From contig JALWZH010000134.1 in assembly GCA_027002815.1 (NCBI GenBank), positions 1 through 40,449 on the forward strand: DNA of 40,449 nucleotides, in the 5' to 3' direction. The position numbers and the translations under genes were made by a program. A model generated the notes under the pieces. The model worked only from the letters and a program-made list of their open reading frames with translations, searched no databases and was not told the origin of the DNA. Within the stretch, counting starts at the first letter, position 1. Each line of letters starts with the position of its first letter. The stretch comes from Thermoproteales archaeon (GTDB taxonomy: Archaea; Thermoproteota; Thermoprotei; Thermoproteales; Thermoproteaceae). Positions 1 to 40,449 of this stretch are shown here, piece by piece.

Positions 1-149
1 AGCCCCTACAGGTAGCCGAGAACATAGCTGCGGTGGCATCCGAGGTGTCAAGAAAGATAAACCTGGCCCAGCACCTCTCCGCGCTGTACGTGAAGCTCAC
101 CATGGGGCCTCCCGTGCCTGTGAGGGTAGTTGAGGTTCTGTCCAAATAG
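1..149 (+). CDS. rpl1: Large ribosomal subunit protein L1, 3' end only
   Basis: The reading frame is open from the left edge (codons in phase with position 3) to TAG at 147-149. It gives 49 residues that match the end of archaeal/bacterial L1: an AENIAAV helix, then ALYVKLTMGPPVPV, the conserved strand that closes domain I next to the C-terminus. L1 forms the mobile L1 stalk on 23S rRNA near the E site and in archaea can also repress its own mRNA. The start and most of the protein lie outside the window, so operon partners upstream cannot be judged. The identification rests on a short but characteristic segment. Confidence 0.85.
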   Translation, partial: PLQVAENIAAVASEVSRKINLAQHLSALYVKLTMGPPVPVRVVEVLSK

Positions 150-172
150 GGCCTCGGGAACGGCCTGTAATC

Positions 173-180
173 TTTTTAAG
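173..180 (+). promoter_or_regulatory. TATA box for leuS
   Basis: TTTTTAAG is centred about 24 nt before the GTG at 200, so the leuS transcript should begin at or next to its start codon. Confidence 0.65.
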
Positions 181-199
181 CGGGTGCATCGACGCACAG

Positions 200-3037
200 G
201 TGCAAGCAGATTTCAGGTTCTTTAAAGAGATAGGGGCTAAATGGCAAGAAGCATGGGAACAACAGGGCGCATTTGAGGCTGATCCGGACAAGGACGCGCC
301 CAAGTTCTTCCTGACCGCGGCCTACATGTACCCAAACTCTCCAATACATATAGGCCACGCTAGGACGTACCTAATAGCCGACGTTCTTGCCAGATTTTAC
401 CGGCATAAAGGCTACAACGTCCTTTTCCCCATGGGCTTCCACTATACCGGCACGCCCATACTCACTATGGCCGAGGCCGTTGCCAGTGGGGACAGCGAGC
501 TCATCTCGCTCTTCAAGGAGTTGTATGACGTACCCGACGACGAGATAAGGAAGATGGGCGACCCGCTCTACTTGGCCAGGTATTTCCACAATGTGTCAAA
601 GGAGGCCATGAAGAGGTTCGGGCTTAGCGTTGACTGGAGACGTGAATTCACGACTATAGACGAGGAGTACAAGGCTTTCATCCAGTGGCAGTTCCGGAAG
701 CTCTTGGGCAAGGGGTATCTCGAGAAGGGGACGCACCCAGTGGGATGGTGCCCAGTACACAGCATGCCCGTGGGAGCCCACGACACAAGGGACGACAAGG
801 AACCGGAAATCGGTACGTGGACCCTCATATTTTTCCAGGGCCAGGACGCCGTCTTTCCAGCCGCAACGCTGAGACCAGAGACCGTGTTCGGCGTGACCAA
901 CATATGGGTGAACCCAAGCGCCGTGTACGTGCGCGCAGAGGTGGACGGAAGGATATGGGTCATTAGCGAGGAGGCGGCGAACAAGCTTGCGTTTCAGCGG
1001 AACGTCCGTGTGGTGGACAGGTTCGAGGGCAACGCGCTGGTCGGCCGTACCTTGAGGAACCCAATCACGAGGGAATATGTGCCCATCTACCCGGCCAAGT
1101 TCGTGGATCCAAAGGTGGGCACCGGCATAGTGATGTCGGTTCCCTCACACGCCCCGTACGATTACGTGGCCCTAAAGGAGAGCGGATACTTGAGGCTGGT
1201 CCCCCTAATAGAGGTGCCGGGATACGGGGAGTCGCCAGCAGCCGACGTGGTGGAACGTATGGGCATATCGACCCAGCTAGAGAAGGAGAAATTGGAGGAG
1301 GCCACAAGGGAGGTATACTCTGCAGAGTATAATCAGGGCAGGATGAGGAGGGACATAACTGCAAGGGTTGCGGTGGACCTCCCAGAAGAGTACAAGGCCC
1401 TTGTGGTGGGTTTCTTCTCTACGTGGGTTGCCGGTCTCCCAGTTAAGGAGGCCAGGGAAAACCTAAGGAGGTGGCTGTTGGGCACGGGGCTGGGAGACGA
1501 GATGTACGACATAATGAACAGGCCCGTGTACTGTAGGTGCGGCACCGAGATAGTGGTCAAGATCCTGACCAACCAATGGTTCATAAATTATGGAAAGCCC
1601 GAGTGGAAGCAGCTCGCAAGGGAGGCGCTCTCACACATGCGTATAGTTCCCGAGGAGGCACGCGCGGAATTCGAGTACTCCGTGGAATGGTTGCAGAAGA
1701 GGGCGTGCGCGCGCACTAGGGGGCTTGGAACCCCGTTGCCATGGGAGGAGGGCTGGGTGATAGAATCGTTGAGCGACTCCACGATATACATGGCCTTTTA
1801 CACGGTCATACATAAGATTAGGGGCTTCGGCATACGTCCAGAAAGGCTCGACGAGGACTTCTGGGACTTCGTCCTCCTCGGTTCAGGGAACCTGGACAAG
1901 TTGCGGGTGGACAGACTGGCGCTGGACGAGCTTAGGCGGGAGTTCGAATACTGGTATCCCCTTGACAGTAGGCACAGCGCCAAGGACCTGATACCGAACC
2001 ACTTGACCTTCTTCATATTTAACCACGTGGCTATATTCCCAAGGGACAAGTGGCCGCGACAGATAGTGTCCAATGGATGGGTGCTGGTGAACGGCGAGAA
2101 GATGGCCAAGTCCAAGAGGAACATACTGCCGTTGCACAGGGTCCTATCCGCCTATGGGCCCGATCCGCCTAGGGTGGCCCTCTCCATACTGGCCGAGGTA
2201 GGGCAGGACCTAGACTTCAGGGAGGAAAGCGTGGTCGAGGTTGCCTCAAGGCTCAGAGCCATATACGACCTCTTCGGCTCGCTTACGTCTAGGGGAGTCG
2301 ATAGAGAGCCGAGGACTGCGGACAGGTGGATACTCAGCGCCGTGGCCAAAAGCACCGAAAGGATCATGGCCGCCATGGAATCCGTGAGGATACGGGAAGC
2401 CGCGGTTGAGGCCTTCTACGTGATGTACAATAACATGATGAGGTACCTGGAACTGGTAGAAGAGCCCCAAAGGGACGCGCTACGCAAGGCGCTTTCACAA
2501 TGGGTAGTGCTCATGGAGCCGTTCGCACCTCACTTGGCCGAGGAACTTTGGCACATGCTGGGCAACGAGGGGCTCGTAGTAAGGGAAAGGCTGCGCCCAC
2601 TTCCAAGGGACCCAGACGCGGAGCTCGCCCTGTTTTACGTCGACCAGCTTATCGAGGACATTAGGCAGATAATCAACGTCACTGGGAGAAAGGGCAGGGT
2701 GCACGTGCTCGTCGATGGACGCGTCTCGCTTTTGGGAATGGCAATACGCAGCAACTACGATCCGAGGGCAATAGCTAGAGAGGCCCACATAGATATAGGC
2801 AAGGCCCGCAAACTGGTCGAGGTCGTCAGGCAGTTGCCTGACGACGTGCGTGACGCGCTCACAGTCGTGAAGGGCTTCGACGAGATGGGCATCATTGGCG
2901 AGTTCAGACGGTACATAGCGGAGAAACTCGGCGTAGAGGACGTCAAGGCATACGACGCGCTTCGGGACGATACGCCGGACATGTACGGAAAGAAGAAGGT
3001 GGCCCTACCTCTGAAACCAGGTATATATATCGAGTAA
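200..3037 (+). CDS. leuS: Leucyl-tRNA synthetase
   Basis: This class I aminoacyl-tRNA synthetase charges tRNA-Leu with leucine in the cytoplasm. The 945 residues match the usual archaeal/eukaryotic LeuRS length. The HIGH signature reads IHIGHARTY near residues 48-56, and the KMSKS loop reads KMAKSKRN near residue 633. Between them lies the CP1 editing domain, with the ATLRPETVFGVTN segment and GTGIVMSVPSHAPYDY. The C-terminal part is the anticodon-binding helical domain plus the archaeal extension. The GTG at 200 is preferred because it lies about 24 nt after a TATA box and leads directly into the conserved N-terminal helix. It stands alone, 50 nt after rpl1. Confidence 0.97.
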   Translation: MQADFRFFKEIGAKWQEAWEQQGAFEADPDKDAPKFFLTAAYMYPNSPIHIGHARTYLIADVLARFYRHKGYNVLFPMGFHYTGTPILTMAEAVASGDSELISLFKELYDVPDDEIRKMGDPLYLARYFHNVSKEAMKRFGLSVDWRREFTTIDEEYKAFIQWQFRKLLGKGYLEKGTHPVGWCPVHSMPVGAHDTRDDKEPEIGTWTLIFFQGQDAVFPAATLRPETVFGVTNIWVNPSAVYVRAEVDGRIWVISEEAANKLAFQRNVRVVDRFEGNALVGRTLRNPITREYVPIYPAKFVDPKVGTGIVMSVPSHAPYDYVALKESGYLRLVPLIEVPGYGESPAADVVERMGISTQLEKEKLEEATREVYSAEYNQGRMRRDITARVAVDLPEEYKALVVGFFSTWVAGLPVKEARENLRRWLLGTGLGDEMYDIMNRPVYCRCGTEIVVKILTNQWFINYGKPEWKQLAREALSHMRIVPEEARAEFEYSVEWLQKRACARTRGLGTPLPWEEGWVIESLSDSTIYMAFYTVIHKIRGFGIRPERLDEDFWDFVLLGSGNLDKLRVDRLALDELRREFEYWYPLDSRHSAKDLIPNHLTFFIFNHVAIFPRDKWPRQIVSNGWVLVNGEKMAKSKRNILPLHRVLSAYGPDPPRVALSILAEVGQDLDFREESVVEVASRLRAIYDLFGSLTSRGVDREPRTADRWILSAVAKSTERIMAAMESVRIREAAVEAFYVMYNNMMRYLELVEEPQRDALRKALSQWVVLMEPFAPHLAEELWHMLGNEGLVVRERLRPLPRDPDAELALFYVDQLIEDIRQIINVTGRKGRVHVLVDGRVSLLGMAIRSNYDPRAIAREAHIDIGKARKLVEVVRQLPDDVRDALTVVKGFDEMGIIGEFRRYIAEKLGVEDVKAYDALRDDTPDMYGKKKVALPLKPGIYIE

Positions 3038-3144
3038 AGATATATTCGTGGCGGTGCGACCCATGTGGGGGACTGGCGTGGGCCCGCGGAGGGGGGCGTT
3101 GGCCCGTCTATGACGCGTGTCCCTCCAAGTCCCCGACACACGCC
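3038..3144. other. Convergent intergenic gap with an orphan TATA-like box
   Basis: This gap separates the 3' ends of leuS and the DedA-like gene. An AGATATATT box at 3040-3047 has no convincing gene at the expected distance: the frame beginning at GTG 3065 is antisense to the DedA gene and codon-poor. A short inverted repeat, CGTGT near 3115 with ACACACG near 3137, could be part of a hairpin. No coding gene was recognised here. Confidence 0.35.
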
Positions 3145-3798
3145 TCAGTTTCTTCTAGTGGGGAGCAGCGCTCTGAACACTTCCCGGAACAGTACTAGTA
3201 TTCCGCGCCTCCACCCTTTGGATACGAACGCGTCAACAACGTCAAACCACCTTGTCCTGACGACCATTATGGAGATCACCACAGTCGCGATGACTGTGGC
3301 TATGACGGCGTTCATATCGTAGTTCGTGGTCCTTATCATGCTGGACACAACGTCGGTGTACGCCACGAAGAGCGCGGCCAATATGAGCTTCCCTAGGAAT
3401 ATGGCGGCCAGGTACTTCTTTATGTCGTATCCCATTATGCCTAGGGGGATGTATAGAATGTCGTCGGGGAGCGGCAGAGCCGCAAATATGAATATTGCCA
3501 GCACCATGCTCCTGCTGGCGATCCTATTGAAGAGCTCCATCCCCTTCTTAGTCCTCTCGCTCAACACATGGCGGAACCCCCTCCCCATATAGTAAACGGC
3601 CACCTTGGCAAGAGCCGCGGCAAGGGCAGCCGAGACCACGCTGAGAACCTTCAGCGACGTATTGTCGCCTATGGTGCTCGCGTAGAGTATCAGATAGTAC
3701 CAGCCGGGCAGGTAGGAAAACGGTATTGCATGTGATATGAATATCACAAGAAATACGCCGAGAAGCCCATACGTCTCTACAAGCTGGTCAATGGACAT
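3145..3798 (-). CDS. DedA/VTT-family-like integral membrane protein
   Basis: About 217 residues with at least four hydrophobic segments: near the N-terminus (LLGVFLVIFISHAIPFSYLPG), residues ~45-70, ~100-120 and ~140-190. The order resembles the DedA/VTT (SNARE-associated) family: the re-entrant IPFSYLPG-type loop, then a second short loop with ALPLPDDILYIPLGIMGY. Family members are thought to act as lipid scramblases or proton-coupled flippases, but the substrate here is unknown. ATG 3798 is chosen over the in-frame ATG at 3810 because the TATA box at 3818-3826 is centred 24 nt upstream of it. The gene stands alone. Assignment is by loop pattern and topology only. Confidence 0.6.
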   Translation of the reverse strand: MSIDQLVETYGLLGVFLVIFISHAIPFSYLPGWYYLILYASTIGDNTSLKVLSVVSAALAAALAKVAVYYMGRGFRHVLSERTKKGMELFNRIASRSMVLAIFIFAALPLPDDILYIPLGIMGYDIKKYLAAIFLGKLILAALFVAYTDVVSSMIRTTNYDMNAVIATVIATVVISIMVVRTRWFDVVDAFVSKGWRRGILVLFREVFRALLPTRRN

Positions 3799-3817
3799 GT
3801 CTTCCGCCATGAACGGG

Positions 3818-3826
3818 ATTTTTAAT
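3818..3826 (-). promoter_or_regulatory. TATA box for the DedA-like gene
   Basis: ATTAAAAAT on the minus strand, 24 nt before ATG 3798. It lies too close to ATG 3810 for that codon to be the start. Confidence 0.55.
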
Positions 3827-3871
3827 GATAGGCGTTTTCCACGGCGCTTTCAAGCCGCTGCAGTCCAAGGG

Positions 3872-4732
3872 TCATAGTAGGTGGGACCCATCGCACTTGG
3901 CCACACCATCATCCAGCCCCTCAAGGCCCTCACGGCAGGTAACGAAACGAAGCCCATACCTCTCGGCCGTCTCGCGTATCAGGCCCATAAGCTCCCTACG
4001 TAGGCGTTTCGGCGCGTAGCGCTGCCCATGGAAAAACTCTCCCTCCTCCCAGTAGATCCTCCTAAGCTCCTTACCGTATTCCGGAAACGAGCCCAAGAGC
4101 CTCTTGAAGTTGTCCGGCTTGGCCTTATACGTGCTGGCCACAACATGGTCGGCTCCCGCCTCCGCGGCCGCCCTTATCACCTCCTCGACGCGTTTATGGT
4201 CGGAGTTTACGTGTGGCACCACAGGATCCAGTCTCACGCCTGTAGGCACGCCGCCACTCGCAATCATTCTAAGTGCCCGTAGCCTCGCCTCAGGCGGGGG
4301 CGCGCCGGGCTCCAACCTCTTATATATGGGTCCAAGCGTGGTCACCGTCATCTGTACGACCGTTTTCCCCCTTCTAATTATGTCCAAGTCCCTCACAACT
4401 AGGGGCGACTTGGTGGTTATCTGTACCCTGTATCCCCTTTCCACTAGTACACGTAGCACCTCACGCGTCAATTTCAGTCTCCCCTCTGGATGCGTGTACG
4501 GATCGCTACTGTTAGAGAGCGATATTATGCTGCCACGCGGCACGGACTCCAGGTCGCGTATCACTTGACGTATGAGCCTATCCTTGGGCCTGGGATTGAA
4601 TGGGTCCCTGATATACGACGTTATGTAGCAATAGGTACACGCGTGGGCACAACCTGTGTAGGGGTTCAAACCGAACTTTTCCGGGCACGTACAGAGGGGG
4701 TTTCTCCAAGGGTCAAATGGACGAATGTACAT
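3872..4732 (-). CDS. Radical SAM protein, SplB-like (COG1533)
   Basis: A predicted radical SAM enzyme of 286 residues. The cluster-binding cysteines sit in GCAHACTYCY (C28, C32, C35 of this start), a CxxxCxxC spacing. LSNSSDPYTHPE and QITTKSPLVVRDLD follow in the order seen in the SplB/'DNA repair photolyase' group of COG1533. The true reaction of most archaeal members is unknown, and spore photoproduct repair should not be assumed. ATG 4732 fits a TATA box at 4754-4762, 26 nt upstream. The in-frame ATG at 4753 would abut the box and is rejected. Monocistronic. Confidence 0.82.
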   Translation of the reverse strand: MYIRPFDPWRNPLCTCPEKFGLNPYTGCAHACTYCYITSYIRDPFNPRPKDRLIRQVIRDLESVPRGSIISLSNSSDPYTHPEGRLKLTREVLRVLVERGYRVQITTKSPLVVRDLDIIRRGKTVVQMTVTTLGPIYKRLEPGAPPPEARLRALRMIASGGVPTGVRLDPVVPHVNSDHKRVEEVIRAAAEAGADHVVASTYKAKPDNFKRLLGSFPEYGKELRRIYWEEGEFFHGQRYAPKRLRRELMGLIRETAERYGLRFVTCREGLEGLDDGVAKCDGSHLL

Positions 4733-4753
4733 ATATGTCCTTAAGGAATCCAT

Positions 4754-4762
4754 ATTAATAAG
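4754..4762 (-). promoter_or_regulatory. TATA box for the radical SAM gene
   Basis: CTTATTAAT on the minus strand, 26 nt before ATG 4732. Confidence 0.65.
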
Positions 4763-4839
4763 GTTGTACGTCTACCACGCGAGGAGCGGCACATGTACCT
4801 CGACGCCAACTGTGCGCTGACCGATAAGGGCCGGCATTT

Positions 4840-5577
4840 TTATGGCCGGGGCAACAGCTGCATGAAGAGCTCTCTGAGAAGCGGAACCTTGCTCTCCTTG
4901 CCCAGCCGCACCAATATGTTCCTGGCGAGTCCCCAACACGCATTGATGTCCCTGTCCACCGATATATTGCATCTACCGCAACGCACGCGTCTCCCCTCTT
5001 TCTCCATCTTGCCGCCGCATATCATGCACGTGTCGCTTGTGAACGTAACGTGAAGTTCCACGAAGTACTGCCTGGCATGATCCTCAAACAATCCGCGTAT
5101 TGGGTCGACCGTAAGGACGTGGATGGGGACGTCCACTATAAAGATGTTCATGCCGGGCCTAGGCTTAAACGTTGGGCGTAGGCTGGCCTCGACCCCCTTA
5201 GATAAGAGCTGGGCGTAGTCCCCCACCTTGAAGATCCTGTACACTGTGCGGCGCTCGTTAACGTCATATGCGTGTATGTAGAGCGGGTCAGCGGTAGTGG
5301 CCTCTCGGAGTAGTGCGGCCTCATTCCTGCCCAGCAGCCTAACCACTACGTGGTCCCCATCCAAGAGCAACTCGGCCCTCTCAAACCCGAACGTCTCGGC
5401 ATTGCCGTATGTTAGGCGCCAGGATTTCTTTAGACATACAGGCCCCATATCGTCGAAGATGCCTATGGCGTCCTCGATTATCCTTACATGGGTCTCCACG
5501 TCCACAACGCCGTAGTCCCCGCCGAGCAGACGTCTGATCCTCCCCACGTCGCATCCACGGAACCTGAACGTCATCAT
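4840..5577 (-). CDS. TnpB/OrfB-type zinc-ribbon protein, probable nuclease-dead relic or domesticated form
   Basis: A 245-residue protein. Its C-terminal quarter carries the IS605 OrfB/TnpB zinc ribbon: TSDTCMICGG, then RCGRCNISVDRDINACWGLARN. This has two CxxC pairs followed by the DRDxNA motif, whose Asp is the third catalytic residue of the TnpB RuvC domain. The preceding strand, ARQYFVELHVTF, also fits the TnpB path into the ribbon. No GIDxG RuvC-I motif and no clear RuvC-II glutamate can be seen in the first 180 residues, and the protein is about 150-200 residues shorter than a working TnpB. No TnpA transposase lies nearby. Its ATGA overlaps the stop of the upstream small ORF. A DNA- or RNA-binding role is possible but unproven. 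Confidence 0.6.
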   Translation of the reverse strand: MMTFRFRGCDVGRIRRLLGGDYGVVDVETHVRIIEDAIGIFDDMGPVCLKKSWRLTYGNAETFGFERAELLLDGDHVVVRLLGRNEAALLREATTADPLYIHAYDVNERRTVYRIFKVGDYAQLLSKGVEASLRPTFKPRPGMNIFIVDVPIHVLTVDPIRGLFEDHARQYFVELHVTFTSDTCMICGGKMEKEGRRVRCGRCNISVDRDINACWGLARNILVRLGKESKVPLLRELFMQLLPRP

Positions 5578-5858
5578 TTGAACCCACGTGTGGGGCTAAG
5601 CCGGTTGACCGATCTCATGCGTTGACGCCCGCCATTCCCCCGGTCCGCCATGCCTAAATGTACGATGTCCCAGGGACCCCTTTCGAAACCATAGTCGATC
5701 ATCGCTGGGCCCAACATGCTCTTGCCAGAGCCTAGGGGCACGCTTATAGGTACCGCGGAACGCCCGTGAGCCGCGACACGGCCGAGAAGAGCCATGCAGG
5801 TGTGTACACCCATGTGATCCACACGCAGTTTTGTTTTATGCTTATTCCTCGTAGCCAC
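5574..5858 (-). CDS. Small unknown ORF coupled to the TnpB-like gene
   Basis: A frame of 94 codons from GTG 5858, ending in a TGA that overlaps the ATG of the TnpB-like gene (ATGATG, 4 nt). The product is basic at its ends, has a glycine-rich PLGSGKS stretch in the middle that loosely resembles a nucleotide-binding loop, and has no recognised domain. The bidirectional AAAATTTT box shared with rio1 lies 29-30 nt upstream. The coupling and promoter favour a real gene. The low sequence complexity and lack of recognisable relatives argue against. A different ATG at 5863 opens only a 28-codon frame. Confidence 0.4.
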   Translation of the reverse strand: MATRNKHKTKLRVDHMGVHTCMALLGRVAAHGRSAVPISVPLGSGKSMLGPAMIDYGFERGPWDIVHLGMADRGNGGRQRMRSVNRLSPTRGFK

Positions 5859-5884
5859 GTCATTACATTTGACCCACGAATAGG

Positions 5885-5893
5885 AAAATTTTT
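5885..5893. promoter_or_regulatory. Symmetric AAAATTTTT box shared by rio1 and the divergent small ORF
   Basis: The palindromic core lies about 28 nt before the rio1 GTG (5917) on the plus strand and about 29 nt before GTG 5858 on the minus strand. It could drive both directions. Confidence 0.5.
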
Positions 5894-5916
5894 GTCGTAG
5901 CCCTTCGTTATGTTCC

Positions 5917-6762
5917 GTGGAGCTGTACGACGAGGACTATTTCGCGTCGCTGGAAAGGAGGGTAAGGACCCTGAAGGACCACGAATACTATGAGACCGTG
6001 GACGACGTGTTTGACCACGCCACTGTCAAGGCCCTCCTAGATCTGTTTAACAAGAGGATCATAAACGTTATGTATGGCGCTGTGGCCCAGGGAAAAGAGG
6101 CCAAGGTGTTCAGGGGGAGGGACCCCATGGGAAACGAGTACGCAGTGAAGATCTTCTACACGTCCACCGCGCGATTTATAAGGGGCAGGTACATGTATAT
6201 GGCTGGCGATCCGCGCTTTCCTAACGTTAAGCGGAACGTGCGGAGACTCGTAGAGGCGTGGTGTCTCAAGGAGTACGGCAACCTCAAGAGGGCCTATGAT
6301 GCCGCAGTAAGCGTGCCGAGGCCGATCTACGCGTATAAGAACATCCTTGTGATGGAGTTCATCGGCGGTGACGGGGCGCCCGCGCCGCTGCTCAGGGATG
6401 AACGTCCAAGCGATCCCGAGTGGGTCTACCTGGAGGTCCTGCGCAACATGGAGCGGAGCGTGGTGCTTGGCAGGATAATACATGGCGACCTAAGCGAGTA
6501 CAACGTCATGGTGTGGGGAAGGCGGGTAGTCTTCATAGATTGGGGGAGCGGCGTGAGGCTCGGCCATCCCAAGGATGCGGATCTGCTTGTCAGGGACATC
6601 AGGAACATCACAAGGTTCTTCGTCAAGGTGCTGGACTACAGACGCGTCTTTGAGCCTGAGAGGGTCGCGGAGGCCATCCTGAGGCGCACCGGCAAGAAGG
6701 CTAGCGAAAAGGATGGGTGGATAGTCGTGGAGGGGAGGACGCTTGTGGATGAGCTCTCTTAG
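5917..6762 (+). CDS. rio1: RIO1-type atypical protein kinase/ATPase
   Basis: Rio1 is an atypical kinase that acts as an ATPase switch in late small-subunit ribosome maturation. The 281 residues contain the RIO domain: a nucleotide loop AQGKEAKVF (58-66), the lysine of YAVKIF (K78), the catalytic loop HGDLSEYN (189-196, Asp191 and Asn196), and the metal-binding Asp of FIDWGSG (Asp208). The last motif usually reads IDxSQ, so the WGSG variant is slightly unusual. An RDIxNITRFF helix near the end is typical of RIO1. It sits directly upstream of aIF1A, a neighbourhood common in archaea. The GTG start is set by the TATA box 28 nt upstream. Confidence 0.95.
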   Translation: MELYDEDYFASLERRVRTLKDHEYYETVDDVFDHATVKALLDLFNKRIINVMYGAVAQGKEAKVFRGRDPMGNEYAVKIFYTSTARFIRGRYMYMAGDPRFPNVKRNVRRLVEAWCLKEYGNLKRAYDAAVSVPRPIYAYKNILVMEFIGGDGAPAPLLRDERPSDPEWVYLEVLRNMERSVVLGRIIHGDLSEYNVMVWGRRVVFIDWGSGVRLGHPKDADLLVRDIRNITRFFVKVLDYRRVFEPERVAEAILRRTGKKASEKDGWIVVEGRTLVDELS

Positions 6763-6786
6763 CCGTAGGCTGGTCCTCCCTAGAAC

Positions 6787-6796
6787 ATTTATTAAG
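6787..6796 (+). promoter_or_regulatory. TATA box for aIF1A
   Basis: ATTTATTAAG centred 25 nt before ATG 6817. The upstream in-frame start at 6796 falls on the box itself. Confidence 0.7.
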
Positions 6797-6816
6797 TGGG
6801 ACATGCCACTGTAACG

Positions 6817-7125
6817 ATGGCCGAGGAAAAGGTCAGGATCAGGCTGCCGAGCGAGGGGGAAATGCTCGGCAAGGTTGTGGAGCTTGTGGGCGACGATAGG
6901 GCGAGAGTGGCCTGCCAGGACGGCGTGGTGCGCATAGCCAGGATACCGGGGAGATACAGGAAAAAGATGTGGGTGAGGGCTGGCGACGTGGTGATAGTGG
7001 TCCCTTGGGATTTCGATCCCAAGAAGGCGGACATAGTGCACAGGTACGAGCGTAACGAGGTGAACGACCTAAGGGAGTTGGGCTTCGGCGACACCCTCGA
7101 CAAACTGGACGAGCTTGCCTTCTAG
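6817..7125 (+). CDS. eif1A: Translation initiation factor aIF1A
   Basis: A 102-residue protein with one S1-like OB fold. It binds the A site of the small ribosomal subunit and helps scanning-independent start selection with aIF1 and aIF2. The conserved core is visible: LPSEGEMLGKVVELVGDDRARVACQDG, then RIPGRYRKKMWVRAGDVVIVVPWDF and KADIVHRYERNEV. The acidic C-terminal tail (LDKLDELAF) is typical. ATG 6817 (MAEEKVR) is chosen from the promoter distance. It is downstream of rio1 but has its own promoter. Its stop codon interlocks with that of nmd3 in one CTAG. Confidence 0.96.
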   Translation: MAEEKVRIRLPSEGEMLGKVVELVGDDRARVACQDGVVRIARIPGRYRKKMWVRAGDVVIVVPWDFDPKKADIVHRYERNEVNDLRELGFGDTLDKLDELAF

Positions 7126-8138
7126 GCCACAGCTATAATATATACCTTGTCCTCAAGTCTGACGTACTTAACCCTACCGCGCAGCGCCGTGTCTATGGGT
7201 CCCATGTCCTTTCCCTTGGATACTAGGCGAGGCGAGCCGTCCACTTCCACTATTTCCCCTATCTCGGCCCTCATGCCTGTTTCTATGACGTTCATACGCG
7301 TGAACCTGCTTATGGGCACCTCCAAGGCGCCTCCAGACGCCACATCCCTAAGCCTCACGCTTTTACGTCCAATCCTTTCTACCATGTAGTACCTCCCGTC
7401 CACCCTAAGTATGTCGTCCGGCTCAAAGGGCACCACGAGCACGCTAGCCGTGTACCTATAGGTCCTCCTTCCGCTTCTATCGTAACCTGTATCCTTCTGC
7501 GTCTCTAACATCCTGCTAGGCACATTGCGATGGATCTCGCTGGCTATGATCCTGGCCAGCCTATTCGTGGTCGTCCTCACGTCGATCCCCCCAGCCACCT
7601 CCTCCACGTCTATAATAGAGCCCACGTTCTTGGTCGACGAGTCCCTTACCACGGAATCTATTATCAGCATGACCTTACGCATGGCGGTCCTCGAAAGCGG
7701 CTTCAGGAACCCCCGGACCTGTACCATGCCCATCTCCCTTTTGGCCTGGTTGGCCCTACAGTCGGGGCACAGGTCGATCACTAGGGGAACAGACAGCACG
7801 TGCGTCTCCTCCTGATCGCCAAGCACCGGCTCAATGGAGCCTCTGACAGACACATGGTACTCTAACGCGTCCTCCGCTATGGAGACCCTCACATCCACGT
7901 GGTCCACGTGCCCCCTCACCACCATGTGGTCCTTCAACAGCTTTTCGAGAAGCCCCCGTGGGCCGGTCCGGGGCTTGACCCATCTGCCTTTGACGAAGAC
8001 AGCCCCGCACTCGCCGCATATTAGGGCCTTGAACCTTTTAAACTCGACAAGCCTATTACGTTCCCTGTAACAATCTGCGCACATGCCTCCCACAAGCCTG
8101 TCGACGTTCCTCCCGCATATGGGGCAGGGCACCCCCAT
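7122..8138 (-). CDS. nmd3: NMD3-family ribosome maturation protein
   Basis: NMD3 binds the large ribosomal subunit; in eukaryotes it is the export adaptor and in archaea a probable late assembly factor. The 338-residue protein starts with the NMD3 zinc-finger array: CPIC (C5, C8), CADC (C20, C23), CGEC (C41, C44) and, further on, CPDC. It continues with the middle domain (VDVRTTTNRLARIIASEI) and a C-terminal SH3/OB-like part. It lacks the eukaryotic nuclear signals, as expected. ATG 8138 lies 26 nt after a TATA box. Transcribed towards aIF1A, overlapping it by 4 nt. Confidence 0.93.
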   Translation of the reverse strand: MGVPCPICGRNVDRLVGGMCADCYRERNRLVEFKRFKALICGECGAVFVKGRWVKPRTGPRGLLEKLLKDHMVVRGHVDHVDVRVSIAEDALEYHVSVRGSIEPVLGDQEETHVLSVPLVIDLCPDCRANQAKREMGMVQVRGFLKPLSRTAMRKVMLIIDSVVRDSSTKNVGSIIDVEEVAGGIDVRTTTNRLARIIASEIHRNVPSRMLETQKDTGYDRSGRRTYRYTASVLVVPFEPDDILRVDGRYYMVERIGRKSVRLRDVASGGALEVPISRFTRMNVIETGMRAEIGEIVEVDGSPRLVSKGKDMGPIDTALRGRVKYVRLEDKVYIIAVA

Positions 8139-8159
8139 CGATCATGATGCCAAGGACCA

Positions 8160-8169
8160 GATAATAAAC
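8160..8169 (-). promoter_or_regulatory. TATA box for nmd3
   Basis: GTTTATTATC on the minus strand, 26 nt before ATG 8138. No separate clear box was found for the divergent eIF2B-like gene. Confidence 0.65.
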
Positions 8170-8219
8170 ATCTTCTCGGCCCGGTCCAGCCGGCTCGCGC
8201 CGGGCAAATCCATTTGTAC

Positions 8220-8981
8220 ATGTGCCCCTGCGTACGTGTGGACCCCGAAAGCCTGATAACGCTCATGAAGGAGGAACGTGTGAGGGGCGCCTCATGGTTC
8301 TTCGACATGGCCGTGGAGGCCCTGAAGGTTGCCGGCGATAGAGCGGCCGAGGTCGCCGAGAGGATGCGCGGAATAATGCCGATAGTGGATTGCTTGGTCG
8401 ACATGGTTCTGGAAGATAGGGACATGCTTCATGTGGCCTCTTTGCTGCGCGGCCGTGAGGTCGAGTGCGGGCTTCTGGATGCGGATACGGTGACCACGAT
8501 AAGCCTCAGCTCGGCCGTACATAGGTGCATAAGGCTATGGAGGCCCGCCAAGGTGTACCTACTTGAGTCTAGGCCCGGCGAGGAACTTTCAGAGGCTGTA
8601 CGTAGGTATTCAGATGTGGCCCAAGTGGTCGTGTTGCCCGATACGGCCATGTCACAGGCCGTCAGGGAATCGGCCGCGGTTGTTATAGGCGCGGACATAG
8701 TAACACCGACACACCTGTACAACAAGGTGGGATCGCTGCCGCTGTCCCTCACGGCCATGTTGTTCGGGAGGCCGCTAGTGGCGGTCTTCGAAAGTTTCAA
8801 GATATGTGGGACCACGCATGTCAACGTGCCTGTGAGACAAGGCGTGGAGATACTCGACGCGGTGCCAATAGGACTAATAAAGTACTTCGTGACGGACATA
8901 GGCGTCTACAGGGACCCAGCCTCGCTCTTGAGGGCACATGGAGGGCTGGTAAGGTCCCTAAGGGCACATTTTTCCCGCTAG
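8220..8981 (+). CDS. eIF2B-alpha-like / ribose-1,5-bisphosphate isomerase superfamily protein
   Basis: A 253-residue protein with the eIF2B/MTNA/R15Pi fold. The tell-tale segment is VVIGADIVTPTHLYNKVGSLPLSLTA, equivalent to the GAD...N.xxNKxGT block, followed by RPLVAVFESFK. The N-terminal helical part covers residues 1-90. The sequence is divergent. Asp of GAD is kept, but I cannot tell whether it is a sugar isomerase or a non-catalytic relative. ATG 8220 is chosen; an in-frame TTG lies at 8214. It heads a tight run with the two unknown genes and the CPBP protease, though the next gene has its own TATA box. Confidence 0.7.
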   Translation: MCPCVRVDPESLITLMKEERVRGASWFFDMAVEALKVAGDRAAEVAERMRGIMPIVDCLVDMVLEDRDMLHVASLLRGREVECGLLDADTVTTISLSSAVHRCIRLWRPAKVYLLESRPGEELSEAVRRYSDVAQVVVLPDTAMSQAVRESAAVVIGADIVTPTHLYNKVGSLPLSLTAMLFGRPLVAVFESFKICGTTHVNVPVRQGVEILDAVPIGLIKYFVTDIGVYRDPASLLRAHGGLVRSLRAHFSR

Positions 8982-8983
8982 GG

Positions 8984-8992
8984 CTATATTTG
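8984..8992 (+). promoter_or_regulatory. TATA box for the gene at 9011
   Basis: CTATATTTG begins just after the stop codon of the eIF2B-like gene and lies 23 nt before ATG 9011. Confidence 0.6.
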
Positions 8993-9010
8993 CCCTGGGC
9001 CAGCAACGCC

Positions 9011-9535
9011 ATGCTGCAAGTGAGGGTTTCCGTGGACCCTACAAGGTTCATGGCGAGGATGAGGAGGGTGCTGTTGGACCTCATGTACATGGTTTACGTG
9101 GGCACCACTGTGGTGCCGCCCAACTCTACGCTTGCCCTGTGGACATATAAAAGGGCCGTCGGCGACGACGGGCTTGCATATATTCTGGCAAGGTACCTCC
9201 GTACCCTGAGCGACGTCGAGTACGAGGAAGTGGTTGAAATGGCGCTTGACGTAAGGCTCTTCGTCTCTCTGGGAAGGCCGATAAGGTGCTCCAGATACTC
9301 AACCGTCAACGCCTCGCTGTACAAGACATGCAAGTACTATTTCGATAACGGGGATACATATCTCTATGAGGCCCTTAGAAGCGTGGGGATAGACCTGGGC
9401 GTGAGCATGCAGGAGGCGGGTATCGGCATTGGGGGACCCTTCCTTTCCTCCATTAGGGTCCTCAAGGGCCACGCGACGTCCGTCGAGCACGAGAAGCTAA
9501 TAAAAATGTACGAGGAGAGGGCATTTGTGCTTTAA
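9011..9535 (+). CDS. Unknown protein, 174 residues
   Basis: Not recognised. The product is predicted mainly helical, with a basic N-terminus (MARMRRVLLDLMYMVYVG), an acidic middle (DVEYEEVVEMALD), three cysteines and no membrane segment or signal peptide. ATG 9011 is set by the promoter 23 nt upstream; a longer frame starting at 8804 would run through the eIF2B-like gene and is not credible. Its end overlaps the start of the CPBP gene by 11 nt, so the two are probably co-translated. Confidence 0.7.
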   Translation: MLQVRVSVDPTRFMARMRRVLLDLMYMVYVGTTVVPPNSTLALWTYKRAVGDDGLAYILARYLRTLSDVEYEEVVEMALDVRLFVSLGRPIRCSRYSTVNASLYKTCKYYFDNGDTYLYEALRSVGIDLGVSMQEAGIGIGGPFLSSIRVLKGHATSVEHEKLIKMYEERAFVL

Positions 9536-10007
9536 CACGTTGAGGATATACGTATTTGCCCTTTCGTTGACCCTAATACTGGTATTGGGGATAGAGGAGG
9601 CAGCGCTGCTGCCCTTCCTCGCGCTTGTAAGGGGCAGCGACGTGCTCAGGAGGGAATGGCGTTTGGGGACGCCAACCATAGTCGTGTACCTCGCAACTAC
9701 GTATATGGATATGTCCATGGGCCTATCGACATGTCCTCCAGACATCAACCCTGTCAACGCGATCGTGCTTGCGCCTATTGGCGAGGAGGCGGCCTTCAGA
9801 GGCGTGGTTCAGGGATACTTGAGGGAGTATTCTCGCATCGGAGCACTTGCAGTTACGTCGATAGTGTTCGGACTGCTACACCAGGATTTCGTGCTCGCCT
9901 TAGTGTATGGGCTCATACTTGGACTCGCCTTCGAGGCTTTCGGGCTGGTGGGCTCCATAGCCGTCCACGCAGCTAACAACGCGCTCTGGACCGCACTATG
10001 CGCCTGA
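9525..10007 (+). CDS. CPBP-family intramembrane metalloprotease (CAAX-protease-like)
   Basis: A 160-residue, mostly hydrophobic protein with the four CPBP motifs in order: EEAAFRG (Glu87, Glu88, Arg92), FGLLHQ (His119) and HAANN (His148, Asn152), each in a predicted transmembrane helix. Relatives include the eukaryotic CAAX prenyl protease Rce1 and bacterial proteins tied to bacteriocin immunity. Archaeal substrates are unknown. TTG 9525 is preceded at 9512-9520 by GAGGAGAGG, a fair Shine-Dalgarno match. A second TTG at 9540 is possible. It overlaps both neighbours, so it is an internal cistron. Confidence 0.85.
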   Translation: MCFNTLRIYVFALSLTLILVLGIEEAALLPFLALVRGSDVLRREWRLGTPTIVVYLATTYMDMSMGLSTCPPDINPVNAIVLAPIGEEAAFRGVVQGYLREYSRIGALAVTSIVFGLLHQDFVLALVYGLILGLAFEAFGLVGSIAVHAANNALWTALCA

Positions 10008-10690
10008 CACATGTGAAGAGGGTGGGGGATTCAATACTGGCCTTCTACAACAACGGCGAGAGGTACATATTCACGGAGGCCCCAACCATACTCTCCGTGC
10101 GCCGAGGTTACGTCGAGGGGATATACCAGGCCAACAGGGTCAGGTACATCGCCTCGCTGAGAAGGGAGATCTCGCTGGTACAGATCATCAATAGGGAAGC
10201 TGTGCTGCTCGCCCGCAAGTCTCTGGACGATATGGGGTTTAGGGACGCGGTGCTCTGCAGGTCGAAGAGGCCGCCGCGGGTAGGCATGGCCATCGCCAGG
10301 TGGAGGGGGCTTCCCTTCGCTCTGGACATCACAGTGTGCGTCCCAGTGTCGACCCCATTAGACCGAAGGGCGCTCAGGATGTTGCTTCCCGTGACTTACA
10401 GGAGTTTTGCAATATGTATAGAGCCCATAGTTCCCCCACCCATTGGCCGTGTACGCCCAGTACGGTTTAGCACCGTTAAGGACATGGGCAGGGTCTCCAT
10501 CATAAGGTTCAGCGACCCCGCGCTCATTGTAGTCAAGAAGCTAGGTCTCTACTTCTATTCTGTGGGCAAGTCCATCCGCGCAGATTTGGGGGGAGGGGTA
10601 CACATGGACGTATACGAGCCCAGCTGCGTGGACTTAGACGCCGAACAGACAAGAAGGTACATGGGGCTGATAAAGAGGAGGGCCCTATAG
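9998..10690 (+). CDS. Unknown protein, 230 residues
   Basis: Not recognised. The start overlaps the CPBP gene by 10 nt, so the two are likely coupled. The protein is basic and beta-rich, with no signal peptide or membrane span. The first half (residues 1-60) has alternating strands around a YIFTEAP segment. The second half contains runs such as RVSIIRFSDPALIVVKKLG. Two cysteines lie in the middle. The close packing with the 174-residue gene and the membrane protease suggests a shared job, but no sequence motif indicates which. Confidence 0.7.
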   Translation: MRLTHVKRVGDSILAFYNNGERYIFTEAPTILSVRRGYVEGIYQANRVRYIASLRREISLVQIINREAVLLARKSLDDMGFRDAVLCRSKRPPRVGMAIARWRGLPFALDITVCVPVSTPLDRRALRMLLPVTYRSFAICIEPIVPPPIGRVRPVRFSTVKDMGRVSIIRFSDPALIVVKKLGLYFYSVGKSIRADLGGGVHMDVYEPSCVDLDAEQTRRYMGLIKRRAL

Positions 10691-10691
10691 T

Positions 10692-10791
10692 GTGTTGGTA
10701 CGACTTACATAAACGTGTGCATATTGTCCCTATGTCTGTGGTCTCTACGCAGAACAACTTCACATGGACACCGCTATCCCACGTACCACAC
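10692..10791. repeat. Separated inverted repeat upstream of glnA
   Basis: GTGTTGGTACG at 10692-10702 and CGTACCACAC at 10782-10791 are complementary over ten bases apart from one extra T. They flank about 80 bp and lie just before the glnA TATA box. It could be a regulator-binding pair, but no known operator was recognised. Confidence 0.35.
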
Positions 10792-10811
10792 TACTGTTGT
10801 AAGCATAGTCG

Positions 10812-10820
10812 TTTAATATA
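10812..10820 (+). promoter_or_regulatory. TATA box for glnA
   Basis: TTTAATATA centred 23 nt before ATG 10839. Confidence 0.7.
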
Positions 10821-10838
10821 TGATCTCTTTATGCCCGC

Positions 10839-12137
10839 ATGGTCGAAGGGAAGGATATATGGAGAATACTTAAAGGTGCAGGGGTCAAGTACGTTAAGTT
10901 CGTCATAATAGACATGTTCGGAAGGCCGCGCGTGGACGTAATGCCTATAGACATGTCCGCGGACGCGTTCACTGACGGAATACCATACGACGGGTCCTCC
11001 ATACCCGCGTACGCCACCGTGAACAAGAGCGATGTGGTTGCGTTTGTGGACCCGGGCTCTATATTCGTGGAGACTTGGAACGATGGGAAGACGGCGCTTG
11101 TGTTCACACACACGTACGATGGGTCCACGCCGAGCATGATGGACCCACGTAACGTGCTTGCCGACGCACTGAACAAGGTGAAGTCGGCCGGCTACACGCC
11201 TATTATAGGAGGCGAACTCGAGTTCTTCGTGGTCAAGGGTAATCCCCCATCCCTGATGGACAAAGGCGTCTATTTTGAGGGCCTCCCCAACATGATGAGC
11301 ATGGACGTGGTCGGCGAACTGCTACACCACATGGAAAGGTCCGGCATAGGCCTCAGCAAGACCCATCACGAGGTGGCACCCAGCCAGTATGAGATAAACT
11401 TGCCGCATGGCGATCCTCTGAGGGTCGCCGACACCATAGTGGCCCTTAAAATAATGGCCAAGTCCATTGCTCAGAAGTACGGCGCAATCATAACGTTCAT
11501 GCCCAAGCCCTTCTGGGGCATGAACGGCTCAGGTGCCCATATACATGTAAGCTTTTGGAAGGATGGGAGGAACCTCTTTGCATCTGTAAAGGAGCCAACA
11601 GACGAGCTCAAGGCCGCCGTTGCCGGCATATTGGAACATGCAATAGAGGCGAGCGCAATAGTGGCGCCCACCGTGAACAGCTACAAGAGGCTCGTGCCCC
11701 ACTACGAGGCGCCCACTCGCGTGGTGTGGGGTATAGGCAATAGGTCCGCCATGGTTAGGATACCGTATTATGGCGGGAAAATAAACCGGTTCGAGTACAG
11801 GCATCCCGACCCGTCCATGAACCCGTATCTTGGATTCGCCGCAATAGTGCTCGCTGCGTATCGCGGCATCTCCCAGAAACTCGTCCCGCCAACGCCGATA
11901 GGCGAAGTGGCCTACGAGCTTGAGGGGGTTAGGGAAACGCCGAGACACCTTGGAGAGGCTCTGAAGTACTTCGCAGAGGGGCGCCTAGCCAACCAGCTTC
12001 CCAGCGAATTCGTCAAGGAGTACACTGCGCTAAAGGAAAAGGAGTGGACTGAATACACGTCCGCAGTAGGCTCCTGGGAATCCACGTGGAACACCATCAC
12101 CCCATGGGAATACGATAGGTACCTAGAGGTATACTGA
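10839..12137 (+). CDS. glnA: Glutamine synthetase, type I
   Basis: This enzyme makes glutamine from glutamate, ammonia and ATP and is the main entry point of ammonium. The 432 residues match GSI-alpha length. Visible motifs are the N-terminal beta-grasp with DGSSIP, the metal-binding GGELEFFV, the ATP loop KPFWGMNGSGAHIHVS, and the substrate and nucleotide segment NRSAMVRIPYYGG with FEYRHPDPSMNPYL. The bacterial adenylylation loop of GSI-beta does not appear to be present. ATG 10839 follows the promoter. The class II amidotransferase gene begins 6 nt downstream, so the pair is probably one transcript. Confidence 0.96.
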   Translation: MVEGKDIWRILKGAGVKYVKFVIIDMFGRPRVDVMPIDMSADAFTDGIPYDGSSIPAYATVNKSDVVAFVDPGSIFVETWNDGKTALVFTHTYDGSTPSMMDPRNVLADALNKVKSAGYTPIIGGELEFFVVKGNPPSLMDKGVYFEGLPNMMSMDVVGELLHHMERSGIGLSKTHHEVAPSQYEINLPHGDPLRVADTIVALKIMAKSIAQKYGAIITFMPKPFWGMNGSGAHIHVSFWKDGRNLFASVKEPTDELKAAVAGILEHAIEASAIVAPTVNSYKRLVPHYEAPTRVVWGIGNRSAMVRIPYYGGKINRFEYRHPDPSMNPYLGFAAIVLAAYRGISQKLVPPTPIGEVAYELEGVRETPRHLGEALKYFAEGRLANQLPSEFVKEYTALKEKEWTEYTSAVGSWESTWNTITPWEYDRYLEVY

Positions 12138-12143
12138 GCCGGC

Positions 12144-12845
12144 GTGTGTAGGATACTGATAACGGTAGGCTTTTCCTGGAAGAGGTTTCTCGGCGATTTC
12201 ATAGAGGTATCGCGCAGAGACCGCACCATGGGCTGGTCCCATGGGGATGGGTGGGGAATGGCGTACGTCGTGGATGGGGGGGCCGGCGTATACAGGTCCG
12301 TAAACCCTATCTGGGAGTCCTTCATGGCGCCTCCGGACAACGCCACGGCGCTACTTGTGCATTCCCGGTACGCGTCCGTGGGGGCCAAACGCATAGAAAA
12401 CACGCATCCGTTCACGCGCGGCAAGTATGCCCTGGCGCACAACGGTACGATAGTCCGGGAGAAACTTGTCGAGCGTATGAAGGAGATGGGGCTGTCCACG
12501 TGTACCGCAGGCGACACGGACAGCGAGCTGCTCGTGGAGTTCATAGCCAGGTATGGGCCCGCCGAGGGCCTAGCCAAGATATATGAGGCCGCCCATGACA
12601 TTCTCGACCCAGAGGAGCCCATGCTCAACGTGGCGGTCCTCGACCTTGAGCAGGGCGCTGGATGGGTGCTCAACTACTTCGAGCACTTTAACGAGCACTT
12701 CGCCATGAGGTACACCGTGGCCGACGACTCGGTGACCGTGGCATCGGAACCGCTGGGCGAGGTCACATGGGAGTATGTCGCCGATGCTGGAAAACCTACT
12801 GTCGTGTCCATTACTAGGAGTGGAATAGAGGTTAGGAGGCTGTAG
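12144..12845 (+). CDS. Stand-alone class II glutamine amidotransferase
   Basis: A 233-residue Ntn-type glutaminase domain. Cys2 becomes the N-terminal nucleophile after Met removal (GTG TGT start). HSRYAS, NTHPF, LAHNGTI and DTDSE are the usual glutamine-binding and catalytic segments. No synthase domain is fused. It may deliver ammonia to a separate partner, for example a split glutamate synthase, or may sense or regulate glutamine. The 6-nt gap to glnA links it with glutamine metabolism. Its stop lies 2 nt from the convergent rpl37e stop. Confidence 0.85.
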   Translation: MCRILITVGFSWKRFLGDFIEVSRRDRTMGWSHGDGWGMAYVVDGGAGVYRSVNPIWESFMAPPDNATALLVHSRYASVGAKRIENTHPFTRGKYALAHNGTIVREKLVERMKEMGLSTCTAGDTDSELLVEFIARYGPAEGLAKIYEAAHDILDPEEPMLNVAVLDLEQGAGWVLNYFEHFNEHFAMRYTVADDSVTVASEPLGEVTWEYVADAGKPTVVSITRSGIEVRRL

Positions 12846-12847
12846 CG

Positions 12848-12988
12848 CTACCTCAGGCGCCTACTTCTTCCCCAACCGCAAGAGGCACAACGCTTTTTCG
12901 ACACGTGGTACGAGTGTCTGCCGCACCTAGGGCACCTTATGTGGGTCCTGCCCTTGCTCATCTTACCGAACGATGCTGTCCCCTTCAT
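12848..12988 (-). CDS. rpl37e: Large ribosomal subunit protein eL37 (L37e)
   Basis: A 46-residue gene. It opens [13 protein letters not shown] and carries the C4 zinc finger of eL37: [24 protein letters not shown], with CxxC...CxxC, then a basic tail. eL37 sits on the large subunit near 5.8S-like rRNA. It lies 34 nt downstream of the Lsm gene, the usual archaeal lsm-rpl37e pair, and is probably read from the same promoter. ATG 12988 is chosen because family members begin MxKGTxSFGK. Confidence 0.93.
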
Positions 12989-13022
12989 AAGGCGCAGTTA
13001 TGTCTTGGGCAAATAAAGGTTG

Positions 13023-13265
13023 CTACACTATGGGGCTCACAAGTAGTACCGTGTCCCCCCTTATTATCATGGTGCCCCTCCTCACGGTCCTCTCACCGAC
13101 AATCTCCTCTGCATCTTCTATGAGGAGGTTCACATGCTGGTCGAAGCTCTTCAACACACCTCTGACCTCACAGTTGTCCCTTAGCTTTACCAACACATGT
13201 TTTCCTATAGATGTCTGTAGAACTTCGTAAAGAGTTGCCGAGCACTTGGACTGCGGCGACGACAT
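13023..13265 (-). CDS. Sm-like archaeal protein (SmAP1-type Lsm)
   Basis: An 80-residue Lsm fold. Sm1 is LYEVLQTSIGKHVLVKLRDNCEVRGVLKSFDQHVNLLIEDAEE, where DQHVN is the RNA-binding loop. Sm2 is MIIRGDTVLLVSP, with the RGD-type loop. Such proteins form heptameric rings that bind U-rich RNA. It starts at ATG 13265, 24 nt after a TATA box, and is followed by rpl37e. Confidence 0.95.
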   Translation of the reverse strand: MSSPQSKCSATLYEVLQTSIGKHVLVKLRDNCEVRGVLKSFDQHVNLLIEDAEEIVGERTVRRGTMIIRGDTVLLVSPIV

Positions 13266-13284
13266 AGCAGAGGGAACGCCGCTT

Positions 13285-13293
13285 CTTATAAAG
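13285..13293 (-). promoter_or_regulatory. TATA box for lsm-rpl37e
   Basis: CTTTATAAG on the minus strand, 24 nt before ATG 13265. Confidence 0.7.
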
Positions 13294-13304
13294 CTTGTGG
13301 GGGG

Positions 13305-15248
13305 CTAGGGGGGGTAGACGCGTATATAATCGCCTGTCTTGGGCACAAGCGTCGTCACGTGGTACTTCAATTCTAGGGAGACGGCGAGGCTAATCGCCTT
13401 GTTGGGCTCACCATGGACCAGCATTATCCTGTGCGGCCTCGGCTCGACGCGACGCACGTAGTTCATGAGCTCCCTCCTATCGCTGTGGCCGGAAAAGCCC
13501 GGTATGTACCTCACGTTCATGGCCACGTTTATCTTGGTCTCGCCAAGGGTAAGCGTCCTCAAGACGAACTCCCTTTCCCCGTTGAGGATACGCCGCCCAA
13601 GGGTGTTCTCGGCCTGGTAGGACACGAATATGAGGGAACTCTTGGGATCCTCGGCCAAGTGGGCGAAGTAGTCCAGTACTGGTCCCCCGTTCAACATTCC
13701 GTGCGGCGCCATGATGACGCTTGGCTCGCCCTGCACTATGTTCATGACCTGCTCCACCCGCTCCTCAAGCCTTTTGGCCCTGTCCACCGGCACCACGTGG
13801 TCGTCTATGAAGGGGTCGACCCCCTCATATATCATTTCGCTTACCTCCTTGTTGAGGTACTGGGGGAACATCGTATGTACGCTCAGCGTCTCCAGGACCA
13901 TGCCGTCCACGTACACCTTGACCTTGGGCATCAGCCTCTGCCTCACGGCCTGGTTTATCACGTACAGTATTTCCTGGGCCCTGCCGGTGCTGAAGACAGG
14001 GATAAGCACCTTACCCCCATTCTCCACAGTGGCCCTGATGGTCTGGAGCAGGACGGCCTCGCTTTCCTCCCTAGGCGGCTGTACGTCGTCCTTCCCCCCG
14101 TACGTGCTCTCCATTATGAGTAGTTCCAGCCTCCTGAAACGATCGTTGGCGGGGCTCAGGAGCCTCGTGTAACCGTACTTGAAGTCGCCTGTGTACACTA
14201 TGTTGTAGAGCCCATTGCCTATATGTAGGTGCACGAGGGAGGACCCTATCTCGTGCCCCGCATCGTACAGCGACAGCTTTATGTCCGGCGTTATGTCAGT
14301 GGTGTCCTCGTAGTCCAGGGTGATGGTGTGGTATATCACTTCCTCGACCTCGCTTAGCCCGTACGGAGGCATGCGTCCCTCGCGCCTCGCTATCTCCACG
14401 TAGTCGGACAACAATATGTAGAGCAGGTACTTAGTAGGCTCAGTCATGTAGACGGGGCCCCTATAGCCGTACTTGAAGAGGTACGGCAGGCACGCTATGT
14501 GGTCCATATGAGCATGCGTTATGACCACGGCATCCAACTCGTCGAGGTCCAACTGATGCAGCCCCACAGGGAACTCATCCGAGGCTGCGCTTGGCTTGAG
14601 CCCACAGTCCAGGAGCAGCGTGCTTTCAGAGGTGCGCACAAGTATGGAGCTCCTCCCAACCTCTTGGCCCGCCCCAAGCACGCCTATCTGTATGCCATTG
14701 ACCGGCATGATTGGGTCCCTGTATATCCTCCTGCCCAGCTGATGCAGCATGCGGTACCTCTCCTCCTCGACCCCCTCGTTGTGGAGTATCTGCCTCACCG
14801 CATATATCTCGTGTGTAGGAAGCCTCACCTTGGATCGAGGCATACCGCTCTCTATGTTAGGTTTCCAGCCAGTCCTCGCGAAGATCTCCTTCTCGAGCTT
14901 CTTTATCTCTCTCTCTTTAAGCGGCGAAGACAGATATACGTAAACCTCCCCAAACCTCCTGCTGAACCGCACGCCGTCCCTCCTATCTATAATATCGTCT
15001 CCAAGCACCTCGTATATGGCCTTACGCGCCGCCTCCTCGTCGGCCCGAGCCTCTGGGGCCGCCCTAAATACAACACGTTTCTTAAGCGTCTTAGCTATGG
15101 ACCTAATCGTAGAGCTCTGCTCCATTAGGGTGGACGGGTTCTTGATGTACACCACCAGCGTGGGTCCCTCACACTCAATACCGACTACAGATACTCCACG
15201 GGGCAACATGGACATTACGACGTTCTTAACCTCGTCCTTGACGCACAT
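13305..15248 (-). CDS. aCPSF1/FttA beta-CASP ribonuclease, transcription termination factor
   Basis: The archaeal CPSF73 homologue, an endo- and 5'-3' exonuclease that cuts nascent RNA at U-rich sites and ends transcription. The 647 residues show an N-terminal pair of KH-like domains (about 1-140), then a metallo-beta-lactamase core with THAHMDH at 244-250. VYTGDFKYG and the beta-CASP insertion follow, and FSGHSDRREL and LVHGEP come near the end. Length and order match the KH-containing class. It begins 25 nt after psmB, the usual archaeal neighbour, and is probably in the S17e-FKBP-psmB-aCPSF1 operon. ATG 15248 is the only good start. Confidence 0.95.
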   Translation of the reverse strand: MCVKDEVKNVVMSMLPRGVSVVGIECEGPTLVVYIKNPSTLMEQSSTIRSIAKTLKKRVVFRAAPEARADEEAARKAIYEVLGDDIIDRRDGVRFSRRFGEVYVYLSSPLKEREIKKLEKEIFARTGWKPNIESGMPRSKVRLPTHEIYAVRQILHNEGVEEERYRMLHQLGRRIYRDPIMPVNGIQIGVLGAGQEVGRSSILVRTSESTLLLDCGLKPSAASDEFPVGLHQLDLDELDAVVITHAHMDHIACLPYLFKYGYRGPVYMTEPTKYLLYILLSDYVEIARREGRMPPYGLSEVEEVIYHTITLDYEDTTDITPDIKLSLYDAGHEIGSSLVHLHIGNGLYNIVYTGDFKYGYTRLLSPANDRFRRLELLIMESTYGGKDDVQPPREESEAVLLQTIRATVENGGKVLIPVFSTGRAQEILYVINQAVRQRLMPKVKVYVDGMVLETLSVHTMFPQYLNKEVSEMIYEGVDPFIDDHVVPVDRAKRLEERVEQVMNIVQGEPSVIMAPHGMLNGGPVLDYFAHLAEDPKSSLIFVSYQAENTLGRRILNGEREFVLRTLTLGETKINVAMNVRYIPGFSGHSDRRELMNYVRRVEPRPHRIMLVHGEPNKAISLAVSLELKYHVTTLVPKTGDYIRVYPP

Positions 15249-15273
15249 GGCCAGTCCAATTATGGCCCTTCTC

Positions 15274-15891
15274 TCAGCTAATAATAAACCTAACGCTTGT
15301 CGATGTCAAGTCGCTCACGCCGCTGCTAGTAACCGAAACCACGTCTATCCCCTCACCGCTACCAGGGTCGTTCATAATGGCGGCCCTGACCGCACGGTAC
15401 GCGATCCTAGACGCATCGTCTATCGTGAGGTCCTCCCTATACTCGCTCTCGAGAACGCCCATGGCGTAAGGAGAGCCGCTGCCAGTCGCAAGGTACTTGG
15501 TCTCCCGGGTCACTGAGCCTAGCCAGTCCAGTGCGTACATTATTGGTCCCTCCACAGGATCGTAGCCGCCCAATATCATGTGCACTATGAATATTATAGG
15601 CCTGCTGTAGAAGAGCAATGAGGAGGCGTAATTGGCCAGCGCGCGAAGCTCCATGGGCTTCCCAGTCTCAATCCTGTGCTGCCTGGCCTTGTATGTAAGC
15701 ACGTTGAGCAGGTACTGGAGGTCTGCGACGCCCCCACTCATGGTGGCCACCACATGGTCGTCTATTTTCCACAGCTTTTTGCCGTGCCTGTGCGCCACGT
15801 AGTACCCCGCTGTCACCCTCCTATCGGTAGCCAACACCACGCCGCTCTTAGTAACGATCCCAACTGTGGTCGTCTTGGTCTCCAACCTCAT
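15274..15891 (-). CDS. psmB: 20S proteasome beta subunit
   Basis: A catalytic-type Ntn-hydrolase subunit of the proteasome core, 205 residues. After a six-residue leader (MRLETK) comes TTTVGI; the first Thr would be Thr1. Counting from it, Asp17 (ATDRR) and Lys33 (HGKKLWKID) are both present, as are GSGSP and the later D...S pair. The residue before Thr1 is Lys where autoprocessed subunits normally have Gly. Many Crenarchaeota carry two beta subunits, so this may be one of a pair. The ATG overlaps the FKBP stop by 4 nt. Confidence 0.95.
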   Translation of the reverse strand: MRLETKTTTVGIVTKSGVVLATDRRVTAGYYVAHRHGKKLWKIDDHVVATMSGGVADLQYLLNVLTYKARQHRIETGKPMELRALANYASSLLFYSRPIIFIVHMILGGYDPVEGPIMYALDWLGSVTRETKYLATGSGSPYAMGVLESEYREDLTIDDASRIAYRAVRAAIMNDPGSGEGIDVVSVTSSGVSDLTSTSVRFIIS

Positions 15892-16595
15892 TCCCTCTTT
15901 TCCTCAGAGCGTTTAAACTCTATCTCCTCAATGAACTGGACGCCAGACATGTCCTTAAACCGCTCATTGAGGTCGCTGGCAATCTGAAGTTTTACCAGTC
16001 CTATCCTCTCCACAAGTAGGGTCTCGGGAGGCAGCTTCACCATTATTTTCCCCGCGTCGAGGGACACCTCTATCTTTCCCGGATCCAGCCTGGGAAGGTG
16101 CTCCCAAACCAAATAGCGGATCTTCTCCTCGTCCGTTTCCAGCTTCCTGACCACCTTGCCGCGCACTATTAGGGTTCTTCCCGCAAGGGGATGGTTGAAG
16201 TCCAGCGTTACCCTTCCCCCCGATACGCTGATGACCCTGGCCACCCTGCCGTCTATGTCCAGCGCGTCGCCAGGCTTTGGAAGTATCCCGCGCCTATGCA
16301 GCTCCCTAATGTTCACCACCCTTACATTCGCAGGGTCCCTATTCCCATAGGCCTTTTCAGGCGGCACCTCGACCTCGAATTCCTGGCCGACGTCTATTGA
16401 CAGAAGCTTCTCTTCAAGTGGCTCGAAAAGCTTTGTTTCCCCCAACAATATCAGCCTAGGCCTGTAGACCTCCTCGGGCTTGTAAATCCCAGCCTCCTTG
16501 GCTATCTCCTCTATAGTGGTTTCAAGGACCTTTCCATCCTCCTTAGATGACACTGTGTAGTCCAGTAATATGTAGTCGCCCCTGCTCATCCCCAT
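15888..16595 (-). CDS. FKBP-type peptidyl-prolyl isomerase (SlyD-like)
   Basis: A 235-residue isomerase and chaperone. The FKBP start (GDYILLDYTVSSKEDGKVLETT) is followed by the insert-in-flap region (GQEFEVEVPPEKAYGNRDPANV) and a strand set ending in NHPLAGRTL, as in archaeal long-type FKBP26. A further C-terminal domain of about 85 residues (from ETDEEKIRYLV) is typical of that group. The start ATG overlaps the S17e stop by 1 nt (TAATG) and the end overlaps psmB by 4 nt, placing a folding helper between a ribosomal protein and the proteasome. Confidence 0.93.
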   Translation of the reverse strand: MGMSRGDYILLDYTVSSKEDGKVLETTIEEIAKEAGIYKPEEVYRPRLILLGETKLFEPLEEKLLSIDVGQEFEVEVPPEKAYGNRDPANVRVVNIRELHRRGILPKPGDALDIDGRVARVISVSGGRVTLDFNHPLAGRTLIVRGKVVRKLETDEEKIRYLVWEHLPRLDPGKIEVSLDAGKIMVKLPPETLLVERIGLVKLQIASDLNERFKDMSGVQFIEEIEFKRSEEKRE

Positions 16596-16831
16596 TATTC
16601 CTCCATCGGTTCGGCCATTTCCTCTTTCTCCTCCTCGGCCTTGATCCTCCTCATCTTGATCACATGCGTTATGTACCCGGCCACCCTATTACGGACCTTC
16701 TTGGACGCCACGTCGGCCAGCTCAGCCACAACCTTCTTGTTGTGTTCAAAGTCCTCGGTGAATTTATCTGGATATAGGTCCAACAGTTTTCTAGCAATGC
16801 TCTTTATGTAATTGGGCCTAACTTTTCCCAT
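16595..16831 (-). CDS. rps17e: Small ribosomal subunit protein eS17 (S17e)
   Basis: A 78-residue protein matching archaeal eS17: [32 protein letters not shown], then [12 protein letters not shown] and an acidic tail. It is the first gene of the S17e-FKBP-psmB-aCPSF1 run. The start ATG 16831 lies 24 nt after a TATA box. Confidence 0.96.
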
Positions 16832-16850
16832 AGGCGTGCGGGCAAGCGCT

Positions 16851-16860
16851 AATAAAAATT
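16851..16860 (-). promoter_or_regulatory. TATA box for the S17e operon
   Basis: ATTTTTATTA on the minus strand, 24 nt before ATG 16831. Confidence 0.7.
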
Positions 16861-17040
16861 TTCCGTTTCTACTATGGAGAACGGCGACATGTCACGTGGC
16901 ATAATCGACGGATTTGTCGTTCCTGGACGTTCTGCAGCGAGCGTCGACGCCTACAACCACGCTCGTGCTAATAGGTCCATGTGTGCCGATTGGATGTGCG
17001 TATCGCATACCGGAGTCGTCTTCCTTCCGTTTACAAAGAT

Positions 17041-17059
17041 TAGCTTATATAAAAAGCTA
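17041..17059. promoter_or_regulatory. Inverted repeat around an upstream TATA-like box of the thermosome gene
   Basis: TAGCTT (17041-17046) and AAGCTA (17054-17059) are perfect six-base arms around ATATAAA. It lies about 15 bp upstream of the proximal TATA box. It could be an operator for a heat-shock regulator or a second promoter; no known site was recognised. Confidence 0.45.
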
Positions 17060-17067
17060 GCGAAAAA

Positions 17068-17076
17068 CTTAAATAC
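17068..17076 (+). promoter_or_regulatory. Proximal TATA box of the thermosome gene
   Basis: CTTAAATAC preceded by GAAAAA, a good purine-rich BRE, 26 nt before ATG 17098. Confidence 0.75.
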
Positions 17077-17097
17077 AAGCGGATTAACACCCAACAC

Positions 17098-18762
17098 ATG
17101 AGCCAGCAGCAGGCCTACATAGCCCAGATAGGTGGCGTTCCAGTACTCGTATTGAAGGAGGGCACGCAGAGGGCCTTCGGAAAGGAAGCGCTCAGAATAA
17201 ACATAATGGTGTCTAAGGCCGTTTCAGAGGTCCTTAAGTCCACACTGGGGCCAAAGGGAATGGACAAGATGCTGATAGATAGCCTCGGAGACATAACCAT
17301 AACCAACGATGGGGCCACAATACTTAACGAGATGGACGTACAGCACCCAATCGCCAAGCTCCTCGTAGAGATCTCCAAGACGCAGGAGGAGGAGGCTGGG
17401 GACGGAACCACTACCGCGGTCGTGTTGGCGGGGGCGCTCCTCGAGGAGGCTGAGAAGCTCCTGGAAAAGAACATACACCCCACCGTCATCGTGAGCGGGT
17501 ACCGTAAATCCCTCGAGGCGGTTTCTGAGCATCTGCGCAAGATAGCCGTGCCGGTGGCCAGGAACGATACTGAGACCTTGAAGAAGATAGCCGCGACTGC
17601 CATGCACGGCAAGATATCCGAAACTGTCAAGGAGTTCTTCGCGGACCTGGCGGTCAGAGCCGTGCTGCAGGTGGCCGAAGAGCGTGACGGCAAGTGGTAC
17701 GTGGACCTGGACAACATACAGATAGTTAAGAAGCACGGCGGGGGCCTCTACGACACCCAGCTGGTATACGGTGTCGTTGTGGACAAGGAGGTCGTCCACC
17801 CAGCCATGCCGAAGCGCGTGATGAACGCCAAGATAGCACTCCTCGACGCGCCGCTTGAGGTGGAGAAGCCGGAGATAGACGCAGAAATAAGGATCAATTC
17901 GCCGGACCAGATGAGGGCCTTCCTAGAGGAGGAGGAGAAAATACTGAGGTCGTACGTCGAGAAGCTGAAGAACCTAGGCGTCAACGTCGTGTTCACCACC
18001 AAGGGCATAGACGACATAGCGCAGTACTACCTAGCCAAGGCCGGCATCATGGCTGTGAGGAGGGTCAAGAGGAGCGACATAGAGAAGCTTGTGAGGGCCA
18101 CTGGGGCTAGGCTAGTCACCAATATAGAGGACCTAACGGAGAACGACCTCGGCTTCGCCGGCCTGGTGGAGGAGAGGAAGGTGGGCGACGAGAAGATGGT
18201 CTTCGTGGAGCAGTGCAAGAACCCGAAGGCGGTCAGCATACTGATCAGGGGCGGCTTCGAGAGGCTTGTCGACGAGGCTGAGCGCAACCTGGACGATGCG
18301 CTAAGCGTCGTCGCCGATGTTGTGGAGGATCCCTACATAGTGCCCGGCGGGGGCGCCCCCGAGATGGAGGCGGCAAAGGTGGCCAGGTCCCTTGCCACTA
18401 AGGTGGGCGGGCGCGAACAGTACGCAATAGAGGCCTTTGCCAACGCCTTTGAAATTGTGCCCAAGGCGCTGTCGGAGAACGCCGGGCTCGACGCCGTTGA
18501 CATACTCACAGAACTGAGGCACAAACACGATGCAGAGGCCGACGGGTGGAAGTACGGGATCAACGCGTTCAGCGGCAAGGTGGAGGACATGATATCGCTC
18601 GGCGTTGTGGAGCCCCTCCTAGTGAAGCTCCAGTCGTACAAGGTCGCCGTGGAGGCAGCCTCAATGATACTGAGGATAGACGAGATCATAGCCGCGTCCA
18701 AGCTGGAGAAGGAGGACAAGGACAAGAAGGAGGGGGGTAAGACGGGAGGGGAGCTAGACTAA
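17098..18762 (+). CDS. thsA: Thermosome subunit (group II chaperonin)
   Basis: An ATP-driven folding chamber subunit of 554 residues. Diagnostic segments are LGPKGMDKMLIDSLGDITITNDGATIL, AGDGTTTAVVLAGALL (GDGTTT at 101-106) and, near the end, PGGGAPEMEAA. A flexible, highly charged lysine/glutamate tail ends the protein. The family letter (alpha or beta) cannot be decided from one copy. The gene has its own strong promoter and, unlike the flanking housekeeping genes, a long upstream region with an extra dyad. Its last 9 nt overlap the convergent TFB-like gene. Confidence 0.97.
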   Translation: MSQQQAYIAQIGGVPVLVLKEGTQRAFGKEALRINIMVSKAVSEVLKSTLGPKGMDKMLIDSLGDITITNDGATILNEMDVQHPIAKLLVEISKTQEEEAGDGTTTAVVLAGALLEEAEKLLEKNIHPTVIVSGYRKSLEAVSEHLRKIAVPVARNDTETLKKIAATAMHGKISETVKEFFADLAVRAVLQVAEERDGKWYVDLDNIQIVKKHGGGLYDTQLVYGVVVDKEVVHPAMPKRVMNAKIALLDAPLEVEKPEIDAEIRINSPDQMRAFLEEEEKILRSYVEKLKNLGVNVVFTTKGIDDIAQYYLAKAGIMAVRRVKRSDIEKLVRATGARLVTNIEDLTENDLGFAGLVEERKVGDEKMVFVEQCKNPKAVSILIRGGFERLVDEAERNLDDALSVVADVVEDPYIVPGGGAPEMEAAKVARSLATKVGGREQYAIEAFANAFEIVPKALSENAGLDAVDILTELRHKHDAEADGWKYGINAFSGKVEDMISLGVVEPLLVKLQSYKVAVEAASMILRIDEIIAASKLEKEDKDKKEGGKTGGELD

Positions 18763-19422
18763 GGGTCTCTCCCTCAACGCTACAAGTTTTTTGAGTATTC
18801 TCACATTGCCCCTAATTGTGTGCCTACTTATGCCCAGCGCCCGCGCCAACTCTCCCCTATCCACGTGCACACCCACGGCCTCGCACGCCAGCTCCACTAA
18901 CGCGCCCGCCACCACGCGGGGATTCCTCCCCTGCACCTTCCTCATGTCCAGCGATGCAAGCATCTCGTCCAGCGTGTGGACGACGAGGTACGCGTTGGGT
19001 ACCGCGAGACGCCTAATCGCCGAGACCGCGTACATCCTAACCCTCTCCCTCAGGCCACGTCTTAGCGTGGACGCGAGCAACGAGACCACGTTCCCAAACC
19101 TGTCCCTTCCCAGCCTCCTGGCCATTTCCAGTGCCCTGGACATGGGAATGGGGGAGCCACGTTCCAACGATGCATGTATGACGGCGGCCAGCGCCGCCTC
19201 GGGCGTATCGTCCACGGCTATCCTCTCGGCGTGCCTACAGAGGCCGAACGGTAGGTCCATGGACATGCAGAGGGACCATACCCGACCGCTGGCACTGTGA
19301 CTGTGCCCACGCACTGCGGGTACATAGTACACCGCGCCATGTACCGTTGCACAGTCCCTACACACAAGCTCCCCGTCCCCATTCACCACAACGTTGTAGG
19401 AGCCACAGTACGTGCACTTCAT
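18754..19422 (-). CDS. Short TFB paralogue (transcription factor IIB-related)
   Basis: A 222-residue protein with an N-terminal zinc ribbon (C3, C6, C21, C24) and two helical repeats resembling TFB cyclin folds. The last repeat is VDRGELARALGISRHTIRGNVRILKKL, the TFB-type helix-turn-helix. TFB normally has about 300 residues. Here the linker that holds the B-reader and B-linker is very short (about residues 30-55), and the motifs are divergent. It may be an alternative or regulatory initiation factor. ATG 19422 is preferred over the in-frame TTG at 19434 from its TATA box. Confidence 0.72.
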   Translation of the reverse strand: MKCTYCGSYNVVVNGDGELVCRDCATVHGAVYYVPAVRGHSHSASGRVWSLCMSMDLPFGLCRHAERIAVDDTPEAALAAVIHASLERGSPIPMSRALEMARRLGRDRFGNVVSLLASTLRRGLRERVRMYAVSAIRRLAVPNAYLVVHTLDEMLASLDMRKVQGRNPRVVAGALVELACEAVGVHVDRGELARALGISRHTIRGNVRILKKLVALRERPLV

Positions 19423-19440
19423 GGTGTCTATCAATAGCCC

Positions 19441-19450
19441 ATTTTAGAAT
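19441..19450 (-). promoter_or_regulatory. TATA box for the TFB-like gene
   Basis: ATTCTAAAAT on the minus strand, 23 nt before ATG 19422. Confidence 0.5.
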
Positions 19451-19503
19451 TGGTGGGGAAACACAGGAGGCGGCCCAGAGAGAAACGTGAAATTGTTCCC
19501 CGC

Positions 19504-19860
19504 TTACCGTTTTCTTACGCCGATATATACCTTGCTCCCAATCGAGAAGGGGCCTCCCTCATCGACGACCTGTATCGACATGATTAGGCCGCCTACCGAA
19601 ACATACATGTGCCTATCCTTATACGAGTACACTATCCCCCACATATATATATCCCAGTTATCCCTATAATTCTCGTCCCTTTCCGGGGACACGGCCACCT
19701 CGACAGAGTCCCCTACATTAAGCGTGACATGTGCGGCTATCTTGTCAAGCGGAAGCTCCAACAGGGACTCACCATCACCGTGCGCCACCACAAGCCTCTT
19801 TATGCCCCTCCACTGCGTGTCGCTTATCTCCACTATTCTTCCCTTGATGCTTAGCCCCAT
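19504..19860 (-). CDS. rpo8: RNA polymerase subunit Rpo8 (RpoG)
   Basis: A 118-residue OB-fold protein fitting the crenarchaeal RNA polymerase subunit Rpo8, the homologue of eukaryotic Rpb8. Support comes from the strand pattern GRIVEISDTQWRGIKRLVV, the loop VSPERDENYRDNWDIYMWGIVY and the closing strands MYVSVGGLIMSI. The subunit is found in Crenarchaeota and Korarchaeota but not in Euryarchaeota. ATG 19860 is set by the promoter 25 nt upstream; a longer in-frame start at 19905 lies before the TATA box and is rejected. Confidence 0.78.
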   Translation of the reverse strand: MGLSIKGRIVEISDTQWRGIKRLVVAHGDGESLLELPLDKIAAHVTLNVGDSVEVAVSPERDENYRDNWDIYMWGIVYSYKDRHMYVSVGGLIMSIQVVDEGGPFSIGSKVYIGVRKR

Positions 19861-19880
19861 CGGGGGCTTGTACCCACGAC

Positions 19881-19890
19881 CTTTATATCC
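19881..19890 (-). promoter_or_regulatory. TATA box for rpo8
   Basis: GGATATAAAG on the minus strand, 25 nt before ATG 19860. Confidence 0.65.
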
Positions 19891-20167
19891 ATGACCCCAC
19901 GCCATGGCCTCGGGCAGTTGGACATTGGCCGCTGGTAGCTAGGGGGCCCTTGGTCTGGCTGGGCGCACGCATAGGCGTTTCCAGGGCCTTCTAAGGTTTG
20001 GGTAATGTTGTTCGGACGGGCACCATGTCCACGCATTGCCAAGGGGCAGCTCGACGGGGCCGACGGGTTCGGGACGCGCCTTTCATGGAGAAGGCGGGAC
20101 CTACCTAACTCCCGCGCCGTTGGCGCTGGCATCCAAGGGGCGTCCCGCACAACGCGTTGGATTATTG
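19891..20167. other. Gene-free divergent spacer with a compact fold
   Basis: No protein gene was recognised between the rpo8 and SmAP3 promoters. The right half can fold strongly; see the candidate RNA at 20070-20152. A further 7-bp pairing, CCCTTGG (19947-19953) with CCAAGGG (20039-20045), is possible. No tRNA, C/D box or CRISPR pattern was found. Confidence 0.4.
20070..20152 (+). ncRNA. Candidate structured RNA, possibly H/ACA-like
   Basis: An 8-bp outer stem pairs CGGGACGC (20070-20077) with GCGTCCCG (20140-20147). Inside lie three short hairpins: GCCTT/AAGGC (20078-20082 with 20091-20095), GGGA/TCCC (20096-20099 with 20110-20113) and GCGCC/GGCGC (20114-20118 with 20122-20126). ACA follows one base after the outer stem, as in H/ACA guide RNAs. 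There is no T-loop consensus, so it is not a tRNA. GC-rich spacers fold easily and no promoter was identified, so this is tentative. Confidence 0.3.
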
Positions 20168-20176
20168 TTTATAAGG
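20168..20176 (+). promoter_or_regulatory. TATA box for SmAP3-tgtA
   Basis: TTTATAAGG centred 24 nt before ATG 20196. Confidence 0.7.
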
Positions 20177-20195
20177 GCCTTCCAAGGACCAGTAC

Positions 20196-20615
20196 ATGTC
20201 GACGGTGTTGGCCGACGCCCAGCGAAGATTCCTGGCGGAGCTTAACAGCATGGTAAACAGGCACGTGGTTGTCCATACTAGGAACGGCATGTTTAAGGGA
20301 AAGCTCGTGGCGATAGACCAGCAGCTCAACATAATACTGGCCGAGGTCGAGACGCACAATGGAGAGCACTACCAGAAGGCCCTCATAACCTATAGCTCCC
20401 TCGACCAGGTACTGTTGCGGGAGGGCGGCACCGACCTCTCGGATCTGGCCAAGTACCTGGAGAGGTACTTCCCCGGTATGGTTAAGTACATCGAGGAGGC
20501 CAACATAATAACTGTGGGTGACAGGGTCAGGATCACAGAGGCCGGGGTAGAGGGCTCGGGTCCCCTGGCCGATAGGGTCAAACGCATACTCGACGAGTAC
20601 TTTAGGTCCCGGTAA
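20196..20615 (+). CDS. Two-domain Sm-like protein (SmAP3-type)
   Basis: A 139-residue protein. The first 75 residues form an Lsm domain (VNRHVVVHTRNGMFKGKLVAIDQQLNIILAEVE, then ALITYSSLDQVLL). Residues 80-139 form a separate alpha/beta domain, as in Pyrobaculum SmAP3. The second Sm motif lacks the usual RG(D/N) loop, which is also known for SmAP3. RNA-processing roles are assumed. It is 1 nt from tgtA and so probably co-transcribed with it. Confidence 0.85.
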   Translation: MSTVLADAQRRFLAELNSMVNRHVVVHTRNGMFKGKLVAIDQQLNIILAEVETHNGEHYQKALITYSSLDQVLLREGGTDLSDLAKYLERYFPGMVKYIEEANIITVGDRVRITEAGVEGSGPLADRVKRILDEYFRSR

Positions 20616-20616
20616 T

Positions 20617-22128
20617 GTGTTTGAGATAAAAGAAAAAGACCTATTGGGACGTACAGGGATCATCTCGACTAGGCACGGCAGGGTGGAGACACCAGCTTTT
20701 TTCCCCGTGGTCAACCCGGTCCGACAGGATGTCGGGCTGGGAACTGTGGCCAGGTATGCAGGGCAGATAATAACCAATGCATATCTGGTACGCAGATCCT
20801 ATGGCGACCTGGCCAAGGAGCTCGGCCTCCATAGGATATTGGGATGGGAGGGGCCAATCATGACGGATTCCGGGGCATACCAGCTGCTCCAGTATGGACA
20901 GGTCCACGTGGACCCCGACGAGGTGTTGATGTACCAGGTGGATATTGGGAGCGATATCGGGGTCATACTGGACATCCCCTCATCGGTGGAGGAATCCTAC
21001 GAGTCTGTCAGCCTCGGGGTGGAAGAGACGTTGAGAAGGGCGCGTAGGGCCATCGAGATGTTCAGGGACAGGAAAGGCATGTTGCTGGTGGGTCCAGTAC
21101 AAGGCGCAGACAAGTTAAGGCTGTTGGCACGCAGTGCTAGGGCCATGGCGCGCCTCGACTTCGACATGTATGCCATCGGAAGCCCCACAACGCTCCTCGA
21201 AAGGTACGACTTCTACACTATAGCCAAAATAATAATGACCGCTAAAAGAGTCCTCCCCCCGGGCAAGCCAGTCCACCTATTTGGGGCTGGACACCCCCTG
21301 GTTATACCCCTGGCAGTGGCGTTGGGCGTCGATACGTTTGACAGCGCAAGCTACGTGCTATATGCGCGCGATGACAGGATAATGACGCCCATGGGCACCA
21401 TTAGGCTTGGAGACGTAAAGACCGAGCACATACCCACTTATGGCCGCCTCGGCGAGTACAGGACGAGGGACCTCATGGAGATGCCCAGGGAGGAGAGGAC
21501 AAGGGTGATCGCGGAGCACAACCTAGAGGTGCTGGTCAGGGAAATCGAGATCGTGAGGCAGAGGATACGTGAGGGGACGCTTTGGGAATACCTGGAGCAA
21601 AAGGCGAGGGCGCATCCAAGCCTATACGCCGCGCTGAGGGTCTTTGGAAGGCACAGGGAGTTCGTAGCTGCGTCAAGCCCGGAGACGAGGCCGGAAGCCT
21701 TTGGCAGGATCTACTTTGGGGACACGGCCCATCTAAGGCCGGAGCCTTACATGCACTTCGAAAGGGTGAAGCCTCAGGAAAAGCCCATATTGGTCCTGCT
21801 TCACGTGGCCGAAAAGCCCTACACGAGGACGTGGATGTACAGGTGGGTGGTGGAAAGGCTTGAGGAGGCTGGGGTGAGGGACAGAGTACATGTAGCGTTC
21901 CTCGACGGGATTTTTGGGCCTGTCCCAGAGGAAGTGGCAGAGGTTTATCCCCTTTCCCAGAACATAAGTATGGGCTCTTCGCGTGAAGCCCTCAACCGTA
22001 TTTTGGCCTTCCTCAGCAGGTACGATGCTGCGATAAGCAATGTGCCTATCAGAGGAGCCATATATGAGCCTAACATAGATAGGCTTGTTGAAAAGGCGAT
22101 ACGCCTTGGCACGTCCGCGTCTACCTGA
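20617..22128 (+). CDS. tgtA: Archaeosine tRNA-guanine transglycosylase, zinc site missing, no PUA domain
   Basis: TgtA exchanges guanine 15 in the D-loop of archaeal tRNAs for preQ0, the first step on tRNA towards archaeosine. The TIM-barrel core is intact: TDSGAYQLLQYG (Asp84), VGPVQG (158-163) and VDTFDSASYVLYARDDR (Asp239/Asp242, the nucleophile region). The family normally binds zinc through CxCxxC plus a His 23 residues later. Here the His is kept (EHNLEVL, His301), but the corresponding positions (273, 275, 278) are not cysteines, and the whole 503-residue protein has no Cys at all. The usual C-terminal PUA domain is also absent; only the C1/C2-like part (about 385-490) follows. A separate PUA partner may exist elsewhere. 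GTG 20617 is one base after the SmAP3 stop. Confidence 0.93.
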   Translation: MFEIKEKDLLGRTGIISTRHGRVETPAFFPVVNPVRQDVGLGTVARYAGQIITNAYLVRRSYGDLAKELGLHRILGWEGPIMTDSGAYQLLQYGQVHVDPDEVLMYQVDIGSDIGVILDIPSSVEESYESVSLGVEETLRRARRAIEMFRDRKGMLLVGPVQGADKLRLLARSARAMARLDFDMYAIGSPTTLLERYDFYTIAKIIMTAKRVLPPGKPVHLFGAGHPLVIPLAVALGVDTFDSASYVLYARDDRIMTPMGTIRLGDVKTEHIPTYGRLGEYRTRDLMEMPREERTRVIAEHNLEVLVREIEIVRQRIREGTLWEYLEQKARAHPSLYAALRVFGRHREFVAASSPETRPEAFGRIYFGDTAHLRPEPYMHFERVKPQEKPILVLLHVAEKPYTRTWMYRWVVERLEEAGVRDRVHVAFLDGIFGPVPEEVAEVYPLSQNISMGSSREALNRILAFLSRYDAAISNVPIRGAIYEPNIDRLVEKAIRLGTSAST

Positions 22129-22130
22129 CG

Positions 22131-22838
22131 TCAGATGTACAGGTGGGTGGCCCCCCTGGCCTTATCCTCCATCTTGCGCACCTCCTCCAATTCCTTCTCT
22201 ATGGTCACTGCAAGCTCCCTAAGCTTGGACGTGTCTATGTGGATCCCAAATAGCGACGAGAAGAACTCCAGCGCCGTGCTCGCCGCACTTGGATCCGGCC
22301 TAGAGACGTCGGCGTAGGGGAGCACCACCATAGCCGGGAAGTCCAGCCGTTCGAACTCGGAGAGCAGTAAGGCCAGGGGGCCCACTATGTGTAGCCCCGG
22401 CTCAAGCATCTTCGAATTGCCCATGGGGAGCCCGATCTCGCCATACCTTTTAGTGTATATTACCCTAAGCCTGTCCTCCGGGTCCGTCCTCAGCCTGCTG
22501 TCGAGGCCCCCAAACAGCACGGCGGTCTTCAGGCCATTGTCGACAACCCACCTTGCCAGGTCCCGAGTGTATCTGTTGAGCACGGCGTCCGCCACTCCGA
22601 AGTTCATCACTACAGCCATGATCTTGTCGCACAGGTATATGTCGCCTGGGGTGATCAACGATTGGCCGGCGCCCGCGCTCACGTAGGGGGCCTCGGGCAG
22701 CACCCTTACGTAGCCTGCGCGCTGACACGACTCCGAGAGGTGTCTCACGGCCAGGTAGCCCACTACTCCTATACCGTGGAATCCAGTGACAAAGATCTCC
22801 GGGGAACCGGGCCTCTTGACGATGAATTCCACCCTCAT
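22131..22838 (-). CDS. PAC2-family protein (proteasome assembly chaperone-like)
   Basis: A 235-residue alpha/beta protein of the PAC2/PbaA-PbaB family. Near the start it has TGFHGIGVVGYLAVRHL. The middle shows TAVLFGGLDSR and GNSKMLEPGLHIVGPLALLL, typical of the ATP-grasp-like PAC2 fold, and a coiled charged C-terminus ends it. Some archaeal homologues help assemble the proteasome alpha ring; others have unknown roles. ATG 22838 overlaps the tfe stop (ATGA). A longer frame from 22982 runs through tfe and is not used. Confidence 0.8.
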   Translation of the reverse strand: MRVEFIVKRPGSPEIFVTGFHGIGVVGYLAVRHLSESCQRAGYVRVLPEAPYVSAGAGQSLITPGDIYLCDKIMAVVMNFGVADAVLNRYTRDLARWVVDNGLKTAVLFGGLDSRLRTDPEDRLRVIYTKRYGEIGLPMGNSKMLEPGLHIVGPLALLLSEFERLDFPAMVVLPYADVSRPDPSAASTALEFFSSLFGIHIDTSKLRELAVTIEKELEEVRKMEDKARGATHLYI

Positions 22839-23356
22839 TTGCCCAGCCGGGAAAGCGCGTTGTTGAGCTTTTCTATCTCTGCCACCATGTCGACCGCCTC
22901 GAGCTGACCGCCGCATAGAGGGCACTGGAACTCCCCCGCGGACGCCTCCTCGAAACTGTATCGCCTGTAACACGAGGTGCACACATAATATATGGTGCGT
23001 GAGAACGCCTTGACGGCGGCCGACAGCTTATCTGCTACGAGCTCCGCCCTATGCTTCACGGCATCCGCTATGACGGACCCATTCACATACCAGAAATACT
23101 CGTGCCTGTAGTCCTCGGTCATACGCCTCTCGACCCCAATGAACTTGAGCCTGTGTAGGAACTGGAGCACCCTACGCACCTCGGCAGCCGACATGTTCAG
23201 CATGGCCGCGATCTTGTCATCGCTGAGGGGACTCCCCTTTTCCAGCAGCAGCTCCACAACGCTCTGGGCCAGCTTGCCATACTCCTGACTGTCGAACTCC
23301 AGCGTGGCCATCTTGCGGACCAGGAAAAGGTAAACCTCCCACTCCTCCGACACCAC
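22835..23356 (-). CDS. tfe: Transcription initiation factor E, alpha subunit (TFE)
   Basis: TFE helps open promoter DNA with TBP and TFB. The 173 residues show an N-terminal extended winged helix (ELLLEKGSPLSDDKIAAMLNMSAAEVRRVLQFLHRL), a helical linker and a C-terminal zinc ribbon with CTSC...CPLC. Length is typical. GTG 23356 follows a TATA box; another GTG-encoded valine follows at once. It is co-transcribed with the PAC2 gene by a 4-nt overlap. Confidence 0.94.
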   Translation of the reverse strand: MVSEEWEVYLFLVRKMATLEFDSQEYGKLAQSVVELLLEKGSPLSDDKIAAMLNMSAAEVRRVLQFLHRLKFIGVERRMTEDYRHEYFWYVNGSVIADAVKHRAELVADKLSAAVKAFSRTIYYVCTSCYRRYSFEEASAGEFQCPLCGGQLEAVDMVAEIEKLNNALSRLGK

Positions 23357-23374
23357 GCCTCCCTGTTGGGTCCA

Positions 23375-23382
23375 CTAATAAG
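23375..23382 (-). promoter_or_regulatory. TATA box for tfe
   Basis: CTTATTAG on the minus strand, 22-23 nt before GTG 23356. Confidence 0.6.
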
Positions 23383-23389
23383 CGTTTCC

Positions 23390-25159
23390 TTACCTCTGCG
23401 CCACGACCTCGTACCCCGCGGACCTCGCCAGCTCCACAATGCCGCGCCCCGAAACGACCGCCCTAACCACATCCACCACCTTATCTATGGGGATCCTAAT
23501 CTGCACCCTCGTATCCCTGTCCCTCACAGTCACAGTGCTGTCCCTGGGGGTCCTCTCGTCAACCGTGATGGCAAGGGGGGTCCCCACCTCGTCGAACTTG
23601 AGGTATCTGTGCCCGATACTCCCATCGTCGTCGTACGCAGCACGTATCCCGGCCACACTGAGGGACCTGAATATGTCCCTAGCTATTTCTATATAGACGT
23701 CCCTGCGCACTATGGGGAGAACAGCCGCCTTCAAAGGCGCTATCTCGGGGGGAAATGCGAGGAACCTTCTCCCGTCCTCTATTCTAACGGCATACTCCAA
23801 GGCCACGTACACTATCCTGTCCACACCAAACGACGGCTCCACGACGTGCGGCACGTAGTGCTCCACCTCCACCTTCCGTTTCTCGGACTTCACAATGACC
23901 ATGTCCCGGGTGACCGTTATGTCGCCCAGCCTAACGCTGTCGGCCGAGGCAAGACCCTCGAGCAGCACGTCCCTATTCTCGTTTATACGCCTGATGACCT
24001 CCCCAACTCTGTCCCCATACGCCTCGCGGATCTTACTTGGGTTAGGGTATAGCCTCCGCTCCTCCACAGTGCGCGGCTGCTCTAGCCTTCTGTCCAGGAT
24101 CAGCTCCTCGCCGCTGTACATGCCGTGCCTCCTCAAATCGTAATCGCCGCGATACGCGTGGCCAGACACCTCTATCCAGCCGAACCTCTCCGTATGTACC
24201 AGGTGGTCAAAGGTCTGCGTAGAATAGTGGGCCCTCTCGTGGGGCAACTTCGCTATGAACTTCTGGCGGTCCCGCGGCACGCCAAGCTCCTCCATGAATC
24301 TCTGGGAGAGGGCCAAGAAGAATCCCATCCACTCGTTCACCACGATCCCCCTCCTGACGGCTTCCCCCACTGTAATCGTGATCGGCTCCTCCACGCCCCT
24401 CGCCGCCATCTCCTCGCTCACCACGTTGACCTCGTAGTTCTCGGCCTCGCCTATGAGGGGACACTTGGGTTGCTGGGGATCTATAAACATCTCTATCTCC
24501 ATCTGGGAGAACTCCCGTAGCCTTATGAGGCCTTGCCGCGGCGATATCTCGTTGCGGGCGACCTTGCCTATCTGGGCCACGCCGAAAGGAGGACTCCTCC
24601 CCATTATTCCGGCCACCCTTTTAAACGCCACGAACATTCCCTGCGCGGTTTCCGGCCTGAGGTACCCGATGTTGTCGCTGTAGGGGCCTATGAACGTCTG
24701 GAACAGCAGGTTGAAGCGTCTTATGTTACCGAGACTCCCACCACATATCGGACACTTGACGCCGTGCTCACGCACGAGCCTCATCATTTCGTCCTCTCCG
24801 AGTCCCTCGACCTTCACCTTGATGCCCCTCCTATTCAGTTCCTCTTCTATAAGCTGGTCGGCCCTGTACCTTCTACCGCAAGACGTGCACTCAATTATAA
24901 AGTCGGTGAAGTGCTCCACATGGCCCGATGCCTCGAAGACCACCTTGGGCATTATTATAGGGGATTCTATCTCCACTATGATGTCCTGATAGGGCAGCAC
25001 GAACGTCCGTCTCCACTTATCCACGATGTTGTCCTTGAGGAGGACGCCCAGGGGGCCATAATCGTAAAACCCACCAACGCCACCGTATATCTCGAAGCTG
25101 GGCCAGAAGAAGCCCCTCCTATTTGCTATGTCGTTGGCCACATCGGCCCTACTGGCCAT
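23390..25159 (-). CDS. glyS: Glycyl-tRNA synthetase, homodimeric type
   Basis: A class II synthetase that charges tRNA-Gly, 589 residues. Visible are the N-terminal RRGFFWPSFEIYGG...FYDYGPLG, the zinc-ribbon insert CTSC (91, 94) and CPIC (136, 139), motif 2 ARNEISPRQGLIRLREFSQMEI (about 201-222), motif 3 near EPSFGVDRIVY, and the C-terminal anticodon-binding domain. ATG 25159 is chosen because the TATA box at 25181-25189 is 26 nt upstream; the in-frame ATG at 25174 is too close to it. Confidence 0.97.
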   Translation of the reverse strand: MASRADVANDIANRRGFFWPSFEIYGGVGGFYDYGPLGVLLKDNIVDKWRRTFVLPYQDIIVEIESPIIMPKVVFEASGHVEHFTDFIIECTSCGRRYRADQLIEEELNRRGIKVKVEGLGEDEMMRLVREHGVKCPICGGSLGNIRRFNLLFQTFIGPYSDNIGYLRPETAQGMFVAFKRVAGIMGRSPPFGVAQIGKVARNEISPRQGLIRLREFSQMEIEMFIDPQQPKCPLIGEAENYEVNVVSEEMAARGVEEPITITVGEAVRRGIVVNEWMGFFLALSQRFMEELGVPRDRQKFIAKLPHERAHYSTQTFDHLVHTERFGWIEVSGHAYRGDYDLRRHGMYSGEELILDRRLEQPRTVEERRLYPNPSKIREAYGDRVGEVIRRINENRDVLLEGLASADSVRLGDITVTRDMVIVKSEKRKVEVEHYVPHVVEPSFGVDRIVYVALEYAVRIEDGRRFLAFPPEIAPLKAAVLPIVRRDVYIEIARDIFRSLSVAGIRAAYDDDGSIGHRYLKFDEVGTPLAITVDERTPRDSTVTVRDRDTRVQIRIPIDKVVDVVRAVVSGRGIVELARSAGYEVVAQR

Positions 25160-25180
25160 ACAAGTGCCTTCCATGTAGGG

Positions 25181-25189
25181 AATATATGC
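25181..25189 (-). promoter_or_regulatory. TATA box for glyS
   Basis: GCATATATT on the minus strand, centred 26 nt before ATG 25159, just inside the hflX 3' flank. Confidence 0.65.
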
Positions 25190-25204
25190 ATTGCATGTGC
25201 CGCG

Positions 25205-26428
25205 TCACTGGCGCACCACCTCATACCCCATGCCCAGCTCCTCAAGCAACCCCACTGCACGCCTGACCTCTTGATTGGGCACGACGAGAACGTACGAGCC
25301 GTTCAGCCTAACTACAGGGTAGCCCACGTTAACCGCCCTCTCGAGCCTCAGCAGCGTGTAGCCCGGAATATGCCTGAAAAGCACGATCTTGAGCTTGTCC
25401 ATGTTGGTCCTCCTCGCAGCTGAAATGGGCACCACAAGGGGAAAGTACCTCCTGATATAGTTGAGCCTACTTCTTAGCTCGTTTAGGGAGACCAGGTCTA
25501 TTTTGTTGGCCACGGGCACGATGCGCTTGAACTGGACTCCCATCTCCACGAAGACGTCTAGCGACGACTCGAACTTGCGCACGAATTCCTTCCACGATTC
25601 GCCTACATCCACCACGAAAAGTACTATGTTGGCGCGTATTACCTCTTCAAGGGTGGAATAGAATGCATCCACCAATAGGGGCGGCAGATCGCCTATGAAG
25701 CCTATGGTGTCGGTCAATATGGCCTTCTTGCCATAAATACCTACAAGCCTGGAATACGTGTCCAGCGTGGCGAAGGGCCTCCCATCTATGAACTTGTCCT
25801 CGCCGGCAAGCGCGTTGAATATCGTAGTTTTGCCGGCCGACGTGTACCCGGTGAGGACTATGCTCGCGAGGCCCGAGTCGTACCTCCTATCTATGAGCGC
25901 CTTACGTCTGTCCCTCAGGTGGTCCAGCTCGTCCACGATCGTGGATATGCGCCTCCTAATGAAGCGGTACCGCGACTCCACAGCGTATTCGCCGGCGCCC
26001 ATAAACCCGATCTGCTCGCCCATCTTGGCACGCCTGATATATTCCCTGAAGAACGGCACCATGTACCTGTGCCTCGCGAGCTCGATCTGCAGTTTGGCTT
26101 CCCTGCTGCCAGCCCTCTTCTCGAATATTTCGAGTATCAACATGACCCTATCCATAACCGTGATGCCGAGCTCTTTGGCCAGATTGAACAGTTGGACCGG
26201 CTTGAGCTGGTGGTACGCAACCACCAGCTCAACCCCCTTTTCCCTTATCATCGACCTGAGCTCCCGCAACTTGCCTGGCCCCACATAAGTGTTGGGGTCC
26301 TGCTCCCTGAACTGTGTCACGATCCCAAGCAAGGCGTGGCCGGCCATATCCACGAGAGAGGCGAACTCAGCTAGCTTGCTGTCCAAATCCTCGCTCTTTT
26401 CACCCACGTAGAGTAGGACCACCCTCAA
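25205..26428 (-). CDS. hflX: Ribosome-associated GTPase HflX
   Basis: HflX binds the large ribosomal subunit and can split stalled ribosomes. The 407 residues have the N-terminal HflX domain (GIVTQFREQDPNTYVGPGKLRELRSMI), a helical linker (QIELARHRYMVPFF) and a GTPase domain with the P-loop GYTSAGKTT (about 194-202), switch DTIGFIGDLPP and specificity motif NKID. A short C-terminal domain completes it. TTG 26428 fits the promoter distance; an in-frame GTG at 26443 lies almost at the TATA box. Confidence 0.92.
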   Translation of the reverse strand: MRVVLLYVGEKSEDLDSKLAEFASLVDMAGHALLGIVTQFREQDPNTYVGPGKLRELRSMIREKGVELVVAYHQLKPVQLFNLAKELGITVMDRVMLILEIFEKRAGSREAKLQIELARHRYMVPFFREYIRRAKMGEQIGFMGAGEYAVESRYRFIRRRISTIVDELDHLRDRRKALIDRRYDSGLASIVLTGYTSAGKTTIFNALAGEDKFIDGRPFATLDTYSRLVGIYGKKAILTDTIGFIGDLPPLLVDAFYSTLEEVIRANIVLFVVDVGESWKEFVRKFESSLDVFVEMGVQFKRIVPVANKIDLVSLNELRSRLNYIRRYFPLVVPISAARRTNMDKLKIVLFRHIPGYTLLRLERAVNVGYPVVRLNGSYVLVVPNQEVRRAVGLLEELGMGYEVVRQ

Positions 26429-26446
26429 CGTGTGGGCCCCCACACC

Positions 26447-26456
26447 AAAATAAAAA
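26447..26456 (-). promoter_or_regulatory. TATA box for hflX
   Basis: TTTTTATTTT on the minus strand, 23-24 nt before TTG 26428. Confidence 0.6.
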
Positions 26457-26617
26457 CTTGTCTCGGCCGCGCCTCAAACCAACGTCAACGATTACAGACG
26501 TTCCGCAAGGCAATCCTAATGCCCGGTAACCGCGGCGAAACGCCAGAGCAGATGCCCGTCCTTGACCGCGTCGCGACGGCGCTGCAGGCCGCAACGCCTT
26601 GGGTCTCGTCGCGGCAC

Positions 26618-26626
26618 CTTTTAATG
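26618..26626 (+). promoter_or_regulatory. TATA box for the AOR-family gene
   Basis: CTTTTAATG centred 25 nt before ATG 26647. The rest of the 26457-26617 spacer shows nothing recognisable. Confidence 0.65.
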
Positions 26627-26646
26627 CTCGAAACGGGGAGACCCCA

Positions 26647-28425
26647 ATGAGGGTACTGTACGTGGACCTTGCCAGGGGAAAGACGCGCATGGAGGCCGAT
26701 CAGGGGCTCATGCGCGGTTTCCTTGGAGGGCGTGGAGCCGGCTCCTGGATTTTTTACAGGCTTGGCGGGCATAGAGCCGACCCCTTATCGCCCGACAATC
26801 CCCTTATCGTGGCCTCGGGACCGCTTGGAGGGACCCGCGTGCCCATGGCCACTCGGGCCTACGCGGTATTCAAATCGCCGCTTACGGGCATATTCGGCGG
26901 GTCGGGCCTAGGAGGCACCCTGGGGGCGAGGATGAGGTACGCAGGCGTGGACGTTCTCGTTGTGGTCGGTAAGGCGGATAGGCCCACGACGCTAATCGTT
27001 AGGGGCGACGAAGTGCGTTTCGAGGACGCTTCTGACCTATGGGGCAGGGATGCCATTGAGTCCGAGGTGGAACTTAAGAAGGTGTATGGTAGGAACGCGG
27101 CGGTCCTTACCATAGGCCCAGCCGGCGAGAACATGGTCAGGTACGCGTCGATTAACCACGAGTACTGGCGCCAGTTTGGCAGAACAGGTGCCGGTGCGGT
27201 CATGGGCTCAAAACGTCTCAAGGCCGTGGTCTTCATTCCAGTGACCAACGAGGTCAACGTGGCCCGTGCGGACATGCTGGACGCGTGGATAAGGGAGTTC
27301 CTGCCCCACTTCATGGAAAAGACGAGGCCTCTCAGGGACGGCGGCACTCTGAGGCTCATCGACATGGGCAACCCCATGGGCTTCTTCCCTGCATACTACT
27401 GGACCCGACTGTCGCTGGACGGGTGGGAGGCAGTATCGTGGAGCAAGAAGATACTGCCGGAACACTTCCTGCGCCCTGAGGCCTGCCTGTACTGCCCGGC
27501 CGCATGTCATCGGCCGGTCAAGGGCAAAAAGTTCGACGTAGTGGTAGATCTGGAGTACGAGACCGTGTTCGCTGTGTCGGGCCTCTGCGGCGTGAAGGAC
27601 ATAGAATGGACCATAAAGGTAAACGATCTTGCCGATAGGCTGGGGCTGGACACGATAACGCTCGGCAACGTCCTTGCATTTGCCATAACTGTGTCCAAGA
27701 GGGGGAGGCTTCCCCTTGAGCTGGACTGGGGAGACGGCGAGGCCCTGGCCAGGCTCGTGGAGGACATCGCCCACAGGCGGGGAATCGGCGACTTGCTGGC
27801 GGAGGGGGTGCTCAGGGCAGCGAGAACGCTAGGCATGGAGGACGAGGCGGTGCATGTGAAGGGCCTGGAGCCGGCCGGCTACGACCCACGGGTTCTCAGG
27901 GGTATGGCGCTCAACTACGCGATTGGTTATAGGGGGGCGGACCACCTGGCCACCATGGCGTACGCAATAGACATACCCGGCAAGTTCGGTGGGGCGGAAT
28001 ATCTGGGCCCCGAGAAGGTGGAGGCCATAACGTACATGGAGGATATGGCCGCCGTCCTCGACTCGTTGGTCCTCTGCAAGTTCGGGAGGGACGCCTACGA
28101 CCTGTATCCAGGTGGCAGCGGCTACGAGACGTTTTCCAAGCTACTCACATGGGTTACCGGCGTGGAGTGGAAGCCAGAAGATGTGCGCGCAGTGGGCGAA
28201 AGGATAGTCACGCTTGATAGGTGGCTCAACGTGAACATGGGCGTGACAAGGAAGGACGACAGGTTGCCCGAGCCCCTCCTTCGCCCTGTGGAATTCGAAG
28301 GCAAGCAGAAGGCCGTCACCCGCGAGGAGGTTGACGCAGCCCTCACATACTATTACCAGTTACGAGGCTGGGACGAGAACGGCATTCCGAGGAGGGAGAC
28401 GCTGAAAAGGCTGGACCTAGAGTAG
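26647..28425 (+). CDS. Aldehyde:ferredoxin oxidoreductase family protein
   Basis: A tungsten- or molybdenum-bis-pterin enzyme family that oxidises aldehydes to acids with ferredoxin. The 592 residues open with the AOR beta domain (GFLGGRGAGSWIFYRL, SPLTGIFGGSGLGG) and continue with cofactor-binding GAGAVMGSKRLKAVV. The 4Fe-4S ligands are C280, C283, C287 (EACLYCPAACHRP) and C477 (SLVLCKFGRD). The exact substrate subtype (AOR, FOR, GAPOR or WOR) cannot be set by eye. ATG 26647 comes from the promoter. No ferredoxin or pterin-synthesis gene adjoins it. Confidence 0.92.
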   Translation: MRVLYVDLARGKTRMEADQGLMRGFLGGRGAGSWIFYRLGGHRADPLSPDNPLIVASGPLGGTRVPMATRAYAVFKSPLTGIFGGSGLGGTLGARMRYAGVDVLVVVGKADRPTTLIVRGDEVRFEDASDLWGRDAIESEVELKKVYGRNAAVLTIGPAGENMVRYASINHEYWRQFGRTGAGAVMGSKRLKAVVFIPVTNEVNVARADMLDAWIREFLPHFMEKTRPLRDGGTLRLIDMGNPMGFFPAYYWTRLSLDGWEAVSWSKKILPEHFLRPEACLYCPAACHRPVKGKKFDVVVDLEYETVFAVSGLCGVKDIEWTIKVNDLADRLGLDTITLGNVLAFAITVSKRGRLPLELDWGDGEALARLVEDIAHRRGIGDLLAEGVLRAARTLGMEDEAVHVKGLEPAGYDPRVLRGMALNYAIGYRGADHLATMAYAIDIPGKFGGAEYLGPEKVEAITYMEDMAAVLDSLVLCKFGRDAYDLYPGGSGYETFSKLLTWVTGVEWKPEDVRAVGERIVTLDRWLNVNMGVTRKDDRLPEPLLRPVEFEGKQKAVTREEVDAALTYYYQLRGWDENGIPRRETLKRLDLE

Positions 28426-28426
28426 A

Positions 28427-28688
28427 TTACGGATACTCATTCCACTGCCCCCCAATGAACACCATATCGAACATGACCTTACGCTGTTCTTGGATGCCCT
28501 GACCAATCGTTATCTCGAACACGAAGTCGAAGACTGAGAGACCCCACCGAACTTCAAGTCGACTTCCCCAGTACTGATCTCTGTGCTCACTTTCAGGACG
28601 TCCGACCACAGCGCATATGCGGCTCCCAACACCAGCAATAATATTAAAATAGTAAAAACGGCCTACCATAGGTAAGCCCAGCAATCAT
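28427..28688 (-). pseudogene. Decayed, internally deleted TasA/AbpA-like secreted protein gene
   Basis: From ATG 28688 (TATA box 27 nt upstream) a frame of 14 codons stops. In another frame come a hydrophobic signal segment and AAYALWSDVLKVSTEISTGE, closely matching YALWSDVLKVKIEINTGD of the gene at 28963. A third segment, again frame-shifted, ends QWNEYP. So the start, signal and first strand, and the C-terminal strand are kept, while at least two frameshifts and loss of the middle have destroyed the gene. It is transcribed away from its relative, head to head across the AT-rich spacer. Confidence 0.65.
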
Positions 28689-28710
28689 GATATATGTGTA
28701 AAACAATTTT

Positions 28711-28720
28711 GTTATATACC
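28711..28720 (-). promoter_or_regulatory. TATA box for the decayed TasA-like gene
   Basis: GGTATATAAC on the minus strand, 27 nt before ATG 28688. The promoter outlived the reading frame. Confidence 0.55.
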
Positions 28721-28730
28721 TTGCTCAACG

Positions 28731-28752
28731 CTTGTTTCTAAAAGGAAACAAG
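28731..28752. repeat. Perfect inverted repeat in the AT-rich spacer
   Basis: CTTGTTTC (28731-28738) and GAAACAAG (28745-28752) are exact 8-bp arms around a 6-nt loop. It lies between the two divergent promoters and could be an operator or RNA hairpin. Confidence 0.6.
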
Positions 28753-28817
28753 ACTGATCCATCAATACATAATGGTAGTTATATTATAGAAGTATTTTAA
28801 TTAAGGGATCTTATATT

Positions 28818-28909
28818 GGAAACATATTTGTATTAGATATAAAGTTCATTGGGTATATCTCGACTATACATATAAACTACTTTGTTTCTTTAAAGTAACA
28901 TATGTTTCC
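28818..28909. repeat. Long-spaced inverted repeat GGAAACATAT / ATATGTTTCC
   Basis: GGAAACATAT at 28818-28827 and its exact complement ATATGTTTCC at 28900-28909 are 72 bp apart. They share the GAAAC core with the repeat at 28731. Confidence 0.5.
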
Positions 28910-28934
28910 TAAAAATATCAAATGCTATTAAAGT

Positions 28935-28944
28935 CTTATATTTC
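28935..28944 (+). promoter_or_regulatory. TATA box for the TasA-like gene at 28963
   Basis: CTTATATTTC centred 24 nt before GTG 28963. Confidence 0.65.
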
Positions 28945-28962
28945 AAGTACAATTGTAGAGTA

Positions 28963-29992
28963 GTGAGAATCACCGCGCCTAGAAGAAAGAGGGGCGCTGT
29001 AGCGCCCAGCGTCCACCACTTCATGCTCCTGATGTTGCCGGTTCTGATTCTAGGCGTGTCATATGCGTTGTGGTCCGATGTGCTGAAGGTCAAGATAGAG
29101 ATAAACACTGGCGACCTCGACTCCAGCTTCACCGGTAATATAATAGGAGTATGTGGGTTTCCCCAACGATGGGGGATGGACCTTCTTGCGCGAGGGTTCC
29201 GATCCTACGGCTAAGGATGTCGGACAGTGCTCGGCTAACCTCGAAGAAATAGAGAATGAGGACGAGGGGAATCCCTATGGAAATAACGATCCAGATCTCA
29301 ATATAACCATGTGGAATGCCTTCCCCAGCTATAACTGTACCGTTATATTTGAGAAGAGGAATGGGGGGACAGTCCCTCACAAGATACTTTTTAGGCTGTC
29401 CGGCAACTATCAGTACATTAGCGAGGATCCTTTACGGTTTTACCTCATGGAGGGCGATGTGCCGGCAGTAGAATGCACAAGTAACATGACCAGTGGCGTA
29501 GAGCTGGACCCAGGGGAGTCCGTCTGGTTTAAGCTGAGCTGCCACGTACTGCAAGGCGCCGAAGAAAGGGGCACTTATAATGTCCAGATATACCTGGACC
29601 AGGTGCTTTTTGTGCATAATGGTTGTACTCCGGGCTATTGGAAGAATCATCCCGAGAGTTGGCCGGACCCCTACACGCCGAGCGATGTCCTTGGCGCTGT
29701 GTTCGCCGCGCTCAGCAATAGTGTGCCCTTTGACGGGTACTCGCCTAACACCCTAATGGACGCGCTGAACTTTGGCGGTGGGAGTGGGACCGACGGCGCG
29801 GCGAGGATACTTCTCAGACATGGGGTCGCCGCCCTGCTCAATGCCGCGTCTCCCAGCGTGAACTATCCTCTGACCGTCAGCGAGGTGGTCAACTCTGTGA
29901 ACAATGCCATTGACAGCAATGATAGGGGCACAATGCTGGATTTAGTCGAAGTGTTGGACGCATATAACAATGCCGGGTGCCCGCTGGACTAA
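28963..29992 (+). pseudogene. TasA/AbpA-like secreted protein with a CTPGYWKNH module, split by one frameshift
   Basis: GTG 28963 opens a basic leader and hydrophobic signal (about residues 20-35), followed by YALWSDVLKVKIEINTGDLDSSF. This is the start of TasA/camelysin-type proteins, which in Pyrobaculum include the bundling-pilus subunit AbpA. After CGFP the frame breaks at CCCC (29161-29164). Reading three C instead of four restores NDGGWTFLREG and about 275 further residues to the stop at 29992. These comprise a beta-sandwich with NIT, NCT and NMT sequons, then a CTPGYWKNHPESW module with GAARILLRHGVAALLNAA and a closing NNAGCPLD. The whole would be about 342 residues. It may be a true pseudogene, a programmed slip or a sequencing error. 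Confidence 0.65.
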
Positions 29993-30179
29993 AGATGCAA
30001 ACCGTCACGGTACCGCGGTTGGAGCTGCAATGGGCACCACAAACCTCGCCCGGGCCTTTACATGGCAGTATACATGAACATGGGGAAGGGCCGGGACAGC
30101 GGAAAGAGAACCGGATTGGCCCGGCACAGAAACCAATAGACCCGTTTTTCGCCAGCCCATCGACATGACACATGAGAAT
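29993..30179. other. Spacer between the TasA-like gene and tRNA-Ala
   Basis: A 187-bp gap with no supported gene and no clear repeat. It contains the region just 3' of the tRNA. Confidence 0.5.
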
Positions 30180-30271
30180 TGGTGGACCGGCCGGGATTTG
30201 AACCCGGGACCACCCGCGTTCTCGGGCCTTCCCTGCAAGGCGGGCATTCTTCCGGGCTGAACTACCGGCCC
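30180..30271 (-). tRNA. tRNA-Ala(UGC) with a 15-nt intron and encoded CCA
   Basis: The acceptor stem GGGCCGG pairs with CCGGTCC and contains the G3-U70 pair that marks alanine tRNA. The D-arm GTTC/GAAT, the anticodon stem CCCGC/GCGGG and the T-arm CCGGG-TTCAAAT-CCCGG all form. The anticodon TGC is at 30237-30235. The intron, GGGAAGGCCCGAGAA (30233-30219), sits between positions 37 and 38, the canonical archaeal site. A73 (30183) is followed by a genomic CCA (30182-30180). Confidence 0.95.
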
Positions 30272-30288
30272 GGCACAGATGGCGTCCA

Positions 30289-30299
30289 GCTTAAAAAAG
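30289..30299 (-). promoter_or_regulatory. TATA box for tRNA-Ala
   Basis: CTTTTTTAAGC on the minus strand, 23 nt before the mature 5' end at 30271. Confidence 0.65.
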
Positions 30300-30318
30300 T
30301 TGTTGGCAGGTAGCAGGA

Positions 30319-30504
30319 TTATGGCTGTACTTTCCCAAGGTTCCGCCTCACTATTTTTCCGTCTGGCGTCCTGAATATGCCTATGACCACGCCCGGCCTC
30401 CCATGAGGCTTCAACACCCAGACCTTCTGGGGCTTAAGCCTGTACTTTTTCCCTTCAACATCAACCTCGTACTCATTTTCATAGTATTTCCTTAGATCAA
30501 CCAT
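30319..30504 (-). CDS. creN7: Chromatin protein Cren7
   Basis: A 61-residue SH3-like DNA-binding protein that coats and bends DNA in Crenarchaeota. The match is YRLKPQKVWVLKPHGRPGVVIGIF followed by PDGKIVRRNL, and the length is close to the known 60 residues. A short extra N-terminus (MVDLRKYYENEYE) precedes the fold. ATG 30504 is set by the promoter; an in-frame start at 30519 lies too close to the TATA box. It is divergent from trm5. Confidence 0.9.
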   Translation of the reverse strand: MVDLRKYYENEYEVDVEGKKYRLKPQKVWVLKPHGRPGVVIGIFRTPDGKIVRRNLGKVQP

Positions 30505-30523
30505 GGAAAGCCTCGCCACAGAG

Positions 30524-30532
30524 ATTAATTAT
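30524..30532 (-). promoter_or_regulatory. TATA box for cren7
   Basis: ATAATTAAT on the minus strand, 24 nt before ATG 30504. Confidence 0.7.
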
Positions 30533-30652
30533 TGTTTCTCAGCAGCGCCCACGCCTCCTCACAATACAGACCTTTCAAGCGTCATCACCGGGATCCCCAC
30601 GTCCCCGGATTTTAACTGTTTTCACGGGCACATAGCGCGCTTAGGCACATGC

Positions 30653-30662
30653 ATTAATATAT
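30653..30662 (+). promoter_or_regulatory. TATA box upstream of the small ORF and trm5
   Basis: ATTAATATAT centred 24 nt before ATG 30681 but about 150 nt before the trm5 ATG. Transcription should therefore begin at the small ORF. Confidence 0.7.
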
Positions 30663-30680
30663 CCCGGCCAAAACCGCCCC

Positions 30681-30812
30681 ATGGATGGGCCTTGCGCGGA
30701 CCTGGCCGACGGCTTTGGCGGGAGATCGCCGGCCGCGTCTCCATTTGGGGCGGTCCGCGCGCCACAAGCGCCGCCGGAAAGAGCCGCGCTGTGGGATTGG
30801 GGTCGCCCATGA
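30681..30812 (+). CDS. Leaderless 43-codon ORF overlapping trm5
   Basis: ATG 30681 lies exactly where a leaderless start is expected. The frame ends in a TGA that overlaps the trm5 ATG (ATGA). The product (MDGPCADLADGFGGRSPAASP...) is rich in Pro, Ala, Gly and Arg and matches no known family. It may be a regulatory leader, a way to load ribosomes for trm5, or a small protein. If not translated, trm5 has an unusually long 5' leader for this genome. Confidence 0.45.
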   Translation: MDGPCADLADGFGGRSPAASPFGAVRAPQAPPERAALWDWGRP

Positions 30813-31651
30813 GGCTGAGGGAACTGGTCAGGGGGATCGTGCCCGAGGAGCTTATAGGTCTCGTCCCCAGCAGCTTCGACATCGTGGGCTCGCGGAGCGG
30901 CGCCGTCGCGATCATAGAGTTGCCCGAGGAGCTGGATCCGTATAAGGCCAAGATCGCTGAGGCGATAACTAGGATGAATAGGCATGTGAGGGCTGTCCTA
31001 AGACGTATGGGACCGAGGAAGGGAGAATATAGGCTGTACGAGTACGAGGTGTTGTTGGGCGGGCAGACCGAGGTACTACACAGGGAGCACGGCTACGCGG
31101 TTCTGGTCGACCCCACAAAGGCGTACTTCTCGCCGAGGGACCAGACGGATAGGGAGAGGGTGGCCTCCATGGTTAGCGAGGGGGAGGTCGTGCTGTACAT
31201 GTTCGCGGGGGTTGGCCCGTATGCCTTCGCCATAGTTAGGCGCCGGCCAGAAGTGGGCGTGGTCATTGCGGTGGAGGCGAACCCAGACGCGTGCAATTAT
31301 CTCCATAAGAATGTGCGCATAAACAGGGCGCTCGGCAAGGTCCTGCCCCTATGCGGGGACGTGCGACGCATATGTCCAAGGCTTGGCCCCATAGCCGATA
31401 GGGTCCTAATGACGCTTCCACTGGGCGCCGTGGAGTTCCTCGACATAGGCGTGTCCAATGTTAGGCGCGAGGGGGGATACCTACACTTTTACCATGTTGG
31501 CGGTGAGCCCGATCCCTTTGGCGACGCAGAGAGGAGGCTCGAGGAGTCGTGCAGGGCGCGGGGAAGGGCCTGTAGCGTCGTGGGGCGGCAGCTGGTGAGG
31601 GAGTACGCCCCTCGCACCTATAAAGTGCGTATAGACGTGAAAATTAAATAG
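30809..31651 (+). CDS. trm5: tRNA (guanine37-N1)-methyltransferase, Trm5 family
   Basis: Methylates G37 next to the anticodon, which prevents +1 frameshifting. The 280 residues begin at the Trm5 D2 region (FDIVGSRSGAVAIIELPEELDPYK). They continue with VLVDPTKAYFSPRDQTDRERVASMV and the SAM-binding GEVVLYMFAGVGPYAFAIV (about 127-145), then VEANPDACNYLHKNVRIN. The residues before LP in the catalytic loop read RVLMTLPLGA, with Thr where many relatives have Asn. There is no room for a D1 domain, as in several archaeal short forms. ATG 30809 is used. Confidence 0.88.
   Translation: MRLRELVRGIVPEELIGLVPSSFDIVGSRSGAVAIIELPEELDPYKAKIAEAITRMNRHVRAVLRRMGPRKGEYRLYEYEVLLGGQTEVLHREHGYAVLVDPTKAYFSPRDQTDRERVASMVSEGEVVLYMFAGVGPYAFAIVRRRPEVGVVIAVEANPDACNYLHKNVRINRALGKVLPLCGDVRRICPRLGPIADRVLMTLPLGAVEFLDIGVSNVRREGGYLHFYHVGGEPDPFGDAERRLEESCRARGRACSVVGRQLVREYAPRTYKVRIDVKIK
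31641..31650 (+). promoter_or_regulatory. TATA box for the gene at 31670
   Basis: AAATTAAATA centred 24-25 nt before ATG 31670. It overlaps the end of trm5. Confidence 0.6.
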
Positions 31652-31669
31652 ACTCCGTGACCCCACCCC

Positions 31670-32512
31670 ATGGACTTCGTCAGGCTTTGCACCGAGTTGT
31701 TGGGTAGACGCAATGAGAAGTGGTGCGGGATCATAGAGGAGAAGATCTCCCAGAGGGCGGAGCTGTTCGGTCCAGTGATGGAGCTAGTGTACGGCAACTC
31801 TATAGCCCTTGGAAACGTGCGCGGTGTGTTCACAGCGTACGCCGACGTCGAGGGCACCATGGTCCTCCTCCTGAACTACTCCAGGGGCGTGTCCAATGGG
31901 GAGATAGATGCAGTGTATCTCTCCCAGATGGATCCTAGGCACGTGGCGCATGTCGCCGAGGAACTCGCGGCGCGCAGGGGCAAACTGCTACTCCCAAAGG
32001 ACAGGGCAAGAGGACAGGTAACGATATGGGGGAGACAGGTACCCACCCACGGCATAGAGGGAGGGGCCGAGGTCGACTGGGAGGCTGCGTTCGGCGCCGT
32101 GAGCAACATGGTGAGGCTTGGCCCCGAAAGGGGATTCCAGAGGGCGGTGAACCTCTACATGGCTGACAGGGAGGCGTTGCTGGACCAGGGCCGCTCCTTC
32201 CTGAGCTCTGTGAGGGAGGGCGCCGAGGTGCTCTCTGAAAATCCGAAGATACTCTACCTAAACATGCAGGTCGACCAGTACGCCATACATATACTGGTGG
32301 AATACTTGAACCAGGCCGCCCCAACAATACTGGTGGTTCCCTCGGGAGCCCACTTCACGGTCTACGTCCCTAGGACACTAGGCGTCACTAAACTGGGCGT
32401 TTCCCGCGTCATGACGCTGGAGAACTTCAGGGAGAAGGACGGGGTCGTCGAGTTCAAGGTCAGGGAAAGGATAGACACTATAGTGTCCGGCCTCCGCGCA
32501 GTGCTCTCCTAG
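31670..32512 (+). CDS. Unknown cytoplasmic protein, 280 residues
   Basis: Not recognised. The first half is an alpha/beta region (ELVYGNSIALGNVRGVFTAYADVEGTMVLLLNYSRG). A helical linker follows. The last third is again alpha/beta (NPKILYLNMQVDQYAIHILVEYLNQAAPTILVVPSG). There is no signal peptide or membrane span. It starts at ATG 31670 from its own promoter, and its stop codon interlocks with that of the convergent 156-residue gene in one CTAG. Confidence 0.75.
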   Translation: MDFVRLCTELLGRRNEKWCGIIEEKISQRAELFGPVMELVYGNSIALGNVRGVFTAYADVEGTMVLLLNYSRGVSNGEIDAVYLSQMDPRHVAHVAEELAARRGKLLLPKDRARGQVTIWGRQVPTHGIEGGAEVDWEAAFGAVSNMVRLGPERGFQRAVNLYMADREALLDQGRSFLSSVREGAEVLSENPKILYLNMQVDQYAIHILVEYLNQAAPTILVVPSGAHFTVYVPRTLGVTKLGVSRVMTLENFREKDGVVEFKVRERIDTIVSGLRAVLS

Positions 32513-32979
32513 TATATCCGGGGGAGCCCCCTGTCCCTACGCTCCTCCTCCCTCTGCTGCGCCTGCTGCTGCTGTGGGACCCTCTGCTGGAAATACAGCT
32601 TCAGTATGTCCGGCACGTCTCCCTGGGCCATCCTGTTCAGGAGGTCCCTATACTCGCTCGTGTGCTCAATGTCGGTGTTTATGAACTGAACGGCGACGGA
32701 CCTCAGCATGGCCTCGAGCTTCTTGAGCATCTCCAGCGGCATGACGGCTGTTATCATCGGGTTGTTGAGCCACGACTCGAAGTCCTTGAGCGTCCTCTCT
32801 ATGTACGCCAGCATGGCCTGCGCCGAGAGCAGCAGTGTCAACCTGTCGTCTGTGCCCTCCATCTTCTTCCCAAGCGTCTCCAGCTCGGAGGCAAGGCGCC
32901 TCTGTTCTTTAACCCACTGTTCAAGTCTCTGCGTCATTGACGTTATATAGTCGTGTATCAGGTCCCTCTTAGGCTCCAT
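32509..32979 (-). CDS. Helical crenarchaeal protein, possibly DUF2153
   Basis: A 156-residue, almost wholly alpha-helical protein with a charged coiled-coil-like start (DYITSMTQRLEQWVKEQRRLASELETLGKK) and a glutamine-rich tail (QQRVPQQQQAQQREEERRDR). Length, helix pattern and taxon suggest the crenarchaeal DUF2153 family, but I cannot confirm this by search. The function is unknown. ATG 32979 follows its TATA box. Confidence 0.65.
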   Translation of the reverse strand: MEPKRDLIHDYITSMTQRLEQWVKEQRRLASELETLGKKMEGTDDRLTLLLSAQAMLAYIERTLKDFESWLNNPMITAVMPLEMLKKLEAMLRSVAVQFINTDIEHTSEYRDLLNRMAQGDVPDILKLYFQQRVPQQQQAQQREEERRDRGLPRIY

Positions 32980-32997
32980 GATTAGGCACCAGACCAG

Positions 32998-33008
32998 TAT
33001 TAATAAAG
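32998..33008 (-). promoter_or_regulatory. TATA box for the DUF2153-like gene
   Basis: CTTTATTAATA on the minus strand, 24 nt before ATG 32979. Confidence 0.65.
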
Positions 33009-33010
33009 CT

Positions 33011-34627
33011 TTAGATCATCGCCGTGATCACGGCGGCGATCACGGGCCCCGCCAAGTAGGTCAGGGCGCCGGCAACCCCAAGCTGAAGCCCCCTGGACGC
33101 CAGCCTCCTCAACACGGCGAACCCCTCCTCGCCAAGCACCCTCACGGTGGCCTTGACCGGAATGTATGCGACTTCCACGGGACGTGCGTCGAGCATCGCC
33201 TCACATGCCGCCCTCCTCACCGCCGCAGCCAGCTCCTCCGGGTCCCCCCTCTCCCCCACTATCCTATATCCCCTCCCATACGCTATGCCGGTCGCAGCAT
33301 GGTTGTCCGTGGTCACCACCTCGGCGATGTCCACGCCGAGCCCGTTCACGGTCTGGAGCAGCTTGGCGTACGTGCCCTCAGCCATGTTGTTACCGTCGAC
33401 CACAACTAGGAGGGAGGGGACCCCGCAGGACTCCACGTATATTACGTATATCCCATTGCCGAGCACTTCGCCTGAGAACGTGGTCAGTTCGGAGGGCCCC
33501 ACATGCGACACGCCCACCGACACGTCGCTGCAGGGTGCCCCGCCCATAGAGGACAGGGCCCGGATCAGGCGGTCCACCTCATCCGAAGACCACGAGCTGT
33601 CCTCCCCATACCTGTTCTGGGCGTCCACAACGACGGCCCTTCCCATGACGGCTCGCTGCACCTCGCTTGGCAGGTCATCAGACGACTTGCCCTTCCTGGA
33701 CACGGTTATTATTGGCATGGCGGGGAACCCGAAACGCACCAGGCGGAATTCCCCGTCCTCGTGGAGCGTCGGGACGGCGCCGTCGCGGCGAAACACGCCG
33801 CCGTTCATGGCGCGACGCACGGCATTTACTATGATGTCCACGTCCCCGACCCCTACAGGGTCGTTCTCGTGGCTCCCCGCGCCGTGAAGGAACACGGCCC
33901 TGCCGCCGAGGCCGTCGGAGAGCCTCTCCACGAGCAGCGCCCCTCCCACCCCTCTGAGGGGGCCCGGGTGGGCCTCCGAGACGACTATTGGGGGCAGCTC
34001 CGCGCCGTCCAACCCGCGCAGCCTAAATACGTGGATGGTCACCTCGCGCTCCACTGCGCTCCCCTCGAACAGCCTGGCGAGGGCCGACCCGTCGCCCGCC
34101 AGCACGTGCCTCATGAACGCCGAAAACGCGTAGTGGGGATTCACGGACCCCCCACGCAGCAGGAGCGCGTTGTACAGCAGTATTGGGGGGCCGACAAGCC
34201 CCAGAGGCAGCAGGACGCGCGTCGCGTCGCCCACATACGCGAGGGCTATGGGCGTTGTCACAAGGAAGGGCGCGACCGCTATGGGCTTTCCCCTGGGCCT
34301 CGTGTGTACCATGGACGCAGACGCCACGGTCGCCGCTGAGGCGTGGCCGACCAAAGGCACGTAGCTGCCCGAGACAGCCAGCGCGGCTAGGTCGGCGACG
34401 GCCGTCAGAAGCACGCCCACGGAGGAAACCGCCAGCGCCCTCGCCCAGGTCAGGACCGGGTCCCTCAGGGCCGCCAGGAACAGGAACATGGCGCCCAGCA
34501 ACGCCAGGTAGGGGGCAGGGCCAAGCGCCAGCACAATGGGCGTCAGCGCTACCGTCGATGCGAGCGCAACCCTAAGCGACGAGGTCCTAAACAGCACCCT
34601 GTTGCCCCTCTCAAGTTCGCGCGTCAC
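33011..34627 (-). CDS. DUF2070-family membrane protein
   Basis: A 538-residue archaeal protein. Residues 15-160 hold several hydrophobic spans (VALASTVALTPIVLALG, LALLGAMFLFLAALRD and others) and a last span closes the C-terminus. The central soluble domain shows SEAHPGPLRGVGGALL, FLHGAGSHENDP, VVVDAQNRYGEDSSW and VVTTDNHAATG, which are the DUF2070 hallmark motifs and look like metal- or nucleophile-bearing loops. No function is established. GTG 34627 overlaps an upstream 25-codon ORF (GTGA). No TATA box lies at the leaderless distance from GTG 34627 itself. Confidence 0.82.
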   Translation of the reverse strand: MTRELERGNRVLFRTSSLRVALASTVALTPIVLALGPAPYLALLGAMFLFLAALRDPVLTWARALAVSSVGVLLTAVADLAALAVSGSYVPLVGHASAATVASASMVHTRPRGKPIAVAPFLVTTPIALAYVGDATRVLLPLGLVGPPILLYNALLLRGGSVNPHYAFSAFMRHVLAGDGSALARLFEGSAVEREVTIHVFRLRGLDGAELPPIVVSEAHPGPLRGVGGALLVERLSDGLGGRAVFLHGAGSHENDPVGVGDVDIIVNAVRRAMNGGVFRRDGAVPTLHEDGEFRLVRFGFPAMPIITVSRKGKSSDDLPSEVQRAVMGRAVVVDAQNRYGEDSSWSSDEVDRLIRALSSMGGAPCSDVSVGVSHVGPSELTTFSGEVLGNGIYVIYVESCGVPSLLVVVDGNNMAEGTYAKLLQTVNGLGVDIAEVVTTDNHAATGIAYGRGYRIVGERGDPEELAAAVRRAACEAMLDARPVEVAYIPVKATVRVLGEEGFAVLRRLASRGLQLGVAGALTYLAGPVIAAVITAMI

Positions 34628-34701
34628 GGCGCGTCGGACGCCGCACGTACATGGACGTCCCGGCTAGGAGGCGCCGCGGGCATTAAGCGGCGAGTCGTCA
34701 C
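34624..34701 (-). CDS. Leaderless 25-codon ORF overlapping the DUF2070 gene
   Basis: GTG 34701 lies 24 nt after a strong TATA box, and its frame (MTTRRLMPAAPPSRDVHVRA...) ends in a TGA overlapping the DUF2070 GTG. The layout is the same as the small ORF before trm5. The peptide has no known relative and may act only in cis. Confidence 0.4.
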   Translation of the reverse strand: MTTRRLMPAAPPSRDVHVRAASDAP

Positions 34702-34720
34702 AGTGGGGGCAACAACAGCC

Positions 34721-34730
34721 CAATTTAAAC
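34721..34730 (-). promoter_or_regulatory. TATA box upstream of the small ORF and DUF2070 gene
   Basis: GTTTAAATTG with an upstream purine run (GTAAAAA) typical of BRE. It lies 24 nt before GTG 34701 and about 98 nt before the DUF2070 start. Confidence 0.7.
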
Positions 34731-34733
34731 TTT

Positions 34734-36197
34734 TTACGGCGCCGAGCGGCGCGGCTCCAGGGACCAGTAGTCGGCCGTGCCTCGCCAGAACTCCTCCTCC
34801 ACGTCGGGGGGCAGGTCGTAGGGCACAGGGTCCCTAACACCGTTTATCCTGAACGCGACCCTCCTCATGTAGCAGGGCCCGCACCTCCCACAGTGCGTGG
34901 GACCGTCCCTGTAACAGCTCCAAGTGTGGTGGAGGGGGGCCCCCACCTCGAGGCCCAGCCTCACTATCTCGTGCTTGACCAGCTCCCCCACGGGCATGAG
35001 GAGGCGCACCCTTCTCTGGGGGCCCGTGGCGTAGGGCAACACGCCGTTGAGCAGCCTGTAGAACTCTGGCTCGTTGTCAGGGTAGGCGCCCGCCTCCTCC
35101 AGGTTCACGCCCAGGGCCACGGCGTCGAATCCCCACGCCTCTGCCAGGGCCACTGCCAACGCCACAAAGACGAAGTTGCGGGCCGGCACCCACTCATGGG
35201 CGTACTCGGCCCCGCCCATACCGCCGTTCCTGTCCGATATTTCCCCCTCGCCCAACAGCGGCGACGAGCCCACCCTAGCGAAGAAGTCCGTGTCCACCTC
35301 TATGAGGGGGACCCCGAGCGCGTCCGCAATCCTCCTCACCGCCTCCCTTTCCCTGTCCTCCGCCACATGCCTATAGTTGAAGTGGAGGAGCGCAACCTCG
35401 TACCCGTCCCTCTTTAGCTTGGCCGCGGCTGTAGTCGAGTCGAGGCCCCCGCTCGCCACCACGAGGACCCTCCTCACCTCATCCCTCCTCCACAGGCCCA
35501 GCTCCCTCCACGTCCCGTCCACCCCAACCTCAAGGGCCGTGTAGGGCTCGAGCCTCATAGTAGGCCTCCTCCGCCATATGGGACCCCCCTCCTCAAGGAA
35601 CGTGTCGTAGCTGGCGAAGAAGAGGGCCCCCAGCTCCCCGTCCCACATGAGGTACAGCGGCTTGAAGTTCGTGGCCAGCCAAAGCCTCCCCGGCCTGCGC
35701 CTGTCCAGCACAGCGAGAGCATAGCTCCCCACCACCAGGTCCACGAGGACGTGGCGCAGCCCCTCAAGCGAGCCATCCCAAACCCTCTCAAGGAGGGGGG
35801 GCAGGACGGCGGCGTCGATCCTACTCTTACGCCTCAGGCCAAACCTCGCCTCCAACTCCCTATCGTTGGCTATGGTCCCATTGTGGGACACCGCGATGTA
35901 CTCGCCCACCATGGGCTGAACGTCGTCCTCAGTCTTGGCGGACACGTGCTCCGTCGTGGGCTCAGCCCTAAGGTTAAATATGGCGGCCCTCACACCATCC
36001 ACCGAAAACACGCACTCCCCAGCCCCGCTAGGAGGCCCAAGACCCCTACAAGAGGCAAAAGACCCGTCGTCCCTTAGGAACACTATACCCCAACTGTCAC
36101 GCCCACGAGAAACCGACCTCTCAACAATACGCAGGAAGGCCTCCCTCGCATCCTCCCAATCGTTGCCAAAGATGAGGACACCCCCAACAGAACACAT
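34734..36197 (-). CDS. gat-queC: Gat-QueC archaeosine synthase
   Basis: A two-domain protein found in Crenarchaeota that lack ArcS; it amidates preQ0 at tRNA position 15 to give archaeosine. Residues 1-235 are a class II glutaminase (Cys2 nucleophile, SHNGTIANDRE). Residues 240-470 are QueC-like: the PP-loop SGGLDSTT (249-256) and the zinc site C428, C436, C439, C442 in SCYRDGPTHCGRCGPC. Length 487. It complements tgtA at 20617, which makes the preceding step. ATG 36197 follows its own TATA box. Confidence 0.92.
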   Translation of the reverse strand: MCSVGGVLIFGNDWEDAREAFLRIVERSVSRGRDSWGIVFLRDDGSFASCRGLGPPSGAGECVFSVDGVRAAIFNLRAEPTTEHVSAKTEDDVQPMVGEYIAVSHNGTIANDRELEARFGLRRKSRIDAAVLPPLLERVWDGSLEGLRHVLVDLVVGSYALAVLDRRRPGRLWLATNFKPLYLMWDGELGALFFASYDTFLEEGGPIWRRRPTMRLEPYTALEVGVDGTWRELGLWRRDEVRRVLVVASGGLDSTTAAAKLKRDGYEVALLHFNYRHVAEDREREAVRRIADALGVPLIEVDTDFFARVGSSPLLGEGEISDRNGGMGGAEYAHEWVPARNFVFVALAVALAEAWGFDAVALGVNLEEAGAYPDNEPEFYRLLNGVLPYATGPQRRVRLLMPVGELVKHEIVRLGLEVGAPLHHTWSCYRDGPTHCGRCGPCYMRRVAFRINGVRDPVPYDLPPDVEEEFWRGTADYWSLEPRRSAP

Positions 36198-36220
36198 CGC
36201 CCCAACCCCCGAACAACCAC

Positions 36221-36230
36221 ATATAAAATT
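36221..36230 (-). promoter_or_regulatory. TATA box for gat-queC
   Basis: AATTTTATAT on the minus strand, 28-29 nt before ATG 36197, slightly longer than elsewhere. Confidence 0.55.
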
Positions 36231-36287
36231 CTCGGAATAAGAAAAAACGGGGTTTAACCAGACCGATCGACAAAAATCCTTTTAGGC

Positions 36288-36752
36288 CTACGACGCCGTG
36301 ACCGTCACAGCAAACTCAGTACCGCGTTCAGTCACAATCTTCACGACATAGTCCTGCCCCCCAGTAACAGTACATCCAGCCTCAAACTGGATGGTTACAC
36401 TTTCCAAGCTATTTGCTCCTACCTCAGCATCTCCGTCCTGAGTAGTAATGGTTTGATTTATGCAGTGGACAGAAAGCGTACCAGGAAGTAAGAGGTATCC
36501 CGTGGAAATTGTAGCATTTACACCTCCTAGATTACGCACATACAACACAGCCTGAGGGGGATTAACTGAGCTATCTAAACTAGCCGCCTCTATTTTGAGT
36601 TTTTCTGCTCCCGCGGCAAGCTGCTCGGCTTGGCTTGCCCCGCGCGTGACGAAGCCGCTGAACCATAGGTAGATCAGTATCGCCCCTATGACTGCAACTA
36701 CTATGAGGAGTATCGCGGCGACTATTGGTTCGAGGCCCTTCATCTTGCGCAT
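36288..36752 (-). CDS. Archaeal type IV pilin-like protein
   Basis: A 154-residue secreted protein with a class III signal peptide: MRKMKG, then LEPIVAAILLIVVAVIGAILIYLWF. Prepilin peptidase would cut after the Gly, leaving the hydrophobic helix that packs in the filament. The head is beta-rich, with one Cys pair and a threonine-rich tail. No pilus ATPase or PilC-like gene is in the window. ATG 36752 is set by the promoter; the frame could extend to 36785. It may decorate the same surface as the two large proteins upstream on this strand. Confidence 0.85.
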   Translation of the reverse strand: MRKMKGLEPIVAAILLIVVAVIGAILIYLWFSGFVTRGASQAEQLAAGAEKLKIEAASLDSSVNPPQAVLYVRNLGGVNATISTGYLLLPGTLSVHCINQTITTQDGDAEVGANSLESVTIQFEAGCTVTGGQDYVVKIVTERGTEFAVTVTAS

Positions 36753-36770
36753 GTGTCTGTTTGGGTGTAT

Positions 36771-36780
36771 GCAATATAAC
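36771..36780 (-). promoter_or_regulatory. TATA box for the pilin gene
   Basis: GTTATATTGC on the minus strand, 23-24 nt before ATG 36752. Confidence 0.6.
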
Positions 36781-36820
36781 CCCATCGGTTATTTGTTGGC
36801 CTATAAACCCGAAAGGTTTA

Positions 36821-38827
36821 TCAGACCAGCTCCTCAGCGGCCCGCCTCCTCAGGCGCATCCGGTGCCTGTACTTGTATATGGCCACCACAAGTATTGCCG
36901 ATGCCAGCACGGCCGCGATGGGTATGGGGTCGAGCGTCCACACGGCTCTAAGGGTAAGGGGTCCGCCCACTGCTATGTCCCGGACCACTAGGCCGTCCTG
37001 TGTTCTCCAGCCAGCGAAGACGAGCCTTATTGGGGGTATGGGGCTCCATACGGCCGTTGGTTCGGGGGCCGGAGATATGACCGTGCCCTCGTTGACCCAT
37101 AATGCGGGTTCTTCGACTGTGCCGTAGGGGGTGATTAGGACCACCCTGTACTGTCTTACCAGGGTCGGACGTACGACTGTGGGCCCCGTTACGGTTATAT
37201 CGGCCGTGGGTTCTTTCTGTCCAGTGGACCAACCGGCAAACACCACGCGCCTCTGATCCGTGGCGGAAATCGCGTATGTCCCGTCCACGAGCGCCGCGTC
37301 TATCGATATCCTTATGCGGGCCCCCTCAGGGAACCACCCCTCCCTACCGACCCCAACTATGTACCCTGGCTCTGAGACCCTGACAAGGTAGTAGCGCATG
37401 TACCGGGGCTCCAGGGGCGGTGGAAAGACGCGTGTGAGTGTCCATCCGCTTGTCGGGACTAGCATTGTGCCGTTGCCGAACGTTATTGGGAGCGCGGACA
37501 CGTTGTACACTGCGGCCACTGTTATGGGCGCCTCCACGCTCAGCTCAAGGGGGTTCTCCCTGACAGTTACGCCGCCGATCTCCCAGGCGTAGAACGTGCC
37601 CGTGACGTTGCCGAACGTGTACCGGGGGGGCGCGTACAGCCTCACCCTTGCGCCCTCGGGCACCCACCTGTCGCCTCCCACCAATTCCCTCGGCCCAACA
37701 GTGACGAGGTACTCACGCCTATAGGTCACACTCACCTCCGTGTCCACGTCGCCGAGCACCCTGACGCTGGTCGGCGGTGCGACAAGTACGCAGCGCGTGC
37801 CGTTGCCCACGTCCACTATGGGCGGGGCCTCAACGTCGTGCGTCCCCCACTCCAGATAGGCGTTTCCCTCGCCGCGAGGCAACTGGACGCCGCCTATCCT
37901 CACCTCGACTGGGCACGGCGAAGACACGGACACCTTGACCCGGCCGAGGCGGAGTAGCCTCACGCCTTCCGTGGTCTCCACAGCCACTATCCTCCCGTCC
38001 AGCGACGTGTGGACCGAGGTTATTGGTGCGCCTATGTACATGCGGCCCACGGCCCTTTCACCTTCCAGTATGTAGAGCTCCCCGTTGACTAGCCCCACGA
38101 ACGTCAGGCCGCCGGACGTGTACAGGGCCGTTATCGAGGCGGGGAAGGCCACGCCTTTGAGGACCCTTCCAGTGGGGTAAATGGGCCTACAATCCTCGTC
38201 CAGGGCCAGGGGGATCGATGCCAGGCCGTGGGGAGCCCTCACAGTGACACCCCCATAGCTGCCATACACGGCCAGCAGGGGGCCTGTGGACCTCACCACG
38301 TGTACTGGGACCACACAGGGGCCCCTCACAAGGAATGTCGCCACCGATCCCTCGCCCCTGTACAGTAGGCCGCCGTCCACGTAAACCGAGCCGTCCGCGG
38401 TGCCCACATACACACGGCCCTCAACTACCCCAACAGCCGTTATGGTACTGTTGAAAACGTACGTGTCCTTGACGAGCCCGGCCACGAAAACCCTCACGAG
38501 TCTGGAGTTTGACACAGCGGCCACATTGCAGTCCGAGGCCACTAGGTAGGCCTGCTCGACGTCGTGAGGCACCGACCACAGCGTCCTGCCCCAAGCATCG
38601 AACACGGAGAGCTCCTCGTCGTCAATGACCGCGACACACCTCCCATACACGTCGACGGACGCGGCCACGGCGGCCGCGGACCACATGGCGTCCCCGCCGT
38701 CCGAGTACACAGTGACGCTGTCCGGCCCCACGCGAACCGCCACGTCGCCGCTCTCGGAAACCACGACGTATCCCTGGGCCAGGAACGCCAGTACGGCCAA
38801 CGCCAGGAACGCCGCGGGAAGCCTCAT
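36821..38827 (-). CDS. Secreted, membrane-anchored propeller-like protein with three InlB-like repeats
   Basis: A 668-residue surface protein. A signal peptide (MRLPAAFLALAVLAFLAQG) leads into about 300 residues of short repeated strands resembling a beta-propeller (VDVYGRCVAVIDDEELSVFD, AVGVVEGRVYVGTADGSVY). Three repeats follow at about 370-441, 477-557 and 558-631, each with a PEGARV/VNEGT turn and a FAGW or YAW motif, as in InlB/Listeria-Bacteroides-type repeats. One transmembrane helix (about 632-650) and a basic tail end it. The start overlaps the stop of the upstream gene by 1 nt. Function is unknown; adhesion or S-layer association is inference. Confidence 0.75.
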   Translation of the reverse strand: MRLPAAFLALAVLAFLAQGYVVVSESGDVAVRVGPDSVTVYSDGGDAMWSAAAVAASVDVYGRCVAVIDDEELSVFDAWGRTLWSVPHDVEQAYLVASDCNVAAVSNSRLVRVFVAGLVKDTYVFNSTITAVGVVEGRVYVGTADGSVYVDGGLLYRGEGSVATFLVRGPCVVPVHVVRSTGPLLAVYGSYGGVTVRAPHGLASIPLALDEDCRPIYPTGRVLKGVAFPASITALYTSGGLTFVGLVNGELYILEGERAVGRMYIGAPITSVHTSLDGRIVAVETTEGVRLLRLGRVKVSVSSPCPVEVRIGGVQLPRGEGNAYLEWGTHDVEAPPIVDVGNGTRCVLVAPPTSVRVLGDVDTEVSVTYRREYLVTVGPRELVGGDRWVPEGARVRLYAPPRYTFGNVTGTFYAWEIGGVTVRENPLELSVEAPITVAAVYNVSALPITFGNGTMLVPTSGWTLTRVFPPPLEPRYMRYYLVRVSEPGYIVGVGREGWFPEGARIRISIDAALVDGTYAISATDQRRVVFAGWSTGQKEPTADITVTGPTVVRPTLVRQYRVVLITPYGTVEEPALWVNEGTVISPAPEPTAVWSPIPPIRLVFAGWRTQDGLVVRDIAVGGPLTLRAVWTLDPIPIAAVLASAILVVAIYKYRHRMRLRRRAAEELV

Positions 38828-40449
38828 TACGGGTCCACCTCCAACGCCCCAACCATTACCGAGGGCTCCGGCGACGTGTACCTCCTCGGCCAGAACACCA
38901 CAGAGTTATGGCCGTCGAACGTCTCTGCGTCGCGGTGCGCGTAAAGCGTACAGCGGGGCAGAGCGCACGTGGAGCGTCCCCCCTCGGAAACCCCCACCAG
39001 CGCCGTGTCGTCTATGGTGGACGAGCCCTGTATATCCCCGTAGTTCACCCTGATTATGCCGTTCCTATACAGCATCACCTCGAAGTTCACCGTGCCGGTC
39101 TTCAGCACAAAGCATATGGGAGGGATTATACATCTGATTGCGGTAAATGCGCCGTCCCACCTAACCACGTAGTATTGGCCCCACACGTCCGTGCCTGTGC
39201 GCGTGTATATGTTATCAGGCCATAGGTCGGCCCACAGACCTGCGATCATGCGCCGCCTTGCCAGGTCCCTTTCCGTTGAGGTCCTGTCGTCCCCGCAGGA
39301 CCCTTGGAGACATATGTACCCGTTCGAGCCGACCCTCACCCGGCTATACGAGTCGTCGTAGTAGGGGAACCTCCAGGGAAGGTTAAGCCTCCACTCATCG
39401 TCGTTCCTGTTCCAGTTCCTCCCTGTCCCACCCCCAACGAGGCCCCCCGTGGACATTTCGTAGATCTGGTAGACGTACTGGGGCCACCCGTCGTCTACCG
39501 ATATGACCGTGGGCAGGCTGGACCTGTCGGGTACCGGGGACGTGGGGCATAGGTACATGTATATGGTGGTGGTGCTCCCCCTCGGTACCTCGTCAACCTT
39601 GACCCAGACAACGGCGCTGCTCGCAGTCCACTGCTCGACCCAGTGGGGCAGGTAGTTGGGCGTGAGTCCGTCGTACCTGACGAAGAGCAGGTCGGTGCCG
39701 GAGCTCCTGCTGAGGATCGTCCCGCTGGTTATGGTCACCTTCACCGTGTAGTCGGTCAGCCTTGTCCCGGAGCGCTCGCGTATGGTTATGGGCACCCTAC
39801 ACATGTAGTTTTCCTCCCACGGCGTTTCGGGGACGTCCAGCCTTAGGCGTTGGCCCGCGCTCCACGTGCTTTCGGAGGTCAGCTCGTCGTGGTCTATACG
39901 TATGTCCAGCCTATAGGTGTTGCCGAGGGCCCACGCGGGCACACCGTCGAAGTGGAGGGCTATCCTGTCGCTGGGCCCCACCGCGACGTTGGTCTCCCGC
40001 GCACTTCCAAACGGCGTAGTGGCCCTGACCATGACGCCGCTGCCCTGGCCCACGTTGTCCAGGGTGACGACGAGGGTGCCGTTGGAGAAGAGCTTGACGT
40101 ACGCTATCTCGAAGGTTACGAGTCTCGGCATCCTCACCGTGTAGGTGCAGGTGCCCAGGCTGCCGCTCACCTCGAAGTCGAGGGGGGCCCCTTCGGGCAC
40201 TACAGCGGTGTCTATGTCCACGTTTATGGGCACCGTGTTGGGCCCGTTGTTCAGCCAGAAGCCGCCGCTGGCCAGCACGGTAGCCCCGTACCTGAGCTCC
40301 CACGAGTAGCTGGCCGGGGGACCCGAGTTGGTTATCGTGGCCCTCGCATCCTCCACCGTTCCGGTGGGCAGGGTATAGCCGCCGCTCTGGTCCCTAGTGA
40401 ACCTCAGCCACTCCCACGCGTCAAGGGAGAGCACCCCGCAGAGCCCGCC
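38827..40449 (-). CDS. Large secreted protein with DUF2341 domain, 5' end outside the window
   Basis: The frame is open to the right edge; an internal GTG at 40434 is only the first visible start candidate. The visible part (540 residues) begins with CARDB-like beta-sandwich repeats (NTVPINVDIDTAVVPEG, FSNGTLVVTLDNVGQGSG). A DUF2341 domain follows (RVPITIRERSGTRLTDYTVKV, LPHWVEQWTASSAVVWVKVDEV, TTTIYMYLCP), and then a nidogen-like module (RFPYYDDSYSRVRVGSNGYICLQG, YYVVRWDGAF, FEVMLYRNGIIRVNYGDI). It probably forms an operon with the downstream propeller protein and is likely exported. Confidence 0.75.
   Translation of the reverse strand, partial: GGLCGVLSLDAWEWLRFTRDQSGGYTLPTGTVEDARATITNSGPPASYSWELRYGATVLASGGFWLNNGPNTVPINVDIDTAVVPEGAPLDFEVSGSLGTCTYTVRMPRLVTFEIAYVKLFSNGTLVVTLDNVGQGSGVMVRATTPFGSARETNVAVGPSDRIALHFDGVPAWALGNTYRLDIRIDHDELTSESTWSAGQRLRLDVPETPWEENYMCRVPITIRERSGTRLTDYTVKVTITSGTILSRSSGTDLLFVRYDGLTPNYLPHWVEQWTASSAVVWVKVDEVPRGSTTTIYMYLCPTSPVPDRSSLPTVISVDDGWPQYVYQIYEMSTGGLVGGGTGRNWNRNDDEWRLNLPWRFPYYDDSYSRVRVGSNGYICLQGSCGDDRTSTERDLARRRMIAGLWADLWPDNIYTRTGTDVWGQYYVVRWDGAFTAIRCIIPPICFVLKTGTVNFEVMLYRNGIIRVNYGDIQGSSTIDDTALVGVSEGGRSTCALPRCTLYAHRDAETFDGHNSVVFWPRRYTSPEPSVMVGALEVDP

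What the first reader, a model, noticed from the sequence alone, without database searches (positions are those of the whole stretch)
4840..5577. TnpB zinc ribbon and DRDxNA motif kept, RuvC core apparently gone
The C-terminus is clearly TnpB-like, but the first 180 residues show no GIDxG and no obvious RuvC-II Glu, the protein is short, and there is no TnpA or IS end nearby. The frame is otherwise intact and coupled to a small ORF, which is unusual for a mere IS scar. It may be a domesticated, non-cutting TnpB relative used for regulation.
Basis: partly seen in the sequence, partly recalled or inferred. Interest (0 to 1): 0.6.

Follow-up and report, generated by a model that had tools for sequence, protein, structure and literature searches.

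The report
Tiny domesticated TnpB-derived archaeal gene
A hot-spring archaeon and nearly all sequenced members of its family keep one 245-residue descendant of a transposon nuclease (TnpB) as an ordinary, strongly conserved host gene; its nuclease core is shrunken rather than gone, but nobody yet knows whether it cuts DNA or RNA or only binds it.

Summary
The gene is real: minus strand 5577-4840, 245 aa, with a TnpB/Cas12f zinc ribbon (Pfam E=1.2e-7) and DRDINA. It is not an IS scar. A full-length copy stands in 18 of 19 genomes of the family (41-81% identity; the missing genome is 73% complete) and in none of the other genomes searched in the phylum. dN/dS is 0.06-0.11, like its housekeeping neighbours. 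The genome holds no Y1 TnpA and no other TnpB was found in it. The "coupled" small ORF (5574-5858) is not conserved.

"RuvC core gone" is not supported. The closest relatives are a divergent multi-copy TnpB-like clade of the same class, with DxN at RuvC-I and Asp instead of Glu at RuvC-II. Against it D105, D149 and D210 fall on RuvC-I, -II and -III, in order; all are invariant in 18 orthologues. Missing is room for REC, most of WED and the RuvC helices that hold omega-RNA; no conserved RNA signal was found. I read it as a miniaturised, domesticated, probably guide-free RuvC/zinc-ribbon host protein with an Asp-Asp-Asp site. Whether it cuts is open. The RuvC-I/II assignment rests on weak but reproducible profile matches; structure prediction failed.

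The parts
4840..5577 (-). TnpB-derived mini-RuvC/zinc-ribbon gene, 245 aa (P0001)
5386..5577 (-). N-terminal part, residues 1-64, no recognisable domain; carries invariant KSWRxTY (51-57)
5329..5385 (-). residues 65-83, predicted strand pair just before RuvC-I, in the place of the last WED hairpin of TnpB (inference)
   Evidence: low-confidence model
5227..5286 (-). RuvC-I-like segment, residues 98-117 (PLYIHAYDVNERRTVYRIFK), D105 at 5263-5265
   Evidence: 0 of 200 column shuffles reach the score; D105 invariant; not significant against canonical TnpB, though the best hit lands on GIDLG
5125..5151 (-). RuvC-II-like segment, residues 143-151 (MNIFIVDVP), D149 at 5131-5133, Asp where canonical TnpB has Glu
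   Evidence: whole-profile match E=9.2e-15; segment alone: 1 of 200 shuffles reach the score
4957..5046 (-). TNB zinc ribbon, residues 178-207, CxxC...CxxC (C184, C187, C200, C203)
   Evidence: all four Cys invariant
4906..4956 (-). RuvC-III, residues 208-224 (DRDINACWGLARNILVR), D210 at 4948-4950
5056..5058 (-). E174, invariant Glu on the strand before the zinc ribbon; alternative metal ligand
3872..4753 (-). neighbour: radical SAM protein (spore-photoproduct-lyase-like), 86 nt downstream; its homologue lies within about 5 kb of the gene in most relatives

Best explanation
A TnpB-like transposon protein related to a divergent archaeal clade (RuvC-I DxN, RuvC-II Asp) was captured once in the ancestor of this family and fixed as a host gene. 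It lost REC, most of WED and the long helices between RuvC-I and RuvC-II, leaving a minimal RNase H-like RuvC fold with its zinc ribbon. It probably works without a guide RNA: the zinc ribbon and RuvC surface bind a nucleic-acid structure, and D105, D149 and D210 hold divalent metal at the active site, with cleavage somewhat more likely than pure binding. Shown: conservation, purifying selection, zinc ribbon and RuvC-III, relationship to the clade. Statistically supported: RuvC-I and RuvC-II. Inferred: loss of guide RNA, catalysis, and a role in genome or RNA upkeep.
For: One full-length orthologue in 18 of 19 family genomes. dN/dS 0.06-0.11, neighbours 0.03-0.09. Profile match to the divergent clade: prob 98.4, E=9.2e-15, residues 141-241, D149 on the clade's RuvC-II Asp; clade against canonical TnpB puts that Asp on the canonical Glu. 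RuvC-I: the best hit of the N-terminal part alone is PLYIHAYDVN to PFEIIAVDIN, 0 of 200 shuffles reach it. Of 17 Asp only four are invariant (105, 149, 182, 210), three being those predicted. Tree: family plus clade apart from canonical TnpB at 100/100. RuvC-I to RuvC-II spacing is 44 residues against 87 in ISDra2 TnpB (D191 to E278), whose intervening RuvC residues bind omega-RNA (PMC10097598).
Against: RuvC-I and RuvC-II matches are short. RuvC-I against canonical TnpB is not above chance, and canonical TnpB gives another register for residues 130-150. AlphaFold models have pLDDT 39-41 and no PDB match. The one precedent read for Asp in place of the RuvC-II Glu, Cas12m2 (His-Asp-Asp), does not cleave target dsDNA (PMC10442227).
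Confidence: 0.58

Rival explanations
1. Domesticated but nuclease-dead: the Asp-Asp-Asp site holds metal and nucleic acid without cutting, and the protein acts as a binding or regulatory factor.
For: Asp for Glu at RuvC-II; Cas12m2 (His-Asp-Asp) binds one Mg ion and silences without cleaving. TldR shows that TnpB is repeatedly turned into dead repressors (PMC13418256).
Against: All three acids are invariant in 18 orthologues under strong selection; the related multi-copy clade keeps the same Asp. TldR keeps guide RNA and DNA binding, for which this protein lacks the parts.
Confidence: 0.25
2. Only the TnpB C-terminus (zinc ribbon plus RuvC-III helix) was captured and fused to an unrelated domain of about 170 residues; there is no RuvC fold.
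For: Library searches see only the TNB part; RuvC-I/II matches are short, and canonical TnpB gives no significant N-terminal match.
Against: RuvC-I and RuvC-II motifs of the divergent clade are found in order and at invariant Asp; no other family matches the first 150 residues convincingly.
Confidence: 0.12
3. Still an RNA-guided TnpB-type protein using a short RNA encoded elsewhere.
For: Zinc ribbon and RuvC remain; guides in trans cannot be excluded from sequence.
Against: No REC, little WED, no long RuvC helices; no 3' constraint at fourfold sites; different genes overlap the stop codon in relatives; no Rfam RNA there.
Confidence: 0.04
4. Decaying IS remnant kept by chance.
For: Short; no TnpA nearby.
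Against: Intact in 18 genomes, dN/dS 0.06-0.11, partly shared neighbourhood.
Confidence: 0.01

Closest known systems
TnpB of IS200/IS605 and IS607 (ISDra2 TnpB, 408 aa)
   Same: CxxC...CxxC TNB zinc ribbon and RDxNA RuvC-III; RuvC-I Asp probably in place
   Different: 245 aa; no GIDxG; RuvC-II Asp instead of Glu; no room for REC, most of WED or the omega-RNA-binding RuvC helices; no element, no TnpA, single copy, vertically kept
Divergent TnpB-like clade of the same archaeal class (L087, L089, L100, L128, L020 and others; alignment A3)
   Same: RuvC-I DxN, RuvC-II [VIL]xxDxP, TNB, RuvC-III RD; closest by profile and tree
   Different: 373 aa or more in full-length members, multi-copy in some genomes, with a long part before RuvC-I that is lost here
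TldR (TnpB-like nuclease-dead repressors)
   Same: TnpB taken over by the host
   Different: TldR keeps guide RNA and DNA binding and has an inactivated RuvC; here the acids are kept and the guide-binding parts are lost
Cas12m2 (type V-M, His-Asp-Asp site)
   Same: Asp at the RuvC-II position
   Different: 596 aa, crRNA-guided, His at RuvC-I

Membership tests
TnpB (RNA-guided, IS200/IS605 or IS607) | TNB zinc ribbon CxxC...CxxC with RuvC-III (D)RDxNA | tested here: met
TnpB (RNA-guided, IS200/IS605 or IS607) | RuvC-I Asp (GIDxG) | tested here: inconclusive
   D105 in HAxDVNE matches the DxN of the divergent clade, not significant against canonical TnpB
TnpB (RNA-guided, IS200/IS605 or IS607) | RuvC-II Glu | tested here: not met
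   Asp149 at the aligned position in all 18
TnpB (RNA-guided, IS200/IS605 or IS607) | REC and WED domains, about 400 aa; passes the TnpB model cut-off | tested here: not met
   245 aa, 20.4 bits against cut-off 100 for NF040570
TnpB (RNA-guided, IS200/IS605 or IS607) | omega-RNA at the 3' end | tested here: inconclusive
   no constraint at fourfold sites, different genes overlap the stop codon in relatives, which speaks against it; expression not testable here
TnpB (RNA-guided, IS200/IS605 or IS607) | lies in a mobile element, with TnpA in the genome | tested here: not met
TldR | RuvC acids lost | tested here: inconclusive
   three Asp kept, RuvC-II non-canonical
TldR | guide RNA and linked target gene | not testable with these tools
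   no RNA data; no conserved 3' RNA signal
Domesticated host gene | orthologous single copy, purifying selection, stable neighbourhood | tested here: met

The most novel reading that the evidence does not exclude
A TnpB descendant that dropped the guide-RNA machinery and became a family-wide, guide-free RuvC/zinc-ribbon nuclease of about 245 residues with an Asp-Asp-Asp site, serving genome or RNA upkeep in a family of hot-spring archaea.
Probability: 0.35. Interest if true: 0.68.

Novelty: new variant of a known kind. Interest (0 to 1): 0.5.

Why it matters
The cited cases of TnpB taken over by hosts (Cas12, TldR) stay RNA-guided. A long-kept TnpB descendant that loses the guide-binding parts but keeps the active-site acids would show another route of exaptation, give one of the smallest RuvC/TNB cores for biochemistry, and test whether an Asp-Asp-Asp RuvC can cut.

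Tried and rejected
I did not submit the 16 further orthologues, because they came from the genome search, which that rule does not list. Viral contigs hold no relatives. PDB sequence search: best hit E=0.065, not significant. The idea that the small upstream ORF is a remnant of the KaiC-like ATPase that precedes the gene in another genus: no similarity. The idea that E174 replaces the RuvC-II Glu: kept open, since it is invariant in the family but only common in the related clade. Two key papers (Altae-Tran 2023, Wiegand 2024) are not held.

Full report
What is there. The gene lies on the minus strand, 5577 to 4840, 245 aa. Pfam sees one domain above its cut-off, the TnpB/Cas12f zinc ribbon (TNB), at residues 173-215, E=1.2e-7. 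The curated TnpB model gives 20.4 bits against a cut-off of 100. The first 150 residues match no family convincingly.

It is a host gene. A search of 41 related genomes found one full-length copy in 18 of 19 genomes of the window's family, at 41-81% identity and without internal stops; the one without is 73% complete. Outside the family, 81 genomes of the class and 300 drawn from the phylum gave only TNB-length or C-terminal matches. dN/dS by Nei-Gojobori is 0.06-0.11 between close pairs and 0.11 for the window against its genus mate (dS 1.06), in the range of neighbouring housekeeping genes, 0.03-0.09. The surroundings are partly shared: eIF1A, a radical SAM protein, a KaiC-like ATPase (directly upstream, 12-29 nt, same strand, in one genus) and a phosphoesterase (directly downstream, overlapping or nearly so, in several genomes of another) recur within 5 kb. 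The genome has no Y1 transposase, and its only TnpB-model match has E=1.8e-4, of the size this gene itself gives.

The small ORF. ORF 5574-5858 has no domain and no counterpart in relatives. In the genus mate the intergenic DNA aligns with frame-breaking gaps, and the ORF does not resemble the KaiC-like ATPase. It is probably not a gene.

Is the RuvC core gone? The closest relatives are not canonical TnpBs but a divergent clade in the same class (alignment A3), with RuvC-I DxN, RuvC-II [VIL]xxDxP (Asp invariant), the zinc ribbon and RuvC-III RD. Profile comparison of the 18 orthologues (A1) with this clade gives probability 98.4, E=9.2e-15 over residues 141-241, aligning NIFIVDVP with the clade's RuvC-II. 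Much of that score comes from the zinc ribbon, so I tested the parts. Residues 110-180 alone still hit the RuvC-II Asp; 1 of 200 column shuffles reaches that score. Residues 1-142 alone hit the RuvC-I block at PLYIHAYDVN; 0 of 200 shuffles reach it, and 0 of 150 for residues 1-180. The clade compared with canonical TnpB puts its Asp on the canonical RuvC-II Glu. Of the 17 Asp in the protein only four are invariant, and three of them are D105, D149 and D210. A tree of the RuvC-II to RuvC-III segment separates family plus clade from canonical TnpB at 100/100; it is short, with long branches, and does not show from which member of the clade the family arose.

Limits. Against canonical TnpB the N-terminal match is not above chance, though its best position is again RuvC-I GIDLG, and canonical TnpB suggests another register for residues 130-150. 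Both structure predictions failed (pLDDT 39 and 41), because only one orthologue could be submitted; their strands (99-105, 110-115, 143-149) and helix (211-224) fit the expected order but carry no weight alone.

How it may work. In ISDra2 TnpB the WED domain is residues 1-12 and 117-176, REC 13-116, RuvC 185-326 and 360-375, with catalytic D191 and E278 (PMC10097598, PMC8612924); omega-RNA is held by WED and by RuvC residues such as R231, R232, R238 and K263, between RuvC-I and RuvC-II. Here about 97 residues precede RuvC-I and only 44 separate D105 from D149, so REC, most of WED and those helices have no room. Fourfold-degenerate sites are as variable at the 3' end as elsewhere, in relatives different genes abut or overlap the stop codon, and Rfam finds only a tRNA in the window. 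A guide RNA is therefore unlikely, though not excluded. An Asp-Asp-Asp site may or may not cut: Cas12m2 with His-Asp-Asp binds one Mg ion and does not cleave dsDNA (PMC10442227), while atypical RuvC motifs in TnpB are not assumed dead (PMC10278001). I favour a guide-free nucleic-acid enzyme, with a binding-only protein as the main rival.

Noticed in passing
L087, L089, L092, L100, L103, L107, L108, L109, L126-L128, L020 (alignment A3): A divergent TnpB-like clade in the same archaeal class with Asp instead of Glu at RuvC-II, multi-copy in some genomes (35 matches in G072); curated TnpB models hardly see it.
   Followed up: partly
L106:1465-2205: A 247-aa open frame of the same clade lacking most of the part before RuvC-I: a possible parallel case of shrinkage, or a truncated copy.
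   Followed up: no
L026, L029, L032, L034 around the orthologue: A KaiC-like ATPase gene ends 12-29 nt upstream of the orthologue on the same strand, a possible operon; it is absent from this window.
   Followed up: partly
window 3872-4753 (-): Radical SAM protein with weak similarity to spore photoproduct lyase; its homologue lies near the gene in most relatives.
   Followed up: partly
window 4843-5577 (-), residues 178-222, against PADLOC model PDLC01039: A model named Csx1 matches this zinc ribbon (E=2.8e-6); the model may contain a TnpB-like C-terminus.
   Followed up: no
window 30180-30271 (-): tRNA-Cys spanning 92 nt, perhaps with a short intron.
   Followed up: no
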